From Sanguibacter sp. HDW7 (lineage in GTDB: Bacteria > Actinomycetota > Actinomycetes > Actinomycetales > Cellulomonadaceae), in NCBI RefSeq assembly GCF_011300875.1, contig NZ_CP049862.1, forward strand, positions 1,922,001 through 1,986,000: DNA of 64,000 bases, written 5' to 3'. The notes below the pieces were generated by a model. It was not told where the DNA came from. It saw only the letters and a program-made list of their open reading frames with translations, and ran no database searches. Position 1 is the first letter of the stretch, and each line of letters begins with the position of its first letter. Both the position numbers and the translations under genes were made by a program. Of this stretch, positions 1-64,000 are shown in pieces.

Positions 1-49
1 TCCGCCCCCGACGACGGGACCCGGGACGCTCATCGGCCGACCGCCCCGG

Positions 50-1387
50 TCACAGGACGGGCAGGAAGCGCTCGAGCTCGTAGGGCGTCACCTGCGAGCG
101 GTACGACTCCCACTCCTGACGCTTGTTGCGCAGCACGAAGTCGAAGACGTGCTCGCCGAGGGTCTCGGCGACGAGCTCGGAGCGCTCCATGAGCCGGACG
201 GCCTCGTCGAGCGACTGCGGAAGCGGCTCGATGCCCGCCGCCCGACGCTCGGCGTCCGTGAGCAGCCACACGTCCTCGGCAGACCCCTCGGGCAGCTCGT
301 AGCCCTCCTCGATGCCCTTGAGCCCCGCCGCGAGCAGCACCGCGAACGCGAGGTACGGGTTCGCCGCCGAGTCGAGCGCGCGGTACTCGATGCGCGAGGA
401 GTTGCCCTTGCCCGGCTTGTACATCGGCACGCGCACGAGCGACGAACGGTTGTTGTGGCCCCAGCAGATGTAGCTCGGCGCCTCGGCGCCGCCCCACAGC
501 CGCTTGTAGGAGTTGACGTACTGGTTGGTGATCGCCGTGATCTCCGCGGCGTGCGTGAGCAGGCCCGCGATGAACGCGCGACCCGTCCGGCTCAGCTCGT
601 GCTGCGCGCCCGGCTCGTGGAACGCGTTGCGGTCGCCCTCGAAGAGCGACAGGTGCGTGTGCATGCCCGAGCCCGGGTGCTCCGCCATCGGCTTCGGCAT
701 GAAGGACGCGTACACGCCCTGCTCGAGCGCGACCTCCTTGATGACCGTCCGGAACGTCATGAGGTTGTCCGCGGTCGTCAGCGCGTCCGCGTAGCGCAGG
801 TCGATCTCGTTCTGGCCCGGCCCGGCCTCGTGGTGCGAGAACTCGACCGAGATGCCCATGGTCTCGAGCATCTGGATCGCCGCACGACGGAAGTCGTGCG
901 CGTTGCCGCGCGCGACGTGGTCGAAGTAGCCCGCCTGGTCGACGGGCACGAGCGGCTGACCCGGCTGGAGCGGCGCCTTGAAGAGGTAGAACTCGACCTC
1001 GGGGTGCGTGTAGAACGTGAAGCCCTTCGCGGCCGCACGGTCCATCGCACGCTTGAGCACGTGGCGGGAGTCCGCGAGCGAGTGCGTGCCGTCCGGGTTG
1101 AGCAGGTCGCAGAACATGCGCGCGGTCCCGTTGCGGTCGCCGCGCCACGGAAGCGTCTGGAAGGTCGACGGATCGGGGCGCGCGACCATGTCGGCCTCGT
1201 ACACGCGCGTGAGGCCCTCGATCGCGGAGCCGTCGAACCCGATACCCTCGGCGAACGCCCCCTCGAGCTCGGCCGGCGCGATCGCGACGGACTTGAGCAT
1301 GCCCAGGACGTCGGTGAACCAGAGGCGGATGAAACGGATGTCGCGCTCCTCGACGGTGCGAAGCACGAACTCCTGCTGCTTGTCCAT
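50..1387 (-). CDS. glnA2: Type I glutamine synthetase, GlnA2 class
   Basis: A 445-residue glutamine synthetase, which makes glutamine from glutamate, ammonia and ATP in the cytosol. The start MDKQQEFVLRTVEERDIRF matches the way actinobacterial GlnA2 proteins begin, so I reject the upstream in-frame ATG that would add 25 Arg-rich residues. Family motifs are visible in order: GFDGSAIEG, the metal/glutamate block HPEVEFYLF, GQNEIDLRY, HPGSGMHTHLS and NPYLAFA. The segment where adenylylated GSI enzymes carry the modified Tyr reads EDVWLLTDAE, with Trp instead. This enzyme is therefore probably not controlled by adenylylation, as expected for GlnA2. Length fits the class (about 446). It is transcribed away from nadE. 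The family and class are clear; its physiological share relative to GlnA1, which is not in the window, is unknown. Confidence 0.93.
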   Translation of the reverse strand: MDKQQEFVLRTVEERDIRFIRLWFTDVLGMLKSVAIAPAELEGAFAEGIGFDGSAIEGLTRVYEADMVARPDPSTFQTLPWRGDRNGTARMFCDLLNPDGTHSLADSRHVLKRAMDRAAAKGFTFYTHPEVEFYLFKAPLQPGQPLVPVDQAGYFDHVARGNAHDFRRAAIQMLETMGISVEFSHHEAGPGQNEIDLRYADALTTADNLMTFRTVIKEVALEQGVYASFMPKPMAEHPGSGMHTHLSLFEGDRNAFHEPGAQHELSRTGRAFIAGLLTHAAEITAITNQYVNSYKRLWGGAEAPSYICWGHNNRSSLVRVPMYKPGKGNSSRIEYRALDSAANPYLAFAVLLAAGLKGIEEGYELPEGSAEDVWLLTDAERRAAGIEPLPQSLDEAVRLMERSELVAETLGEHVFDFVLRNKRQEWESYRSQVTPYELERFLPVL

Positions 1388-1466
1388 GAGCACATCCTGC
1401 CTGAGAAGTGTTACGAGCACGTTGCGCGACCGCACCCGATCTGCGCGGACGGCCGCGCGCACGTCC

Positions 1467-1472
1467 TAGGCT
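1467..1472 (+). promoter_or_regulatory. -10 box of nadE, leaderless start
   Basis: TAGGCT lies 6 nt before the nadE ATG. That spacing places the transcription start on the start codon itself. The GGAGG between the box and the ATG is only 1 nt from the ATG, too close to act as a Shine-Dalgarno. Confidence 0.5.
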
Positions 1473-1478
1473 GGAGGC

Positions 1479-3164
1479 ATGCCAGACCTGCGCCTCGCGC
1501 TCGCTCAGGCCGACACGTGCGTCGGCGACCTCGTGGGCAACGCCCGCCTCGTCCTCGACGCGGTCGCCGCGGCGGCGGCCGGCGGGGCGCGCCTCGTGGC
1601 GCTTCCCGAGATGACGCTCGCGGGCTACCCCGTCGAGGACCTCGCGCTGCGCGCAGCGTTCCGCGACGACGCCATGGCCGCGGTCGACGCCCTCGCACGC
1701 GACCTCGCTGACGCAGGGCACGGGGACGTCACCGTCGTCGTCGGGACGATCGGCACGACGAACACGCCCGACGGTCCCCGACCGACGAACCGCGCCGTGG
1801 CGCTGCGCGAGGGCCGCGTCGTGGCGACGTACGACAAGCGGCACCTGCCGACGTACGGGGTGTTCGACGAAGCCAGGATCTTCGAGCCCGGCACGACGAC
1901 GACGGTGCTCGACGTCGACGGCCACCGCGTCGGGCTCCTCGTCTGCGAGGACCTGTGGCGCGCCGACGGGCCGGTCGCCGAGCTCGCGGACGCGGACCTC
2001 GACCTGCTGCTCGTGCTCAACGGCTCGCCGTACGAGGAGGGCAAGGACCCCGAGCGCCTCGGGCATGCACGGCGCGCGGCGGCGACCGTCGGCGCGCCCG
2101 TCGCGTACGTCAACCAGGTCGGCGGCCAGGACGACCTCGTGCTCGAGGGCGGCAGCTTCGTCCTCGACGTCTCGGGCCAGGTCGTCGCGCGCTCGCCGCA
2201 GTTCGAACCGGACCTGCTCGTTCACGACGTCCCTCGACGCGGCGGCACGCTCGCGCGCGGGCGCGTCGCTCCCCCGCTCCACCCCGACGAAGAGGTCTAC
2301 CGCGCGTGCGTCGCCGGGCTCGCCGGCTACGTCCGCAAGAACGGCTTCCGCTCGGTCGTCCTCGGGCTGTCGGGCGGCATCGACTCGGCGCTCGTCGCCG
2401 TCATGGCCGCCGACGCGATCGGCGGCGAGAACGTCGTCGGCATCTCCATGCCGTCGTCGTACTCCTCGCAGCACTCCAAGGACGACGCCGCCGACCTCGC
2501 GCGTCGCATCGGCGCCGACTACCGCGTGCAGCCCATCGGAGGGACCGTCGACGCGTTCGAGCGGGACCTGCCGCTCGACGGCGTCGCCGCCGAGAACCTC
2601 CAGGCACGCGTCCGCGGCATGATCCTCATGTCGCTCTCGAACGCCGAGGGCCACCTCACGCTCGCGACCGGCAACAAGTCCGAGCTCGCCGTCGGCTACT
2701 CGACCGTCTACGGCGACGCCGTCGGCGGATACGCCCCCCTCAAGGACGTGCTGAAGTCCCGCGTGTGGGCCCTCGCCCGCTGGCGCGACGACCACGCGCT
2801 CGACCACGGCAAGATCCCGCCGATCCCCGAGTCGTCCATCACGAAGCCGCCGTCGGCCGAGCTCCGCCCCGGGCAGGTCGACCAGGACTCCCTGCCGCCC
2901 TACGACCGGCTCGACTCCGTCCTCGAGGACTACGTCGGCCGCAACCTCGGCCACGACGCCCTCCTCGCGGCGGGCCACGACCCTGCGACGATCGAGCTCG
3001 TCCTGCGGCTCGTCGACCGCGCCGAGTGGAAACGACGCCAGTACCCGCCGGGCCCCAAGGTCACCGCGGTCGCGTTCGGACGCGACCGCCGCCTGCCCGT
3101 CACGAGCCGCCGCCGGGAGGCGTCGGCACCGATCCCCACGACGACCTCGAAGGAGCAGCCATGA
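1479..3164 (+). CDS. nadE: Glutamine-dependent NAD+ synthetase
   Basis: A 561-residue two-domain enzyme that amidates deamido-NAD+ to NAD+, the last step of NAD synthesis, using ammonia released from glutamine. Residues 1 to about 260 form a nitrilase-type glutaminase with the expected Glu-Lys-Cys triad: E44 in LPEMTLAGYP, K120 in YDKRHLPTYG and C156 in LLVCEDLW. The C-terminal half carries the ATP-pyrophosphatase P-loop LSGGIDSALV and the downstream ATGNKSELAVGYST motif. The ATG at 1479 follows a leaderless-type promoter. The stop codon overlaps the panB start (ATGA), so the two vitamin/cofactor genes are probably translationally coupled. The C-terminus ends with an Arg/Ser-rich stretch after VTSRRR. 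Length is slightly short of the 575-680 residues of many two-domain NadE proteins, but both active sites are intact. Confidence 0.95.
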   Translation: MPDLRLALAQADTCVGDLVGNARLVLDAVAAAAAGGARLVALPEMTLAGYPVEDLALRAAFRDDAMAAVDALARDLADAGHGDVTVVVGTIGTTNTPDGPRPTNRAVALREGRVVATYDKRHLPTYGVFDEARIFEPGTTTTVLDVDGHRVGLLVCEDLWRADGPVAELADADLDLLLVLNGSPYEEGKDPERLGHARRAAATVGAPVAYVNQVGGQDDLVLEGGSFVLDVSGQVVARSPQFEPDLLVHDVPRRGGTLARGRVAPPLHPDEEVYRACVAGLAGYVRKNGFRSVVLGLSGGIDSALVAVMAADAIGGENVVGISMPSSYSSQHSKDDAADLARRIGADYRVQPIGGTVDAFERDLPLDGVAAENLQARVRGMILMSLSNAEGHLTLATGNKSELAVGYSTVYGDAVGGYAPLKDVLKSRVWALARWRDDHALDHGKIPPIPESSITKPPSAELRPGQVDQDSLPPYDRLDSVLEDYVGRNLGHDALLAAGHDPATIELVLRLVDRAEWKRRQYPPGPKVTAVAFGRDRRLPVTSRRREASAPIPTTTSKEQP

Positions 3165-3994
3165 GCCAGCCCACCACCTCCGACGCAGGCGCAGCGCCCA
3201 AGCGTGTCCGCGTCCACCACCTGCGGGAGGCGAAGAAGGCAGGGCGACGCCTCACGATGCTCACCGCCTACGACCTGCCGACCGCACGGATCTTCGACGC
3301 GGCAGGCGTCGACATGCTGCTCGTCGGCGACTCCATGGGCGACAACGTGCTCGGCCACGAGAACACGTTGCCCGTGACGCTCGACGAGATGATCCCCGCC
3401 GCACGCGCCGTCGCGCGCGGCGCACGGCGCGCGTTCGTCGTCGCGGACCTTCCCTTCGGCACGTACGAGGCCTCCCCCGCGCAGGCGCACGCGAGCGCCG
3501 TCCGCATGATGAAGGAGGCAGGCGTCCACGCCGTGAAGATCGAGGGCGGGCACCGCATCGCGGCGCAGGTCGAGCTGCTCACGCAGTCCGGCATCCCCGT
3601 CGTCGGCCATCTCGGGTTCACGCCGCAGTCCGAGAACCTCCTCGGCGGCAAGCGCATCCAGGGCCGGGGCGACGCCGCCGACCGGCTCAAGGCCGACGCG
3701 CTCGCCCTCCAGGACGCGGGTGCCGTCGCGGTCGTCCTCGAGATGGTCCCCGCACCCGTCGCACGCGACGTCACCGAGTTCCTCCACATCCCGACGATCG
3801 GCATCGGCGCCGGGCCCGACTGCGACGGGCAGGTGCTCGTCTGGCTCGACATGGCGGGCATGGGCGACTGGTCGCCCCGCTTCGCCAAGCAGTTCGGGCA
3901 GGTCGGCGCGGCGCTCAGCGCCGCCGCGCGCGACTACGTCGCCGAGGTGACGGGCGGGACGTACCCCGGCCCTGAGCACTCCTACGAGAGCTGA
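3161..3994 (+). CDS. panB: 3-methyl-2-oxobutanoate hydroxymethyltransferase
   Basis: A 277-residue PanB (ketopantoate hydroxymethyltransferase). It transfers a one-carbon unit from methylene-tetrahydrofolate to 2-oxoisovalerate, the first committed step of pantothenate and CoA synthesis. Diagnostic motifs are MLTAYDLPTARIFD, LLVGDSMGDNVLGH, the loop KIEGG, and the catalytic-Glu region VVLEMVPA followed by IGIGAG. The start ATG at 3161 sits in an ATGA overlap with the nadE stop and has AAGGAG about 5 nt upstream. A long open frame extends further upstream but has no family similarity there and overlaps nadE. An 18-bp hairpin follows the stop, so the transcript probably ends here. Confidence 0.95.
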   Translation: MSQPTTSDAGAAPKRVRVHHLREAKKAGRRLTMLTAYDLPTARIFDAAGVDMLLVGDSMGDNVLGHENTLPVTLDEMIPAARAVARGARRAFVVADLPFGTYEASPAQAHASAVRMMKEAGVHAVKIEGGHRIAAQVELLTQSGIPVVGHLGFTPQSENLLGGKRIQGRGDAADRLKADALALQDAGAVAVVLEMVPAPVARDVTEFLHIPTIGIGAGPDCDGQVLVWLDMAGMGDWSPRFAKQFGQVGAALSAAARDYVAEVTGGTYPGPEHSYES

Positions 3995-4004
3995 GACCAC
4001 GCAC

Positions 4005-4042
4005 GGGGCCCCGGCACCCTCCTCGGAGGGTGCCGGGGCCCC
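4005..4042. terminator. Bidirectional hairpin terminator
   Basis: Perfect 18-bp inverted repeat (arms 4005-4022 and 4025-4042, 2-nt centre) rich in GC, without a U-tract. It lies between the convergent 3' ends of panB and the minus-strand gene ending at 4052 and can serve both. Confidence 0.75.
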
Positions 4043-4051
4043 GTCCGTCCG

Positions 4052-5002
4052 TCAGAAGACCCGGAACTCGCTCGACCGCAGCCAGAAGCCGTGCCCCGTC
4101 GCGTCGTTGCGGCACGCGACGCCCGCGGTCGACACCGCGCAGGAGAAGCCGTCGACCCGGGTGGACTCGCCGTAGCGCAGAACCGTGCCGGAACCGAGAG
4201 CCGACCAGCCCTCGAGGCAGCCCGGCTCTCCGACGCCCGCACCGACCGAGATGAGCCCGCCCCAGCGGCCCGCACACGCACCAGCGGGGTCCGTGCCGAA
4301 GTCGGCGTCCGCGATCTCGCACCGGGCGCCGCCCCCGCCGAGCCCGCACGCGATGTTGCCCGAGGGCAGCATGAACTGGCCCACCGAACGCGTCGCCGAG
4401 GCCCCGACGAGCAGGTCCTCCGGGACGCCGACCGCCAGCTTGTCGCGCGCGTCCGTCGCGTCGACGCTCGAGCGCGCCCCGCCGTTCGCGACGTACGCCG
4501 CGAGGGGACCCGTGACGTCATCCGGCAGGCCCAGCGCCGCGACGACCGCCGCCGCGTGCACCGAGCCGCAGCTCTCCGCGAACTTCTCGACCGGCCTGCC
4601 CATCGCGCCGTCGAGCACGCCGCGGCTGATCCACGTCCCCGGGTCGCCGAGTCCGGTGATCGCGGCCGCGACCGCCGTAGCGTCCGCCGTGACGTCCTCG
4701 CACGTGCTCGAGCCGAACACGCCCGTGACGGCCGCCGCAGCGAGCTCGAGCGCCGTCCCGGAAGCTCCCGTCGTCGCCTCGTCTGGCGCGGGGCGCCCAG
4801 CGCCTTCGTCGCGCGACACCGGCGTCACCGCAGGCGTCACGGGCGCTCCGCTCGCAGCCGCACCCGGGCCCGCAGCGCGGCTCTCACCGCCGAGCAGCAT
4901 CGCTCCGGCCGCGATCGCGCACACGAGGACGACGAGCGCCGTCGCCGCCGCGACGATGACGACGAGCGGGCTTGCGCCGCGCAGGTCCCGCACCTCACTC
5001 AT
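4052..5002 (-). CDS. Membrane-anchored protein with Cys-rich C-terminal domain
   Basis: A 316-residue protein of unknown function. It has a short N-terminal tail, one hydrophobic segment at about residues 12-40 (VVIVAAATALVVLVCAIAA) and an Ala/Pro/Thr-rich linker. The rest is probably extracytoplasmic. The last ~105 residues carry spaced cysteines and the signatures LPSGNIACG, ARCEIADADF and GHGFWLRSSEF. This pattern resembles the DUF6636-type domain found on actinobacterial exported proteins. The start ATG at 5002 overlaps the 3' end of the SPOR gene by 8 nt, so the two are co-translated. An in-frame extension upstream to 5158 is Arg-rich and out of keeping with any export signal, so it was rejected. 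No catalytic residues can be named. Confidence 0.6.
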   Translation of the reverse strand: MSEVRDLRGASPLVVIVAAATALVVLVCAIAAGAMLLGGESRAAGPGAAASGAPVTPAVTPVSRDEGAGRPAPDEATTGASGTALELAAAAVTGVFGSSTCEDVTADATAVAAAITGLGDPGTWISRGVLDGAMGRPVEKFAESCGSVHAAAVVAALGLPDDVTGPLAAYVANGGARSSVDATDARDKLAVGVPEDLLVGASATRSVGQFMLPSGNIACGLGGGGARCEIADADFGTDPAGACAGRWGGLISVGAGVGEPGCLEGWSALGSGTVLRYGESTRVDGFSCAVSTAGVACRNDATGHGFWLRSSEFRVF

Positions 5003-5213
5003 CGTCGTCGCCCCACGCCTCGCGCTCGGCCTCGTCGGCGGCGTCCCACGCCTCCGCGCGGGCCCGGGCGCCCTCGAGCGCCGCGGCCGCGGCCGCGCGC
5101 GTCGGATAGGGACCCATGAGGTGCTGGGCCGCGTGCTGGCGACCCTGCTCGACCTCACCCGTCGTGAGGTTGTAGAAGAACGCGACGTCGTCGTCGGGCA
5201 CGTGCACGATCAT
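4995..5213 (-). CDS. Small SPOR-type protein
   Basis: A 72-residue acidic protein starting [15 protein letters not shown]. The core [20 protein letters not shown] followed by [18 protein letters not shown] has the layout of the short SPOR-domain proteins common in Micrococcales (a YNxxTxEVE start and a GPYxTRxEA helix). SPOR domains usually bind denuded peptidoglycan, but these short cytosolic-looking forms have no signal peptide and no proven role. It is the first gene of a two-gene unit with the membrane-anchored protein; the two frames overlap by 8 nt. It is divergent from map. The stop and the overlap make the reading frame secure; the function is not known. Confidence 0.7.
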
Positions 5214-5269
5214 GACCTCTTCGTCAGTGGCGCGCAGCGCCGTTGATCAGCGCCGGCGGTCGCCGGGCC

Positions 5270-5294
5270 GTGCCCCCTTGCGGGGCACAGGCTA
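5270..5294 (-). promoter_or_regulatory. Candidate promoter and leader hairpin of the SPOR operon
   Basis: On the minus strand TAGCCT (5294-5289) fits an actinobacterial -10 box. Just downstream, GTGCCCC/GGGGCAC (5270-5276 and 5282-5288) would fold a small hairpin at the start of a ~70-nt leader before the SPOR gene. Confidence 0.35.
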
Positions 5295-5366
5295 CTCCCT
5301 CGAAGCCCCTGCGTGTGCGCGACGTCACCGCGCGGGGCCGCGGGGCCGCACGGGCGTCGACCCACG

Positions 5367-5372
5367 TAGAAT
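5367..5372 (+). promoter_or_regulatory. -10 box of map, leaderless start
   Basis: TAGAAT lies 7 nt before the map ATG with no Shine-Dalgarno between, the layout of a leaderless transcript. Confidence 0.55.
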
Positions 5373-5379
5373 CGGCTGC

Positions 5380-6252
5380 ATGACGACTTCCCGACGCTCC
5401 CGCAGCCCGCTCGAACCCGGGGCCGTCAGCCCTCGTCGGGCAGTCCCCGCGTCGATCGAGCGCCCCGAGTACGTCGGCCGGCCCGCGCCGCGCCCCTTCA
5501 CGGGCTCCGAGATCAAGACTCCCGAGACGATCGAGCGCATCCGCGTCGCTGCGCGCCTCGCAGCCCAGGCCCTCGAGATCGCGGGCGCGGCCGTCGCGCC
5601 CGGCGTGACGACCGACGAGATCGACCGCATCGGTCACGAGTTCCTCTGCGACAACGGCGCCTACCCGTCGACTCTCGGCTACCGCGGCTACCCCAAGTCG
5701 CTGTGCACGTCCGTCAACGAGGTCATCTGCCACGGCATCCCCGACTCGACCGTGCTCGTCGAGGGCTACATCGTCAACATCGACGTCACCGCGTTCATCG
5801 GCGGCGTCCACGGCGACAACAACGCCACCTTCGCCGTCGGCGAGATCTCCGAGGACGACGCGCTGCTCGTCGAGCGCACGCGCGAGGCCATGATGCGCGG
5901 CATCAAGGCCGTCCGGCCGGGCCGCGAGGTCAACGTCATCGGACGCGTCATCGAGAAGTACGCCGCCCGCTTCGGCTACGGCGTCGTGCGGGACTTCACC
6001 GGCCACGGCGTCGGCGAGTCCTTCCACTCGGGACTCATCATCCCGCACTACGACTCGGCGCCCGCGTACGCGGACGTCATCGAGCCCGGCATGGTCTTCA
6101 CGATCGAGCCGATGCTCACCCTCGGCACCCATGAATGGGTGCAGTGGGAGGACGGCTGGACCGTCCTCACGAAGGACGGCTCGCGCACGGCCCAGTTCGA
6201 GCACACCGTCCTCGTCACCGAGACCGGGACGGAGATCCTCACGCTGCCATGA
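5380..6252 (+). CDS. map: Type I methionine aminopeptidase
   Basis: A 290-residue metallopeptidase that removes the initiator Met from new proteins. The metal ligands are recognisable: the Asp pair in [15 protein letters not shown], His in GHGVGESFH, Glu in FTIEPML and Glu in [10 protein letters not shown]. The substrate His is in VICHGIPD. The ~40-residue N-terminal extension before [12 protein letters not shown], with a proline-containing linker, is typical of the longer actinobacterial MetAP (type 1c). The start at 5380 is supported by the TAGAAT box 7 nt upstream; the longer open frame from 5212 overlaps the divergent SPOR gene. Its stop overlaps the start of ppgK (ATGA), coupling N-terminal processing to a glucokinase gene. 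Confidence 0.95.
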
Positions 6253-7019
6253 GCCACCTCGACACCACCCCCAGAATCGCCTTCGGCATCGACATCGGCG
6301 GCTCGGGCATCAAGGGTGCCCCCGTCGACCTCGCGACCGGCGAGTTCACGGCCGACCGCCTGCGCATCCCCACGCCGGGCGTCTCGACGCCCGCCGCGGT
6401 CGCCGCCGTCGTGCGCGAGCTCGTCGACAGCTTCGACCTGCCCGCAGGTACACCCGTCGGCGTCGCCTTCCCAGGCCCCATCCACCACGGCCGCATCTCG
6501 TTCATCGCGAACCTCGACGAGTCGTGGACCGGTGTCCACCTCGCCGACGTGCTCTCCGACGCCCTCGGACGTCCCGTCCACGCGGCGAACGACGCGGACG
6601 CGGCCGGCTACGGCGAGGCCCTCTTCGGCGCGGCGCGCGACGCCCGGGGCACGATCATCGTCACGACGCTCGGCACCGGGATCGGCTCCGCGATCATCGT
6701 CGACGGCACGCTCGTGCCCAACACGGAGCTCGGCCACCTCGAGATCGACGGCTTCGACGCCGAGTCGCGTGCCGCCGAGTCCGCGCGCGAGCGCGAGGAC
6801 CTCTCCTACCCGCAGTGGGCCGAGCGCCTCCAGCGCTACTACGAGACGCTCGAGATGCTCTTCTCCCCCGACCTGCTCGTCGTCGGCGGCGGCATCTCCA
6901 AGCACCACGAGCGGTTCCTGCCGCTCCTCGACCTCAAGGCGCCCATCGTCCCCGCACAGCTGCGCAACCGCGCCGGGATCGTCGGCGCGGCAGCGCTCGC
7001 CGGAGGCTCGCAGATCTAG
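6249..7019 (+). CDS. ppgK: Polyphosphate glucokinase
   Basis: A 256-residue ROK-fold kinase that phosphorylates glucose using inorganic polyphosphate (and usually also ATP). Key segments are the phosphate-binding [14 protein letters not shown] at about residues 14-27, [11 protein letters not shown] with the catalytic Asp, [13 protein letters not shown], and the polyphosphate-type [12 protein letters not shown] repressors are larger and begin with a winged helix, which is absent here. The ATG at 6249 overlaps the map stop codon. A 20-bp hairpin follows, so map-ppgK is a closed bicistron. Glucose for it could come from the GH13/ABC sugar module elsewhere in the window, but that link is only inferred. 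Confidence 0.92.
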
Positions 7020-7035
7020 CCACGCCTAGCTCGAC

Positions 7036-7084
7036 GCACGTCTGAGGGCGGCCACCCGATCCGAGTGGCCGCCCTCAGACGTGC
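7036..7084 (+). terminator. Hairpin terminator after ppgK
   Basis: Perfect 20-bp stem (7036-7055 and 7065-7084) with a 9-nt loop, 16 nt after the ppgK stop. Confidence 0.75.
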
Positions 7085-7146
7085 GACGGGCCGCGTCGAT
7101 CGACGAGCGGCGTCAGCCGATGGTTGTGGACAGCTGCCGGAGGTCG

Positions 7147-7521
7147 TCAGCCGACAAGCGTCGTGAGCTCGGCCGCGCCGCGGCCCGGGGCCGCGAGCTC
7201 GAAGCGGTCGTCGAGGCCGATCATCGTAAGGACATCGACGACGACCTCCGACGGCTCGACGAGCCGCACCGCGAATCCCTCGTCAGCGCCGATCGCATGG
7301 ATCTGCACGAGGAAGGCGACGCCCGACGAGTCGATGAACGTGACGTCGGCAGTCTCGATGTCGACCGGGAGGGCCGCGGTGACGACCGCTGCGAGCGCTG
7401 CGCTCGCCTCGTCGCGTCGTGCCCCGTCGATCTCCCCGTGCAGCACGACCCGCGAACGGTCGTCGTCGACGTGGACCTCGATGGTGCCGTGGTGCTCAAC
7501 GTTGAACCCCGTGGATGTCAT
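7147..7521 (-). CDS. STAS-domain anti-anti-sigma-like protein
   Basis: A 124-residue single-domain STAS protein. The core VDIETADVTFIDSSGVAFLV contains the DSSG motif in which SpoIIAA/RsbV-type proteins are phosphorylated on Ser by an anti-sigma kinase. The protein would therefore switch partners according to its phosphorylation state. The start MTSTGFNVEHHG at 7521 is preceded by a strong AGGAGGT about 5 nt upstream. No sigma factor or RsbW-like kinase gene is adjacent; the neighbour upstream is rnpB. The cognate sigma factor therefore lies elsewhere and cannot be named. The first ~15 residues (VEHHGTIEVHVDDDRSR) are more polar than in classical RsbV. Confidence 0.8.
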   Translation of the reverse strand: MTSTGFNVEHHGTIEVHVDDDRSRVVLHGEIDGARRDEASAALAAVVTAALPVDIETADVTFIDSSGVAFLVQIHAIGADEGFAVRLVEPSEVVVDVLTMIGLDDRFELAAPGRGAAELTTLVG

Positions 7522-7782
7522 GGCCACCTCCTGCTCCGCCCTTGACACTGCCACACGATCACGACTCGAGCAAGAACGCGCCTTGACCGTTACATGACCC
7601 TCACGTGTCGGCGGGGCGATCCAGCACGGAGCGGCGGCGACGTGCGCACTCGCGACCGTCGCACGGTGGAAGACCGCCACCCGGCGAGCGACCCGTCGGG
7701 CACCGAGGATCGCACAGGCGACCGTGGCGAGCGTGGCGTGGCGGGAATGCCGTCGAGTGAACAGACGACGCTCGGGGGGTGA

Positions 7783-8163
7783 TGCAGACGAGCCGGCCTG
7801 TACGCCGGGTTCTGTTCCTGCCGAGGTCGCCCTCGTGCAGGTGACGGCCATCCATCTAGGCCGTGCGTTGCCGCACGGCTCGAGCGACCTACCCGGATGC
7901 TCGGGCGAGCAGCCCTCGAACACATCCTGTCTGGTCTTGCTCCGGGTGGGGTTTACCTAGCCGCGCCGGTCACCCGGCACGCTGGTGGTCTCTTACACCA
8001 CCGTTTCACCCTTACCCGTCCGAGGACGGGCGGTCTGTTCTCTGTGGCACTGTCCCGCGGGTCACCCCGGGTGGGCGTTACCCACCACCCTGCTCTATGG
8101 AGCCCGGACGTTCCTCGGGACGCCCGAAGGCGTCACGCGGCCGCCCGGCCGGCTCGTCTGCAC
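7783..8163 (-). ncRNA. rnpB: RNase P RNA, bacterial type A
   Basis: The catalytic RNA of RNase P, which matures tRNA 5' ends. Read on the minus strand, the 5' part contains the near-universal P4 region GAGGAACGTCCGGGCTCCAT. The 3' part contains ACAGAACCCGGCGTACAGG followed by the closing strand of P1. The two ends are complementary: TGCAGACGAGCCGGCC at the 5' end pairs with GGCCGGCTCGTCTGCA at the 3' end, giving the ~380-nt extent stated. Boundaries are set by that pairing and are accurate to a few nucleotides. Several open frames cross the region but are by-products of its GC content. Confidence 0.95.
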
Positions 8164-8168
8164 CGCCT

Positions 8169-8174
8169 AGCCTA
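8169..8174 (-). promoter_or_regulatory. -10 box of rnpB
   Basis: TAGGCT on the minus strand lies about 6 nt before the predicted 5' end of RNase P RNA. Confidence 0.5.
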
Positions 8175-8234
8175 CCGCGTCACCGGCGACACGGATCACG
8201 CCGGGTGCAGCACGTCCGCCGCACGGCGTCCGGC

Positions 8235-8240
8235 TAGGGT
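8235..8240 (+). promoter_or_regulatory. -10 box of yaaA, leaderless start
   Basis: TAGGGT lies 7 nt before the GTG at 8248. The fit favours that GTG over another in-frame GTG at 8239 that overlaps the box. Confidence 0.5.
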
Positions 8241-8247
8241 GGACGCC

Positions 8248-9018
8248 GTGATCGTCCTGCTGCCGCCCTCGGAGGGCAAGACCGCCCCGGCGGCCGGCTC
8301 CCCCGTCGACCTCGACTCCCTCACGCTCCCGGACCTCGCGCCCGAGCGTCGCAAGGTCCTCGAGGCGCTCGCGGCGGTCTCGGCCCTGCCCGACGCGCTC
8401 GACGTCCTCGGCGTCGGCGCGAGCCTCGCCGCGGAGGTCGGACGGAACACCGAGCTCGAGCTCGCGGCCGCCGCGCAGGCCGCGCACGTCTACTCGGGCG
8501 TCCTCTACGCGGCCGCGGACCTCGGCGGCGCGCTCGACGACGCCCGCGCTGCGGCCCGACTCGGCACGGTCCTCACGGTGTCGGCGCTCTGGGGCGTCGT
8601 CGCGCCCACCGACGTCATCCCCGCCTACAGGCTCTCGATGGGCACCGACCTGCCGGGCGTCGGCCCGCTCGCACGCTTCTGGCGCGAGCCGCTGCGCGTC
8701 CTCGACGAACGTGCCGCGGGCGACGTCGTCGTCGACTGCCGCTCCGCGTCCTACGCCGCCGCGTACAGGCCGCGCGGGGCCGAGCACGTCGCCGTCAAGG
8801 TGCTCCGCGAGCTCGACGGGCGTCGCTCCGTCGTCTCGCACAACGCCAAGCACACGCGCGGGCTGCTCACGGGGCACCTGCTGCGCCGTGCGGGCGAGCC
8901 CCCGACGACGGCCGCCGAGCTGCTCGACGCGGCGACCGAGATGGTCGGCGGCGAGCTGCGCGAGGCGACGCTCGTCCCCGGACGTGCGGGCGCGTCGACG
9001 CTCGAGCTCGTCGTCTGA
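8248..9018 (+). CDS. yaaA: YaaA family peroxide stress protein
   Basis: A 256-residue member of the YaaA/UPF0246 family. In E. coli YaaA lowers free intracellular iron during hydrogen peroxide stress and binds DNA. The N-terminus IVLLPPSEGKTA is the family signature. Further conserved blocks are HVYSGVLYAA, SALWGVVAPTDVIPAYRLSM and the C-terminal SHNAKHTRGL. The GTG start at 8248 follows a leaderless promoter. It is divergent from rnpB and convergent with the histidine phosphatase. Function is transferred by family only. Confidence 0.88.
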   Translation: MIVLLPPSEGKTAPAAGSPVDLDSLTLPDLAPERRKVLEALAAVSALPDALDVLGVGASLAAEVGRNTELELAAAAQAAHVYSGVLYAAADLGGALDDARAAARLGTVLTVSALWGVVAPTDVIPAYRLSMGTDLPGVGPLARFWREPLRVLDERAAGDVVVDCRSASYAAAYRPRGAEHVAVKVLRELDGRRSVVSHNAKHTRGLLTGHLLRRAGEPPTTAAELLDAATEMVGGELREATLVPGRAGASTLELVV

Positions 9019-9041
9019 CGGCGACGCGAGGACGCCCGGCC

Positions 9042-9749
9042 TCAGGCCGGGACGACCCCGCTCGCGACGAGCTCCCCGACGCCGTCGGCCCACCGCCGTA
9101 CGACGACGACGCCACCCGGCGGGATCCGGACGCGGCTGATCGACGACGCGGGCAGGGCGAGCGCCGACGCGACGACCGACCGCACGACGATCGTGTGCGC
9201 GACGAGCGCCACGGCACGTCCCTCGCGACCTGGCACGAGCCGCGCGAGAAGCGCGTCGACGCGTGCCGCGACGTCCGCAGGCGACTCCCCCTCGGGAGCC
9301 GCAAGCGTCCCCGTCGCGTGCCACTCCCGCACGGAGCCGGGCGCGAGCGCCTCGATCTGCTCGCCCGTGAGCCCGTCCCACGCTCCGAGGTCGGCCTCGC
9401 GCAGGTCCGGCTCGATCTGCACGTGCAGCCCGAGCCGACGCCCGAGCGCAGCTGCGGTCTCCTGCGTCCGGACCGTCGGCGAGGCAAGGATCTCGCTCAC
9501 GCGGGGCAGGTCGCCCCAGCGGTCGCCGCCGACGCGCGCGACGAGGTCCGCGGCGCGGGCCGCGTCGATGCGACCGCCCGACGACAGCCCGGGTCCGGGC
9601 TGCGTGCCACCGGTCCAGAGCCCCGCCTCGGTCGCCTCGGTGCGCCCGTGGCGCACGACGACGAACGTCGCGGGCTCACCGCGCGACGCACCGCGCTGCA
9701 TGCCGCCCGACGCCGCGTGCTGCGACGGAGCGGGCTCCGACGGGCTCAC
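9042..9749 (-). CDS. Histidine phosphatase (phosphoglycerate mutase-like)
   Basis: A 235-residue histidine phosphatase. The phospho-acceptor motif VVVRHGRTEATEAG lies at about residue 28 and the second catalytic His in ALVAHTIVVRS near residue 195. The Glu proton donor is expected in EADLGAWDGLT. The family covers cofactor-dependent phosphoglycerate mutase, alpha-ribazole and other small phosphatases; the substrate cannot be fixed. In several actinobacteria the same pairing (coiled-coil zinc-ribbon protein followed by RNase H and phosphatase domains) occurs, so it may act in that unit. The GTG start at 9749 lies 2 nt after the upstream gene's stop, indicating coupling. The first ~25 residues are low-complexity. 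Confidence 0.85.
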   Translation of the reverse strand: MSPSEPAPSQHAASGGMQRGASRGEPATFVVVRHGRTEATEAGLWTGGTQPGPGLSSGGRIDAARAADLVARVGGDRWGDLPRVSEILASPTVRTQETAAALGRRLGLHVQIEPDLREADLGAWDGLTGEQIEALAPGSVREWHATGTLAAPEGESPADVAARVDALLARLVPGREGRAVALVAHTIVVRSVVASALALPASSISRVRIPPGGVVVVRRWADGVGELVASGVVPA

Positions 9750-9751
9750 GG

Positions 9752-10492
9752 TCAGAACGCGTCCTCGCCGCGCACGAGGAGGCGGCCCGTGTCCTCGCAG
9801 TAGACGAGCTCGTCGGGGCCGAGAGCCTTGATGCGTGAGAGCTCGACGGGGCTCACGGGCATGCCCGACGCCTCCGAGCGGCCGTGCCGCAGCGCGGCGA
9901 CCGCGATGCCGCCGAGGCGCGCGCGCAGCTTCTCGTAGTTTGCGACGAGGCCCGCGTCGAGCCCGTCGACAGCACCTGCGCGCTGCCCGGCGACGTCGCG
10001 CGACTGGCCGTCGAGCTCGGCGTACGCGGCGTCGCGCTCGGCGACGACCTCCTCCTGCGCGGCGACGAGCGCAGCGTGGGCCTGCTCGACCCCGGTCAGC
10101 GCGGTCTCGTGAGCCTCGAGGCGCTCCATGACGTCGATCTCGATCTCCTCGAGCACCTCCTGGCGCTTCGCGAGGGACTCGTTCTCGCTGAGGAGCGCGG
10201 TCGCGTCCTTCGCGGAGACCGCACCCGAGTCGAGGCGCTTCTGGTTGCGCTCGGCGCGCTCGCGCACCTGCGTGACGTCGTCCTCCGCCTTCGTCAGCTC
10301 GCGGCGCAGGTCCGCGACCGCTGTGCGCGACGCGACGAGCGACGCGTGGAGGTCGCCGAGCTGACCGTCGAGCTCCGCGAGGCGCGCGAGCGTCGGGTGG
10401 TGGGACCGCTTGTGCGCGATCTGGTCGAGACGCGTGTCGAGCGCCTGGACGTCGAGCAGCCGGGCCTGGTCCGCGGCGGGAGCGGTCGCCAT
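9752..10492 (-). CDS. Coiled-coil protein of the CT398/zinc-ribbon family, ribbon degenerate
   Basis: A 246-residue protein with a long helical hairpin (about residues 10-175; charged heptads such as LRRELTKAEDDVTQVRERAE) and a C-terminal segment that in relatives is a C4 zinc ribbon. Family members read GRCEGC...RCEECGRILVR. Here the corresponding stretches are GRSEASGMPVSP and YCEDTGRLLVRGE. Only one of the four zinc cysteines remains, so zinc binding is probably lost. The PVELSRIKALGPDELVY linker is otherwise well conserved, which argues against a sequencing frameshift. Such proteins are linked to nucleic-acid or secretion-associated functions in other bacteria, but no role is proven. It heads the minus-strand pair with the phosphatase. 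Confidence 0.8.
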   Translation of the reverse strand: MATAPAADQARLLDVQALDTRLDQIAHKRSHHPTLARLAELDGQLGDLHASLVASRTAVADLRRELTKAEDDVTQVRERAERNQKRLDSGAVSAKDATALLSENESLAKRQEVLEEIEIDVMERLEAHETALTGVEQAHAALVAAQEEVVAERDAAYAELDGQSRDVAGQRAGAVDGLDAGLVANYEKLRARLGGIAVAALRHGRSEASGMPVSPVELSRIKALGPDELVYCEDTGRLLVRGEDAF

Positions 10493-10614
10493 GAGGTTCT
10501 CCTCGGGTCGGAGGGGTGGCGCGGGCCGGGAGGCCTGCGCCGCTGCGTGCTGGGGTCCACGCTATCGGCTCCGGCACGCACCACGGACCGCCACCCACCG
10601 CCACGCCAACTGCG

Positions 10615-10661
10615 CGGATTGACGGCTTCCCACCATCGGATGGTGGGAAGCCGTCGATCCG
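10615..10661. repeat. 47-nt palindromic element, solitary copy
   Basis: A 26-bp inverted repeat (10612-10637 and 10639-10664) with one mismatch and a 1-nt centre, between the Nif3-like and coiled-coil genes. Its central 47 nt align without gaps to two elements at 37516-37562 and 37703-37749. By eye 36 of 47 positions match the first of these, including ACCATCG at the centre and the CGGATTG/ATCCG ends. It may act as the terminator of the SDR/Nif3 pair, but its relatedness to a distant locus marks it as a dispersed repeat. Confidence 0.75.
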
Positions 10662-10679
10662 CGCGGGAGGGGGCGGGTG

Positions 10680-11528
10680 TCAGGGGAAGCCTGGTGAGGC
10701 GACGCGGGCCGTCCACGGGTCCGTGCGCTGCTCGCTCACGCGCACCTCGACGTCGTGGCCGCGCGCGGCGAGCTCGGCCGTGAGCCGCGCCGCGACGACG
10801 CGCAACCACGGCGACTCGCTCGCCCAGTGCGCCGTGTCGAGGACGAACGGGCGCCCGTCGCCCAGGCGCGCGCGCTCGCGCTGCTCGGAGACCGGGTGGT
10901 GCTTGAGGTCCGAGGAGACGTAGACGTCGGCCCCCGCCGCAGCCGCCTCCGCGAAGCGCGTGTCGTCCGAGCCGGGCAGCACCGCGATGGTCCGCACGAG
11001 AGCGTCGAGGTCTCCCGCGACGCGCACGCCCTGCGGCGTGGGCGGCAGGACGGCCGCCGCGTGGGCGGCAAGGTCGCGCAACGTGAGCGGGGCGGGCAGC
11101 TCCCCCATGCGGCCGGCGCCCGTGGCGCCCTCGGCGTCCGGCACGACGGGCCGCACGTCGCGCAGCCCGAGCAGCTCAGCGAGGGCCTCCGCGACGCCCG
11201 ACTCCGCGACGTCCGCGTTGGTGTGCGACGCGAGCAGCGCGCAGCCGCCCCGCACGAGCCGGTGGACGATCGCGCCCTTGGGGTCGTCGGCCGTCACGGC
11301 GTGCACGCCACGCAGCAGCAGCGGGTGGTGCGTGAGCACGAGGTCCGCGTCCCACGCGAGCGCCTCGTCGACGACGGCCGCGACCGGGTCGAGCGCGACG
11401 AGGATCCGTCGCACCGGCTCCGCGGGATCGCCCGCGACGAGCCCGACGGCGTCCCAGCCCTCCGCCGTCGCCGGCGGGTACCAGGTGTGGACGAGGTCGA
11501 CGACCTCGCCGAGCGTCGGCTGCGTCAT
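10680..11528 (-). CDS. Nif3-like dinuclear metal-centre protein
   Basis: A 282-residue member of the Nif3/YbgI/YqfO family, sometimes annotated GTP cyclohydrolase 1 type 2. The metal-binding His motifs are visible: LVLTHHPLLLRGV (about residue 65), LLASHTNADVAESGV (about residue 105) and the C-terminal FVLDTAHWASE near residue 240. The inserted domain (residues ~125-215) is compatible with the longer bacterial forms. Biochemical function is unsettled in the family. The start MTQPTLGEVVDLV at 11528 is 2 nt downstream of the SDR stop, so the two form an operon. The 26-bp palindrome downstream closes it. Confidence 0.85.
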   Translation of the reverse strand: MTQPTLGEVVDLVHTWYPPATAEGWDAVGLVAGDPAEPVRRILVALDPVAAVVDEALAWDADLVLTHHPLLLRGVHAVTADDPKGAIVHRLVRGGCALLASHTNADVAESGVAEALAELLGLRDVRPVVPDAEGATGAGRMGELPAPLTLRDLAAHAAAVLPPTPQGVRVAGDLDALVRTIAVLPGSDDTRFAEAAAAGADVYVSSDLKHHPVSEQRERARLGDGRPFVLDTAHWASESPWLRVVAARLTAELAARGHDVEVRVSEQRTDPWTARVASPGFP

Positions 11529-11530
11529 CG

Positions 11531-12382
11531 TCAGTCCTTCCCCGCAGGGGCGCCCGTGCGCCCGCGGAAGTCGTCCATCGACCCGTAGACCTTGAAGATC
11601 TTGTCCGCGACGACGTCCCACGCGGCGAGCGGCAGCATCCCGCGGACCGTCTTGCCGAGGCCGACAGTCCACGGTGTGAGCCGCTGCGGGCGTCCCGCGA
11701 GCATCGCGCGCCACGCCCGGTCGACAGCGACCTCGGGCGTCATGAGAGGCGTGAGCAGCGGCCCCCTGGCGCCCTCGAACATGCCCGTCGAGATGTACGA
11801 CGGGCAGAACGTCGTCACACGCACGTGGCCGTTGCCCGTGCGCTCGAGCTCGAGCCGCAGCGAGTCCGACCAGCCGAGCAGGGCCCACTTCGAGGCCGCG
11901 TACACGCTCATGCGCGGGTTCGAGAGGGTGGCCGCGGCCGACGCGACGTTGAGGATACGGCGCTCGACGCCGCCGGCGAGCATCGCCGGGAGGAGCGTGC
12001 GGGCGAGCACCATGGGGCCGATCGCGTTGATCGCCATCGTTCCGACGACGTCACGCTCGACGTCGTGCTCCCAGAACAGAGCGCCGCGTACGACGCCCGC
12101 GTTGTTGATGAGGACGTGGGGCGCCCCGTGCTCCGCGAGGTGCGCCTCCGCGGCCGCCGCGACGGCGGACGCGTCGCCCATGTCGACGACGGTCGTCGAC
12201 ACGCGCGCGCCGGGCGCCGACGCCGCGAGCTCCGCGGCCGTCGACGCGAGACGTTCCGCGTCGCGGTCCCACAGGTCGACGTGCGTCGCGCCCTCGCGCA
12301 GCGCACGCTCGGCGTACAGGCGGCCCATGCCGAGGGCGCCACCGGTGACGAGCACCGACGTGCCCGTGAGGTCGAGTCTCAT
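11531..12382 (-). CDS. Short-chain dehydrogenase/reductase
   Basis: A 283-residue classical SDR oxidoreductase. The NAD(P)-binding TGGALGMGRLYAE lies at residues ~13-25, NNAGVV near 93, the catalytic Ser in VASAAATLSN, and the Tyr/Lys pair in YAASKWALLGW at about 160-164. The C-terminal region (WRAMLAGRPQRLTPWTV) resembles short-chain dehydrogenases acting on lipid or sterol-like substrates, but the substrate is unknown. A start at 12382 (MRLDLTGTSVLVTGG) gives the normal N-terminal spacing. The frame open to 12592 adds only Arg-rich residues. It is the first gene of the pair with the Nif3-like protein. Confidence 0.88.
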   Translation of the reverse strand: MRLDLTGTSVLVTGGALGMGRLYAERALREGATHVDLWDRDAERLASTAAELAASAPGARVSTTVVDMGDASAVAAAAEAHLAEHGAPHVLINNAGVVRGALFWEHDVERDVVGTMAINAIGPMVLARTLLPAMLAGGVERRILNVASAAATLSNPRMSVYAASKWALLGWSDSLRLELERTGNGHVRVTTFCPSYISTGMFEGARGPLLTPLMTPEVAVDRAWRAMLAGRPQRLTPWTVGLGKTVRGMLPLAAWDVVADKIFKVYGSMDDFRGRTGAPAGKD

Positions 12383-12455
12383 GGCGCCATCCTCCCCCAC
12401 GCGCGCCGGTACGGCGCACACGAGCACTCCGGCAACGGTCGCGTCGCGGGAACGA

Positions 12456-12504
12456 CGACGCCCGGCCCGCCGCACCCGCGAGGGGCGCGCCGGACCGGGC
12501 GTCG
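12456..12504 (-). terminator. Hairpin downstream of the GH94 gene
   Basis: CGACGCCCGG (12456-12465) pairs with CCGGGCGTCG (12495-12504); the intervening bases can extend the stem imperfectly. It lies directly after the GH94 stop codon on the transcribed strand. Confidence 0.55.
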
Positions 12505-12512
12505 GGGCGTAA

Positions 12513-14927
12513 TCAGCCGAGGACGACCTCGACCTTGACGACCGAGCCGGCCGGGGCGGCCGGGATCGCCGTCGCCGGGTCGTGCGCGACACCGTCGACG
12601 GTGATCGAGGCGACGCCCGTGCTCACGTGGTTCGGGTTCGTCACGACGATCTCGTACGTCGCGTCGCGCCACTGGCGCGTCACCTCGAAGCCGTCCCAGT
12701 CCTTGGGGATCGACGGGGAGACGACGAGGCCGTCGAGCTCGAGGCGCACACCGAGGATGTACTTCGTCGCCGCCGTGTACATCCAGCCGGCCGTACCCGT
12801 GAGCCACGGGTTCTGCGCCTTGCCGAACCACTCGTGGTCGCGGCCGTAGATGAACTGGACGTACGCGTACGGCTCGGCGCCGCGGACCTCGATGTTCTCG
12901 TTCTGGTTGTACGGGAGGATCGCGTCGTAGAGCGCGACCGCCTCGTCACCGCGCCCGAGCATCGCCTCGGCGATGATCGGCCAGGCGTTCGGGTGGGAGA
13001 AGATCGCGGCGTTCTCCTTGATGCCCGGGTAGACGCGCGTGACGAAGCCGACCGTGTCGTCGACCTTCGTGAACGCGGGCCAGTTGAGGTGCGAACCGTA
13101 CTCCGAGCCGAGGAGCTTGGTCACCGAGTCCATCGACGCGATGCCACGCTCCTGGGAGGTGATGCCGGCGATGACGGGCCACGCCTGGTGCTCGAGGAAG
13201 ATCTTGCCCTCCTCGTTGTCCTTCGAGCCGATCTTCACGCCGTCGCGCGTGTAGCCGCGGATCCACCACTCGCCGTCCCACAGCTGGGTGTCGGCGACCT
13301 GAGCGATGCGGTCGCGCTCGGCCTCGAAGCGCTCGACGTCGGCCGTGCGGCCGAGCGGGCGGGCGATCTCGAGGAACGCGCCGATCGCCCACGCGTGGAG
13401 GAACGTCACGAGGGACGTCTCGCCGCCGCCGAGGTTGAGGCAGTCGTTCCAGTCGGCACGCAGGCCGAGGGCGACGCCGTTCGCGCCGATCTGCTGCGCG
13501 GAGAAGTCGAGCGCCGCGACGAGGTGCTCGTACACGGTGGCGTCGGGGCCATCCGCGAACGGGATGACGCGGTCGAGGAACGCGAGGTCACCCGTCTCCT
13601 TGACGTACTCGACGACCGACGGGACGAGCCACAGGTGGTCGTCCGAGCACGTGTCCTCGAGGCCGTGGATGAGGTCGGCCGCGTTGCCGCGCGGGACGAT
13701 CGTCGGCGACGGGACGTCCGGAAGCGGCTCGGCGTCCGGGTTGAACGCCTCGGGGTCGAACAGGTGCAGGCCGTAGCCCGAGGACACCTGCGCGCGGAGC
13801 AGCTCGACGATGCGCTGGAGCGTCTTCGTCGGGTTGGAGTGGATGACGCTCATGACGTCCTGCGCCGTGTCGCGGTAGCCGAGCCCGGCACGACCGCCGA
13901 CCTCGACGAACGACGCGAAGCGGGACCACTGCACGCACGTCTCCGCCTGGAGCAGCGTCCAGGAGTTGATCATGGTGTTCATGCCCTCGTGGGGCGTGCG
14001 GATCTGCAGCTTGTCCTGCTTGGCGCGCCAGAAGGCACGCAGGCGCGCGCGCTCGGCGTCGACGTTCGCGGGGATCGAGTACTTGGCCTTCATGGCGCGG
14101 CCGGCCGCGTCGCGCGAGCCGTAGCCGAGCATGAAGACGAGGCGCTTGGTCTCGCCCGGGGCGAGCGTCACCTTGTGGAGCAGGGCGCCGCAGTGGTTCT
14201 GCGTCGTCGCGCTCTGGTTGGTGCCCTCGCCGCGCTCGATGGCGATGGGGTTGGACTCGGAGCGGTACGGGCCGATAAAGCTGTCACGCAGCGAGTCGTA
14301 CGAGCTGGGCTCCTCCGAGGACGCGAAGAAGTGGTGCGTCCACGGCTCGTAGTAGAAGTCGTACTCGATAATGCCGTCGTCGTACGACGAGCCCGAGGAG
14401 TACAGCGACATCTGGAGGTTCTGGTTGTCGATCGTGATCGTGTGGAACGAGAACTCCACGTACGAGCCGACGGTGAGCGTGCGCTCGACGTCGGACGTGT
14501 TCGTCACCGTCGTGTCCCAGATCTCGACGTCGTCGTCCACGGGGATGAAGATCGTCTGCGACGCGTCGATGCCCTTGTAGGACGCCTCGAACGTCGAGTA
14601 GCCCAGACCGTGGCGCGTCGTGTAGCGCGCCGCGCCCTCACCCTCGAGCGGCTTGCCGACGGGCTGCCACGAGACGGTCCAGAAGTCGCCGTCCGCGTCG
14701 TCGCGCAGGTAGACGTAGTGGCCGGGGCGGTCCAGCGGCACGCCGTTGGGGCGGAAGCGCGTGACGCGACCCTGCTGCGAGCTCTTGTAGTACGAGTAGC
14801 CGCCGCCGTTGTGCGAGAGCACCGTGCAGAGGTTCTTCGAACCGAGGTAGTTCGTCCAGGAGACGGGGACGTCGGGACGCTCGATCACGTACTCGTCGAC
14901 AGCGGTGTCGAAGTGGCCGTACTTCAT
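12513..14927 (-). CDS. GH94 phosphorylase, likely N,N'-diacetylchitobiose type
   Basis: An 804-residue inverting disaccharide phosphorylase of family GH94, which cleaves a beta-linked disaccharide with phosphate to a sugar-1-phosphate plus a free sugar. The N-terminal beta-sandwich starts MKYGHFDTAVDEYVIERPDV. The (alpha/alpha)6 barrel carries the general acid in RADWNDCLNLG (Asp492), and phosphate-site residues in HPNAWPIIAEA and WLTGTAGWMY. The segments VPVSWTNYLGSKNLCTVLSH, DRPGHYVYLRDD, CSDDHLWLVP and RGAEPYAYVQFIYGRDHEW fit what I remember of Vibrio chitobiose phosphorylase better than Cellulomonas cellobiose phosphorylase. There is no signal peptide, so it acts on imported disaccharide. 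The gene follows the mutase fusion by 57 nt and shares its promoter. Family is certain; substrate (chitobiose over cellobiose) is inferred. Confidence 0.85.
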   Translation of the reverse strand: MKYGHFDTAVDEYVIERPDVPVSWTNYLGSKNLCTVLSHNGGGYSYYKSSQQGRVTRFRPNGVPLDRPGHYVYLRDDADGDFWTVSWQPVGKPLEGEGAARYTTRHGLGYSTFEASYKGIDASQTIFIPVDDDVEIWDTTVTNTSDVERTLTVGSYVEFSFHTITIDNQNLQMSLYSSGSSYDDGIIEYDFYYEPWTHHFFASSEEPSSYDSLRDSFIGPYRSESNPIAIERGEGTNQSATTQNHCGALLHKVTLAPGETKRLVFMLGYGSRDAAGRAMKAKYSIPANVDAERARLRAFWRAKQDKLQIRTPHEGMNTMINSWTLLQAETCVQWSRFASFVEVGGRAGLGYRDTAQDVMSVIHSNPTKTLQRIVELLRAQVSSGYGLHLFDPEAFNPDAEPLPDVPSPTIVPRGNAADLIHGLEDTCSDDHLWLVPSVVEYVKETGDLAFLDRVIPFADGPDATVYEHLVAALDFSAQQIGANGVALGLRADWNDCLNLGGGETSLVTFLHAWAIGAFLEIARPLGRTADVERFEAERDRIAQVADTQLWDGEWWIRGYTRDGVKIGSKDNEEGKIFLEHQAWPVIAGITSQERGIASMDSVTKLLGSEYGSHLNWPAFTKVDDTVGFVTRVYPGIKENAAIFSHPNAWPIIAEAMLGRGDEAVALYDAILPYNQNENIEVRGAEPYAYVQFIYGRDHEWFGKAQNPWLTGTAGWMYTAATKYILGVRLELDGLVVSPSIPKDWDGFEVTRQWRDATYEIVVTNPNHVSTGVASITVDGVAHDPATAIPAAPAGSVVKVEVVLG

Positions 14928-14984
14928 CGTGGGTGCTGGTCCTTCGTGAGGGGTGGTCTGTGGTCAGGGTGGGACGGGTGCCGG

Positions 14985-17177
14985 TCAGGCGGTGACGAAG
15001 CCCTTGAGCCAGTCCATGAGCTCGGTGGCCTTCTCGGGCGTGTCCGCCTCGACGAACATCCGCAGGACGGGCTCGGTCCCCGAGAACCGGAGCAGGGCCC
15101 AGTTGTCGTTCTCGAGGAGGATCTTGGTGCCGTCGGTGTGGTCGACCCCGACGACGGGGTACGGACCGACGTGCGTGAGGGGCGTCGCCGCGAGGCGACG
15201 CGGAACCGCGATCCGCATGTCGGGGGTCGCCGGGACGCCGGCCTCCGCGGTGTAGAGGCGGCCCGTGATCTCGTAGATCATCTCGCGCAGCTCGGAGATG
15301 CGCTTGCCCGTGCGGGCGAGCATCTCGGCGACGAGGGCGCACGCGAAGATGCCGTCCTTGCCGAGGATCCAGCCACGGATGGTGAGGCCGCCCGAGGACT
15401 CGCCGCCGAGGACGGCGCCGATCTTCTCCATGCCGGCGGTGACGTGCTTGAAGCCGACCTTGCACTCGGCGGACTCCTCGCCGAAGTGCGCGGCGAGGCG
15501 GTCGAGCAGGTGCGTCGTCGCGATGTTGCGCACGACGCCGCCCTTCTCCCCGCGGACCTCGTGGAGGTACCAGTAGAGGAGCAGCAGGAGGTCGTTCGTC
15601 GAGATGTACTCGCCGGTCTCGTCGACGATACCGATGCGGTCGGAGTCGCCGTCGGTCGCCATGCCGAGGTCGTAGCGACCGTCGCCGTTCCTGATCATCT
15701 GGATGAGCGCCGAGAGCCGCTCGAGGTCCGGGGCCGGGGCCACGCCGCCGAAGAGCGGGTTGTGCGACGCGTGGATGAACTCGGCGCGCACGCGCATGTC
15801 GGTGAGGATCGTGCCGAGCGTCAGCTGCGACGTCCCGTACATGGGGTCGACGACGACGCGCAGGCCCGAGCCCCGCACCGCGTCGACGTCGATGATCTTC
15901 TCGATCGCGTCGACGTAGGGCTCGGTGAGCGTCCGGTCGACGACGACGCCGGTCCGGCGGGCGAGCGCGAGGTCGAGGGTGATGACGTCGGCTGCGCGCA
16001 GCTCGTTGGCCTCGTCCTGGAAGCGGTCGGTCTCGTCGTCGAGCGGCAGCGAGCCGTCGGCGCGGAAGACCTTCATGCCGTTCCACTCGGGCGGGTTGTG
16101 CGAGCTCGTGATGATGATGCCGTAGGCGGCGCCGAGGTAGGGCGCGGCGAACGTCACGAGCGGCGTCGGGACGTCGTCGGGCAGGAGCGTCACGGGGATG
16201 TTGTTGCCCGCGAAGACCTCCGCGGCGGCCTCGGCGGACTCGCGCGAGAGGAAGCGGCGGTCGCCGCCGATGACGACGCCGAGGTGGTCGATGCCCTTGC
16301 GGGTGGCCTCGTTGGCGATCGCCTGGCAGAGCTTGCGGACGTTGCCGAGCGTGTAGCCCTCGCCGATGACGGCGCGCCAGCCGCCCGTGCCGAAGACGAT
16401 GTGCGTGTCGGTGTTCTTGCGCGGCATGAAGAGGCGGCGCAGGACGATGTCGGCGGCGGTGTCGAGCTCGTCGCGGGAGTTGATGCCCTGGACCTCGTCG
16501 GTGTCGACGATCTTGTACGTGACGACCTTGGCGCCGTCGCCGATGAGGCGCCGGACGGCGACCGTGAGGCGGTGCTCGCCGGCGCCGGCGAGCGCGTCGA
16601 CCTCGGCGAGGATCGTCGCGGGGGCGGCGGCGTACGCGCCGACGTTGATCTCGTGGGCGTCGCCCGTCGCGTCCGTGAGGTCGGAGCGCTCGATGATCGC
16701 GGTGATGTGTCCGGCCTCGTCGCGTGCGACGCGGCCGTAGGGCAGCGGCTGCTCGACGACGGCGGTGAGGAGCGCGAGATCGGCGCCGAGCAGGTCGTGG
16801 CGGTTGAGGAGGCCGCGCAGCGACTCGGGACGCAGGAGCGGGGTGTCGGCGTACGCGACGAGGAGCGCGGAGGTGTCGGCGGGGATCGCGTTCCGCGCAC
16901 AGGTGAGCGCGTGGCCCGTGCCGAGCGGGGCGTCCTGCTCGACGTACGTGAGGTCGTCGCCGAGGAGCGCGCGGATCTCGGTGTCGCCCTCTGCGACGAC
17001 GACGACGATGCGGTCGGCCGGGAGGACGGCGCGGACGTTGGCGAGCGCGAGCTGGACGACGGTCGCGTCACCGAGGGTGCTCGTGAGCAGGGCGCGGGAC
17101 TCGGCGTCGGCCCCGGCGGCGAGGACGACCGCCGCGGCGGAGCCGGTCGGTGCCGCGTGCGGGGTGGGCTTGTGCAT
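14985..17177 (-). CDS. GlmU-like NTP transferase fused to phosphohexomutase
   Basis: A 730-residue fusion. Residues 1-250 resemble the GlmU uridylyltransferase domain: VVLAAG, QDAPLGTGHALTCA, YADTPLL, PYGRVARDEAG, EINVGAYA and EVQGINSR. The catalytic loop after LAAG is not the usual GxGTRM...PK. From about 251 a complete alpha-D-phosphohexomutase follows: phosphoserine loop TSSHNPPEWNGM (Ser near 359), metal loop ATDGDSDRIG, sugar-binding GGESSGGLTIRG and phosphate-binding RFSGTEPVLRM. It would convert the sugar-1-phosphate from the adjacent GH94 enzyme to the 6-phosphate and perhaps also activate it to UDP-sugar. I chose ATG 17177 because GGGAAG lies upstream; an ATG at 17213 would add 12 residues. 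An operator-like palindrome lies about 80 nt upstream. Confidence 0.82.
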   Translation of the reverse strand: MHKPTPHAAPTGSAAAVVLAAGADAESRALLTSTLGDATVVQLALANVRAVLPADRIVVVVAEGDTEIRALLGDDLTYVEQDAPLGTGHALTCARNAIPADTSALLVAYADTPLLRPESLRGLLNRHDLLGADLALLTAVVEQPLPYGRVARDEAGHITAIIERSDLTDATGDAHEINVGAYAAAPATILAEVDALAGAGEHRLTVAVRRLIGDGAKVVTYKIVDTDEVQGINSRDELDTAADIVLRRLFMPRKNTDTHIVFGTGGWRAVIGEGYTLGNVRKLCQAIANEATRKGIDHLGVVIGGDRRFLSRESAEAAAEVFAGNNIPVTLLPDDVPTPLVTFAAPYLGAAYGIIITSSHNPPEWNGMKVFRADGSLPLDDETDRFQDEANELRAADVITLDLALARRTGVVVDRTLTEPYVDAIEKIIDVDAVRGSGLRVVVDPMYGTSQLTLGTILTDMRVRAEFIHASHNPLFGGVAPAPDLERLSALIQMIRNGDGRYDLGMATDGDSDRIGIVDETGEYISTNDLLLLLYWYLHEVRGEKGGVVRNIATTHLLDRLAAHFGEESAECKVGFKHVTAGMEKIGAVLGGESSGGLTIRGWILGKDGIFACALVAEMLARTGKRISELREMIYEITGRLYTAEAGVPATPDMRIAVPRRLAATPLTHVGPYPVVGVDHTDGTKILLENDNWALLRFSGTEPVLRMFVEADTPEKATELMDWLKGFVTA

Positions 17178-17254
17178 CGTGGGTCTCGCTTCCCGTGCTC
17201 GGCCGTCGGACATCGGGGATGTCGGCGACCATCGGCGACCGCGTTCCGGCCTTT

Positions 17255-17269
17255 GTTAGGAAGCCTAAC
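17255..17269. promoter_or_regulatory. Operator-like palindrome before the mutase-GH94 operon
   Basis: GTTAGG-AAG-CCTAAC is a perfect 6-bp inverted repeat with a 3-nt centre. On the minus strand it contains TAGGCT (17267-17262), a plausible -10 box, so a bound repressor would block the promoter. The shape resembles operators of ROK-family sugar repressors in actinobacteria (from memory). A near copy lies at 58399-58414. Confidence 0.5.
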
Positions 17270-17377
17270 AGTCTTTGTGGCCCTCGCACAGACCCCTGCC
17301 GCGACACGCGGCGACAAACTCTCGCCGACCGGTAGCGTTGACCCGCGAACCCTCCCCGAGCACGGACGGACTCCCCC

Positions 17378-18364
17378 ATGACCAGCCCCCTGCGCATCGC
17401 GATCGTCGGCCACGGCAACCTCGGCCGCGGCGTCGAGGCCGCGCTCCTCAAGACCACCGACGCCGAGCTCGCCGGCATCTACACGCGCCGCGACCCCGCG
17501 ACCGTCGCACCCCTCACCGCAGGCGCGATCGTCCGCCCGCTCGACGCGCTCGAGGGCGACGCCGACGACATCGACGTCGCGATCCTCTGCGGCGGCTCAC
17601 GCAGCGACCTGCCCGAGCAGACGCCAGCGATCGCGCGCTTCCTGCCCGTCGTCGACTCCTTCGACACGCACGCGCGCATCCCCGAGCACTTTGAGCACGT
17701 CGACGCCGCCGCCCGTGCGGGCGGCAACGTCGCCCTCATCTCCGCAGGCTGGGACCCGGGCCTCTTCTCGATCAACCGCGTCTACGGCGAGGCGCTCCTG
17801 CCCGACGGCGACACGTACACGTTCTGGGGCCGAGGCCTCTCCCAGGGACACTCCGACGCGATCCGGCGCGTGCCGGGCGTCGCGGCCGGCATCCAGTACA
17901 CCCACCCGGTCGCCGCGGCCGTCGACGCCGTCCGCTCGGGAGCCCGCCCCGAGCTCACGACACGCGAGAAGCACACGCGCGAGTGCTTCGTCGTCCTCGC
18001 CGAGGGCGCCGACGCCGACGCGGTGCGCGAGGCGATCGTCACGATGCCCGACTACTTCGCCGACTACGACACGACCGTGCGCTTCATCGACGCCGACGAG
18101 CTCGCGCGCGACCACGCCGGCATGCCCCACGGCGGCTTCGTCATCCGCGCGGCGGAAACCTCCGACGGCACCAACCAGGTCGTCGAGTACTCGCTGCGCC
18201 TCGACTCCAACCCCGAGCTCACCGCGAGCGTGCTCGTCGCCGCAGCACGCGCCGTCGCCCGCCTCCAGGCGCGCGGCGAGGCGGGCGCCATCACCCTGCT
18301 CGACGTGCCGCCCGCGCTGCTCTCGCCGCGCTCGGCCGCCGAGCTGCGGCGCGACCTGCTCTGA
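17378..18364 (+). CDS. ddh: meso-diaminopimelate dehydrogenase
   Basis: A 328-residue NADPH-dependent enzyme of the single-step dehydrogenase branch of lysine and peptidoglycan synthesis; it aminates tetrahydrodipicolinate directly to meso-DAP. The Rossmann start is RIAIVGHGNLGRGVEAAL. Substrate-binding and family blocks are AILCGGSRSDLPEQTP, SAGWDPGLFSINR, FWGRGLSQGHSDAIRRV, MPHGGFVIRAAETSDG and the C-terminal SNPELTASVLVAAARA. Length matches characterised Ddh proteins (about 320-330). A TAGCGT box at 17333-17338 gives a ~35-nt leader. It is divergent from the mutase operon and convergent with the mycoredoxin gene, with a hairpin between them. Ddh is patchy among bacteria, and its presence implies that peptidoglycan here contains DAP or that lysine is made this way. 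Confidence 0.92.
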   Translation: MTSPLRIAIVGHGNLGRGVEAALLKTTDAELAGIYTRRDPATVAPLTAGAIVRPLDALEGDADDIDVAILCGGSRSDLPEQTPAIARFLPVVDSFDTHARIPEHFEHVDAAARAGGNVALISAGWDPGLFSINRVYGEALLPDGDTYTFWGRGLSQGHSDAIRRVPGVAAGIQYTHPVAAAVDAVRSGARPELTTREKHTRECFVVLAEGADADAVREAIVTMPDYFADYDTTVRFIDADELARDHAGMPHGGFVIRAAETSDGTNQVVEYSLRLDSNPELTASVLVAAARAVARLQARGEAGAITLLDVPPALLSPRSAAELRRDLL

Positions 18365-18385
18365 GGCTCGCACGGTTCTCGGACG

Positions 18386-18421
18386 CGAACGGCGACCCCT
18401 CGTGCGAGGGGCCGCCGTTCG
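18386..18421. terminator. Bidirectional hairpin between ddh and mycoredoxin
   Basis: CGAACGGCG...CCCCTCG pairs with CGAGGGG...CGCCGTTCG (18386-18402 and 18405-18421) with a 2-nt loop and a small internal mismatch; located between two convergent genes. Confidence 0.6.
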
Positions 18422-18510
18422 TGTATCAGAGGTGGTCCGAGCGCCACGCCTACACCGTGGACGTCGTGCTCACCGGTCGGGTCGCGCTCGGCGCGAACGT
18501 CGTGCTCGGC

Positions 18511-18750
18511 TCAGCCGCGTACCTTGGCGAGCAGCTCGGGGTTCGAGGGCTCGACGAGGTGGGTGCCGTCGTCGAAGACGATGACGGGGATGTTCTGACG
18601 GCCCGCGATCTCGATCGCGCGGTCGCGCGCGGCCTCGTCGTGCTCGACGTCGACGTACGTGTACGCGACGCCCTCGCGGTCGAGAAGCGCCTTGGCGCGC
18701 GTGCAGTCGCCGCACCAGTCGGCGCCGTACATCGTGATGCTCCCGGACAT
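18511..18750 (-). CDS. mrx1: Mycoredoxin (glutaredoxin-fold)
   Basis: A 79-residue glutaredoxin-like protein with the active site YGADWCGDCTRAK near residues 8-20. The C-x-x-C core CGDC followed by TRAK is characteristic of actinobacterial mycoredoxin 1, which reduces mycothiol mixed disulfides on proteins. The cis-Pro motif is NIPVIVFDDGTHLVEPSNPELL. The start ATG at 18750 has GAGGAGG about 6 nt upstream; the open frame extending to 19131 is spurious and overlaps the CDF gene. Its presence implies that the organism uses mycothiol. It may serve the AhpE-type peroxiredoxin encoded at 27463-27924, since Mrx1 recycles AhpE in mycobacteria. Confidence 0.9.
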   Translation of the reverse strand: MSGSITMYGADWCGDCTRAKALLDREGVAYTYVDVEHDEAARDRAIEIAGRQNIPVIVFDDGTHLVEPSNPELLAKVRG

Positions 18751-18889
18751 CTTTCCTCCTCGGGTCGTCGTGCGCCCGTCCGCACGGACGGGCACCTCCT
18801 CCCACGGTACGGCGTCCCCGCGCGAGCGCAGGTGTGGCGCCTGACGCGGGCCCGACCGCGCTGGTGCGGCCCATCCGTGCCGGAGGGGC

Positions 18890-19819
18890 TCAGCCGTGCC
18901 GGTGGGGCTCGTGGGCGGCATGGTCGGCCGTCTCGATCTGGAACGTCGAGTGCTCGAGCGACACCGGGAAGTGCGTCGCGACACACTCGGCGAGCCGGTG
19001 GAGGATCTCCGGGGCGTGCCCCGTGCGGAAGCAGTCGTCGTCGACGACGACGTGCGCCGAGATGACCGGCAGCCCCGTCGCGACGGTCGACGCATGCAGG
19101 TCGTGGACGTCCACGACGTGGTCGACGCCAAGCATGTGCTCGCGGACGACGGCGAGGTCGAGGCCGCGCGGCGTCTGCTCGAGGAGGATCCCGCCCGCCT
19201 CGCGGAGGATCGTCACGGCGCGCGGCACGATGAGCGCGGCGATGAGCAGGCCTGCGAGGGCGTCGGCCTGGAGCCAGCCCGTCGTGCGGATGACGATCGC
19301 GGCGACGATGACACCGACGGAGCCGAGCGCGTCGTTGACGACCTCGAGGAACGCGGCACGCATGTTGAGGTTCGCGCCGCGGCCTGGGGCGAGGACCGCC
19401 ATGGAGACGAGGTTGCCGACGAGGCCGACGACGCCGAAGACGAGCAGCTCGGTCGGGGCGATCTCGGGAGGCGCCCACAGCCGCTTGACGCCCTCGACCG
19501 CCGCGTAGACGCCGACGGCGAGGAGGACTGCCGCCTGCGCGAGCGCCGCGAGCACCTCGACGCGTCGGAAGCCCCAGGTGAGGCGTTCTGTCGGCGGGCG
19601 CGCCATGAGCGTCGCCGCGACGAGCGCGACCGCCAGACCGCCAGCGTCGGTGAGCATGTGGGCCGTGTCCGTGAGGAGTGCGAGGCTCCCTGTGAGGATC
19701 GCTCCGACAGCCTGCGCGACGAGGACCGTCGACGTGATCGCGAAGGCGATCGCCAGGCGGCGGCGGTGGCCCGACGCCGTCGGGTCGCCCGCGTGGCTGT
19801 GCGCGTGGTCGTGCGCCAT
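18890..19819 (-). CDS. Cation diffusion facilitator metal exporter
   Basis: A 309-residue CDF antiporter that exports divalent metals (zinc, cadmium or cobalt type) in exchange for protons. Six membrane helices are visible between about residues 20 and 205. The transport-site residues are HMLTDAGG (HxxxD in helix 2) and VNDALGSVGV in helix 5, so the site is the His/Asp type of the Zn/Cd-preferring group. Both termini are His-rich: MAHDHAHSHAGD and DHAAHEPHRHG. The cytosolic C-terminal domain includes the VHDLHASTV and ISAHVVVDDD segments typical of the family. It lies 1 nt after the ArsR regulator gene, so expression is under that metal sensor. Confidence 0.92.
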   Translation of the reverse strand: MAHDHAHSHAGDPTASGHRRRLAIAFAITSTVLVAQAVGAILTGSLALLTDTAHMLTDAGGLAVALVAATLMARPPTERLTWGFRRVEVLAALAQAAVLLAVGVYAAVEGVKRLWAPPEIAPTELLVFGVVGLVGNLVSMAVLAPGRGANLNMRAAFLEVVNDALGSVGVIVAAIVIRTTGWLQADALAGLLIAALIVPRAVTILREAGGILLEQTPRGLDLAVVREHMLGVDHVVDVHDLHASTVATGLPVISAHVVVDDDCFRTGHAPEILHRLAECVATHFPVSLEHSTFQIETADHAAHEPHRHG

Positions 19820-19820
19820 C

Positions 19821-20183
19821 TCAGCCCTCCTCCGGCCGGACGAGGTGCGTGCACAGGCTCACGCGCGCACCGGTCGCCGCCAGGAGGTCCTCGGCCGCGC
19901 GCAGGAGCGCCGCGAGCGGCGGGGCGGCGGCGAGGCTGAGGACGGTCGAGCGACCCTCGGGCCTCGCGGCGACGAGCCCGCAGTCGCGCAGGCACGCGAG
20001 GTGCTTGCTCACGGTCGACTGGGCGAGCCCGAGGTGCTCGACGAGGTCGCGCACCCGGTGCTCGCCCGTCGCGAGGTGCTGGAGGATCGCGAGGCGCGTC
20101 GGGTCCGAGAGCGCGTCGAAGAGGTCGGCGTACGTCGCGGTGGCCGCGGCGTCGACGTCGGCCACGAGATGATTCATCGTCAC
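19821..20183 (-). CDS. ArsR/SmtB metal-responsive repressor, CmtR-like
   Basis: A 120-residue winged-helix repressor. The DNA-recognition region is LGLAQSTVSKHLACLRDCGL. Two cysteines in HLACLRDCGLV match the alpha-4 Cys pair that binds Cd(II)/Pb(II) in mycobacterial CmtR. A third Cys in VSLCTHLVR near the C-terminus could complete the site as in CmtR. The protein should release DNA when such metal is bound and derepress the CDF exporter that follows. The GTG at 20183 fits a leaderless start (TAGGAT 6 nt upstream); the ATG at 20177 is an alternative, 2 codons shorter. A 20-bp perfect inverted repeat covers the promoter and start. Confidence 0.88.
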   Translation of the reverse strand: MTMNHLVADVDAAATATYADLFDALSDPTRLAILQHLATGEHRVRDLVEHLGLAQSTVSKHLACLRDCGLVAARPEGRSTVLSLAAAPPLAALLRAAEDLLAATGARVSLCTHLVRPEEG

Positions 20184-20214
20184 AGAGCGATCCTATCGCT
20201 CTGTGACGATGAAT
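20172..20214. promoter_or_regulatory. 20-bp palindromic operator over the arsR promoter
   Basis: Arms 20172-20191 and 20195-20214 are perfectly complementary with a 3-nt centre; the core is CACAGAGCGAT/ATCGCTCTGTG. On the minus strand TAGGAT (20198-20193) at the centre is the -10 box of the regulator, so binding would shut off the operon. Symmetry and position fit an ArsR-family autoregulatory site. Confidence 0.75.
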
Positions 20215-20222
20215 GCTAGGGG

Positions 20223-22958
<2,736 letters not shown>

Positions 22959-23101
22959 GCGTTTCATCCTCTCCCGCCGGACGCCGACGCGCCACGGCCT
23001 TCGGTCCCCTCGACGTACACCGGCGCGTGCTTCGCTCCCGGCCAGTGGTGGGTCCCTTCCCACGGGTCGTCGGTCCCGACGTGCCACACCTCACGTCGAC
23101 G

Positions 23102-23107
23102 TACCCT
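23102..23107 (+). promoter_or_regulatory. -10 box of pdxY, leaderless start
   Basis: TACCCT lies 6 nt before the GTG start of pdxY, with no ribosome-binding site between. Confidence 0.45.
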
Positions 23108-23113
23108 TCAGGG

Positions 23114-23965
23114 GTGAAGATCCTCTCGATCCAGTCCTCGGTCGCATACGGCCACGTCGGCAACTCCGCGGCAGTGTTCCCGCTGCAGCGCATCGGCGTC
23201 GAGGTCATGCCGGTCCACACCGTGAACTTCTCCAACCACACGGGCTACGGCGCGTGGCGCGGACCGCTCATCGCCCCCGAGGACGTCCGCGAGGTCGTCA
23301 CGGGCGTCGAGGAGCGCGGCGCGTTCGCCGACACGGACGCGGTCCTCTCCGGCTACCAGGGCGGCGAGGGCATCGCCGACGTCATCCTCGACGCCGTCGC
23401 CCGCGTCAAGGCCGCGAACCCGGCCGCGCTCTACGCGTGCGACCCCGTCATGGGCAACGCCAAGAGCGGCTGCTTCGTGGCGCCCGCGATCCCCGTCCTC
23501 CTGCGCGACCGCGTCGTGCCCGCGGCGGACATCATCACGCCCAACCAGTTCGAGCTCGGCTTCCTCACGGGCACCGAGCCCGACACGCTCGAGTCGACCC
23601 TGGCGTCGGCGGACCTCGCCCGCGCGATGGGCCCGTCGGTCGTCCTCGTGACGAGCGTCGAGCGCCCCGACCGCGAGCCCGGCACGATCGAGATGCTCGC
23701 CGTGACGCCCGAGGGCGCGTGGATCGTCACGACCCCGCACCTGCCGTTCAAGGCCAACGGCTCGGGCGACGTCACCGCCGCGCTCTTCACCGCGCACTAC
23801 GTGCGCACCCGCGACGCGGCCGACGCGCTAGCGCGCACGACGTCGTCGGTGTTCGACCTCCTGCGCACGACGCACGAGTCCGGTCGCCGTGAGCTCGAGC
23901 TCGTCGCGGCGCAGGAGTTCTACGCGCACCCGCAGCTGCAGTTCGAGGTGCGCCAGGTGCGCTGA
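23114..23965 (+). CDS. pdxY: Pyridoxal kinase
   Basis: A 283-residue ribokinase-superfamily kinase that phosphorylates pyridoxal to the coenzyme PLP in vitamin B6 salvage. The N-terminus KILSIQSSVAYGHVGNSAA is the PdxY/PdxK signature. Others are the vitamin-binding VHTVNFSNHTGYG, YACDPVMGNAKSGCFV, ITPNQFELGFLTG and the anion-hole/catalytic block FKANGSGDVTAALF with the catalytic Asp. The GTG start agrees with PdxY alignments and with the leaderless promoter. The longer frame from 22880 overlaps the divergent ATPase gene. A strong hairpin follows. Confidence 0.93.
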   Translation: MKILSIQSSVAYGHVGNSAAVFPLQRIGVEVMPVHTVNFSNHTGYGAWRGPLIAPEDVREVVTGVEERGAFADTDAVLSGYQGGEGIADVILDAVARVKAANPAALYACDPVMGNAKSGCFVAPAIPVLLRDRVVPAADIITPNQFELGFLTGTEPDTLESTLASADLARAMGPSVVLVTSVERPDREPGTIEMLAVTPEGAWIVTTPHLPFKANGSGDVTAALFTAHYVRTRDAADALARTTSSVFDLLRTTHESGRRELELVAAQEFYAHPQLQFEVRQVR

Positions 23966-23982
23966 CCGCGCGCTCCCGACGA

Positions 23983-24029
23983 ACTGTGGGGGCTCCTGCA
24001 CACGATCCGTGTGCAGGAGCCCCCACAGT
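23983..24029. terminator. Bidirectional hairpin between pdxY and monooxygenase gene
   Basis: Perfect 22-bp stem (23983-24004 and 24008-24029) with a 3-nt loop, between convergent genes. Confidence 0.8.
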
Positions 24030-24040
24030 CGTCCCGGGAC

Positions 24041-25018
24041 TCAGGCGAGAGCCTCCGCGAGCAGCTCGATGCTGCGCACGCGCGCCCTAAGCTCCGGCAC
24101 CTGGTGCGCGACGATGATCTCGTCGGCGCCCGTCCGCTCGAGGAGCTCGCCGACGTAGCCGCGGACGTCGGCGACCTTGCCGACGGCGCTCACGGACATC
24201 ATGTGCCGCACACGCTCGCCGTGGGAGCCGTCGAGGATCGTCTCGACGTCAACGTCCGAGAGCTCGGCACCCGGCCGCAGCACGAAGCGCCGCACGCGCT
24301 CGCGCAGCACGGCGCGGAACGTGTGCGCCGCCTCGGCAGCGTCGTCGGACGCGACGACGTTCGCCGCGACGATCGCGTACGGCTCGGGGCAGGCCGCCGA
24401 CGGGCGGAAGCTGCGCCGGTAGGTGGCGAGCGCCACGTCGAGGGCGTCGGGCGCGAAGTGCGACGCGAACGCGTACGGCAGCCCGAGCCGGGCCGCCAGG
24501 TTCGCACCGAACAGCGACGAGCCGAGGATGTAGAGCGGCACCTTCGTGCCGCGGCCCGGATACGCGTTGACGGCCTCGGTCGGAAGACCGTCGCCGAGGT
24601 AGGAGGCGAGCTCGACGACGTCCGTCGGGAAGCGCTCGGAGTCCTCGGGCCTGCGCCGCAGCGCGGCGAGCATCGCGAGGTCGCCGCCCGGCGCACGCCC
24701 GAGGCCCAGGTCGATGCGACCCGGGTGGAGCTCGGCGAGCGTCCCGAACTGCTCGGCGATCGCGAGCGGCGAGTGGTTGGGCAACATGACGCCGCCCGCC
24801 CCGAGGCGGATCGACGAGGTGTGCGCGGCGACGTGCCCGACGAGCACGGCCGTCGCCGACGAGGCGACCGCCTGCATGTTGTGGTGCTCGGCGTACCAGA
24901 CCCGGTGGTAACCGGCCGCCTCGGCGGCGCGCGCCGCCGGGACGACCTCGGCGAGGGCCTCACGCACCGTGCGGCCGGGCGCCGACGTGGCGAGGTCGAG
25001 CATCGAGAAGCGCGTCAT
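24041..25018 (-). CDS. Luciferase-like flavin monooxygenase family protein
   Basis: A 325-residue member of the bacterial luciferase-like group 1 (LLM) family. It starts FSMLDLATSAPGRT and contains the conserved blocks YHRVWYAEHHNMQAVAS, GAGGVMLPNHSPLAIAEQFG, HPGRIDLGLGRAPGGD and YILGSSLFGANLAARLGLPY. These are typical of the MsnO8/YtmO-like subgroup, which uses reduced FMN from a partner reductase. The substrate is unknown and no flavin reductase gene is adjacent. Its ATG overlaps the stop of the upstream acetyltransferase gene (ATGA), so the two are one operon. Confidence 0.9.
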   Translation of the reverse strand: MTRFSMLDLATSAPGRTVREALAEVVPAARAAEAAGYHRVWYAEHHNMQAVASSATAVLVGHVAAHTSSIRLGAGGVMLPNHSPLAIAEQFGTLAELHPGRIDLGLGRAPGGDLAMLAALRRRPEDSERFPTDVVELASYLGDGLPTEAVNAYPGRGTKVPLYILGSSLFGANLAARLGLPYAFASHFAPDALDVALATYRRSFRPSAACPEPYAIVAANVVASDDAAEAAHTFRAVLRERVRRFVLRPGAELSDVDVETILDGSHGERVRHMMSVSAVGKVADVRGYVGELLERTGADEIIVAHQVPELRARVRSIELLAEALA

Positions 25019-25677
25019 GCGAGGTCAACACCCTCGCTGCCCGCGGTGTTCCGCGCGCCGTCCGCGCCCTTGCGCGGGCGTCGCGCGTCGAAGTCGTCGT
25101 CCGTGAGCTCCCGCACGACACGCGCCGGGTTGCCCACCGCCAGGACGCCGGCCGGCAAGTCCCGCGTGACGACCGAGCCCGCCCCGACGACCGTATCGCG
25201 GCCGATCGTCACGCCCGGGCACACGATGACCCCGCCGCCGAGCCACACGTTGTCCTCGATCGTGATGGGCAGCGCACCCTCGAGCTTGTCCCGGCGCGGC
25301 GTCGGCTGCAGCGGGTGGACCGGCGTGAGCAGCTGGACGTTCGGCCCGACGAGCACGTCGTCACCGAGCCAGATCGGCGCGACATCGAGCGCGACAAGGT
25401 TGTAGTTGACGAACGTCCTCGCACCGAGATGGATGTTGAAGCCGAGATCGACGACGAAGGGCGGCCTGATGTGCGACTCCTCGCCGAGCGAGCCGAGCAC
25501 GCCCGCCAGCACGTCGCGGGCCGCGGCCGGGTCGGTGCGGCTCAGCTCGGTGTACCGGTGGATCCCGTCGGCGGCCCGCGCGACCGCCTCACCGATCCGC
25601 GGGTCGTCGGCGACGTAGAAGTCGCCGTCGACCATACGCTGGTAGTTGCTCCGGTCGTCGCCCGCGAAGTAGTCCAT
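25015..25677 (-). CDS. Maltose/galactoside O-acetyltransferase family protein
   Basis: A 220-residue hexapeptide-repeat acetyltransferase. The Maa-type N-terminal motif DYFAGDDRSNYQRMVDGDFY precedes a left-handed beta-helix with the catalytic His in VQLLTPVHPLQPT. Further coils are IEDNVWLGGGVIVCPGVTIG and VVGAGSVVTRDLPAGVLAVG. It would acetylate a sugar hydroxyl with acetyl-CoA; the acceptor is unknown. The start at 25677 gives the standard N-terminus. The ~25-residue tail after ARVVRELTDDDF is charged and not conserved. It is divergent from the PPOX gene and translationally coupled to the monooxygenase gene downstream. Confidence 0.9.
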   Translation of the reverse strand: MDYFAGDDRSNYQRMVDGDFYVADDPRIGEAVARAADGIHRYTELSRTDPAAARDVLAGVLGSLGEESHIRPPFVVDLGFNIHLGARTFVNYNLVALDVAPIWLGDDVLVGPNVQLLTPVHPLQPTPRRDKLEGALPITIEDNVWLGGGVIVCPGVTIGRDTVVGAGSVVTRDLPAGVLAVGNPARVVRELTDDDFDARRPRKGADGARNTAGSEGVDLA

Positions 25678-25763
25678 CGCACGACGGTAGCGGTTCCGCA
25701 GGCGCCGTCGTGACAACGGCCCCGCCTGTCCCGACGACACCTCGACCACTGACGGAGGCACGC

Positions 25764-26273
25764 ATGGACCAGCAACGGATCGACGCCGAGATCGACGCGG
25801 CACGCGAGCTGCTCGCCACAGTGACGTCCGGGCACCTCTCCTACGTCGCCGCTGACGGAACGCCGCGGGTCGTGCCCGTCGGCGTGTGGTGGACGGGCAC
25901 GGAGATCGTCGTCGCGACGGGCGAGCACGCACCGAAGGTCGCGGCGCTGCGCGCCGCACCCGCCGTCGCGCTCGCGCTCGAAGGCGTCGGGGCCGACGGC
26001 GTGCCCGCGCAGGCGCGCGCGCTCAGCCTGCGCGGCCTCGCCGAGGTGACCGTCGTCGACGGCGTCGAGCCCGAGTACCTCGAGGCAGCGCGCCGGAGCA
26101 TGCCGCCCGAGGCGGCCGCCGCGTTCGAGGCCGAGTGCCGCGCGACCTACCCGCGCATGGCCCGGATCGCCGTCAGGCCAACGTGGGCGCGCTACTTCGA
26201 CTTCGGCACCGGACGGGTGCCGAAGTTCCTCGGCGATCTGCTCGCGCGTCGCGCTGCGGCTGAACGATCTTGA
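25764..26273 (+). CDS. Pyridoxamine 5'-phosphate oxidase-like flavin/F420-binding protein
   Basis: A 169-residue split-barrel protein. The segment LLATVTSGHLSYVAADGTPR followed by VVPVGVWWTGTEIVVATGEH and a downstream KVAALRAAPAVALALEG matches the PPOX/F420 split-barrel fold, in which Arg or Lys residues bind a flavin or F420 phosphate. The C-terminal part ARIAVRPTWARYFDFGTGR has the WARYFDF motif of actinobacterial TIGR-type PPOX proteins. The substrate is unknown. The start MDQQRIDAE at 25764 has GGAGG 5 nt upstream and is preferred over the upstream in-frame ATG at 25710. Confidence 0.8.
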   Translation: MDQQRIDAEIDAARELLATVTSGHLSYVAADGTPRVVPVGVWWTGTEIVVATGEHAPKVAALRAAPAVALALEGVGADGVPAQARALSLRGLAEVTVVDGVEPEYLEAARRSMPPEAAAAFEAECRATYPRMARIAVRPTWARYFDFGTGRVPKFLGDLLARRAAAERS

Positions 26274-26391
26274 GGTACCTGCATCCGGCCGGATGACCGG
26301 CGCTCCGAGCATCCGCACGGGTGGCCGCTATGGCGGACTGACGGGTGCGGCGCCGGTGCCGAAACCGAGGGACGTTGAGATACTGAGGGAG

Positions 26392-26904
26392 ATGAACACC
26401 TGGCCCGCTGCTGAACCCCTCGAAACTACGCGCGCACGTCTGGAGCCGTTGACGGTTGGGCATGCTCCGGAGATGGTCGGAGTTCTTGCCGACCCTGCCG
26501 CATATGAGTACATCGGTGGTGGCGCCCCGTCTTCTGCACAGCTGGCGGAGCGTTACGCGAGGCAGGTCCTCGGCTGCTCCGCCGACGGTCAGCAGGGTTG
26601 GCTGAACTGGATCATTCGCCGACGTGACTCCGGCGAGCCGATCGGATTCACCCAGGCGACCGTGACGCGCGAGAACGAGGCGCTCGTCGCCGAGGTCGCG
26701 TGGTTCGTGTCGCCACGACATCAGCGCGAGGGGCTCGCCACAGAGGCCGCGAGCAAGATGTGCGACTGGTTGCGGTCACAGGGTGCTGGGCTCCTTGTTG
26801 CGTGGATCAGTTCTGCGAACCAGCCCTCTGTCGGTGTAGCGCGTCGCTTGGGCATGCACGTCACCGACGTGATGGTGGACGGGGAAGAGCGCTGGGAATC
26901 GTAG
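26392..26904 (+). CDS. GNAT family N-acetyltransferase
   Basis: A 170-residue RimJ/RimL-type acetyltransferase. It begins LETTRARLEPLTVGHAPEM, has the acceptor-side YEYIGGGAPSS, and the acetyl-CoA loop VSPRHQREGLATEAASKM (Q-x-x-G-x-A). The C-terminal NQPSVGVARRLGMHV is typical of the fold. The acceptor is unknown; relatives acetylate ribosomal proteins or antibiotics. I chose ATG 26392 with GAGGGA upstream; the open frame from 26293 lacks family similarity at its start. The gene is visibly less GC-rich in third positions than its neighbours (codons such as GAA, CTT, GTT, GCA are frequent), which suggests relatively recent acquisition. Confidence 0.85.
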   Translation: MNTWPAAEPLETTRARLEPLTVGHAPEMVGVLADPAAYEYIGGGAPSSAQLAERYARQVLGCSADGQQGWLNWIIRRRDSGEPIGFTQATVTRENEALVAEVAWFVSPRHQREGLATEAASKMCDWLRSQGAGLLVAWISSANQPSVGVARRLGMHVTDVMVDGEERWES

Positions 26905-27275
26905 CCGGCACAGCAGCGGTCGGTCCACGCCCTAGCTCTCAGAGCTCGAACCAGTCATCGAGTCAGCGGGCGCACCTTGTGGCGTCTCGCCGCTCGCGGG
27001 TCTACCGGATCCATGCGTCGCGTCGCTTCCGCGAGTGACAACACCGCGACGGGAACTCGCTTCAGGCTGCGCTGACCCATCGAGGCGGCTGCTCGACCTC
27101 ACCCTTCTCCACGAGGCCCGACGTCACCGATGACGCACGGCGACGCCCCGGCTCGCCGCATCGTTCGCCACCCTCACCCGCAAAGCCCACGAGAGAGCCC
27201 GTGACGAGGGCACCGGTGCGGAGCGCGCACACGACGCGCCCTCGCAGGTCGCGTGTCACTGCACGAGACTCTGGG
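26905..27275. other. Gene-poor stretch between the GNAT gene and tRNA-Val
   Basis: About 370 nt without a gene I can support. A 65-codon minus-strand open frame (27062-27259) has no recognisable start signal or family features. Composition is mixed and in part less GC-rich than the surrounding chromosome. It abuts the 3' end of tRNA-Val. I see no clear copy of the tRNA end and no integrase. Confidence 0.5.
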
Positions 27276-27349
27276 TGGGCCCGGAGGGACTCGAACCCCC
27301 GACGTCCACGGTGTAAGCGTGGCGCTCTAACCAGCTGAGCTACAGGCCC
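27276..27349 (-). tRNA. tRNA-Val (anticodon UAC)
   Basis: Read on the minus strand the cloverleaf is complete: acceptor GGGCCTG pairs with CGGGCCC (one G-U), D arm GCTC..GAGC, anticodon stem CCACG/CGTGG with loop CTTACAC giving anticodon TAC, variable loop, and T arm with GTTCGAGTC. The discriminator base is A. The terminal CCA is not fully encoded (CC then C). It decodes GUA/GUG Val codons. Confidence 0.95.
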
Positions 27350-27417
27350 TTGAAGCGGTCACACGATACCCGCTCCTCATGCACGCGCCACCGAGGCTCC
27401 CGCATCCTGAACGCGCA

Positions 27418-27447
27418 ACGCCGGACACCCCGCAAGGTGCCCGGCGT
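27418..27447 (-). terminator. Hairpin after the ahpE gene
   Basis: ACGCCGGACACC (27418-27429) pairs with GGTGCCCGGCGT (27436-27447), 12 bp with one mismatch and a 6-nt loop, 15 nt past the ahpE stop. Confidence 0.6.
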
Positions 27448-27462
27448 CGCGACGCAGAAGGC

Positions 27463-27924
27463 TCAGACGAGCGTGAGCGCCTGGTGGTACCCCGAGAAGG
27501 CGCGCTTCTCGCCGGGAGCGTTGACGATGCTCCAGCGGATGACACCGTCCTCGTCGACGAGGAAGCTGCCGCGGATCGCGAGGCCCCGGTTCTCGTCGAG
27601 CACGCCGTAGGCGCGCGCGACGTCGCCGTGCGGCCAGAAGTCGCTCAGCAGGTCGAAGTCGTACCCCTCCTGCTCGGACCACGCGCGCAGCGAGTAGACG
27701 GGGTCGCACGAGATCGCGAGAACGCGGACGCCCGCGGTCTCGAAGTCCTCGAGGTTGTCCCGGATCTCGCACATCTCGCCTGTGCAGATGCCCGAGAACG
27801 CGAAGGGGAAGAACACGACGAGCACGGGCGCGCCGCGCAGGTCGGACAGCGTCACGGGCGTGCCGTGGACGTCCTGGAGCGTGAAGTCGGGGGCCGGCTC
27901 GCCGACCTGCGGGACGCCGGCCAC
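27463..27924 (-). CDS. ahpE: Peroxiredoxin, AhpE type
   Basis: A 153-residue thioredoxin-fold peroxidase that reduces hydroperoxides and peroxynitrite. The N-terminal GEPAPDFTLQDVHG, the peroxidatic Cys in FFPFAFSGICTGEM (motif PxxxT/SxxC), and the stretch LLSDFWPHGDVARAYGV closely follow mycobacterial AhpE, which is also 153 residues. A possible resolving Cys is in EMCEIRDN, five residues after the peroxidatic one, and another Cys is in AISCDPVYSL. The GTG at 27924 sits immediately after the DUF3052 stop (TGACGTG), so the genes are co-translated; the open frame upstream of it belongs to overlap with DUF3052. Mycothiol/mycoredoxin is the probable reductant. Confidence 0.9.
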   Translation of the reverse strand: MAGVPQVGEPAPDFTLQDVHGTPVTLSDLRGAPVLVVFFPFAFSGICTGEMCEIRDNLEDFETAGVRVLAISCDPVYSLRAWSEQEGYDFDLLSDFWPHGDVARAYGVLDENRGLAIRGSFLVDEDGVIRWSIVNAPGEKRAFSGYHQALTLV

Positions 27925-27925
27925 G

Positions 27926-28360
27926 TCAGCGGCCCCGGCCACGCGTGCCGAGCTTCGTCGCCGACCAGTCGTCGGCGAGCGAGAACGTGCTCGTCGCGTG
28001 GAGGCCCGCGGTCGTCGAGGCCTCCTGGATGTCGTTGTGGCCCACATGCCCACGGCGGCCCGGCTTGGGCGTCAGCACCCAGATGGGGGCGCCGTCGTCG
28101 AGCACGGTCTGGACGTCGACGAGCGTGTCCGTGAGGTCGTCGCCCTCACCGTCGCGGAACCAGACGATCGCTCCGTCGACGACGTCGTCGAAGTCCTCGT
28201 CCGCAAGGTCCGACCCCGTGAGGTCGGCGATCGCGTCGCGCACCCCGTGGTCGACGTCGTCGGCGTACCCGAACTCCTGGACGAGGTCCCCGTCCTCGAA
28301 GCCCAGCCTCTCCACCCCTGCCGCATCTGCTGCGCTGCCGGGGTCCTTCGTCGTCGCCAC
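27926..28360 (-). CDS. DUF3052 family protein
   Basis: A 144-residue acidic protein of the actinobacterial DUF3052 family, function unknown. Conserved blocks are VERLGFEDGDLVQEFGYADD, DEDFDDVVDGAIVWFRDGEG, APIWVLTPKPGRRGHVG and HNDIQEASTTAGL. It is the first gene of a pair with ahpE, an arrangement repeated in related actinobacteria as far as I recall. This hints at a role in redox or stress physiology without proving it. It is divergent from aceE across a 342-nt region. Confidence 0.88.
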   Translation of the reverse strand: MATTKDPGSAADAAGVERLGFEDGDLVQEFGYADDVDHGVRDAIADLTGSDLADEDFDDVVDGAIVWFRDGEGDDLTDTLVDVQTVLDDGAPIWVLTPKPGRRGHVGHNDIQEASTTAGLHATSTFSLADDWSATKLGTRGRGR

Positions 28361-28702
28361 CTGGGACCGTCCTCTCTCGCACTCCGCCGACGACGGAGGC
28401 CGCCCGCGGCTCCGTCGCCGTGGCCCCGGACGGGGCCCACCTGCTCAACCTAGTCCACGCTCGCACCGTCCGTCCCGGTGTCCGCCCTGCGACGCGCCCT
28501 CATCCAGGACCCGGGCGAACCGTAGAGTGTCATGGACGTCACGCCCGTTGGAGGCCCCGTGGGTGTGACTTTGCCGCGCTGTGGTGAACACAATGGAGCG
28601 GCACCACCCGACGCGGGCTGCGGCACACCGCACCGCCGAGGACCGGCCCGGCCCCTCCCGCACCTGCGGGGGCGGGCTCCCGAGGAGATGAAGAGGTTTC
28701 TG
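28361..28702 (+). promoter_or_regulatory. DUF3052-aceE intergenic region with aceE promoter and leader
   Basis: TAGAGT at 28523-28528 is the best -10 candidate for aceE, giving a leader of about 170 nt. Near its end a GC-rich hairpin can form from the segments GCCCCTCCCGCA and TGCGGGGGCGGGC (about 28649-28675), just before AAGAGG (28691-28696), the probable Shine-Dalgarno. I recognise no known riboswitch. Confidence 0.4.
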
Positions 28703-31450
28703 GTGGCATCGCACGACGAGACGCGCCCGCTCATCAACGGCCTGCTGAGCCAGGTCCCCGACTTCGACCCTGCCGAGACGGCTGAGTGGGTCGAGGCGCT
28801 GGACGGGCTCATCGACGACCGGGGCGGCCCGCGCGCACGCTACGTCCTGCTCAACCTGCTCAAGAGGGCACGGGAGCGCAACGTCGCGATCCCGACGTCC
28901 TTCACGACGCCGTACGTCAACTCGATCGGCGTCCACGAGGAGCCGTACTTCCCGGGTGACGAGGCCATGGAGCGCCGCTACCGCTCGTGGATCCGCTGGA
29001 ACGCCGCCGTCATGGTGACGCGCGCCCAGCGCCCCGGCATCGGGGTCGGCGGCCACATCTCGTCGTACGCGTCCGTCGCGACGCTCTACGAGGTCGGCCT
29101 CAACCACTTCTTCCGTGGCAAGGACCACCCGGGCGGCGGTGACCAGGTCTACTTCCAGGGTCACGCCTCCCCCGGCGTCTACGCCCGTGGCCTCCTCGAG
29201 GGTCGCCTCACGGAGAACCAGCTCGACGGCTTCCGCCAGGAGCACTCGCACGAGGGCGGCGGCCTGCCGTCGTACCCGCACCCGCGCCTCGCGCCCGAGC
29301 TCTGGGAGTTCCCGACGGTCTCGATGGGCCTCGGCCCGTCGTCCGCGATCTACCAGGCGTGGACGAACCGCTACCTCCACGAGCGCGGCATCAAGGACAC
29401 CTCGCAGCAGGACGTCTGGGCGTTCCTCGGCGACGGCGAGATGGACGAGCCCGAGTCGCGCGGCATGCTCCAGCTCGCGGCGCAGCAGCAGCTCGACAAC
29501 CTCACGTTCGTCGTCAACTGCAACCTGCAGCGCCTCGACGGCCCGGTCCGCGGCAACGGCAAGATCATCCAGGAGCTCGAGGCGCAGTTCCGCGGCGCCG
29601 GCTGGAACGTCATCAAGGTCATCTGGGGCCGCGAGTGGGACGTCCTGCTCAACGCCGACAAGGACCGCGCGCTCGTCAACCTCATGAACCAGACGCTCGA
29701 CGGCGACTACCAGACGTTCCGTGCGAACGACGGTGCGTACATCCGTGAGCACTTCTTCGGTCGCGACCCGCGCACCAAGGCGCTCGTCGAGAACATGACC
29801 GACGACGAGATCTGGGCCCTCAAGCGCGGCGGCCACGACTACCGCAAGATCTTCGCGGCCTACGCCGCGGCGCGTGCCCACACGGGCCAGCCGACGGTCA
29901 TCCTCGCGCACACCGTCAAGGGCTACGGCCTCGGCTCGGGCTTCGCGGCGCGCAACTCGACGCACCAGATGAAGAAGCTCAAGAACGCCGAGCTCAAGAC
30001 GCTGCGCGACACGCTGCACATCCCGATCACGGACGAGCAGATCGACGCCGTCGAGTACATGCCGCCGTACTACAGCCCGGGCGCCGACGACCCCACGATC
30101 CAGTACATGCTCGAGCGCCGCCGCGCGCTCGGCGGGTTCGTCCCCGAGCGTCGCACCAAGCACACGGAGCTCACGCTCCCGGGCGACAAGGCCTACGAGC
30201 TGCTCGCCAAGGGCTCGGGCCAGCAGGAGGTCGCCACGACGATGGCGCTCGTGCGTCTCTTCAAGGACCTCGTGCGCGACAAGGAGTTCGGACACCGCAT
30301 CGTCCCGATCATCCCGGACGAGGCGCGGACCTTCGGTCTCGACTCGATCTTCCCGAGCGCAAAGATCTTCAACACGCTCGGCCAGAACTACACGCCGGTC
30401 GACGCCGAGCTCATGCTCTCCTACCGCGAGTCCGAGTCCGGCCAGATCATGCACACGGGCATCAACGAGGCCGGCTCCGCGTCCGCCTTCCAGGCCGTCG
30501 GCACGTCGTACGCGACGCACGGCGAGCCGCTCGTGCCGTTCTACTTCTACTACTCGATGTTCGGGTTCCAGCGGACGGGCGACCAGTTCTGGGCGGCCGG
30601 CGACCAGCTGACGCGAGGCTTCCTCATCGGTGCGACCGCAGGCCGCACGACCCTCACGGGCGAGGGCCTCCAGCACGCCGACGGCCACTCGCCGCTCCTC
30701 GCGGGCACGATGTCGCACATGGTCCACTACGACCCCGCGTACGGCTACGAGATCCGCCACATCGTGCGCGACGGACTCGAGCGCATGTACGGCCAGGACA
30801 ACGGTGGCCGCGACCGCGACGTCATCTACTACCTCACGGTCTACAACGAGCCGATGCGTCAGCCGGCCGAGCCCGCGGACGTGGACGTCGACGGCATCCT
30901 CAAGGGCATCCACCGCATCCACCGTGCCGAGGGCGAGGGCCCGCGCGCCCAGATCCTCGCGTCGGGCGTCGGTGTCCTCTGGGCCCTCGAGGCCGCCGAG
31001 ATCCTCGCGGCGGACTGGGGCGTCCAGGCCGACGTGTGGTCCGTGACGAGCTGGCTCGAGCTGCGCCGCGACGGCCTCGCCGCCGACGAGCACAACTTCC
31101 TCCACCCGGGCGAGGAGCGTCGTACGGCGTACCTCACCGAGAAGCTCGCGGGTGCCGAGGGTCCGTTCGTCGCGACGAGTGACTACGACAAGCTCGTGCA
31201 GGACCAGGTCCGCGCCTGGGTCCCGGGCGAGTACCACGTGCTCGGTGCGGACGGCTTCGGCTTCTCCGACACGCGCGCCGCGGCCCGCCGCTACTTCAAG
31301 ATCGACGGGCCCTCGACGGCCGTCCGCGTCCTGCAGGCCCTCGCGGTCCGCGGCGACGTCGCCGCCGAGGCCCCCGCCCAGGCGATCGAGAAGTACCGGA
31401 TCCACGACGTCACCGCCGGCACGTCCGGCTCGGTGGGCGGCGACTCCTGA
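28703..31450 (+). CDS. aceE: Pyruvate dehydrogenase E1 component, homodimeric
   Basis: A 915-residue thiamine-diphosphate enzyme that decarboxylates pyruvate and passes acetyl groups to the E2 lipoyl protein, supplying acetyl-CoA. It starts with the AceE-typical [19 protein letters not shown]. It contains [18 protein letters not shown], the ThDP/Mg motif [12 protein letters not shown]...[27 protein letters not shown], and the transketolase-like C-terminal half ([33 protein letters not shown]). I set the start at GTG 28703 because AAGAGG stands 6 nt upstream and the encoded ASHDETRP matches relatives. An ATG at 28688 and one at 28532 are in frame, but the sequence before residue 1 of my choice looks like leader. 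E2 and E3 genes are not adjacent. Confidence 0.93.
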
Positions 31451-31468
31451 GTCCCGTCCCCCGCTGAC

Positions 31469-31510
31469 ACGACAGGAGCCCCGCACCGAGAGGTGCGGGG
31501 CTCCTGTCGT
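31469..31510. terminator. Bidirectional hairpin after aceE
   Basis: Perfect 19-bp stem (31469-31487 and 31492-31510) with a GAGA loop, between the convergent aceE and TPR-like genes. Confidence 0.8.
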
Positions 31511-31538
31511 TCGTGCGTGCGAGGCGCGTACGCGCGGC

Positions 31539-32234
31539 TCAGGCCTGCGTGTGGTCCGCGGCCGCGTCGAGCGCTGCGCGGAGCTCGCCGCGCAGCTCCG
31601 CGACCTTCTTCTGGTCAGGATGAAGGTCGATCGCCGAGAGGTGCCGCTCGGCCTCGTCAGGACGCCCGGCCTCGAGCGCGGAGAGCACGAGGTGCCGCCC
31701 GACCTCAGGGTCGTGCTCACGGGCGCGCCAATGGCCCGTGCCGAGCGACAGCGCCTCGGCAGGGCGCCCGGCGTCCCGCAGGACGCCGAGGCCGTGCGCG
31801 AGCGCATGCCCCTCGGGGTCACGCTCGTGCGCGTTGACGAGCCGGCGCACGGCCTGCTCATGGTCCTCTCCGACGGACAGCCGTGCGAGCTCGACGAGCG
31901 GGTACCAGGCGCGCGGGTGCCCCGCGAGCTCCTCGGCGAGCGACCACACTGCGAGGTCGCCGCGGCGGGCGCGCTCCTGCTCGGCGGTCTCGGCGTCGTC
32001 CGCGGGGGTCAGCGGGTCCTCCGCGGGGTGCGGCCCGTCGGCCCGACGGCGGACGAGGTCGGCGAGCGCGCGGAACGCCTCGACGTCGTTGGGGTCCTCG
32101 GCGAGCCGGGCCCGCAGCGTGTCTTCCCGTGCCTCGTCCCCTGCCGGAGTCGCGCTCGTGGGGCGTCGCGCCCCGACTCGCGAGACGGGGTCCGGTCGCT
32201 GGAAGATCTTGCGGAACTTCGGGAAGAGAGCCAT
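31539..32234 (-). CDS. TPR-like helical repeat protein
   Basis: A 231-residue protein without recognised catalytic motifs. After a basic N-terminus (MALFPKFRKIFQRPD) it consists of Ala/Leu-rich helical pairs such as LAEDPNDVEAFRALADLVRR, WYPLVELARLSVGEDHEQAV and DPEVGRHLVLSALEAGRPDE. Their spacing of ~34 residues and conserved small residues indicate tetratricopeptide-like repeats, so it is probably a protein-binding scaffold. There is no signal peptide or membrane segment. It lies alone between aceE and fasR, divergent from fasR. Nothing in the sequence shows its partner. Confidence 0.75.
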   Translation of the reverse strand: MALFPKFRKIFQRPDPVSRVGARRPTSATPAGDEAREDTLRARLAEDPNDVEAFRALADLVRRRADGPHPAEDPLTPADDAETAEQERARRGDLAVWSLAEELAGHPRAWYPLVELARLSVGEDHEQAVRRLVNAHERDPEGHALAHGLGVLRDAGRPAEALSLGTGHWRAREHDPEVGRHLVLSALEAGRPDEAERHLSAIDLHPDQKKVAELRGELRAALDAAADHTQA

Positions 32235-32341
32235 GACTTGACCATATCTTCTTCAAGCACTGGTGTCCCGGGCAGATCTGCCCCATCTCGCGGTGCGACC
32301 CACCCCCTCCCGGTTTTGTCGCTACCCCACAACGTGCGCCG

Positions 32342-32347
32342 TATGCT
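32342..32347 (+). promoter_or_regulatory. -10 box of fasR, leaderless start
   Basis: TATGCT lies exactly 6 nt before the fasR ATG; no Shine-Dalgarno is present. Confidence 0.55.
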
Positions 32348-32353
32348 CGCCCC

Positions 32354-33544
32354 ATGACCCCTCCGCTCGTGACACCCGCCGCCCTCGCCGACGACGAGAA
32401 CCTGCGTCGTGTCCGCGAGGGCTCGGGCATGCTCACGAAGGCCGCTCTCGCGCAGCTCGACGCCGAGCTCTCGTGGTACCGCGACCTGCAGGCCGACGAC
32501 CGCTCGTGGATCGGCGTCGTCGTGAGCTCCGCGGTCTCCGCGTTCATCGAGTGGTACACCGACCCGTCGAACGCGCCGGGCGTCGGCGAGATCTTCTCCG
32601 CCGCCCCGCCCGAGCTCACCCAGGCCATCTCGCTGCAGCAGACGCTCCAGCTCGTGCGTCTCGCGGTCGAGGTGGTCGAGGCCCACTCCGACCGCCTCGC
32701 CGTCCCCGGCCAGGAGCGCGACCTGCGCGAGGCCGTCCTGCGCTACTCGCGCGAGGTCGCGTTCTCGGCCGCGGAGGTCTATGCGCGCGCCGCCGAGATG
32801 CGCGGCGCGTGGGACGCTCGCCTCGAGGCGCTCACCGTCGACGCGCTCATGCGCGGCGAGAACGACGATGCCGTGCGCTCGCGCGTCGCCGCGCTCGGCT
32901 GGTCCGGTGCGGCGAACGTCCTCGTCATGGTCGGCACCACGACGACGCGGCTCGACGAGGTGCGTGCGGCCGAGCTGCGCCGCGCGACCCGCCGGCTCGT
33001 CGACGACGCGCTCGTCGGCATCCAGTCCGACCGGGTCGTCCTCGTCCTCGGCGGCGGCGACAACCTCCTCGAGGCCGCCCGCTCGCTCGTCGCGCGCTTC
33101 GGCCCCGGACCCGTCGTCATCGGGCCCGTCGTCGGCTCGATCTCCGAGGCCGGGCGCAGCGCGGCCGCAGCACTCGCAGCCCTCGCGGCGGCGCCCGCGT
33201 GGCCGCAGGCCCCGCGCCCCGTCCACGCCGACGACCTCCTGCCCGAGCGGGTCCTCGTGGGCGACCGCCTCGCACGCCGCACCCTCGTCGAGACCGCGTA
33301 CGCGCCGCTCAGCGCGAGCACGGGCTCCGTGCTCGAGACCCTCTCCGCGTACCTCGGCACGGGACGCTCCCTCGAGGCCGCTGCGCGCTCGCTCTACGTC
33401 CACCCCAACACCGTGCGCTACCGCCTGCGGAAGGTCGCCGAGCTCACGGGGTGGGACCCGCTCGACGCCCGGGAGTCGTTCGTCCTCCAGGTCGCGCTCG
33501 CGCTCGGCGAGCTCGAACGCCACGAGATCCCCCGCCTCCCCTAG
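32354..33544 (+). CDS. fasR: PucR/CdaR-type regulator, FasR of fatty acid synthesis
   Basis: A 396-residue transcription regulator. The N-terminal two thirds is the ligand-sensing part (AELSWYRDLQADDRSWIGVV near residue 37). The C-terminal PucR-type helix-turn-helix is GRSLEAAARSLYVHPNTVRY followed by RLRKVAELTGWDP. Its position directly before fabD-fabH-acpP-fabF is the same as that of FasR, the activator of the type II fatty acid synthase operon in Streptomyces and other actinomycetes, and the domain plan agrees. By analogy it would adjust acyl synthesis to acyl-CoA or malonyl-CoA status. A 88-nt gap to fabD probably contains its target site; I could not identify a clear palindrome there. 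Confidence 0.85.
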   Translation: MTPPLVTPAALADDENLRRVREGSGMLTKAALAQLDAELSWYRDLQADDRSWIGVVVSSAVSAFIEWYTDPSNAPGVGEIFSAAPPELTQAISLQQTLQLVRLAVEVVEAHSDRLAVPGQERDLREAVLRYSREVAFSAAEVYARAAEMRGAWDARLEALTVDALMRGENDDAVRSRVAALGWSGAANVLVMVGTTTTRLDEVRAAELRRATRRLVDDALVGIQSDRVVLVLGGGDNLLEAARSLVARFGPGPVVIGPVVGSISEAGRSAAAALAALAAAPAWPQAPRPVHADDLLPERVLVGDRLARRTLVETAYAPLSASTGSVLETLSAYLGTGRSLEAAARSLYVHPNTVRYRLRKVAELTGWDPLDARESFVLQVALALGELERHEIPRLP

Positions 33545-33632
33545 GTCTTGTAGGTTTCTCACAATGTCCCCTCGCACACTTCGTGCGCGTCGTCACGGGT
33601 CGCTCGACCCCCTGAACAGGCAAGGTTGACGG

Positions 33633-34610
33633 GTGATCGCAGTACTGTGCCCCGGCCAGGGCTCCCAGACCCCCGGCATGTTCTCCCCGTGGCTCGAGAT
33701 CGACGGTGTGCGTGCGCGCCTCGACGAGCTCGGGACCGCCGCCGACCTCGACCTCGTCGCCCACGGCACGCTGTCCGACGCCGACACGATCCGGGACACG
33801 GCCGTCGCCCAGCCCCTCATCGTCGCCGCGTCGCTCGTCGCGCTCCGCGAGGTCCTCGGCGACCGCGCCGCCGCCGGGACGGTCGACGTCACGGCAGGCC
33901 ACTCGGTCGGCGAGCTCTCCGCCGCGGCCGTCGCGGGCGTCCTCACCGACGCCGGCGCCGTCGGCCTCGTCGCCCGCCGCGCCCGGGCCATGGCCGTCGC
34001 CGCGGCCGCCGAGGCGACCGGCATGAGCGCCATCCTCGGCGGAGATCCCGACGAGGTCCTCGCCTCGATCGAGGCCGCCGGCCTCTTCCCCGCGAACGTC
34101 AACGGAGGCGGCCAGGTCGTCGCCGCCGGCTCGCTCGAAGGGCTCGCCCGCCTCGCCGAGCAGCCGCCGACGCGCGCCCGCGTCATGCCGCTCAAGGTCG
34201 CCGGCGCGTTCCACACGCCCTTCATGGAGTCCGCACGGGCCGAGTTCGCGCCCGTCGCCGCCGCGTGGGACGCGTCCGACCCGACGCTCCCCCTCGTCTC
34301 CAACCTCGACGGCGCCGCCTACCTCGGCGGCGCGCACGGCCACGGCACCTCCGCCCAGGTCCTCGACCACCTCGGCCGTCAGGTCGTCGCCCCGGTCCGG
34401 TGGGACCTCTGCCAGGAGACCTTCGCCGCGCTCGGCGTCACCGCGATCCTCGAGCTCGCGCCCGGCGGCGTCCTCACCGGTCTTGCCAAGCGCGTCCTCA
34501 AGGGCGTCGAGCTCGTCGCCGTCAAGACCCCCGACGACCTCGACGCGGCGCGCGACCTGCTCGCCCGACACTCCGGCACCACCGCCCCGACCGAGGAGAA
34601 CCTCGCGTGA
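33633..34610 (+). CDS. fabD: Malonyl-CoA:ACP transacylase
   Basis: A 325-residue FabD, which moves the malonyl group from CoA to ACP. The N-terminal VLCPGQGSQTPGM, the nucleophile elbow TAGHSVGELSAAA (catalytic Ser near 92), GGQVVAAGS, and the catalytic His in KVAGAFHTPFM are all present. The GTG start at 33633 agrees with the family N-terminus. No good Shine-Dalgarno is visible, so a leaderless start is possible, with AGGTTG-like sequence as a poor -10. It overlaps fabH (GTGA), opening a four-gene cluster. Confidence 0.94.
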   Translation: MIAVLCPGQGSQTPGMFSPWLEIDGVRARLDELGTAADLDLVAHGTLSDADTIRDTAVAQPLIVAASLVALREVLGDRAAAGTVDVTAGHSVGELSAAAVAGVLTDAGAVGLVARRARAMAVAAAAEATGMSAILGGDPDEVLASIEAAGLFPANVNGGGQVVAAGSLEGLARLAEQPPTRARVMPLKVAGAFHTPFMESARAEFAPVAAAWDASDPTLPLVSNLDGAAYLGGAHGHGTSAQVLDHLGRQVVAPVRWDLCQETFAALGVTAILELAPGGVLTGLAKRVLKGVELVAVKTPDDLDAARDLLARHSGTTAPTEENLA

Positions 34611-35611
34611 CCACGCAGCTCGTCCAGGCCACCGGCCCCCAGTTCTCCCGCGTCCTCGCCATCGGCGGCGTCCGCGGCGAGAACGTCGTGACGAACGACG
34701 ACATCGCCGGCCCCATCGACTCCTCCGACGAGTGGATCCGCCAGCGCACCGGCATCGTCACGCGCATGCGTGCCGGCGCGGGCACCGACGTCCTCGACCT
34801 CGCCGAGGGCGCCGCGCGCGACACCCTCGCGAAGGCCGGGCTCACGGGCGCGGACATCGACGTCGTCATCCTCTCGACCGTCACGTACTTCGCCCAGACG
34901 CCCGCGGGTGCCGCGATCGTCGCCGACCGCATCGGCGCCAACCCCGCCGCGGCCTACGACATCTCGGCCGCGTGCGCCGGCTACGCGTACGGCATCGGCC
35001 AGGCCGACGCCCTCGTCCGCTCGGGCGCCGCCCGCCACGTCCTCGTCATCGGCGCCGAGAAGATGAGCGACTTCATCGACCCGACCGACCGCTCCATCTC
35101 GTTCCTCCTCGGCGACGGCGGCGGCGCCGCGATCGTCGGCCCCTCCGACTTCCCCGGCATCGGCCCGACGGTCTGGGGCTCGGACGGCTCCAAGGCCGAC
35201 GCGATCCGCCAGACCCTCCCGTGGAACGAGTCCGCGGGCGTCGAGGGCGCCGAGTGGCCGACGCTCCGCCAGGACGGGCCCTCGGTGTTCAAGTGGGCCG
35301 CCTTCCAGATGGGCCCCGTCACGCTCAAGGCCGTCGAGGCCGCTGGCCTCACGCCGGCCGACATCGACGTCTTCGTCCCCCACCAGGCGAACATGCGCAT
35401 CATCGACCAGATGATCAAGCAGCTCGGCCTGCGCGAGGACGTCGTCGTCGGCCGAGACATCGCCGACACCGGCAACACGTCGGCCGCGTCGATCCCGCTC
35501 GCGACCGAGCGCCTCGTGCGCGAGGGCGCCGCGAAGAGCGGCGACGTCCTCCTCCAGATCGGCTTCGGCGCCGGCCTCGTCTACGCGGCCCAGGTCATCG
35601 TCGTCCCGTAG
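34607..35611 (+). CDS. fabH: 3-oxoacyl-ACP synthase III
   Basis: A 334-residue condensing enzyme that starts fatty acid chains by joining an acyl-CoA primer to malonyl-ACP. The Cys-His-Asn triad is clear: Cys in DISAACAGYAYG (near 122), His in VFVPHQANMRI and Asn in DTGNTSAASIPLA. The start region is SSDEWIRQRTGIVTR. GTG 34607 overlaps the fabD stop and has GAGGAG 10 nt upstream. In actinobacteria FabH often accepts branched primers, so it may set the iso/anteiso content of the membrane. Confidence 0.95.
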   Translation: MTTQLVQATGPQFSRVLAIGGVRGENVVTNDDIAGPIDSSDEWIRQRTGIVTRMRAGAGTDVLDLAEGAARDTLAKAGLTGADIDVVILSTVTYFAQTPAGAAIVADRIGANPAAAYDISAACAGYAYGIGQADALVRSGAARHVLVIGAEKMSDFIDPTDRSISFLLGDGGGAAIVGPSDFPGIGPTVWGSDGSKADAIRQTLPWNESAGVEGAEWPTLRQDGPSVFKWAAFQMGPVTLKAVEAAGLTPADIDVFVPHQANMRIIDQMIKQLGLREDVVVGRDIADTGNTSAASIPLATERLVREGAAKSGDVLLQIGFGAGLVYAAQVIVVP

Positions 35612-35702
35612 CCTCACCCCTTCCGGCGCCGCACGCGGCGACGGGCAGCAGCACCCTCACCACCCCACCGCCGCACGCGGCGACCAACCGAAGGAGCAAC
35701 CC

Positions 35703-35951
35703 ATGGCTTACACCGAGAACGAGGTCCTCGCCGGGCTCGCCGAGATCGTCGCCGAGGAGACCGGCCTCCCGGCCGACACCGTCACCTCCGAGAAGTCCTT
35801 CACGGACGACCTCGACATCGACTCGCTGTCGATGATGACGATCGTCACGCACGCCGAGGACAAGTTCGGCGTCACCATCCCCGACGACGACGTCAAGAAC
35901 CTCGCGACCGTCGGCGACGCCGTCTCGTTCATCACGAACGCCCAGGCCTGA
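35703..35951 (+). CDS. acpP: Acyl carrier protein
   Basis: An 82-residue acidic carrier protein whose Ser in DDLDIDSLSMMTIV (near residue 40) takes the phosphopantetheine arm. It carries growing acyl chains between FabD, FabH and FabF. A GAAGGAG Shine-Dalgarno lies 5-6 nt before the ATG. The helix IVTHAEDKFGVTIPDDD is the usual partner-binding helix II/III. The gap of 91 nt from fabH contains a GCCGCACGCGGCGA direct repeat (two copies, about 35630 and 35672). Confidence 0.95.
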   Translation: MAYTENEVLAGLAEIVAEETGLPADTVTSEKSFTDDLDIDSLSMMTIVTHAEDKFGVTIPDDDVKNLATVGDAVSFITNAQA

Positions 35952-36035
35952 GCCGCCCGCGTCCCGGGCCGTCCGCGGCCCGGGACCGGCGCCCAGCCAC
36001 CCCTGCACGACCCCAGCCTTCCTGAGGAGACCACC

Positions 36036-37280
36036 ATGACCACCCCTCGCGACGTCGTCGTCACCGGCCTCGGCGCCACCACCCCTCTGGGTGGGGACGT
36101 GGCCTCCACCTGGCGCGCCGCCCTCGCGGGCGAATCCGGCGCCCGGACCTTCGACAACGACTGGTCCGTCACGTACGGCATCCCCGTCGAGTTCGGCGCG
36201 ACCATCAAGGTCGCCCCCGACGAGGTACTCCCCCGTCCCGAGATCAAGCGCATGGACCCCTCGACGCAGTACGCGATGATCGCAGCGCGCGAGGCGTGGG
36301 CCGACGCCGGCTCCCCCGAGGTCGACGGCGACCGTCTCGGCACCGTCGTGTCCTCGGGCATCGGCGGCATCTGGACGACGCTCGACGCGTGGGACACCCT
36401 GCGCGAGAAGGGCGCCCGCCGCGTCCTGCCCATGACCGTCCCCATGCTCATGCCGAACTCCGCGACCGCCTTCGTCTCGCTCGAGCTCGGGGCGCGCGCC
36501 GGTGCGCACGCGCTCGTCTCGGCGTGCGCGTCGGGCGCCGAGGCCATCGGCTACGGCCTCGAGATGATCCGCACGGGCCGCGCCGACATCGTCGTGTGCG
36601 GCGGCACCGAGGCGACGATCCACCCCATGCCGATCGCCGCCTTCGCCGCATCGCGCACGCTCTCGCTGCGCAACGACGACCCCGCGGGCGCCTCGCGCCC
36701 CTACGACACCGCGCGCGACGGCTTCGTCATCGGCGAGGGCTCGGGCATCGTCGTCCTCGAGGCCGCCGAGCACGCTGCGGCCCGCGGCGCCCGCGTCTAC
36801 GCGAAGATCGCTGGCGTCGGGCTCACGGCCGACGGCTACCACATCACGTCCCCCGAGCCGACGGGCGACGGCCAGCGTCGCGCCATGGCGGCGGCCCTCG
36901 CCGAGTCGGGCGTCACCGCGAAGGACGTCGTCCACGTCAACGCGCACGCGACGTCGACCGTCGTCGGCGACCTCATCGAGGCCCGCTCGATCCGCGGCGT
37001 CCTCGGCGACGACGCCGACCACGTCGCGCTCTCCGCGACGAAGTCGATGACCGGGCACCTGCTCGGAGGCGCCGGCGCCCTCGAGACGATCTTCACGGTG
37101 CTCGCGCTCCACGAGCGTCAGGCCCCGCCGACGATCAACGTCACGGACCCCGACCCCGAGCTCGTCCTCGACCTCGTCCGCGACACGCCGCGCGCGCTGC
37201 CGCAGGGCGACGTCGCCGCGATCAACAACTCGTTCGGGTTCGGCGGTCACAACGTCGCGCTCGTCGTGACGAACGCCTGA
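36036..37280 (+). CDS. fabF: 3-oxoacyl-ACP synthase II
   Basis: A 414-residue elongating beta-ketoacyl-ACP synthase. The Cys-His-His triad is visible: Cys in LVSACASGAEAIGYG (near 167), His in VNAHATSTVVGD (near 305) and His in SMTGHLLGGAGA (near 341). The N-terminus DVVVTGLGATTPLGGDVAST is the family signature and the C-terminus NNSFGFGGHNVALV is intact. GAGGAGA precedes the ATG. It ends the cluster; acetyl-CoA carboxylase subunits, which follow fabF in some actinobacteria, are not present. Confidence 0.95.
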   Translation: MTTPRDVVVTGLGATTPLGGDVASTWRAALAGESGARTFDNDWSVTYGIPVEFGATIKVAPDEVLPRPEIKRMDPSTQYAMIAAREAWADAGSPEVDGDRLGTVVSSGIGGIWTTLDAWDTLREKGARRVLPMTVPMLMPNSATAFVSLELGARAGAHALVSACASGAEAIGYGLEMIRTGRADIVVCGGTEATIHPMPIAAFAASRTLSLRNDDPAGASRPYDTARDGFVIGEGSGIVVLEAAEHAAARGARVYAKIAGVGLTADGYHITSPEPTGDGQRRAMAAALAESGVTAKDVVHVNAHATSTVVGDLIEARSIRGVLGDDADHVALSATKSMTGHLLGGAGALETIFTVLALHERQAPPTINVTDPDPELVLDLVRDTPRALPQGDVAAINNSFGFGGHNVALVVTNA

Positions 37281-37316
37281 CGCTTACGCGTGCGAGCTGC
37301 GCACGCGTAGTCTGCT

Positions 37317-37359
37317 CGCTGCAGGGCGGCGCTCCCCGGGGGAGCGCCGCCCTGCAGCG
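37317..37359 (+). terminator. Strong hairpin terminator after fabF
   Basis: Perfect 21-bp stem (37317-37337 and 37339-37359) with a 1-nt centre; a second small palindrome (ACGCGTGCGAGC...GCGCACGCGT) lies just before it. It closes the fab cluster. Confidence 0.8.
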
Positions 37360-37393
37360 TTGGTGCGCACTCCGATGGTTCGCGCTCCCCGAT

Positions 37394-37562
37394 GGATAGC
37401 GGATCCGTACACGTCATGCGTTCCGATCCGCTATCGAGCGCACCGCGCCCGCGGTGGATAGCTGATCAGCGCGGACGAAGTGGTCCGATCGGCTATCGAG
37501 CCACTTCTCCGAACACGGATTGGCGCCGTCCGACCATCGAACGGTCGGAAAGCGTCAGTCCG
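37394..37562. repeat. Composite hairpin repeat, unit 1 (A1-B1-C1)
   Basis: Three hairpins in a row. A1 (37394-37438) and B1 (37456-37500) are both 45 nt, start GGATAG and end GCTATCGAG. Their arms GATAGCGGATC/GATCCGCTATC (perfect) and GATAGCTGATC/GATCGGCTATC (one mismatch) flank 19-nt loops. C1 (37516-37562) is a 47-nt palindrome centred on CCGACC/GGTCGG and belongs to the same family as the element at 10615-10661. No coding frame explains the conservation. Confidence 0.85.
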
Positions 37563-37580
37563 TCGTGCTGGGGAGTCGCT

Positions 37581-37749
37581 GGATAGTGGATCCGTACGTG
37601 TCATGCGTCCCGATCCGCTATCGAGCGCACCACGCCCATGGTGAATAGCCGATCCGTGCAGATGAAGTGGTCCGATCGGCTATCGAGCCACTGCGACGGC
37701 CACGGAGTGACGGTTTCCGACCATCGAACGGTCGGACAGCGTCAATCCG
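37581..37749. repeat. Composite hairpin repeat, unit 2 (A2-B2-C2)
   Basis: Second copy of the unit at 37394-37562, offset exactly 187 nt with no gaps: A2 37581-37625, B2 37643-37687, C2 37703-37749. The copies differ by scattered substitutions, most of them in loops. C1 and C2 match at about 40 of 47 positions by eye. Each A/B arm pair keeps 10 or 11 of 11 base pairs despite the substitutions. Confidence 0.85.
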
Positions 37750-37771
37750 TCGGGACGGGGTTCGGCAGGAA

Positions 37772-37814
37772 GAGCGAGTGCGCGCGTGGTGACGACCCTT
37801 GTGCGCGCTCGCTC
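37772..37814 (-). terminator. Imperfect hairpin after the DUF3145 gene
   Basis: GAGCGAG at 37772-37778 and the complementary CTCGCTC ending at 37814 form the base of a stem continuing through GCGCGC with one or two mismatches; it lies 45 nt past the DUF3145 stop. Confidence 0.45.
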
Positions 37815-37858
37815 CCCGTGACGGGGTCAGCCTGGGTCCGCAGCCGGCGGCGGGCTGG

Positions 37859-38359
37859 TCAGCCGACCCGGTGGAGCCAGCGGACCGGGGCACCTGCTCC
37901 GGCGTAGCGGAACGTCTCGAGCTCGTCGTCCCACGCCTGGCCGAGCGCGAGCGAGAGCTCGGTGCGCATGCGCACCGGGTCGTCGGCGTGCTCGAGGGCC
38001 GCGCGCACGCGGTCCTCAGGGACGACGACGTTGCCGTGGACGTCGGTCGCCGCGTGGAAGATCCCGAGCTCGGGGGTGTGGCTCCAGCGGGAGCCGTCGG
38101 TGCCGCGGCTCGCCTCCTCGGTCACCTCATAGCGCAGGTGGGCCCAGCCGCGCAGCGCGGACGCGAGGCGGGCGCCCGTGCCGGGCTCGCCCTGCCAGGA
38201 CAGCTCCGCGCGCAGCATGCCGGGCGCGACGGGCTGGTCGATCCAGTCGAGGGAGACGCGCACGCCGAGGACGTTCTCGGTGGCCCACTCCAGGTGCGAG
38301 CACAACGCACGGGGCGAAGAGTGCACGAAAAGTACACCGCGGGTCGACGAACCAGCCAT
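37859..38359 (-). CDS. DUF3145 family protein
   Basis: A 166-residue actinobacteria-specific protein of unknown function. Conserved segments are RGVLFVHSSPRALCSHLEWA, DWIDQPVAPGMLRAELSW and the C-terminal LGQAWDDELETFRYAGAG. The start MAGSSTRGVLFVH at 38359 has AAGGAGG about 6 nt upstream; the frame continuing to 38572 is Arg-rich and unsupported. There is no signal peptide, membrane segment or catalytic motif. It lies alone between the repeat locus and def. Confidence 0.88.
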   Translation of the reverse strand: MAGSSTRGVLFVHSSPRALCSHLEWATENVLGVRVSLDWIDQPVAPGMLRAELSWQGEPGTGARLASALRGWAHLRYEVTEEASRGTDGSRWSHTPELGIFHAATDVHGNVVVPEDRVRAALEHADDPVRMRTELSLALGQAWDDELETFRYAGAGAPVRWLHRVG

Positions 38360-38519
38360 GGTTGGCCTCCTTGTGTCTCGAGGGTCGTCTTCCCCAACGT
38401 CCTGCGAGATCACGAAGACCGGCGGTCCTGCACGGTGCAACAGGACCATCATGCCCCAGAAGGGCGGTCCCTGGCGAGAGGGGGACGCCACCGACCTCCG
38501 GCGGCGTCCCTGCCCGGAC

Positions 38520-39008
38520 TCAGAGCTGCTCGCGCAGCGCGCGCATCGCCTTCTTGCGCACCGACTTCTCAAGCCTGTCGAGGTAGAGGTACCCGTCGAG
38601 GTGGTCGACCTCGTGCTGGAGGCAGCGCGCCATGAGCTCCTCCCCCTCGACGACGACCAGGTTGCCGTCGAGGTCGATGCCCTCGACCTTCGCGTACCAG
38701 GCGCGACGGGTCGAGAACCACAGGCCCGGAACCGAGAGGCAGCCCTCGTCGCCGTCCTGGTACTCGTCCTCCGAGAGGTCGACGATGCGCGGGTTGAGCA
38801 CGTAGCCGATCTCGTCGTCGATGTTCCACGAGAACGCGCGAAGGCTCACGCCGATCTGGTTCGCGGCCAGGCCTGCACGACCCTCGTCGTCAACCGTCTC
38901 GACAAGGTCTGCGACGAGCTGGCGCACCCGGTCGTCGACCTGCGTGATCGGCTCGCAGGGCGTGCGCAGGACGGGGTCGGGCAGGACGCGGATGTCTCTC
39001 ATGGCCAT
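38520..39008 (-). CDS. def: Peptide deformylase
   Basis: A 162-residue metalloenzyme that removes the formyl group from new proteins, acting before methionine aminopeptidase (map at 5380). The three family motifs are intact: GLAANQIGV (near 46), [10 protein letters not shown] with the metal Cys, and QHEVDHLDG with two metal His and the catalytic Glu. The first codons are ATG GCC ATG; either ATG (39008 or 39002) could start. No Shine-Dalgarno is seen; AACAAT 6 nt before the first ATG may be a weak -10 for a leaderless message. Confidence 0.95.
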
Positions 39009-39078
39009 GGCTCGATTGTTTCATGGGACGGGCGCCGTCCGGGAACGCGTCCGGACTCCTGTGACGGGACGCGCCCGT

Positions 39079-39109
39079 GCCCCGGTGCGGCAGCGTGCCG
39101 CACCGGGGC
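39079..39109 (-). terminator. Hairpin after the sugar ABC operon
   Basis: Perfect 14-bp stem (39079-39092 and 39096-39109) with a 3-nt loop, 24 nt past the stop of the last permease gene. Confidence 0.75.
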
Positions 39110-39132
39110 CGCCTGGGGCGCCGGGGGTCGCC

Positions 39133-40107
39133 CTAGCCCTTGACCGCGCCGCCCAGGCCCGCGCCCCGGAGGAAGACGCGCTGGAAGACGAGGAACAGCA
39201 CGACGGGGAAGACCGTCGCGATCGCGAGCGCCGCGAGGAAGACACCCTTGTCGGTCGACGCCTCGAGCGCGGGCAGCCGCACCGAGAGCGGCTGGAGCTC
39301 GGGGCGGGACAGGACCAGCATCGGCCAGAGGAAGTCCTTCCACGACGCGATGACGGCGAAGACCGACACGACGCCGACGATCGGCCTGCTCATCGGCAGG
39401 ACGATGCTCCGCAGCAGCCGGAAGGGTCCGGCCCCGTCGACACGTGCAGCCTCGAAGATCTCCCGTGGGAGCGAGTCGAAGAACCGCGCGACGATGACGA
39501 CGTTGAACGCGCTCGCCCCTGCCGGCAGCCACACGGCCCAGAACGTGTCGACGAGCGAGGTCCCGAGGAGCGGCGGGTTGAGCACCGTGAGGTACAGCGG
39601 CACGAGGAGCACCACACCGGGCACGAACAGCGTCGCGAGGACCGCCGAGTGGAGGTAGCGGGACCAGCGGGGCCGCAGCACCGAGATGACGTACGCCCCC
39701 GTGACGGCGACGATGATCTGCACGAGCCACGACCCCAGCGCGACGTACACGGTGTTGAGGAAGTACAGGGAGATGTGGACGTCGTTCCACGCGCGGTCGA
39801 GGTTCTCCCACGCGACCCCGTTCGGGAAGAACGCGAGCGGCGTGCGCAGGATGTCCTGGGTCGGCGTCACCGCGAACTTCGCGAGCAGCAGGAGCGGGCC
39901 GAGGCACCACACGACGAGGATGACGAGCAGCGCCGTGTGCAGGGTCCGCCAGGTGAGGCGGACGAGAGGTCGGCGCCGGTCCGCGTCCGAGAGGACGCCA
40001 CGTTCCTCGGGCTCGGGAGCTCGCCGGGCACGGCCGCGGCGCGGCGGCTCGGCGGCCGCGGGCGCGACCGGGGCGGAGACGGGCAACGCGGTGCGGGTCG
40101 TCGTCAT
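39133..40107 (-). CDS. Carbohydrate ABC transporter permease (MalG type)
   Basis: A 324-residue inner-membrane permease of the CUT1 sugar family. After an Arg/Pro-rich cytosolic N-terminus (~50 residues) six membrane helices follow. The ATPase-docking EAA loop reads EIFEAARVDGAGPFRLLRSI. It pairs with the permease encoded immediately upstream; the ATG at 40107 is 1 nt beyond that gene's stop. The final VFLRGAGLGGAVKG is the usual MalG-like end. It is the last gene of the operon GH13, binding protein, permease, permease. Confidence 0.92.
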   Translation of the reverse strand: MTTTRTALPVSAPVAPAAAEPPRRGRARRAPEPEERGVLSDADRRRPLVRLTWRTLHTALLVILVVWCLGPLLLLAKFAVTPTQDILRTPLAFFPNGVAWENLDRAWNDVHISLYFLNTVYVALGSWLVQIIVAVTGAYVISVLRPRWSRYLHSAVLATLFVPGVVLLVPLYLTVLNPPLLGTSLVDTFWAVWLPAGASAFNVVIVARFFDSLPREIFEAARVDGAGPFRLLRSIVLPMSRPIVGVVSVFAVIASWKDFLWPMLVLSRPELQPLSVRLPALEASTDKGVFLAALAIATVFPVVLFLVFQRVFLRGAGLGGAVKG

Positions 40108-40108
40108 G

Positions 40109-41059
40109 TCACTTGCTCCAGCGCTCGGTGAGACGGAAATAGATGAGGGAGACGATCCCGAGGAACACCGCGAGCATGAGCGAGAGCGCGGTCGCCTCGC
40201 CGTACTGCGCCCCGAGCGAGTTGCCGAACGCGTAGCGGAAGACGAGCAGGAGGATCGAGACCGTCGCGTTGTTCGGCCCACCACCCGTGAAGAGGTACGG
40301 CTCGAGGAACACCTGGGCGGTCCCGATGATCTGGAGGATGAACGTGATGAGCAGGATGCCCCGCAGCTGGGGCATCGTCACGTGCCAGATCTTGCGCCAC
40401 ACCGAGGCGCCGTCGACCTCGGCCGCGTCGTACAGCTCCGAGGGCACGCCCGTGAGCGCGGCGAGATAGATGATGACGGTGCCTCCCGCGGCCGCCCACG
40501 TCGCCTGGAGGACGAGCGCCGGCATGACGAGTCCCGGGTCGGAGAGCCACGCGACCGGCTCGACGCCGAACCAGCCGAGGATCGTGTTGAACACCCCGAA
40601 CTTCGTCGGGTTGTAGAAGAGTTTCCACAGCATGACCGCGACGACCGGCGGCACGACGACCGGCAGGTAGGCGAGCACCGTGAAGACGCCGCGCATCCGA
40701 CGGACCTCACGCATGAGGACCGCCGCCACGAGCGGCACGGGGTAGCCGAACAGCAGGGCGAGGAACGCGAAGTACACCGTGTTGCGGACCGCGATCGGCA
40801 GGACCGGGTCGGCGAGGACGTTGCGGAAGTTCTCGAGCCCGACGAACGTCGACTGCCCGACGAAGTTCGTCTCCTGGAAGCTCATGAGGACGGCGCGGCC
40901 GATGGGGAACCACGAGAAGACCCCGAAGATGAGCAGGAGCGGGAGGGCGAGGACGAGGGCGCTCAGCCCTCCCCCGCGCACCCACGTGAGCGGGCTGCGG
41001 CGGTGCGGCCTCACCAGGGACGTGTCGGCGCTCTCCGCGACGGGTGCGGGTGCGGTCAT
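40109..41059 (-). CDS. Carbohydrate ABC transporter permease (MalF type)
   Basis: A 316-residue CUT1 permease with six membrane helices from about residue 30. The EAA loop is ELYDAAEVDGASVWRKIWHV and the conserved GGGPNNATVSILLLVFRYAF follows. The start MTAPAPVAESADT at 41059 is chosen because the longer frame overlaps the binding-protein gene. It forms the heterodimeric channel with the next gene. No ATPase gene occurs in the operon; a shared MsiK-type ATPase encoded elsewhere probably drives import, as in many actinobacteria. Confidence 0.92.
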   Translation of the reverse strand: MTAPAPVAESADTSLVRPHRRSPLTWVRGGGLSALVLALPLLLIFGVFSWFPIGRAVLMSFQETNFVGQSTFVGLENFRNVLADPVLPIAVRNTVYFAFLALLFGYPVPLVAAVLMREVRRMRGVFTVLAYLPVVVPPVVAVMLWKLFYNPTKFGVFNTILGWFGVEPVAWLSDPGLVMPALVLQATWAAAGGTVIIYLAALTGVPSELYDAAEVDGASVWRKIWHVTMPQLRGILLITFILQIIGTAQVFLEPYLFTGGGPNNATVSILLLVFRYAFGNSLGAQYGEATALSLMLAVFLGIVSLIYFRLTERWSK

Positions 41060-41141
41060 CGGTCGACCTTTCGTCGGGGACCTGCAGGGACGGGTCCCGG
41101 GCGGCGCATGCGCGCCGCCCGGGACCGTGACGGCGGGTGGC

Positions 41142-42563
41142 TCAGCTCTCGACGCCGTCGTCGATGAGCTTCTGCGCCTGGGTGTTGGCCTTCGCGAGGA
41201 GGGCGTCGACGTCAGCGTTCTTGTCCGTGAGGACCGCCTGGACGATCGGGAAGAGCAGACCGTACGTCGGCTGGGTCGAACGGCTCGGCTCGCCGACGAG
41301 CGGCTGGTCGAACATGACGTTCGTGTACGCCGACACGTGGTCGAGCGGCACGTTGATGTACTCCTTGATCCAGCCCATCGACGTCTCGTACTCCGCCTTC
41401 GAGAAGATCGGGAGCACGGGGGTGCCGACGGCCTGGCCGGCGTCGAACCGGGACTTCGCGTTGGCGACCGCGGCGTCCTGGTCGAGCTGCGGCTCGAGGT
41501 ACCAGTGGTAGATCCACTTGACCGCAGCGTCCTTCTCAGCGTCCGTCGCGTCGGTGCGGACGGCCGCGTACGTGCCGCCCGTGAGCGCCCCGGCGTTCGC
41601 ACCCTCGGTCGGGACCGGCGCGAGGCCGTAACCGAAGTCCTTCGTCACGCCGTTGTTCTCGACGAGCGCGTTGTAGATGTCGGAGCCCGACGTGTACATC
41701 GCGATCTGCCCCGCGGCGAACGCCGCGTTGATCTCGCCCCAGCCGAGCTCGGTGCCCGGGTAGATCGAGCCGTCCTCCCAGCGCAGCGCCTTGAGCCACT
41801 CGAGGTGCGCCTTGACCGCCGGGTCGGTGAGCGTCGCGGTGTACGTGTCGCCCGACGACGTCTGGACGCGGCCTCCGCGCGAGTACGCCGCGGCCGTGAG
41901 CTGCCAGCCGCCGGCGTTGTCGAGCGCCATCATGCCATAGCCCGGCACGCTGGTCTTCTCGGTGATCGTCTTCGCCGCAGCCCGGATCTCGTCCCACGTC
42001 GTCGGCGGCTTGTCGGGGTCGAGCCCCGCCTGCGTGAAGAGGTCACGGTTGTAGTGGAGCGTCACCGAGTAGAAGGACTTCGCGGGGATCGCGTAGATCT
42101 GACCGTCGGCGCCCTTGCCTGCGTCGATCGCGGCCGTCGAGAACTTGTCCTTGATGCCGAGGGCCGCGACCTGCGCGTCGAGGTTCGCGAGCTGGCCGTT
42201 CTCGATGAGCGTCTTGCCGTCCGTGAGGGGGATCTCGAAGACGGTCGGGAGGGTGCCGCCGGCGAGCTGCGTCGTGAAGGTCGACGCGAGCCACTGGTAC
42301 TCGCGGGTCTCGACCTTGATGTTCGAGTACTTCGCCTCGAACGCCTTGACCCGCTCTTCGAGCTGGTCGACGGCCTCCTTCTTGGAGCCGGGCAGCAGGC
42401 CTGCGACCGAGATGGTCACCTGCTCGGCACCGGCGGTGGTGCCGGTCGAGCCGCCCGGCGTCGTCGACGCGCCCGGCGCCGGGGTGTCCGTGCCGCAGGC
42501 CGCCAGCAGCCCGAGCGTCAGCACGCCGGCCGTGGCCAGCGCGGTGGTGCGGTTGAGCCTCAT
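41142..42563 (-). CDS. Extracellular sugar-binding lipoprotein
   Basis: A 473-residue solute-binding protein. The signal peptide MRLNRTTALATAGVLTLGLL ends with the lipobox LLAAC (Cys23), followed by a Pro/Thr/Gly linker, so it is a lipid-anchored receptor outside the membrane. The mature part has the SBP type 1 pattern: VETREYQWLASTFTTQLAGG, YAIPAKSFYSVTLHYNRDLF, GGTYAAVRTDATDAEKDAAV, WIYHWYLEPQ. AAGGAGT lies 6-7 nt before the ATG. It follows the GH13 gene by 2 nt. The ligand is probably an alpha-glucoside, judged from the adjacent glucosidase only. Confidence 0.93.
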   Translation of the reverse strand: MRLNRTTALATAGVLTLGLLAACGTDTPAPGASTTPGGSTGTTAGAEQVTISVAGLLPGSKKEAVDQLEERVKAFEAKYSNIKVETREYQWLASTFTTQLAGGTLPTVFEIPLTDGKTLIENGQLANLDAQVAALGIKDKFSTAAIDAGKGADGQIYAIPAKSFYSVTLHYNRDLFTQAGLDPDKPPTTWDEIRAAAKTITEKTSVPGYGMMALDNAGGWQLTAAAYSRGGRVQTSSGDTYTATLTDPAVKAHLEWLKALRWEDGSIYPGTELGWGEINAAFAAGQIAMYTSGSDIYNALVENNGVTKDFGYGLAPVPTEGANAGALTGGTYAAVRTDATDAEKDAAVKWIYHWYLEPQLDQDAAVANAKSRFDAGQAVGTPVLPIFSKAEYETSMGWIKEYINVPLDHVSAYTNVMFDQPLVGEPSRSTQPTYGLLFPIVQAVLTDKNADVDALLAKANTQAQKLIDDGVES

Positions 42564-42565
42564 CG

Positions 42566-44242
42566 TCACTCCTTCGTGGTCGACCCGGGACGGGTCGTCG
42601 AGGTGGGCTGGCTCGTGCGGAGCCACGCCGCGGAGTCCGTCGGGAGGACGCGGTCGACGATCGCCTCGGAGCTGAGGAGGACGTCGGCGTCCGGGAGCGC
42701 GACGGGGTCGCTCCCGAGGTTGACGACGCAGAGCACGTCGTCGCGGCGGAACGCGAGCACGTCCGCGCCGAGGTCGAGCCAGTCGAGCGCGCCGTGCGCG
42801 AGCCCGGGCTCTGACCGGCGCAGCGCGATCGCGCGCCGGTACAGGTGGAGGGTCGAGGCAGGGTTGCGTTCCTGCGTCTCGACCGTGAACGCCGACCATG
42901 TGGCCGGCTGCGGGAGCCACGGCGTCGACCCTGCCGGGCCGAATCCGAAGGGCGGGACCGTGCCGGACCATGGGAGAGGCACGCGGCAGCCGTCGCGGCC
43001 CGGGTCGACGCCGCCCGAGCGGGCGTGCATCGGGTCCTGGATGCGTGACGGCGGCAGCTCGACCTCCGGGAGACCGAGCTCGTCGCCCTGGTAGACGTAG
43101 AGCGCGCCGGGGAGCGCGGCCGTGAGCAGCGCTGCTGCGCGCGCTCGTCTGACCCCGAGGGCGAGGTCGCTCGGCGTGCCGAAGCGCTTGGCACGGAAGG
43201 CGAACGACGAGTCTGCGCGACCGTAGCGGGTCGCGGGCCGCGTGATGTCGTGGTTGGACAGGACCCACGTCGCGGGCGCGTCGGTCGTCGCGTGGGCGGC
43301 GAGCGTCGCGGTGATCGACTCGCGCATCGAGCCCGCGTCCCACGGGCGGGTCATGAAGTCGAAGTTGAACGCTGTGTGCATCTCGTCGGGCCGCAGGTAG
43401 CGCACGAACCGCTCGGTGTCGGGCAGCCACACCTCGCCGACGAGCACGCGCGGCTCGTCGTAGGCGTCGGCGACGGCGCGCCAGGCGCGGTACACGTCGT
43501 GGAGCTCGTCGCGGTCGACGTAGGGGTGCTCCCCCGGCGTGACGTCGGCAGGGACCGTCGCCGGGAACGTGTCGTCCTTGACGAGGAGCGCGGCCGAGTC
43601 GATGCGGATGCCTGCGACCCCGCGGTCGAACCAGAACCGCAGCACGGCCTCGTGCTCGGCGCGGACGTCGGGGTGGTTCCAGTTGAGGTCGGGCTGCTCG
43701 GGCGTGAAGAGGTGGAGGTACCACTCGCCGGGCGTGCCGTCGGGGTTCGTCGTCCGGGTCCACGTCGGGCCCTGGAACTCCCCCGTCCAGGCCGTCGGAC
43801 GGACGGAGCCGTCGTGGCCGAGGCCCGGGCGGAACCAGAAGCGTTCGCGGGCGGGGTCGCCCGGGGCTGCGGCGAGCGCCTCGCGGAACCACGGGTGCTC
43901 GTCGGAGACGTGGTTGGGGACGACGTCGACGATCGTACGGATGCCGGCCTCGCGCGCCTCGCGGATGAAGGCCTCGGCGTCCTCGAGCGTCCCGAAGCGG
44001 GGGTCGACCGCGCGGTAGTCGGCGATGTCGTAGCCGCCGTCGGCGAGGGGCGAGCGGTAGAAGGGGGTGAACCAGACTGCGTCGACGCCGAGGTCGCGGA
44101 GGTACGGGATGCGGGCTCGCGCTCCCGCGAGGTCTCCCGTGCCGTCGCCGTCGCCGTCGGCGAAGCTCCGGGGGTAGATCTCGTAGATGACCGCGTGGCG
44201 CCACCAGGGTGCGGTGATCGCGACGTTCGTCACGTCGTCCAC
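42566..44242 (-). CDS. GH13 alpha-glucosidase
   Basis: A 558-residue cytosolic glycoside hydrolase of family 13 (oligo-1,6/alpha-1,4-glucosidase group). The (beta/alpha)8 signatures are WWRHAVIYEIYPRSFADGDG, VVPNHVSDEHPWF, the nucleophile Asp in GVAGIRIDSAALL, the acid Glu in VLVGEVWLPD and the stabilising Asp in LSNHDITRPA. There is no export signal, so it hydrolyses imported oligosaccharide and releases glucose. It is the first gene of the ABC operon, and the LacI gene lies upstream in the same orientation. The last ~15 residues (SQPTSTTRPGSTTKE) are low-complexity and overlap the ribosome-binding site of the next gene. Confidence 0.93.
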   Translation of the reverse strand: MDDVTNVAITAPWWRHAVIYEIYPRSFADGDGDGTGDLAGARARIPYLRDLGVDAVWFTPFYRSPLADGGYDIADYRAVDPRFGTLEDAEAFIREAREAGIRTIVDVVPNHVSDEHPWFREALAAAPGDPARERFWFRPGLGHDGSVRPTAWTGEFQGPTWTRTTNPDGTPGEWYLHLFTPEQPDLNWNHPDVRAEHEAVLRFWFDRGVAGIRIDSAALLVKDDTFPATVPADVTPGEHPYVDRDELHDVYRAWRAVADAYDEPRVLVGEVWLPDTERFVRYLRPDEMHTAFNFDFMTRPWDAGSMRESITATLAAHATTDAPATWVLSNHDITRPATRYGRADSSFAFRAKRFGTPSDLALGVRRARAAALLTAALPGALYVYQGDELGLPEVELPPSRIQDPMHARSGGVDPGRDGCRVPLPWSGTVPPFGFGPAGSTPWLPQPATWSAFTVETQERNPASTLHLYRRAIALRRSEPGLAHGALDWLDLGADVLAFRRDDVLCVVNLGSDPVALPDADVLLSSEAIVDRVLPTDSAAWLRTSQPTSTTRPGSTTKE

Positions 44243-44286
44243 GGTTGCTCCTCGTCGTCGGGGATGCGGGCTTCTCCCGCTCCCCT

Positions 44287-44342
44287 AACGTAAGAGAACG
44301 ACAGGACCCGCGCAAGAACTCGACAAGACGTTTATCGAAACG
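44287..44342 (-). promoter_or_regulatory. Promoter and LacI-like operator of the GH13/ABC operon
   Basis: On the minus strand TTGCGC (44315-44310) and TACGTT (44292-44287) are separated by 17 nt, a good -35/-10 pair 45 nt before the GH13 start. Upstream, CGTTT-ATCG-AAACG (44329-44342) is a palindrome of the LacI-operator kind. Its position just upstream of -35 would allow the LacI protein encoded upstream to act. Confidence 0.5.
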
Positions 44343-44394
44343 AGACATCCCATGGATTTCTGTCGCTGCGTCGCCGAGGCCGCCCCGCAGAGCA

Positions 44395-44430
44395 CGACGA
44401 CGGCGGCCCCCGAAGGGACCGCCGTCGTCG
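44395..44430 (-). terminator. Hairpin terminator after the lacI-type gene
   Basis: CGACGACGGCGG (44395-44406) pairs with CCGCCGTCGTCG (44419-44430), 12 bp with a 12-nt loop, between the repressor gene and the GH13 promoter. Confidence 0.7.
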
Positions 44431-44486
44431 ACGCACCAGCGCCCACCTGCGACGCAGCTCTCGGCCCGCACCAGCGGGCACCACGC

Positions 44487-45509
44487 TCAGCCCGCCGCAG
44501 GCCGCGCCGGCGCCGTCGACCGCCGCACGACGAGCTCGGGCTCGAAGAGCAGCTCGTCGCTCGCGACGTCCTGCCCCGCGATGAGCTGCGTGAGGAGTCC
44601 GACCGCGGCCCGCCCCATCGGCTCGATCGGCTGCCTCACCGTCGTGAGCGCCGGATCCGTCGAGTTCATGAGCGCGGAGTCGTCGAAGCCCACGACCGAG
44701 ACGTCCTCCGGGACCGACCGTCCCGAGCGCCGCACCGCACGGATCGCGCCGAGCGCGAGCGGGTCCGACGCGCACAGGACCGCCGTCACCCCGCGCGCGA
44801 GCAGACGCGCGACCGTCGCCTGGCCCGACTCGAGCGAGTAGTCCGACCGCACGACGTCAGCCTCGGCGAGCTCGATGCCGTGGCGCTCCGCGAGGATGAG
44901 GGCCGCCGCGAGCTTGCGCTCCGACGGGATGTGGTCGGCCGGCCCGAGCAGCAGGCCGATCCTCTCGTGACCGAGCGAGACGACGTGCTCGAACGCCTGC
45001 GTCATCGCGACGAGGTCGTCGCACGACACCGTCGGGACCTCGAGGTCCTCGACCGAGGCGCTCATGAGGACGAGCGGCAGCCCCAGGTCGACGAGCCGGT
45101 GGTAGTGCGCGTGGTCCGCGCGACGCTCGGTGTACTGGCCGCCCGTGAAGATCACGCCCGACACCTGCTGCCCGAGGAGCAGGTCCATGTACTCGGCCTC
45201 CGAGACGCCGCCCGCCGAGCGCGTGCACAGCACCGGCGTGAAGCCGTTCTGCGCGAGCGCCCCGCCGATGACCTCGGCGAGCGCCGGGAAGATCGGGTTC
45301 GAGAGCTCCGGCAGGACCAGGCCGACGAGCCGGTTGCGCTCGCCCCGCAGCTTCGTCGGCCGCTCGTAGCCCATGACGTCGAGCGCCGTGAGCACCGCAT
45401 CCCTCGTCGCCTGCGACACCCCCGGCTTGTCGTTGAGCACACGGCTCACCGTGGCCTCGGAGACCCCGACCTTCTTCGCCACCTCGGCGAGACGCTTCGA
45501 CATGGCCAC
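44487..45509 (-). CDS. LacI family transcriptional repressor
   Basis: A 340-residue repressor. The helix-turn-helix with hinge helix is AEVAKKVGVSEATVSRVLND at residues ~8-27, followed by the periplasmic-binding-protein-like sensor (RNRLVGLVLPELSNPIFPAL, GVIFTGGQYTE, GFDDSALMNSTDPALTTVRQ). It stands upstream of and in the same direction as the GH13/ABC operon, separated by a terminator, a promoter and an operator-like palindrome. It is therefore the probable sugar-responsive repressor of that operon. Start may be 45509 or the ATG two codons in (45503). Confidence 0.92.
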   Translation of the reverse strand: MAMSKRLAEVAKKVGVSEATVSRVLNDKPGVSQATRDAVLTALDVMGYERPTKLRGERNRLVGLVLPELSNPIFPALAEVIGGALAQNGFTPVLCTRSAGGVSEAEYMDLLLGQQVSGVIFTGGQYTERRADHAHYHRLVDLGLPLVLMSASVEDLEVPTVSCDDLVAMTQAFEHVVSLGHERIGLLLGPADHIPSERKLAAALILAERHGIELAEADVVRSDYSLESGQATVARLLARGVTAVLCASDPLALGAIRAVRRSGRSVPEDVSVVGFDDSALMNSTDPALTTVRQPIEPMGRAAVGLLTQLIAGQDVASDELLFEPELVVRRSTAPARPAAG

Positions 45510-45516
45510 ACCCTAC

Positions 45517-46368
45517 TCAGCCGAGACCGCACACCCGGACGAGGAGCACTCCGGCTCCCGCACAGGCCCACGAGACGAGGGAGCCGACGAGGAACTCCTC
45601 GGCCTTGGTGCCGCGCGCCCGGTCCGCGGAGATCTCCGGGAAGCGCACGACGCCCTTGGCCGCGAGGACGGCGGCGATGACGGGGAACGCGCCCGCGAGA
45701 GCGAGCACGAGGACGAGGACCCTCTCGAGCGGACCGATGTACCGGCCGCCGCGCATGACAGGACCCGGCACGGGCTGCGCCTCCACGGCGCTGACGGAGG
45801 CGAGGTCACGGCCACGCACCGTGAGACGCCACCCTGTCGGGCGGCGGAAGGCCTGCAGCGGGGCGGCATCGCCGTCTGGCAGCGCGGCGGCATCGCCGTC
45901 CGGCAGGCGCCGGGCGCGCGCGAGAGCCGCGCGCGTCACGATGTTCGCGGTCCGCGTGAGCCCGACGAGCACGACCACGACGGCGAGCGCGACCGCGACC
46001 GGGACGCCCTCGCGGCCCGGGACGGTCCGCGCCCACGCGTCGACGAGCGGCCCCGCGGGCACGGGCCCGGGGACGAGCGCGGCGACGACGAGGACCGCGG
46101 CGAGCGCCGCGGCGGGCCACGCGCGGGGCGGAGCCGCCGGCACCCCGTCGTCCACGGAACCCGCGTGCGGCATGAGCGTCGCCCAGGCGCCCGCGACGAG
46201 CGCCCCGACGACGACGGTGACGACGTGCGCGCCGAGCCCGACGACGAGCGTGACGCCGACCGCGGCGACGGCGAGCGCGACGAGCAGGGCGAGGGCCCGT
46301 CGGGGGAGGCGCGCGCCGCGCGCGACGTCGGCCGTGACGACGAGCGCGAGGACGACTGCCGCTGTCAC
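45517..46368 (-). CDS. Multi-pass membrane protein of the SatD operon
   Basis: A 283-residue hydrophobic protein of unknown function. About seven membrane segments are visible: VVLALVV at the start, ALALLVALAVAAVGVTLVVG, VVTVVVGALVAGAWA, PAAALAAVLVVAALVPG, VAVALAVVVVLVGL, and at the C-terminus VLVLVLALAGAFPVIAAVLA and LVSWACAGAGVLLV. The cytosolic part between helices 5 and 6 contains a near-perfect tandem LPDGDAA repeat (RLPDGDAAALPDGDAAPLQA). The AAKGVVRFPEI...GTKAEEFLVGS stretch looks conserved-type. GTG 46368 overlaps the satD stop (GTGA), so the two proteins are co-expressed and may act together. Confidence 0.65.
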   Translation of the reverse strand: MTAAVVLALVVTADVARGARLPRRALALLVALAVAAVGVTLVVGLGAHVVTVVVGALVAGAWATLMPHAGSVDDGVPAAPPRAWPAAALAAVLVVAALVPGPVPAGPLVDAWARTVPGREGVPVAVALAVVVVLVGLTRTANIVTRAALARARRLPDGDAAALPDGDAAPLQAFRRPTGWRLTVRGRDLASVSAVEAQPVPGPVMRGGRYIGPLERVLVLVLALAGAFPVIAAVLAAKGVVRFPEISADRARGTKAEEFLVGSLVSWACAGAGVLLVRVCGLG

Positions 46369-47021
46369 CGGACCGCCTCCTCGAGGAGCGCGAGCGCCCC
46401 GACGAGCGCCGTGCCGCCCGAGCGGCGCAGCCCCTGGGAGACGGCGGGCTGCGTGACGTCGTGCAGGGCCGCGACCTGGGCCTGGGTGCGGCCGAGCGCG
46501 GACGCGCCGACGTAGGAGCGCTGGGAGGGGGTCATGCCGTCGATCATCCTGTCCGTGACGAGAAGCTGCGCGTCGACGAGGGCGACCGAGTCGTCGGCGC
46601 CTCCCGAGGTGGCCCCGTCGAGGTACCACGTGCGCACCCACGGCGACTCCTTGCGGTCGGCGCGACGGTGGGCCTCGTCGATCGCGTCGCGTGCGGACCA
46701 CCAGGCGGAGCCGTCCTTGATCGCAGGCCCGTCGCCGTCCTGCGCGACGTCGCGGGTCTCACCGCGGCCGATGCCGACGCGGACGTCGATCCCGTCCGGC
46801 AGGAGGAGGCGGGCGACGGTCGCGGTCCACACGGCGGCGGGCAGCGTGGCGGCAAGTGCCTGGAACTCGTCGCCGACGGTCGCCCAGAGGGGCGTCTCGA
46901 GCGGGACGACGTCGTGGGCGCGGGCGAAGGCGTCGAGCACGTCGGTCTGAGCCGCTGCGCGGTCGGCGAGGTCGCGCGAGCGGACGATGTCGACGATGAG
47001 GGCGTACCGCGGACTACTCAT
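46365..47021 (-). CDS. satD: SatD family protein
   Basis: A 218-residue SatD-family protein. The first ~165 residues carry the SatD pattern (YALIVDIVRSRDLADRAAAQ, TVGDEFQALAATLP, VRVGIGRGET, IKDGSAWWSARDAI). The C-terminal 50 residues form a helix-turn-helix-like unit (LGRTQAQVAALHDVTQPAVS) that could bind DNA. SatD was first noted in a Streptococcus acid-tolerance locus; its biochemical role is unknown, though the GDEF and GIGRG segments recall nucleotide-cyclase folds. A TATAGT box 6 nt before the ATG indicates a leaderless message and sits inside a palindrome, suggesting autoregulation. It is co-translated with the membrane protein. Confidence 0.82.
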   Translation of the reverse strand: MSSPRYALIVDIVRSRDLADRAAAQTDVLDAFARAHDVVPLETPLWATVGDEFQALAATLPAAVWTATVARLLLPDGIDVRVGIGRGETRDVAQDGDGPAIKDGSAWWSARDAIDEAHRRADRKESPWVRTWYLDGATSGGADDSVALVDAQLLVTDRMIDGMTPSQRSYVGASALGRTQAQVAALHDVTQPAVSQGLRRSGGTALVGALALLEEAVR

Positions 47022-47026
47022 GACTC

Positions 47027-47051
47027 AACTATAAGCATAACGCTTATAGTT
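47027..47051. promoter_or_regulatory. AT-rich palindrome over the satD promoter
   Basis: AACTATAAGC and GCTTATAGTT (47027-47036 and 47042-47051) form a perfect 10-bp inverted repeat with a 5-nt centre. The satD -10 box TATAGT (47033-47028, minus) is inside it. The kdpE stop codon also falls inside (47044-47046). Such an AT-rich island is striking in this GC-rich DNA. Confidence 0.7.
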
Positions 47052-47757
47052 TGCTAGGTATAACGTCGTCGCCGGGCTCGAAGCGGTAGCCCATCCCCGG
47101 GCTCGTCAGCAGGTGCCGCGGCGCCGCCGGATCCTCCTCGAGCTTGCGCCGCAGCTGCGCGACGTACACCCGCAGGTAGTGCGTGTCCCGCACGGCCGAC
47201 GGCCCCCACACCTCCCGAAGCAGCTGCTCACGCCCCACGACCCGACCACGGTGCCGCACGAGCAGCTCGAGCAGCCCCCACTCCGTCGGGCTCAGCCGCA
47301 CCTCCTCCCCGGCACGCACGACCGTGCGGCGCGCGAGGTCGATCGTCAGCGCCCCCGCGACGACGACAGCCGCCTCGACGTCCTCGGGGCGGTCCGCCCG
47401 CCTCACCGCCGCCCGCAGCCGCGCCATGAGCTCGGGCAGCGCGAACGGCTTCGTCACGTAGTCGTCCGCACCCGCGTCGAGCGCGTCGACCTTGTCCTCG
47501 CCGAGCTGCCGCGCCGAGAGCACGAGGATCGGCACCCGGCTCCACCCCCGCACCGCCGCGATGACGTCGGTCCCCGGCATGTCCGGCAGGCCCAGGTCGA
47601 GCAGCACGACGTCGGGCGCCGAGACGGCCGCCGCGTCGATCCCCTCGGTCCCCGTCGCCGACGTGACGACCTCCCAGCCGTGCGCACGCAGCGCGATCGC
47701 CATGGCGCGCAGCAGCCCCGGGTCGTCGTCGACGACGAGCACACGGTTGCCGCTCAT
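47044..47757 (-). CDS. kdpE: KdpE response regulator
   Basis: A 237-residue OmpR/PhoB-class regulator. The receiver domain has the acidic pair in VLVVDDDPGLLRA, the phospho-Asp in VVLLDLGLPDMPG (near residue 54), and Lys in DDYVTKPFALPEL. The C-terminal winged helix ends in the family pattern HYLRVYVAQLRRKLEEDP and GMGYRFEP. It would activate kdpFABC when phosphorylated by KdpD. It overlaps kdpD (ATGA), and its stop lies in the palindrome of the next operon. Confidence 0.93.
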   Translation of the reverse strand: MSGNRVLVVDDDPGLLRAMAIALRAHGWEVVTSATGTEGIDAAAVSAPDVVLLDLGLPDMPGTDVIAAVRGWSRVPILVLSARQLGEDKVDALDAGADDYVTKPFALPELMARLRAAVRRADRPEDVEAAVVVAGALTIDLARRTVVRAGEEVRLSPTEWGLLELLVRHRGRVVGREQLLREVWGPSAVRDTHYLRVYVAQLRRKLEEDPAAPRHLLTSPGMGYRFEPGDDVIPSKL

Positions 47758-50372
47758 CGCTCCCCCTCCTCCTCGCCGTCCCGGACGGCACGCGGCACGA
47801 CGACGACGGCCGTCAGGCCTCCGCCCGGGGTGTCCTCGACGACGATCGTCGCACCCATCGCCCGAGCCAGGCCGTCGGCGACCGCCAGCCCGAGCCCGAT
47901 GCCCGAGCCCGTCGCCTGCCCGAGCCGTTCGAAGGGCTGGAACATCCGCGCCTTCGCCACGTCGTCGACCCCCGGACCACGGTCCACGATCCGCACCTCG
48001 ACGACGCTCTGCACCGCCGACGTCCCCACGAGCACGGGCTCGCCCGCGCCGTAGCGCACAGCGTTCGCGACGAGGTTCTCGACGACCCGCTCGAGCAGCG
48101 CCGCGTCCGTCCGGACGAACGGCAGGTCCTCGGGCAGGTCGAGCGTGACGAGCCCCAGGTACGGCTCGACCGCGAGCGGCACGACCTCGTCGAGCGACAC
48201 CTCGCGCAGCGCGGGGGCGACCGCCCCCGCCTGCAGCCGCGAGAGATCGAGCAGGTCGTCGATGAGCCGACCGAGCCGGTCCGTCGACGCCGACGCGGTC
48301 TCGAGCAGCACCGCACGGTCGTCGTCGTCGAGCCCCGGCCCGCCGAGGCCGTCGAGCGCGGTCCGCATCGCCGCCAGAGGCGTCCGAAGATCGTGCGAGA
48401 CGGCCGCCAGCAGCGCCGAGCGCGCCGCGTCGGACCGCTCCGCGACCGCAGCGCGCGCAGCCTCCTCACGCAGCCGACGATGCTCGACGACGATGCCCGC
48501 CTGCGCGGCGAACGCGTCGAGCACGCGACGGTCGCCCGCGGGCAGGGGCCGCCCGTCGAGCACGAGCCGACGCTCGTCGTCGACCTCGACGACCGTCGTC
48601 GTGCCCTCCGGGACCCCGTCGCGCGACGCCGAGGCGAGCACGCGCCAGCCATCGCCCGCACGCTCCGCAAGCTCAACGCGCGCAAGCCCGAACGTCTCGG
48701 CGAGCCGCTCGACGACCGCCTCCGACGTGTCCTGACCCGCGAGGACCGACCGCGACAGGCCCGCGAGCGCCGACGCCTCCGCACGCGCCCGGAAGGCCTG
48801 CGCCGAGCGCCGGGCCGCATGGTCGACGACGAGCGCGACAGCCCCCGAGATGACGACGAACACCCCGAGCGCGAGAAGGTTCTCGGGCTCGGCGACCGTG
48901 AGCCGTCCGCGCGGCGCGACGAAGAACCAGTTGAGGCACAGGAACGAGACGATCGCTGCCGCGAGCGCAGGTCCGAGCCCGCCGAGGAGCGCCGCGCCCA
49001 CGGACGTCGCGAGGAACAGCAGGACCTGGGTCGTGAGCTCCGCGCCGACGACGCCGTGGAACCCCCACGTGAGCAGCGCGGGCATGACGAGCGCGAACCC
49101 CCACCCCCACAGCCGGCGCGGACGCGACAACGGGCTCGCGCCGCGCCGGACACCGCGCCGCGCGCGCGCCTGGTCGTGTGTGACGAGGTGGACGTCGATC
49201 GAGCCCGCGAGCCGCGCGACCTCGCTCGCGGTCGAGCCGAGCAGCGCCTCGCGCACGCGCGAGCGGCGGGAGACGCCGACGACGACCATCGTCGCGTTGA
49301 CACCCTGGGCGAGGTCGACGACGGCGTGCGCGACGTCCTCGCCGACGACCGAGTGGAGGGTGCCGCCGAGACGTTCGACGAGGGCGCGCTCGGCCGCGAT
49401 GACGTCGGCCGTCGCGCTCGGCAGGCCGTCCGTCGCGAGGACGTGGACGGCGTGCAGCTCGGCACCTGCCGCACGCGCCGCGATGCGGGCGGCGCGACGC
49501 AGGAGCGTCTCGCTCTCGGGTCCCCCGGTCACGGCGACGACGACGCGCTCGCGCGCCGGCCACGTCTCGGCGATCTCATGCTCGGCGCGGTAGCGGACGA
49601 GGGCGTCGTCGACGCGGTCGGCGAGCCACAGGAGGGCAAGCTCGCGCAGCGCGGTGAGGTTGCCCTCCCGGAAGTAGGAGGCGAGCGACGCGTCGATCTG
49701 CTCGGCGCGGTAGACGTTGCCGTGCGCGAGACGGCGCCGCAGCGCCTGAGGCGTGAGGTCGACGAGCTGGACCTGCGCGGCGTCCCGCACGACCTGGTCG
49801 GGGACGGTCTCGCGCTGGCGCACGCCCGTGATCTGCTCGACGTCGTCGCCGAGCGACTCGAGGTGCTGGACGTTGACGGTCGCGAGGACGTCGATGCCGG
49901 CGGCGAGGATCTCAGCGACGTCCTGCCAGCGCCACGCGTTGCGGCTGCCGGGCGCGTTGGAGTGCGCGAGCTCGTCGATGCAGACGACCTGGGGCCGTCG
50001 GGCGACGACCGCGTCGACGTCGAGCTCGCCGAGCTCGACGCCCCGGTGCACCACGCGCAGACGCGGGACCTCGGGCAGCCCGCGGACGCGGACGGCGGTC
50101 TCGGCGCGGCCGTGCGTCTCGACGAGCGCGACGACGACGTCCGTGCCGCGCGCGAGCCGGCGGCGGGCGTCGTCGAGCATCTCGCAGGTCTTGCCGACGC
50201 CCGGGGCGGCCCCGAGGTACACGGTGAGCCTGCCGCGCGGCCCGGGCTCCTGCCCCGGCTCGGAGGCCGGGGCAGGCGTGGGTGCCGGGGCCGGCGGCGG
50301 AGCGCCCGCGAGCACGGGGTCAGGCTCGTCGGCGGGTCCTGCCCCGGGTGACGGCATCGAGGTCATGGTCAC
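47754..50372 (-). CDS. kdpD: KdpD potassium/turgor sensor kinase
   Basis: An 872-residue membrane histidine kinase sensing potassium limitation. After a Pro/Ala-rich start come the KdpD sensor domain with P-loop YLGAAPGVGKTCEML (near 50) and IDELAHSNAPGSRN, and a universal-stress-like domain (RVVVAVTGGPESETLLRRAA). Four membrane helices follow around 425-525. A GAF-like region leads to the phospho-acceptor His in AAVSHDLRTPLAAM and the ATPase boxes VENLVANAVRYG and GSGIGLGLAVADG. All expected parts are present. GTG 50372 is favoured because GGGGA lies 11 nt upstream; an ATG two codons later is possible. It follows kdpC by 3 nt. Confidence 0.94.
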   Translation of the reverse strand: MTMTSMPSPGAGPADEPDPVLAGAPPPAPAPTPAPASEPGQEPGPRGRLTVYLGAAPGVGKTCEMLDDARRRLARGTDVVVALVETHGRAETAVRVRGLPEVPRLRVVHRGVELGELDVDAVVARRPQVVCIDELAHSNAPGSRNAWRWQDVAEILAAGIDVLATVNVQHLESLGDDVEQITGVRQRETVPDQVVRDAAQVQLVDLTPQALRRRLAHGNVYRAEQIDASLASYFREGNLTALRELALLWLADRVDDALVRYRAEHEIAETWPARERVVVAVTGGPESETLLRRAARIAARAAGAELHAVHVLATDGLPSATADVIAAERALVERLGGTLHSVVGEDVAHAVVDLAQGVNATMVVVGVSRRSRVREALLGSTASEVARLAGSIDVHLVTHDQARARRGVRRGASPLSRPRRLWGWGFALVMPALLTWGFHGVVGAELTTQVLLFLATSVGAALLGGLGPALAAAIVSFLCLNWFFVAPRGRLTVAEPENLLALGVFVVISGAVALVVDHAARRSAQAFRARAEASALAGLSRSVLAGQDTSEAVVERLAETFGLARVELAERAGDGWRVLASASRDGVPEGTTTVVEVDDERRLVLDGRPLPAGDRRVLDAFAAQAGIVVEHRRLREEAARAAVAERSDAARSALLAAVSHDLRTPLAAMRTALDGLGGPGLDDDDRAVLLETASASTDRLGRLIDDLLDLSRLQAGAVAPALREVSLDEVVPLAVEPYLGLVTLDLPEDLPFVRTDAALLERVVENLVANAVRYGAGEPVLVGTSAVQSVVEVRIVDRGPGVDDVAKARMFQPFERLGQATGSGIGLGLAVADGLARAMGATIVVEDTPGGGLTAVVVVPRAVRDGEEEGER

Positions 50373-50375
50373 GGT

Positions 50376-51083
50376 CTACCAGTCCCCGTGGGCAAGTTCG
50401 ATGTTGAGACGCAGGACGTCGACCCGCGGCTCGCCGAGCACCCCGAGGTCGCGACCCTCGGTGAGCCGGGCGACGAGCGCGTGCAGCCGCGCCGGCTCGA
50501 CGCCGCGCGCCTCCGCGACCGTCGCGACCTGCGCGTCCGCCCAGGCGGGCGACACGTGCGGGTCGAGGCCCGAGGCCGACGACGTGAGAGCGTCGGCCGG
50601 GACCTGCGCGGGGTCGAGGCCGTGCTCGGCCGCGAGCGCGGCTCGCCGCTCGGCGATCGTCGCGACGAGGCCCGCGTCGTTCGGCCCGAGGTTGGTCGCG
50701 CCGGACGCGAGCCCGTCGTAGTTGTTCGCCGACGGGCGGCCGTGGAACCACGTCGCGGCGGCGGCACCCGTCGTCCAGTCCTGTCCGAGCAGCTCGGAGC
50801 CGACGACGGCGCTGCCCGCGGTGTCGGTGACGGAGCGGGCGCGGGAGCCGTCGGCCCGCACGAGCGAGCCGTTCGCCTGCCACGGCAGGGCGAGCTGTGC
50901 GACGCCCGTGAGGACGAGCGGGTACGCGACGCCGCACAGGAGCGTGAGGACGAGCAGGGCGCGGACGGCGACGGCCGTCTGGCGACCGAGAGCGACGAGG
51001 CGTGTCGCCGCAGCCCGGCGGGCGGAGCCTCGGGGCGCAGCAGGTCGTGGCCCCGAGGGACGAGGGGCAAGGGCGGTGGTCAT
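50376..51083 (-). CDS. kdpC: Potassium-transporting ATPase subunit C
   Basis: A 235-residue single-span subunit. The membrane helix VRALLVLTLLCGVAYPLVLT (residues ~42-61) is followed by the exported domain with family motifs WFHGRPSANNYDGLASGATN and ASGLDPHVSPAWADAQVATV. It stabilises the KdpFABC complex and affects potassium affinity. The ~40-residue Arg/Pro-rich N-terminal extension is longer than in E. coli KdpC. It lies 11 nt after kdpB. Confidence 0.93.
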   Translation of the reverse strand: MTTALAPRPSGPRPAAPRGSARRAAATRLVALGRQTAVAVRALLVLTLLCGVAYPLVLTGVAQLALPWQANGSLVRADGSRARSVTDTAGSAVVGSELLGQDWTTGAAAATWFHGRPSANNYDGLASGATNLGPNDAGLVATIAERRAALAAEHGLDPAQVPADALTSSASGLDPHVSPAWADAQVATVAEARGVEPARLHALVARLTEGRDLGVLGEPRVDVLRLNIELAHGDW

Positions 51084-51094
51084 GTGTGGTCCTC

Positions 51095-53290
51095 TCAGAA
51101 CCCGGGGAGCAGCGACACGAGGAGGTCGATGAGCTTGATGCCGACGAACGGCGCGATGACGCCGCCGACGCCGTAGACGAGCAGGTTGCGTCGCAGGAGC
51201 GTCGCCGCACCGAGCGGGCGGTAGCGCACGCCGCGCAGGGCGAGCGGGACGAGCGCCGCGATGATGAGCGCGTTGAAGATCACCGCGGAGACGATCGCGG
51301 ACTGCGGGCTGCTCAGCCGCATGATGTCGAGCGCGCCGAGCTGGGGCAGGGTGCCCGCGAACATCGCGGGGAGGATCGCGAAGTACTTCGCGACGTCGTT
51401 GGCGATCGAGAAGGTCGTGAGGGCGCCGCGGGTGATGAGGAGCTGCTTGCCGATCTCGACGATCTCGACGAGCTTCGTCGGGTCGGAGTCGAGGTCGACC
51501 ATGTTGCCGGCCTCCTTCGCGGCCGCGGTGCCCGAGGCCATCGCGACGCCGACGTCGGACTGCGCGAGCGCCGGGGCGTCGTTCGTGCCGTCGCCCGTCA
51601 TGGCGACGAGCCTGCCGCCGGCCTGCTCGCGGCGGATGAGCGCGAGCTTGTCCTCGGGGGTCGCCTGGGCGAGGACGTCGTCGACGCCTGCCTCGGCGGC
51701 GATCGCGCGGGCGGTGACGGGGTTGTCGCCCGTCACCATGACGGTGCGGATACCCATGGCGCGCAGCGTCGCGAACCGTTCGGTGAGCCCTGGCTTGACG
51801 ACGTCGGAGAGCCGGACGACGCCGAGGACGCGGGCGTGCCCCTTGCCCGTGCGGGTCGCGACGACGAGCGGCGTCGCGCCCGCGGCGGCGACCTCGCCGA
51901 CGACTGCGTCGAGCTCTGCGGCGTCGGCCCCGTCGTCCGTCACGCCGGTCGAGCGGACCCAGCGCTGGACGGCGTCGGCGGCGCCCTTGCGGAGCTCGCG
52001 CGCCGCGGTGCCGTCGTGCCCAGGACCGCCGTGCCCGGAGCCGCCGGCCTGCGCGGGCAGGTCGAGACCGGACATGCGGGTGTGCGCCGTGAACGGGATG
52101 ACGACGGCACCCGCGGGGGCCTCGTCGGGCCCGGGGCACAGCTCGAGGATGCTGCGGCCCTCGGGCGTGTCGTCGCCGAGCGAGGCGAGGCGGACGGCCG
52201 TCGCGAGCTCGTCGGGCGTCGTCCCGCCGACCGGCAGGAGCGCGGTCGCCCGGCGGTTGCCGAACGTGATCGTGCCCGTCTTGTCGAGCAGGAGGACGTC
52301 GACGTCGCCCGCAGCCTCGACCGCGCGGCCCGAGGTCGCGAGCACGCCGCGCCGCACGAGCCGGTCCATGCCGGCGATGCCGATCGCGGACAGCAGGGCG
52401 CCGATGGTCGTCGGCACGAGGCATACGAGGAGGGCGACGAGCACGACGACGTCCTGGCCCGCACCCACCCGCGACGCGAAGGGCGCGAGCGTGACGACCG
52501 CGAGGAGGAACACCACGGTGAGGGTCGTCAGGAGGATGCCGAGCGCGACCTCGTTGGGGGTGCGCTGCCGCTCGGAGCCCTCGACGAGGGCGATCATGCG
52601 GTCGAGGAACGTCTGGCCGGGCTCGGCCGTGATGCGCACGACGATCCGGTCCGAGAGGACGACGGTTCCGCCGGTGACGGCCGAGCGGTCGCCGCCCGAC
52701 TCGCGCACGACGGGCGCGGACTCGCCCGTGATCGCGGACTCGTCGACAGTCGCGACGCCCTCGATGACGTCGCCGTCGCCCGGGATCGTCTCGCCCGCGG
52801 ACACGACGACGACGTCGCCGACCGTGAGCCGCGTCGAGAGGACCTCGACCGTCGGGAGGCGATCGAGCCCTGTCGTGGACACGAGCGTGTCGACGGGTGC
52901 GTCGATCCGGCGCGCGGTCGTCTCCCGCTGCGTCGCACGCAGGCTCGACGCCTGGGCACGGCCGCGGGACTCCGCGACGGCCTCGGCGGCCGTCGCGAGC
53001 AGGAGCGTGAGCCAGAGCCACACCGTGACGGTGAGGCGGAACGCGTCGGGCTCGACGACGGTCGCGACGGTCGTGACGACCGCGCCGAGCTCGACGAGCA
53101 GGAGGACGGGCGTCCGGGCGAGGAGCCGCGGGTCGAGCTTGCGGAAGGCCGCGGGCAGGGCGTCGCGGAGCATCGCGAGGGTGAGGCCGCGCGTGGCGGC
53201 CTGGCGGGGGCGGCTCGGGGTAGCGACCGGAGCAGCGGGTGCGGGTGCGGGTGCGGTGGGTGGCGCGGCGGGTGTCGGGCGGGCGGTCAT
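51095..53290 (-). CDS. kdpB: Potassium-transporting ATPase subunit B
   Basis: A 731-residue P-type ATPase energising the Kdp pump. Landmarks are [14 protein letters not shown] (actuator), [17 protein letters not shown] (helix 4), the phosphorylated Asp in [26 protein letters not shown] and [13 protein letters not shown]. It is longer than E. coli KdpB (682). The extra length is an Ala/Pro-rich N-terminal tail of ~30 residues plus a Gly/His insert ([17 protein letters not shown]) in the nucleotide-binding domain between SGLDL and [12 protein letters not shown]. The ATG overlaps the kdpA stop (ATGA). Confidence 0.95.
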
Positions 53291-54957
53291 GACAGCGACT
53301 CCAGGATCGGGCCGAGGGTGAGGACGGGGATGAAGGTCAGGCCGACGACGACGAGCGTCACGGACGTGAGCAGCCCGACGAACAGGGGGCCGTGCGTCGG
53401 CAGCGTGCCCGCCGAGACGGGGACGGACGACGCCGAGGCGAGGCGGCCCGCGAGCGCGAGCAGCAGGACGATCGGCACGAGGCGGCCGAGCAGCATGGCG
53501 ATGCCGATCGCCGTGTCGTAGAAGGGGCTCGCGGCGGCGAGGCCGCCGAACGCGGAGCCGTTGTTGTTGGCGCCCGACGCGAAGGCGTAGACGATCCGGG
53601 AGAGCCCGTGGGCGCCTGGGTCGCCTGCGGCCGCGTCGGCCGTCGGGACGAGCACGGCGGTCGCGGAGCCGAGCAGGACGAGCGCGGGCATGGTGAGGAC
53701 GTAGCCCGCGACGAGCGTCATCTCGTGGCGGCCGATCCGCTTGCCGAGGTACTCGGGGGTGCGTCCAACCATGAGCCCTGCGAGGAAGACGGTGAGCACC
53801 GCGAGGACGAGCATGCCGGCGAGGCCCGAGCCGACGCCTCCGGGGGCCACCTCGCCGAGGAGCATCGTGAACATCGCGACGCCGCCGCCCGGGGCCGTGA
53901 GCGAGTCGTGGGCGGCGTTGACGGCTCCCGTGGACGTGCCTGTCGTCACGGCCGCGAAGAGGGCCGACGCGGCCTGCCCGAGACGGACCTCCTTGCCCTC
54001 GAGCGCGGCGCCGGCAGCGGCAGGGACCGCCCCCGGGCCGGCGAGCTCGGCCCACGTGAGCAGCGTCGCGGAGCCGACGAGGAGCGTCACCATCGTCGCG
54101 AGGATCGCGCGACCCTGGCGGCGGTCGCCGACCATGAGGCCGAACGCGCGCGGCAAGGCCGTCGGGATGACGAGGATGAGGAACATCTCGAGGAGGTTCG
54201 TCCAGGGCGTCGGGTTCTCGAAAGGGTGCGCCGAGTTCGCGTTGAGATAGCCACCGCCGTTCGTGCCGAGCATCTTGATGGCCTCCTGCGAGGCGATGGG
54301 GCCGCCGACGATCGTCTGCGTGCCGCCCGCGAGCGTGCTGACCTCCGCCGGGGAGCCGAGGTTCTGGACGACTCCCCCGGCGACGAGCACGAGGGCCGCG
54401 ACGGCCGCGACCGGCAGGAGCACGCGAACGACGGTCCGCGTGAGGTCCCGCCAGAGGCTCCCGATACGGCCGTCGGTCCCGGCACGCGCGAATCCGCGCA
54501 CGAGCGCGACGGCGACGACGATGCCGACGGCGGCGGAGACGAAGTTCTGCACGGCGAGACCCACGGCCTGGAGCACCGGGGACGCGGCGGTCTCGCCCGC
54601 GTAGGACTGCCAGTTGGTGTTCGTCGCGAAGCTCACGGCGGTGTTCCACGCGGTGTGCGACGACATCGCCGGCACGCCGTCCGCGAGGGGCAGACGGTCC
54701 TGGGTCCGGGCGAGGAGCATGACGGCGAAGATCGAGACGAGGGTCAGCGCGAGCACTCCGCGCAGATAGGCGGCCCAGCGCATCTCCGCGTCGGGGTCGA
54801 CGCGCAGCAGCCGGTAGATGCCGCGCTCGACGCGCGTGTGACCGTCGGCCGTATAGGTGCGTGCGAGGTAGGTGCCGAGCGGCACGTGCACCGCGGCGAG
54901 CGCCCCGACGAGCAGGAGCGCCTGGCCGACGGCCAGGAGGACCGACGTCGTCGTCAT
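53287..54957 (-). CDS. kdpA: Potassium-transporting ATPase subunit A
   Basis: A 556-residue channel-like subunit with about ten membrane helices. Four selectivity-filter-like loops are recognisable: [51 protein letters not shown] and [15 protein letters not shown]. These bind and pass potassium. Length equals that of E. coli KdpA (557). It overlaps kdpF at its start and kdpB at its end by 4 nt each. Confidence 0.95.
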
Positions 54958-55049
54958 CGCCTCGCGCCCCCGTCGCGGAAGGGGCGCGCGACGAGCGCGA
55001 GCGTGACGACGACGAGCGTCGTGAGGAGCAGGTAGGCCAGGTCAGCCAT
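54954..55049 (-). CDS. kdpF: Potassium-transporting ATPase subunit F
   Basis: A 31-residue single-helix peptide ([20 protein letters not shown]...) that stabilises the Kdp complex. It starts at 55049 with GGTCCCTCC-complement GGAGGGACC... upstream features weak; position directly before kdpA with an ATGA overlap identifies it. It is the first gene of the operon. Confidence 0.88.
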
Positions 55050-55337
55050 GGGAGGGACCTCTCCGAGCAGGGCGACGCGCAGGCGTCGGCGCACACGGCG
55101 TGCGCTCGCCTCTGGTCTACGCCGCTCGCGGGCTCCCGGACCGAGCGTTGACGGAACCCTGACGCCCCCGCGTCCGGCCTTGACGAGACCCTGACGGGCC
55201 GCGACGGGACGCGTGCGCCGGACACGTGCGTCGCCCGAGCCGGGCGCCCGGGCTGCACCTCGGGGCAGCACCTCTCGGGTCGCCCGCCCAAGGACGTCCC
55301 GCGTCCAGCTCGGTCTCCCCCAGCCGGTAAGTGGTGC
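55050..55337 (-). promoter_or_regulatory. kdp upstream region with tandem KdpE-like boxes
   Basis: The 288-nt gap before kdpF contains two direct repeats, 55148-55164 and 55180-55196, 32 nt apart. On the minus strand each reads CGTCAGGGT followed by two variable bases and CGTCAA, so each holds two CGTCA half-sites with an 11-nt period, the pattern used by OmpR-family regulators. TAGACC at 55119-55114 may be the -10 box downstream of them. Confidence 0.5.
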
Positions 55338-56975
55338 TCAGCCGGTCGGGACGTCCCGGCGTCGGAACCCGGCGACGCCGACGACGCCGAGCCCGACCGC
55401 GAGCACGGCCATGACGGCGGCCCCGACCCACGACGCCCCCGCGCCCGGCAGCGCGGGCGAGTGCGTGAACGGCGCAAGGTCGAGCAGCCACGTGGGCAGG
55501 CGCAGCAGGCCGCCGTAGACGGCCGCGACCGCGGAGAACCCGAACCAGCCCCACACGATCCCGCTGCCCGTGGGCCACCAGCCGTAGCAGACCACGGCGG
55601 CGGCGACGAGGAGCGCGATCGCGGGCAGGTGCCCGAGCGCCGCGACGACGAACGTGCCGAGCGGCGTCGTCGAGCTCCCGGTCGAGGCGACCCCGACCCA
55701 CAGCCCGACGCCGACGACGAGGAGGAGGCCAGCGGTCGTGCCGAGCGTCACGCCGACGCGCGCACCCAGCCAGCGCTGCCGGGAGACCGACGTCCCCAGG
55801 ACGCTCTCGAGACGTCCGCGCTGCTCCTCGGTGCGCACGCCGTGGAACGAGGCGAGCGCGAACCCCGCGACGAGCACCGCGAGGAACATCACCATGAGGC
55901 TGGCGAACACGTCGACGAGCTCGCCGCTGCCACCGAGGACGTGCTGGAGCTGCGGCATCTCGTCGATCATCGCACCGACGGCGTCGGCGAACGTGCCCGT
56001 GACGACGGCGCCGGCCGCGAGCGCGACGGCCCACGCCGTCGCGGAGCCCCGATGGAGGCGCCAGGCGAGAGCGGTGGGCGTCGCGAGCGACGCGCGGGCG
56101 CGCGCCGGTCCGGGTCGGGGCGCGACGAGGCCGGCGCCGAGGTCGCGCCTGGCACCGAGGCGCGCGCCGACCGCGAGGAGCGCGAGCGTGAGCAGGAGCC
56201 CGAGGCCGAGCGGCCACACGCGCGTGTCGACGAACGCCCGGGTCTGCAGCGCCCAGCCGAGCGGGGACGCCCACGACAGCGGCGAGCCGCCGACCTGCTG
56301 GAGGTCGCCGGCGGCGCGCACGATCCAGGCGATCCCCAGGGCGGCGAGCGCGAGGCCGGACGCGGTCCGGGCATGCTCGGCGACCTGGCACGTGACGACG
56401 GCGACGGCTCCGAAGACGAGGCCCGTGACCGCCCCTGCGGCCGCGAGCGCGGCCGAGCCGCCGACGTCGAGACCCGTCGCGACGAGTACGCCGCACGCGA
56501 GGGCCGCGATGACGAGCTGGACGAGTGCGACGAGCGCGAACGCAGTGACGGCCGGCGCGTGGCGCCCGACGGCCCCGGCGCGGACGAGCTCGGCGGTGCC
56601 CTGCTCCTCCTCGGCGCGGGTGTGCCGCACGACGGTCTGGATCGAGAGCACGGCGAGCGCCACGAGGACGAGGAAGGTCATCTCGTTGGCGACCATCGCG
56701 CCGAGCGTGTAGTCGTCGAGGCCGAAGCCGGACCCGGTGAGGATGACGGCGGCGGGCGACGACATGAGGGAGGCGCGGACCTGGCGGTCGGCGGCCGTCG
56801 GGTAGATCCTCTCGAGCGCGACGACCGCGTACCCCCACAGGACGACGATCGACGCGGTCCACACGAGGAGCCGGGCCCTGTCCCGGCGCAGTGCGGCTCC
56901 GAGGAGGATGCCGGCGCCGGCGAGGGCGTCGGACCCGCGTGCCGCAGGAGCGGCCGCAGCCGTCGTCGTCGTCAT
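55338..56975 (-). CDS. ABC-2 type exporter permease
   Basis: A 545-residue permease with about twelve membrane helices in two similar halves of six (first half around residues 35-265, second around 320-540). No ATPase domain is present. Segments such as [20 protein letters not shown] and [20 protein letters not shown] occupy equivalent places in the two halves, showing an internal duplication. Such double-length permeases with a separate ATPase export antibiotics or lipids in actinobacteria; the substrate is unknown. The ATG at 56975 overlaps the ATPase stop (ATGA). Confidence 0.85.
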
Positions 56976-57985
56976 CGTGACCGCCGGGTGCGGGGTTCGA
57001 GGGCCGCGTCCTGGCGGTCGGGTTGCTCGCCGGGTCCGGGCTCCGCGCCGTAGTGGCGCAGGAACAGCTCCTCGAGCGAGGGTGGTGCGACGGTGACGTG
57101 GCTGGGCACGAGCGCGGCGAGCGCGGCGAGGAGCCCTGGCAGGTCGGTGTCCTCGACGTCGAGGGTCGTGCGGTGGCCGTCGGCGTGGGGGTCGGACGCG
57201 AAGCCGTGGACGCCCGGGAGCGTCGCGAGCGCGGCGGCGTCGCCCGGGGTGACGGTCGTGACGGTGGACCTCGTGAGGCGGCGCAGGTCGGCGAGGGTGC
57301 CGGCCTCGACGGTGCGACCGGCGCGGACGATCGTCACGGTGTCGCAGAGCTTCTCGACCTCGGCGAGGACGTGGCTCGAGAGGAGCACGGCGCTGCCGCG
57401 CGCGGCGGCCTCGCGCACGCACTCGGCGAAGACGGTCTCCATGAGGGGGTCGAGGCCGGAGGTCGGTTCGTCGAGCAGGTAGAGCTCGACGTCGGAGGCG
57501 AACGCCGCGACGAGGGCGACCTTCTGCCGGTTGCCCTTGGAGTACGTCCGCATCTTCTTCGTCGGGTCGAGGTCGAAGCGTGCGACGAGCTCGTCGCGTC
57601 GCTGCGCGTCGACGTGACCTCGGAGGCGGACGAGCAGGTCGACGACCTCCCCGCCCGTGAGCGTCGGCCAGAGGTCGACGTCGCCCGGGACGTACGCGAG
57701 ACGGCGGTGGAGCGCGACGGCGTCGTGCCACGGGTCACCGCCGAGGACGTGCGCGGTCCCGCCGTCGGCACGCAGGAGGCCGAGGAGCACGCGGATCGTC
57801 GTCGACTTGCCCGCGCCGTTGGGGCCGAGGAAGCCGGCGACCTCGCCCGCGCGGACCGTGAGGTCGAGGCCGTCGAGGGCGCGGGCGCGGCCGAAGCTCT
57901 TGAGGAGGCCGCGGGCCTCGACGACGGGCGCTCGGCCCGCTGTCGTGGCCGGGCGGGCCGTGGGTGCGGGGCTGTGCGCGGTCAT
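56972..57985 (-). CDS. ABC transporter ATPase (drug/antibiotic exporter type)
   Basis: A 337-residue ATPase: Walker A FLGPNGAGKSTTIRVLLG (near 55), Q-loop region YVPGDVDLWPTLTGGE, signature YSKGNRQKVALVAAF, Walker B LYLLDEPTSGLDP, and His-switch SSHVLAEVEKL. The ~95-residue C-terminal extension (HVTVAPPSLEELFLRHYG) is typical of the DrrA/antibiotic-exporter group. The signature has GNRQ in place of SGGQ-like sequence, as in many of these proteins. It is first in the pair with the permease. No regulator gene is adjacent. Confidence 0.92.
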   Translation of the reverse strand: MTAHSPAPTARPATTAGRAPVVEARGLLKSFGRARALDGLDLTVRAGEVAGFLGPNGAGKSTTIRVLLGLLRADGGTAHVLGGDPWHDAVALHRRLAYVPGDVDLWPTLTGGEVVDLLVRLRGHVDAQRRDELVARFDLDPTKKMRTYSKGNRQKVALVAAFASDVELYLLDEPTSGLDPLMETVFAECVREAAARGSAVLLSSHVLAEVEKLCDTVTIVRAGRTVEAGTLADLRRLTRSTVTTVTPGDAAALATLPGVHGFASDPHADGHRTTLDVEDTDLPGLLAALAALVPSHVTVAPPSLEELFLRHYGAEPGPGEQPDRQDAALEPRTRRSR

Positions 57986-58489
57986 GGAGACCTCCTGCGT
58001 CGCGCCGGCCGTACGTCGCGGTCGGGACGTCTTCGACGCTAGGACCGTGCAGGGGAGGTTTCAAGGGGCCGTCGTGCCGTTCCGCGGGCGACGAGGACGT
58101 GCGGCCTGCGGAGATTGGTGCGGCCGGGCACCAGGGAGAGCGGTGCCCGGCCGCTGCCGCGCGTGGCGCGGCGTGCCGACGGTGTCAGCGCTGCGCGGAC
58201 CACGCGCACGCACGCATGGTCCGGCGCGCCCTGCGGCTCCGCTGTTCCGGCGACGGGGGATCGACCGGTTGCGGTGCCCGGACCCGCGTCGGGGTCAGGT
58301 GGCGGGTGCGCACGCTGTGCGTCGCGGCGTGGAACGTGCATCGTGCGTCGTCCCCCGCTGTGCGTCGCTCGTCCATGTGCGTCCCGTCGTAGTTTGAAAG
58401 GCTTCCTAACTAACGGCGAGTCTAGCCTCCCCCGGCACCCTGGTCGGAATTGCGCAGGGTGATCTCGGTCGCACGGACGCTACCTGCGG
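57986..58489. other. Gene-free 504-nt region
   Basis: No supported gene. It holds a 12-bp hairpin (58121-58132 and 58142-58153, 9-nt loop) and, near its distal end, a sequence related to the operator before the mutase-GH94 operon. The short open frames here are Arg/Pro-rich in all frames and have no start signals. Confidence 0.5.
58399..58414 (-). promoter_or_regulatory. Second copy of the GTTAGGAAGCCT operator-like site
   Basis: On the minus strand GTTAGTTAGGAAGCCT (58414-58399) contains 12 consecutive bases identical to the operator-like palindrome at 17255-17266, but lacks the last AAC of its right arm. It lies 76 nt past the desaturase stop and over 400 nt upstream of the exporter ATPase start. 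Confidence 0.4.
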
Positions 58490-59599
58490 TCACTGCCCCC
58501 TCAGCTGCCGGAACATCGGGCAGTCGAACGGGTCGCGCGCGCCCAGACCCACCTCGTTGAGGTAGCGGACGACGATCGCGTAGGACCGCACGAGGCTCGT
58601 CTCCGTGTACGGCATGCCGAGCTGCGTGCAGCGCTCCCGCACGATCGCGGCGGCGCGCGCGAGGTGCGGACGCGGCATGCTCGGGAAGAGGTGGTGCTCG
58701 ATCTGGAAGTTCAGACCGCCCATGAAGATGCTCATGAGTCGCCCGCCCCGGATGTTGCGGGACGTGAGCACCTGCTTGGAGAGGAAGTCGAGCCGCGAGT
58801 TCGCGGGGATGATGGCCATCCCCTTGTGGTTGGGCGCGAACGACGCCCCCATGTAGACGCCGAAGACGGCGAGCTGCACCCCGAGGAACGCGGCGGCGAG
58901 GCCGAGCGGCAGCGCCCACACGACGAGCGCGACGTACACCGCGAGGCGCACGATGATCGCCGCGAGCTCGCGCATGCGCGTGCCGAGGTCGACGCGGCCG
59001 ACCTGCGTGCCGGTCGTGAGCGAGCGGATCGCGGTGATGTGGAGGTTGAGGCCCTCGAGCGTGAGCAGGGGGAAGAACAGCCACCCCTGGTGCCGCGTGA
59101 TGAGCGCGAGCAGCCCGCGGTGCTGCGCCGCACCCTCAGGCGTGAAGACGATCGTGTCGTTCTCGATGTCCGGGTCCTTGCCGACCTGGTTGGGGTTGCC
59201 GTGGTGACGCGTGTGCTTGTGCATCCACCACGTGTAGGAGATGCCCACGACGACGTTCGCGAGGAAGCGTCCGACGCGGTCGTTCGTCGCGTTCGACGCG
59301 AAGACCTGCCGGTGCGCGGCCTCGTGCGCGACGAACGCGAACTGCGTGAGGACGAGGCCGAGGCCCGCCGCGACGAGCAGCTGGAACCAGGAGTCGCCGA
59401 GCAGCACGAACGCCGTGACGAGCCCGCCGAGCGCGGCCGTGAGGACTGCGAGCGTCCCGACGTAGTAGCCCTGGGCGCGGTGCAGCAGGCCGGCGTCGCG
59501 CACGGTCCGCAGGAGCGCGCTGTAGCTGCTCGTGAGGTTCGGCATGTCCTCGGCCCGAGGCTTCGGGCGGTCGGTGTAGCGGACGGACTCGACGGACAT
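58490..59599 (-). CDS. Membrane fatty acid desaturase
   Basis: A 369-residue diiron desaturase. Histidine boxes are HEAAH (92-96), HKHTRHHGNPNQ (127-138) and QIEHHLFPSMPRPH near 300. Four membrane helices surround them (GYYVGTLAVLTAALGGLVTA, LLVAAGLGLVLTQFAFV, and two around 215-250). The plan matches acyl-CoA/linoleoyl desaturases of the DesA3 type, which take electrons from a separate ferredoxin reductase. It would introduce double bases into acyl chains to adjust membrane fluidity. An operator-like palindrome lies 76 nt upstream of its start. Confidence 0.92.
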   Translation of the reverse strand: MSVESVRYTDRPKPRAEDMPNLTSSYSALLRTVRDAGLLHRAQGYYVGTLAVLTAALGGLVTAFVLLGDSWFQLLVAAGLGLVLTQFAFVAHEAAHRQVFASNATNDRVGRFLANVVVGISYTWWMHKHTRHHGNPNQVGKDPDIENDTIVFTPEGAAQHRGLLALITRHQGWLFFPLLTLEGLNLHITAIRSLTTGTQVGRVDLGTRMRELAAIIVRLAVYVALVVWALPLGLAAAFLGVQLAVFGVYMGASFAPNHKGMAIIPANSRLDFLSKQVLTSRNIRGGRLMSIFMGGLNFQIEHHLFPSMPRPHLARAAAIVRERCTQLGMPYTETSLVRSYAIVVRYLNEVGLGARDPFDCPMFRQLRGQ

Positions 59600-59674
59600 C
59601 GGCGTCTCCCGGCAGTGCTGTGGCGACTTCCCAGCCGTGAGGTTGAGCGGGTGCTCGCGTGCGGATGCGCCTAC

Positions 59675-59690
59675 CCTACGGAACCGTAGG
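59675..59690. promoter_or_regulatory. Palindromic operator before the desaturase gene
   Basis: CCTACGG-AA-CCGTAGG is a perfect 7-bp inverted repeat with a 2-nt centre. It ends at the base before the EamA stop codon and 76 nt upstream of the desaturase start. Shape and place fit a TetR-family acyl-sensing repressor; no such gene is in the window. Confidence 0.55.
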
Positions 59691-60620
59691 TTACGCGTCC
59701 ACGGGAGTCCTCACCGTGGACACCGACCCTCCGCGAGACCCCCGCGAGCCGTCGGCACGGTTCCGGGCGAGACCCAGCACGACCGCGCCGAGCGTGAGGA
59801 CGAGCCCCGCGATCTGGCGGCCCGCGAGCACCTCGGAGGCGCCGACCACCCCGAGCAGCACGCCCGTCACGGGGTTGAGCAGCCCGACGAGCCCGACGGT
59901 CGCAGGCCCGATCCGCCGGATCGCGGTGAACCACGTGACGTACGCGAGCGCGGTCGCGACGAACGAGACGTAGAGGAAGCCCGCGATCGCCTGCGCGTCG
60001 ACGCGCGGCGGCGCACCCTCGAGGACGAGAGCCGCAGGCACGACGAGCACGCCGCCCGCGACGAGCTGCCACGAGGTCGTCGCGAGGACCGTCGGCCCCT
60101 CTCCCCCGGCGGCGCTGTCCCAGCGCGCGGCGAGCACGAACCCGGTCGAGGACAGGAGCATCCCCGAGACCGAGGCGACGATGCCGAGCGCGTCGATCGC
60201 CCCGGGTGCGGCGGCGCCGACGAGCACCGCGACGCCGGCGACGCCGAGGGCGCTCGCCGCGAGCGCCCGAGCGCGCGGGCGCTGGCCGAGGAGCGGCCAG
60301 GCGACGAGGACGAGGACCGTGGGCGAGAGTGCCATGACGGTCGCCGCAACGCTCGTGGGCAGACGCTGGGCGGCGACGTAGACGAGGACGAAGAAGCCGC
60401 CGCCGTTGAGGAGGCCGAGGACGCACGCGCGCCACCACCACGCCCCTCGCGGGAGCTCGCGCACGATCGCGAGCAGGAGGAGGCCTGCAGGCAGGGAGCG
60501 CAGGGCGGCTCCCCAGAACGGCACGCCGGTGGGGAGCGCGTGGCGCGTCACGGCGTAGACGGTGGCCCAGAGGACCGGGGCGACGGCTGCGAGGAGGACC
60601 CAGCGGAACTTACCTTCCAT
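59691..60620 (-). CDS. EamA/DMT family transporter
   Basis: A 309-residue transporter with ten membrane helices in two EamA halves (VLLAAVAPVLWATVYAVTRH at the start; GIVASVSGMLLSSTGFVLAA beginning the second). These export metabolites or drugs; the substrate is unknown. The start MEGKFRWVLLAAV at 60620 is supported by a TATATT box 6 nt upstream, indicating a leaderless message. It is divergent from a MarR gene and shares the control region, so the MarR protein probably represses it. Confidence 0.9.
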   Translation of the reverse strand: MEGKFRWVLLAAVAPVLWATVYAVTRHALPTGVPFWGAALRSLPAGLLLLAIVRELPRGAWWWRACVLGLLNGGGFFVLVYVAAQRLPTSVAATVMALSPTVLVLVAWPLLGQRPRARALAASALGVAGVAVLVGAAAPGAIDALGIVASVSGMLLSSTGFVLAARWDSAAGGEGPTVLATTSWQLVAGGVLVVPAALVLEGAPPRVDAQAIAGFLYVSFVATALAYVTWFTAIRRIGPATVGLVGLLNPVTGVLLGVVGASEVLAGRQIAGLVLTLGAVVLGLARNRADGSRGSRGGSVSTVRTPVDA

Positions 60621-60652
60621 GGAAGCAATATACCTTCCCGAGAAGATATAGT
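60614..60652. promoter_or_regulatory. Shared divergent promoter/operator of EamA and MarR genes
   Basis: TATATT (60632-60627, minus) lies 6 nt before the EamA ATG and TATAGT (60647-60652, plus) 6 nt before the marR ATG. A palindrome TATACCTTC/GAAGATATA (60629-60637 and 60642-60650) covers both boxes, and CTTCCATGGAAG (60614-60625) overlaps the EamA start. Confidence 0.7.
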
Positions 60653-60658
60653 CACGGC

Positions 60659-61186
60659 ATGAGCCTCCCCGAGCCCTCAGACGCACTGCCCGCTGCGCGC
60701 GACCACGTCGCCGCGCTCCAGGCCGAGTGGCGCCGCGAACGCCCTGACCTCGACGTCGGGCCCCAGGGGGTCGTCGGCCGCCTCCACCGCCTCGCGAAGG
60801 CCCTCACCGCCGAGCTCGTCGCCGTCTACGCGCAGCACGGGCTCACCGAGGGCGAGTTCGACGTCCTCGCCACCCTGCGACGCTCGGGCGAGCCCTTCAC
60901 GCTCGCCGCAGGCGAGCTCGCCGCCCGCACCATGGTGACGACCGGCGGCATGACCAAGCGCCTCGACCGGCTCGAGTCCTCGGGGCTCGTCACACGCACC
61001 CGCGCCGACGACGACGGCCGCGGCCGCGTCGTCACCCTCACCGCCGACGGCCGGTCACGCATCGACGCCGCCTTCACCGACCACATCGCCAACGAGCACC
61101 GCCTGCTCGACGTCCTCGAGCCCGCCGACGCCGCCGACCTCGAGCGCCTCCTCACGACATGGGGCTCACGGCTCGAGCTCGACTGA
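60659..61186 (+). CDS. MarR family transcriptional regulator
   Basis: A 175-residue winged-helix regulator. The recognition helix is in LAARTMVTTGGMTKRLDRLE and the wing in TRTRADDDGRGRVVTLTADG. The N-terminal ~35 residues precede the dimerisation helix GRLHRLAKALTAELVAVYAQ. Divergent orientation and the shared palindrome imply that it controls the EamA exporter and itself, released by an unknown ligand. The start fits the leaderless TATAGT box. Confidence 0.92.
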   Translation: MSLPEPSDALPAARDHVAALQAEWRRERPDLDVGPQGVVGRLHRLAKALTAELVAVYAQHGLTEGEFDVLATLRRSGEPFTLAAGELAARTMVTTGGMTKRLDRLESSGLVTRTRADDDGRGRVVTLTADGRSRIDAAFTDHIANEHRLLDVLEPADAADLERLLTTWGSRLELD

Positions 61187-61196
61187 CCACCGCGCG

Positions 61197-62186
61197 TCAG
61201 CCGCGTGAGCGCCCGAACAGCCCCATCGCCGTGTCGAGCTGCTCGCGCGCCCAGCGGAACTGCTCCTGCGACTGACCGCGGTACGGGTTCTCGACGAGCA
61301 TGACGAGACACAGCCACAGGGTGTAGAGCCGCCTGCGCGTCGCCTGCGACGGCTCGAGCACGCCGAGCCCGAGGCCCCGCGCGAACGGCGCCGGGTCCGG
61401 GAACACCGGCAGGTCCAGCCCCGTGAGGCCAGCCTCCATGAGCGGATCGCCGTACATCGCGCGCTCGTGGTCGATGATCGCGACGATCCGCCCGTCGCGG
61501 ATCATCGAGTTCTTCGCCCACAGGTCCAGCTCGACGAGGCGCGGCTCGGTGACGAGGTCGAGCACGTCGGCGTGCTCCGCAAGCACCCCGCGCACCTCGT
61601 CCACCGACCACCCGAGATCGACGCCGACGCGCTCGCCGTCGGCGAGCACCGCCTCGACCATCGCCGAGAACGCCTCGCGCCACGTCGCGTGCCCCGGCCC
61701 CGCGAGCGGGCCGAAGTGCGGCCCGACGACGCGGCAGATCTCCGCGTTGAGACGCCCGAGCTCGACGAAGCCCGCCTCGACGACGTCGGCGTCGAGCTCA
61801 CCCGCGTCGGCCGCGATCCCGAAGCACGGCGCGTCCACGTGCTCCATGAAGAAGTAGTCCGCGTCGCACAGCTCGTGCGTGAGGTCGACGTGGTCGACGC
61901 GCGGCACGGGGACGTCCGTGAGCCGCCTGACCAGGTCCATCGCCGCGACCTCGTTACGCAGCATCCCGTGCTCGTGCGTGAGGACGGGCACGTCGGCCGG
62001 GGGCGCGATCTTCAGCACGACGTCCCGACCGTCGCGCAGCCGCACGCGGTAGAGCGCGTTGAAGAAGCCGTAGGTGAGCTCCGTGAACGCGTCGTCCTCG
62101 TCCGGGACCTGCGCGGCGCCGTAGGCGCGCGCGACCATCGCGCGGAGCGTCCCGGTCGACTGACGGTTCTTCGTCGTGCTGTCCAC
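61197..62186 (-). CDS. APH-fold phosphotransferase family protein
   Basis: A 329-residue protein of the aminoglycoside phosphotransferase/choline kinase fold. The ATP-binding Lys lies in DVVLKIAPPADVPV. The C-terminal lobe contains VELDLWAKNSMIRDGRIVA with DxxxxN, and IIDHERAMYGDPL with the second metal Asp. The usual catalytic HGD/HxD is ExD here (Glu for His). The substrate is unknown; relatives phosphorylate sugars, choline or antibiotics. The GTG 62186 has AGGAG upstream with a 9-nt gap; an ATG 19 codons later is possible. The gene is convergent with marR, its stop 10 nt away. Confidence 0.8.
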   Translation of the reverse strand: MDSTTKNRQSTGTLRAMVARAYGAAQVPDEDDAFTELTYGFFNALYRVRLRDGRDVVLKIAPPADVPVLTHEHGMLRNEVAAMDLVRRLTDVPVPRVDHVDLTHELCDADYFFMEHVDAPCFGIAADAGELDADVVEAGFVELGRLNAEICRVVGPHFGPLAGPGHATWREAFSAMVEAVLADGERVGVDLGWSVDEVRGVLAEHADVLDLVTEPRLVELDLWAKNSMIRDGRIVAIIDHERAMYGDPLMEAGLTGLDLPVFPDPAPFARGLGLGVLEPSQATRRRLYTLWLCLVMLVENPYRGQSQEQFRWAREQLDTAMGLFGRSRG

Positions 62187-62285
62187 GGTGCTGAGCTCCT
62201 GTGCTCGGGTTCCGGCCCGCGGCGCCGCGTTCCGACCGCAGTCAACCACGCCGGGCCGCCGACCTCGGCGGGAACACCGCTGCTC

Positions 62286-62291
62286 TACGCT
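62286..62291 (+). promoter_or_regulatory. -10 box of the histidine kinase gene, leaderless start
   Basis: TACGCT lies exactly 6 nt before the GTG start at 62298. Confidence 0.45.
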
Positions 62292-62297
62292 CGGAAC

Positions 62298-63587
62298 GTG
62301 CCCCGCACGACCACGCGCCGCCAGCTGGCACCACGCCGGACGACGCTCCGCTCCTTGCCCCTGCCGACACGCGCCGAGGCGGCCCTCGGCGTGCTCGTCG
62401 CGGTCGCGGGGATCGTCGAGCAGGCACTCCCGTGGCCCCCGACGGGAGCGCGCCTCGCGGTCGTGGCGGCTGTGCTCGTCGCGGCAGCGGCCGTCACCTG
62501 GCGCCGCGCCTCCCCGCACGTCGCGCTCGCGACGTCCGTCGTCGCGCTCGGCGCGGCGGCCCTCGTCGACTCCCCCGGGATCATCCCGATCCTCGCGACG
62601 CTCGTCACGGTGCACACCGTGCAGGCGCGCGGCTCGCGGGCGGCGGCCGGCGCCGCGGCTGTGGTCGGCACCGCGATCCTCAGCCTCGCCGATCACGGGG
62701 ACACGACGCTCGGCCTGCCCGCCATCGTCCTCGCCGCCGCGACGATGTACGCGCTCGCGACGGTCACGGGACTCCTCGCCCGCGCCCGCCTGGCCGTGCT
62801 CACCGCCGCGGAGGACCGCGCCGCCCGCGCGGAACGGACCCGCGAGGCCGAGGCCGGCCGGCGCGTCGCCGAGGAACGGCTGCGCATCGCACGCGAGCTC
62901 CACGACGTCATCGGCCACCACGTCGCGATCGTCGGGATCCAGTCCGCGCTCGCCGACTCCCTGCTCGAGACCCGGCCCGCCGATGCCCGGACGGCGCTCG
63001 GCCACGTGCAGGACGCGAGCGAGCGCGTGCTCGACGAGCTCGGCACGCTCGTCCGCCTGCTGCGCGAGCCGTCCGACGACGCGCGCGGCCCGCTGCCTCG
63101 GCTCCAGTCGATCCCGTCGCTCGTCAAGGAGGCACGGCACGCGGGGCTCGAGGTCTCGCTCACGACCGCCGGGCCCTGGCCCGACGTGCCGGACGGCACC
63201 GGCCTCGCGGCCTACCGCGTCGTCCAGGAGTCGCTGACGAACGCTCGGCGCTACGGCGACGGCCGCGCGAGGGTCGACGTGACGACGACCGGTGCGACGC
63301 TCGAGATCCGCACGACCAACCGCGTCGCCGACGCCTCGATGCCGGCACGTGCGTCGACGGGCGTCGGGCTCGTCGGCCTCCGCGAGCGCCTCACGGCACT
63401 CGGCGGAAACCTCACGACGACCACGTCCGACGGCGTCTTCACGCTCGCCGCGACGCTGCCCGTCCCACCGCAGCCCGTCCCACCGCAGCACCCCGGTGCG
63501 CCTGAGCGTCCTGGCGCGCCCGGCGTTCCCGGCGCACCCACGGGTCCCGACACACCCGCGCCCCGCACCACCGAGGAGACCCCATGA
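62298..63587 (+). CDS. Histidine kinase, NarL-partner (HisKA_3) type
   Basis: A 429-residue sensor kinase. About five membrane helices fill residues 25-155 (AALGVLVAVAGIVEQALPW, RLAVVAAVLVAAAAVTW, and others). A short coiled coil leads to the phospho-acceptor motif RIARELHDVIGHHVAIVGIQ (His near 200). The HATPase part has VVQESLTNARRYG and GVGLVGLRERLTALGG. The last ~38 residues are a Pro/Gly-rich tail with repeats of the PGAP kind, unusual for this family. The signal is unknown. The stop overlaps the response regulator start (ATGA). Confidence 0.9.
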   Translation: MPRTTTRRQLAPRRTTLRSLPLPTRAEAALGVLVAVAGIVEQALPWPPTGARLAVVAAVLVAAAAVTWRRASPHVALATSVVALGAAALVDSPGIIPILATLVTVHTVQARGSRAAAGAAAVVGTAILSLADHGDTTLGLPAIVLAAATMYALATVTGLLARARLAVLTAAEDRAARAERTREAEAGRRVAEERLRIARELHDVIGHHVAIVGIQSALADSLLETRPADARTALGHVQDASERVLDELGTLVRLLREPSDDARGPLPRLQSIPSLVKEARHAGLEVSLTTAGPWPDVPDGTGLAAYRVVQESLTNARRYGDGRARVDVTTTGATLEIRTTNRVADASMPARASTGVGLVGLRERLTALGGNLTTTTSDGVFTLAATLPVPPQPVPPQHPGAPERPGAPGVPGAPTGPDTPAPRTTEETP

Positions 63588-64000
63588 TCCGCGTGCTCGT
63601 CGCCGACGACCAGGACCTCGTCCGCGAGGGCTTCGCCGCGCTCGTCGACGCTCAGCCAGACCTCGAGGTCGTCGGCCGCGCTGCCGACGGCGCCGCCGCG
63701 GTCGACCTCGCGCGGACAACACGGCCCGACGTCGTCGTCATGGACGTCCGCATGCCCATCCTCGACGGCATCGCGGCGACCGGCCAGATCTGCGCCGACC
63801 CCGACCTCGCCGGGACCCGCGTGCTCGTCCTCACGACGTTCGAGACCGACGAGACCGTCCTCGCGGCCCTGCGCGCCGGCGCGAGCGGGTTCCTCGGCAA
63901 GGGTTCGCGCACGTCAGCGCTGCTCGACGCCGTGCGCGTCGTCGCGTCGGGCGAGGAGCTGCTGTCCGCCGCCGCGACCCGCGCCCTCATCGCCCGCGTC
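63584..64000 (+). CDS. NarL/LuxR-type response regulator (cut by window end)
   Basis: The first 139 codons of a response regulator; no stop before the window ends. It starts MIRVLVADDQDLVREGFAAL, with the phospho-Asp in VVVMDVRMPILDG (near 54) and the switch residues TTFETDETVLAALRAG and GFLGKG. The DNA-binding LuxR-type helix-turn-helix is expected beyond the window. It overlaps the kinase gene by 4 nt and is its cognate regulator. Confidence 0.92.
   Translation, partial: MIRVLVADDQDLVREGFAALVDAQPDLEVVGRAADGAAAVDLARTTRPDVVVMDVRMPILDGIAATGQICADPDLAGTRVLVLTTFETDETVLAALRAGASGFLGKGSRTSALLDAVRVVASGEELLSAAATRALIARV

Follow-up and report, generated by a model that had tools for sequence, protein, structure and literature searches.

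Dispersed arrays of inverted half-sites in helical phase, putative binding sites of a protein, in two Flavimobilis chromosomes

The window, i.e. the whole stretch of DNA that was analysed, comprises 64,000 nt of Sanguibacter sp. HDW7 (contig NZ_CP049862.1, positions 1,922,001 to 1,986,000). Its genome (3.35 Mb, Flavimobilis) is referred to as G000; G004 is F. rhizosphaerae, and G001, G002, G003 and G005 are other congeners. Between two convergent genes, named fabF and DUF3145 in an earlier sequence-only reading, the window carries an array of two kinds of element, A/B units and C elements, as follows.

36036-37280, plus strand: fabF, ending 115 nt ahead of the array (open reading frame, codon use)
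37390-37760, no strand: whole array, two 184-nt copies (direct-repeat comparison)
37395-37435, no strand: A/B unit 1, inverted half-sites GATAGCGGATC / GATCCGCTATC around a 19-nt centre (pattern, 0 mismatches)
37457-37497, no strand: A/B unit 2, 62 bp past unit 1 (0 mismatches in 18 specified bases)
37516-37562, no strand: C element 1, a core of 47 nt; its hairpin family shows compensatory pairing (pattern and pairing test)
37582-37622, no strand: A/B unit 3, 125 bp past unit 2 (0 mismatches)
37644-37684, no strand: A/B unit 4, 62 bp past unit 3 (1 mismatch)
37703-37749, no strand: C element 2 (pattern and pairing test)
37859-38359, minus strand: DUF3145 gene, convergent with fabF (open reading frame, genus search)

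The two copies form a gapless direct repeat starting at 37390 and 37577, with an offset of 187 nt and 84% identity, which bears out the order A1-B1-C1-A2-B2-C2 and the ungapped 187-nt register described from the sequence alone. Three of the four A/B units start with GGATAG as claimed, the fourth with GAATAG, and the reported 11-bp stems are present, with one non-Watson-Crick pair in three of the four. The region had also been called gene-free: the codon-usage gene caller from which the gene context of the A/B clusters was taken, and which reproduced the window genes, calls none in the array, but short open reading frames occur there. Folded as single-stranded DNA, all six elements beat their own shuffles (z -2.4 to -5.4). 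Rfam searches of the window returned RNase P and one tRNA elsewhere and no match at the array. Between 37200 and 37950 no U-tract terminator-like site was found (0.1 expected in shuffles), a search that hairpins lacking a U tract escape. Downstream of fabF, at 37317-37359, lies a perfect 21-bp hairpin without a T run, of which G004 has a near copy at the equivalent place.

The DUF3145 gene is kept in all six genomes of the genus, at 98% identity between G000 and G004 and 82-84% with the other congeners. The gap separating it from fabF measures 578 bp with the array in G000, and about 80 bp in G002 and G005 and about 230 bp in G003, all three without array.

A and B proved to be versions of one 41-nt unit, GATAGNNGATC-N19-GATCNNCTATC. 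Its half-site comprises 11 core bp (GATAGCSGATC), made somewhat longer by the flanks, and the half-site centres lie 30 bp, or about three turns, apart. Allowing at most 3 mismatches in the 18 specified bases, the pattern was found 77 times in G000, 88 times in G004 and not at all in the four other congeners. Read backwards it was absent from all six genomes, so the 77 copies of G000 are not due to chance. When at most 2 mismatches were allowed, the pattern matched in 6 of the family's 221 genomes: G000 (74 copies), G004 (85) and four others with one each. A stricter asymmetric form occurred in the genome collection only in Flavimobilis rhizosphaerae GY 10621 (9 stretches), although records close to the window's genome were possibly left out of that collection. 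The arrays occupy about 30 loci per genome among the matches listed. Absence elsewhere, which would have left a neutral local duplication, had been considered in the sequence-only reading; instead the A/B family is dispersed, with orthologous arrays conserved. For the alignments, 54 of 67 A/B sequences (alignment A1) and 14 of 18 C sequences (alignment A2) were used.

A half-site weight matrix detected 333 half-sites in 511,610 nt (fetched loci and window) and none in the reversed sequence, the matrix having been trained on the same sites. All 156 facing half-site pairs no more than 150 bp apart have exactly one and the same distance. Inside what had been regarded as a loop, C16 and its mirror position are conserved like the arms (152 and 155 of 156 sites), as expected of a protein contact. 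The flanks of these sites are symmetrical, with weak GCTC/GAGC, and in none of the 156 was a one-sided unpaired GTAG or CGTC tag found. The array matched nothing among 72,556 plasmid and 50,697 phage records, nor did the exact A/B or C pattern occur in viral contigs, which rules out a plasmid or phage origin as far as these data reach.

The C core (47 nt, CGGATTGACG...CGTCAATCCG) belongs to a separate dispersed family. With up to 3 mismatches, 40 copies were found in G000, 32 in G004 and one each in 15 other genomes among the 221 searched, the backward control also matching 10 other genomes. An additional C element lies in the window at 10612-10664 (G000 1932612-1932664). Distances from C to A/B elements showed no clear phase.

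Pairing was evaluated by counting Watson-Crick pairs at mirror positions and comparing them with the expectation for independently varying arms. Over the ten variable positions of 156 distinct A/B sites, 54.6% was observed vs 52.2% expected, a value reached by 3 of 500 shuffles; once the sites had been thinned to less than 80% identity, which left 30, the values were 44.7% vs 45.5% (reached by 663 of 1000). For all 20 pairs of 54 sites, a previous count had given a similarly small excess, 84.5 vs 83.0%, and a covariation of 0.124 vs 0.102 (4 of 500 shuffles as high). For C, pairing amounted to 70.5% vs 47.3% in 66 sequences (0 of 500 as high), and to 62.5% vs 41.7% in the 26 left after thinning (0 of 1000). 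Judged by these substitutions, C is a hairpin under pairing constraint, combining dispersal with compensatory change as REP-like hairpins do, whereas the A/B arms look like two half-site copies merely able to pair. Because C covaries strongly and the A/B arms vary nearly independently, the earlier description as three structured hairpins lumps two unlike families; its statement that pairing is kept despite substitutions likewise stands for C and largely falls for A/B. Hairpin formation may nevertheless be relevant to the origin or function of A/B, given the small pairing excess and a clear excess in a related family of G002 described below.

Spacings between neighbouring A/B units were measured for units with at most 2 mismatches (n = 87). 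They fall at 61-63 bp (24), 72-73 bp (28), 81-83 bp (11) and 92-94 bp (9), so that all 72 spacings below 95 bp lie in these four classes and none of the 87 lies at 64-71, 74-80 or 84-91 bp. The other 15 (100, 100, 102, 103, 107, 107, 125, 125, 129, 129, 147, 151, 170, 174 and 178 bp) are not clearly phased. Linkers of the same length (20-52) share a mean identity of 32-49% including their ends, compared with 28-34% after shuffling; recent duplicates aside, they have little in common beyond the ends. When linkers more than 60% alike were dropped, 54 of the 87 spacings were left, and all 42 of these between 61 and 94 bp are confined to the same 11 of the 34 possible values. A fit to the distinct-linker spacings gave 61.85 + 10.31 bp per step, and none of 5000 jittered sets was as periodic. 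The step of about 10.3 bp is the DNA helical repeat, and the A/B units thus combine whole-turn spacing with unlike linkers, the mark of a phased array. Of 20 pairs of neighbouring half-sites in the same direction, 15 lie at 30-32, 41-42 or 72-73 bp, the remaining five being at 28, 28, 59, 87 and 137 bp. Some arrays plainly grew by tandem duplication: near-identical units follow each other at 62 bp in locus L143 and at 72 bp in locus L206 of G002.

Orthologous loci of G000 and G004 were then compared in 26 pairs, of which 3 non-colinear ones were dropped (including the window with L164, aligned separately) and 4 gave no match; the sites of L137 were matched to both L103 and L104. Aligned stretches are mostly 82-93% identical. 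With 18 consensus half-site positions in each of 38 matched A/B sites, the two species differ at 13 of 684 places (1.9%), a figure somewhat biased since sites had been chosen at up to 3 mismatches. Out of 76 places each, differences number 2 for the inner C16 pair, 7 for position 6 and 10 for position 7, and the other centre positions differ at 162 of 646 (25%). The middles of equal-length linkers differ at 75 of 155 positions (48%). For 12 of 13 matched linkers the length itself agreed to within 1 bp, matching by 22-nt flanks favouring equal ones; matched by order alone, 10 of 12 agreed, with 100/72 (28 bp apart) and 82/73 (close to one turn) as exceptions. Of 24 distances from stop codon to array, 1 agreed to within 1 bp; among the 11 from arrays with an equal number of units, none did. 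Past the array of L147 (G004), short tandem repeats of the kind GAGGCGAATCAGAGGGGC...CC were noted.

Limitation of an A/B-type system to two species was considered and dropped following a search of the four other congeners with a relaxed A/B model, which returned 37 weak matches (best E 0.022). Read by eye, some of these constitute a related family in G002 and G005, GATCGCCCG-N23-CGGGCGATC, of 41 nt, whose CAC...GTG centre is similar. The 800 kb of G002 picked around the weak matches contain 43 sites in 22 clusters of up to 7 units (reversed control 0), and 43 of 44 facing pairs have one spacing. Spacings over distinct linkers were 62, 62, 63, 72, 72, 72, 73, 73, 82 and 83 bp, with 56, 101, 118 and 143 bp outside the classes; the fitted step of the ten in-class values is 10.08. 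All ten spacings of 57-94 bp fall in the classes set beforehand from G000 and G004, which makes them an independent check, as the classes were already fixed from two other genomes. The G002 arms covary (68.3 vs 61.5%, 0 of 1000 as high), mainly at positions 9-11; the 8 sites that survive thinning give the test no power. By reading both flanks, 4 of the 22 clusters were placed in gaps that carry A/B arrays in G000 or G004; two of the four lie beside the AbiEi_4-DUF559 gene treated below, one flank having been matched by blastn and the other by that gene. A single site was read in G005 (L185). A de novo search for inverted 8-mers at fixed length revealed no such family in 200 kb each of G001 and G003, 140 kb of G014 and 120 kb of G020.

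Several other repeats were observed. Seven units of the G002 family stand in a row at exact 72-bp steps at L206:14213-14685. Loci L196-L252 of G002 (e.g. L205:18749-18814) hold a dispersed element of four half-sites CGAGGTAGGGCC, two direct and then two inverted, with 19 bp within each pair; the 800 kb contain 30 of its arm pairs at exactly 47 nt. At L193 and L194 (G002 and G005) there is a long conserved hairpin, GAACGAGAGCGCCG...CGGCGCTCTCG, whose centre, ACACCTGGGGTGT, is similar but whose arms are different. In G013, from another genus, a palindromic repeat with arms CGGTTTTGG and an arm-to-arm distance of 50-52 was seen at L255:10403-10744 and L260:12273; of its 4 copies in 140 kb, three are spaced by 145-146 bp.

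In G000 and G004 together, 69 A/B clusters were placed: 34 in convergent gaps, 25 in tandem gaps, and 5 in divergent gaps, while 4 border a contig edge and 1 falls within a called gene. Tandem gaps in these loci sum to 28.9 kb, convergent ones to 19.9 kb and divergent ones to 13.5 kb, so that by intergenic length divergent gaps are under-used. The family is thus dispersed, extragenic and mostly 3' of genes, the location known for REPs and BIMEs. With a DnaA domain at 3,305,312 of G000, 19 of 29 A/B loci lie within 500 kb of dnaA, i.e. in 30% of the chromosome (simulated p about 0.001), and so do 15 of 38 C loci among the matches listed, which is no significant excess (p 0.13).

As suggested in the sequence-only reading, a REP-associated transposase was sought. 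The RAYT-type Y1 domain (PF01797) was found in none of G000, G004 and three other congeners, and once in G005; as a control, the same search matched in 5 of 14 control genomes as well as in G005. The REP/BIME-like reading consequently holds for location, mostly at gene 3' ends, and not for a Y1 transposase in G000 or G004. Pfam was run on 35 of the roughly 61 distinct genes next to arrays in G000, five further proteins having come from a contig start. Among those scanned, no functional theme emerged: they are varied enzymes and transporters, and DNA-binding domains comprise a LuxR-type (L091), an Arc-like (L090), an NrtR winged helix (L109) and an AbiEi_4-DUF559 protein (L098). The Arc-like gene (62 residues) adjoins the array in L090 and has an ortholog in L149 (95% identical), with no match in the other fetched loci. 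The AbiEi_4-DUF559 gene (307 residues) lies between two arrays in both G000 and G004 and has extra half-sites at its 3' end. A homologue in G002 (L213; about 49% identical, frame broken) lies between arrays of the other half-site, and none was found in plasmids. As a RAYT-like partner the AbiEi_4-DUF559 gene was rejected: the gene next to it is shared too and aligns equally well (82-83%), so gene order alone may explain its position between arrays. The Arc-like and AbiEi_4-DUF559 genes are two weak candidates for a putative A/B-binding protein. At the 3' end of the latter gene, four half-sites in the same direction follow at exact 30-bp steps in G004 (L141:2250-2361) and at 28, 28 and 59 bp in G000 (L098:3439-3575).

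Taken together, the A/B elements are probably phased arrays of duplex sites for a putative protein, placed in a BIME-like manner mostly at gene 3' ends. The near-independence of the arms, the constant half-site distance, the whole-turn spacing across free linkers and the conservation of precisely the half-site bases are most simply read as duplex recognition, which would imply a protein that is dimeric on the unit and interacts between units on one face. The unit would accordingly act as duplex DNA, not as RNA or a single-strand hairpin, and each would be bound by a dimer of a putative sequence-specific protein. Steps of whole turns (62, 72, 82 and 93 bp) would bring successive sites onto one face of the helix, along which the protein may bind cooperatively to give a compact nucleoprotein block. 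Since arrays lie mostly at gene 3' ends and more densely around the origin, its role would likely be architectural, as a local supercoil barrier, transcription barrier or bridging node of the kind proposed for BIMEs; the position at 3' ends speaks for such a role and against classical operators. Among the three options named in the sequence-only reading, protein-binding DNA sites fit A/B best, although its reason, kept pairing, hardly applies to them.

Copying of hairpins by a transposase acting on single-stranded DNA, as in miniature mobile repeats of the REP/BIME type, would account for dispersal, intergenic position, the 34 of 69 clusters between convergent genes and the palindromic form; lengths would then be set by the copying unit, with no role beyond spread. 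The covarying arms of G002 and the REP-type hairpin appearance of C agree with it. We regard this explanation as unlikely for A/B, given that no Y1 domain was found in G000 or G004, that the A/B arms are nearly independent and that whole-turn spacing with unlike linkers is not expected from hairpin copying. Less probable still is that the spacing records how arrays were built, by a recombinase or transposase complex adding or duplicating units at helical distances, and not how they work. Tandem duplications are indeed seen (187 nt in the window, 62-bp units in L143, 72-bp units in L206), but linker lengths stayed within 1 bp in 12 of 13 cases while about half of the linker-middle bases changed and nearby non-array distances drifted, so a later constraint is needed. 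RNA stem-loops serving as terminators or mRNA 3'-end stabilisers would suit the 3'-end location and the folding of the elements; we consider them very improbable, as the near-independent arms speak against them, the 10.3-bp spacing finds no reason in RNA, and 37200-37950 holds no U-tract terminator-like site, with the reservation on U-less hairpins made above. Neutral local duplication of chance hairpins explains the tandem 84%-identical units at the one locus and is otherwise ruled out, its probability being negligible in view of about 30 loci per genome among the matches listed and half-sites conserved at orthologous loci.

Retaining the reading as phased duplex sites, we propose, more tentatively, that the arrays could well represent a bacterial chromosome element of a new class: in each genome, about 30 scattered arrays in which pairs of duplex half-sites keep strict helical phase, with a putative bound protein. 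Within one genus the recognition sequence would have turned over (GATAGCSGATC in G000 and G004; GATCGCCCG in G002 and at one G005 site) with the 41-bp plan, the centre and the 10-bp rule kept. If so, sequence alone records the way in which a chromosome-wide protein assembles on DNA, with site and face fixed and the linker free, and the specificity of a dispersed factor has changed with its architecture preserved, a natural experiment. The REP category would also split within one genome into hairpin repeats (C) and duplex binding arrays (A/B), and the helical-phase rule would open the role of BIME-like arrays to direct testing. Both the phasing and the congener family with another half-site go beyond the sequence-only reading.

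Sites on one helical face permit cooperative assembly in phased operator arrays, e.g. those of Lac repressor loops. Such operators occupy one or few regulatory loci, whereas A/B arrays occupy about 30 loci per genome, mostly not at divergent promoters. No literature on helical phasing of REP-like arrays was retrieved by title or abstract, which does not prove its absence, and none of the retrieved papers naming Flavimobilis has repeats in its title or abstract. According to the available part of PMC2817692, BIMEs of E. coli are bound by IHF, gyrase and DNA polymerase I and, like A/B, consist of palindromic units in intergenic arrays, often in convergent gaps; a statement on their helical phase was not found in that part. 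A/B differs in that no RAYT was found in its genomes G000 and G004, in arms with hardly any covariation and in linkers that are unlike yet of whole-turn length. GTAG/CGTC-tagged REPs resemble A/B in forming two-unit groups 20-100 bp apart, mostly 3' of genes, and CGTC REPs are without known transposase (PMC3733652, in the part available). Compared with the tagged REPs described there, A/B units are longer (41-45 nt), symmetrical and without an unpaired end tag. C has CGTC at its ends, but paired. On tag and transposase A/B therefore falls outside the REPs, though it may work like a BIME, and C comes nearer to the usual REP-like hairpins.
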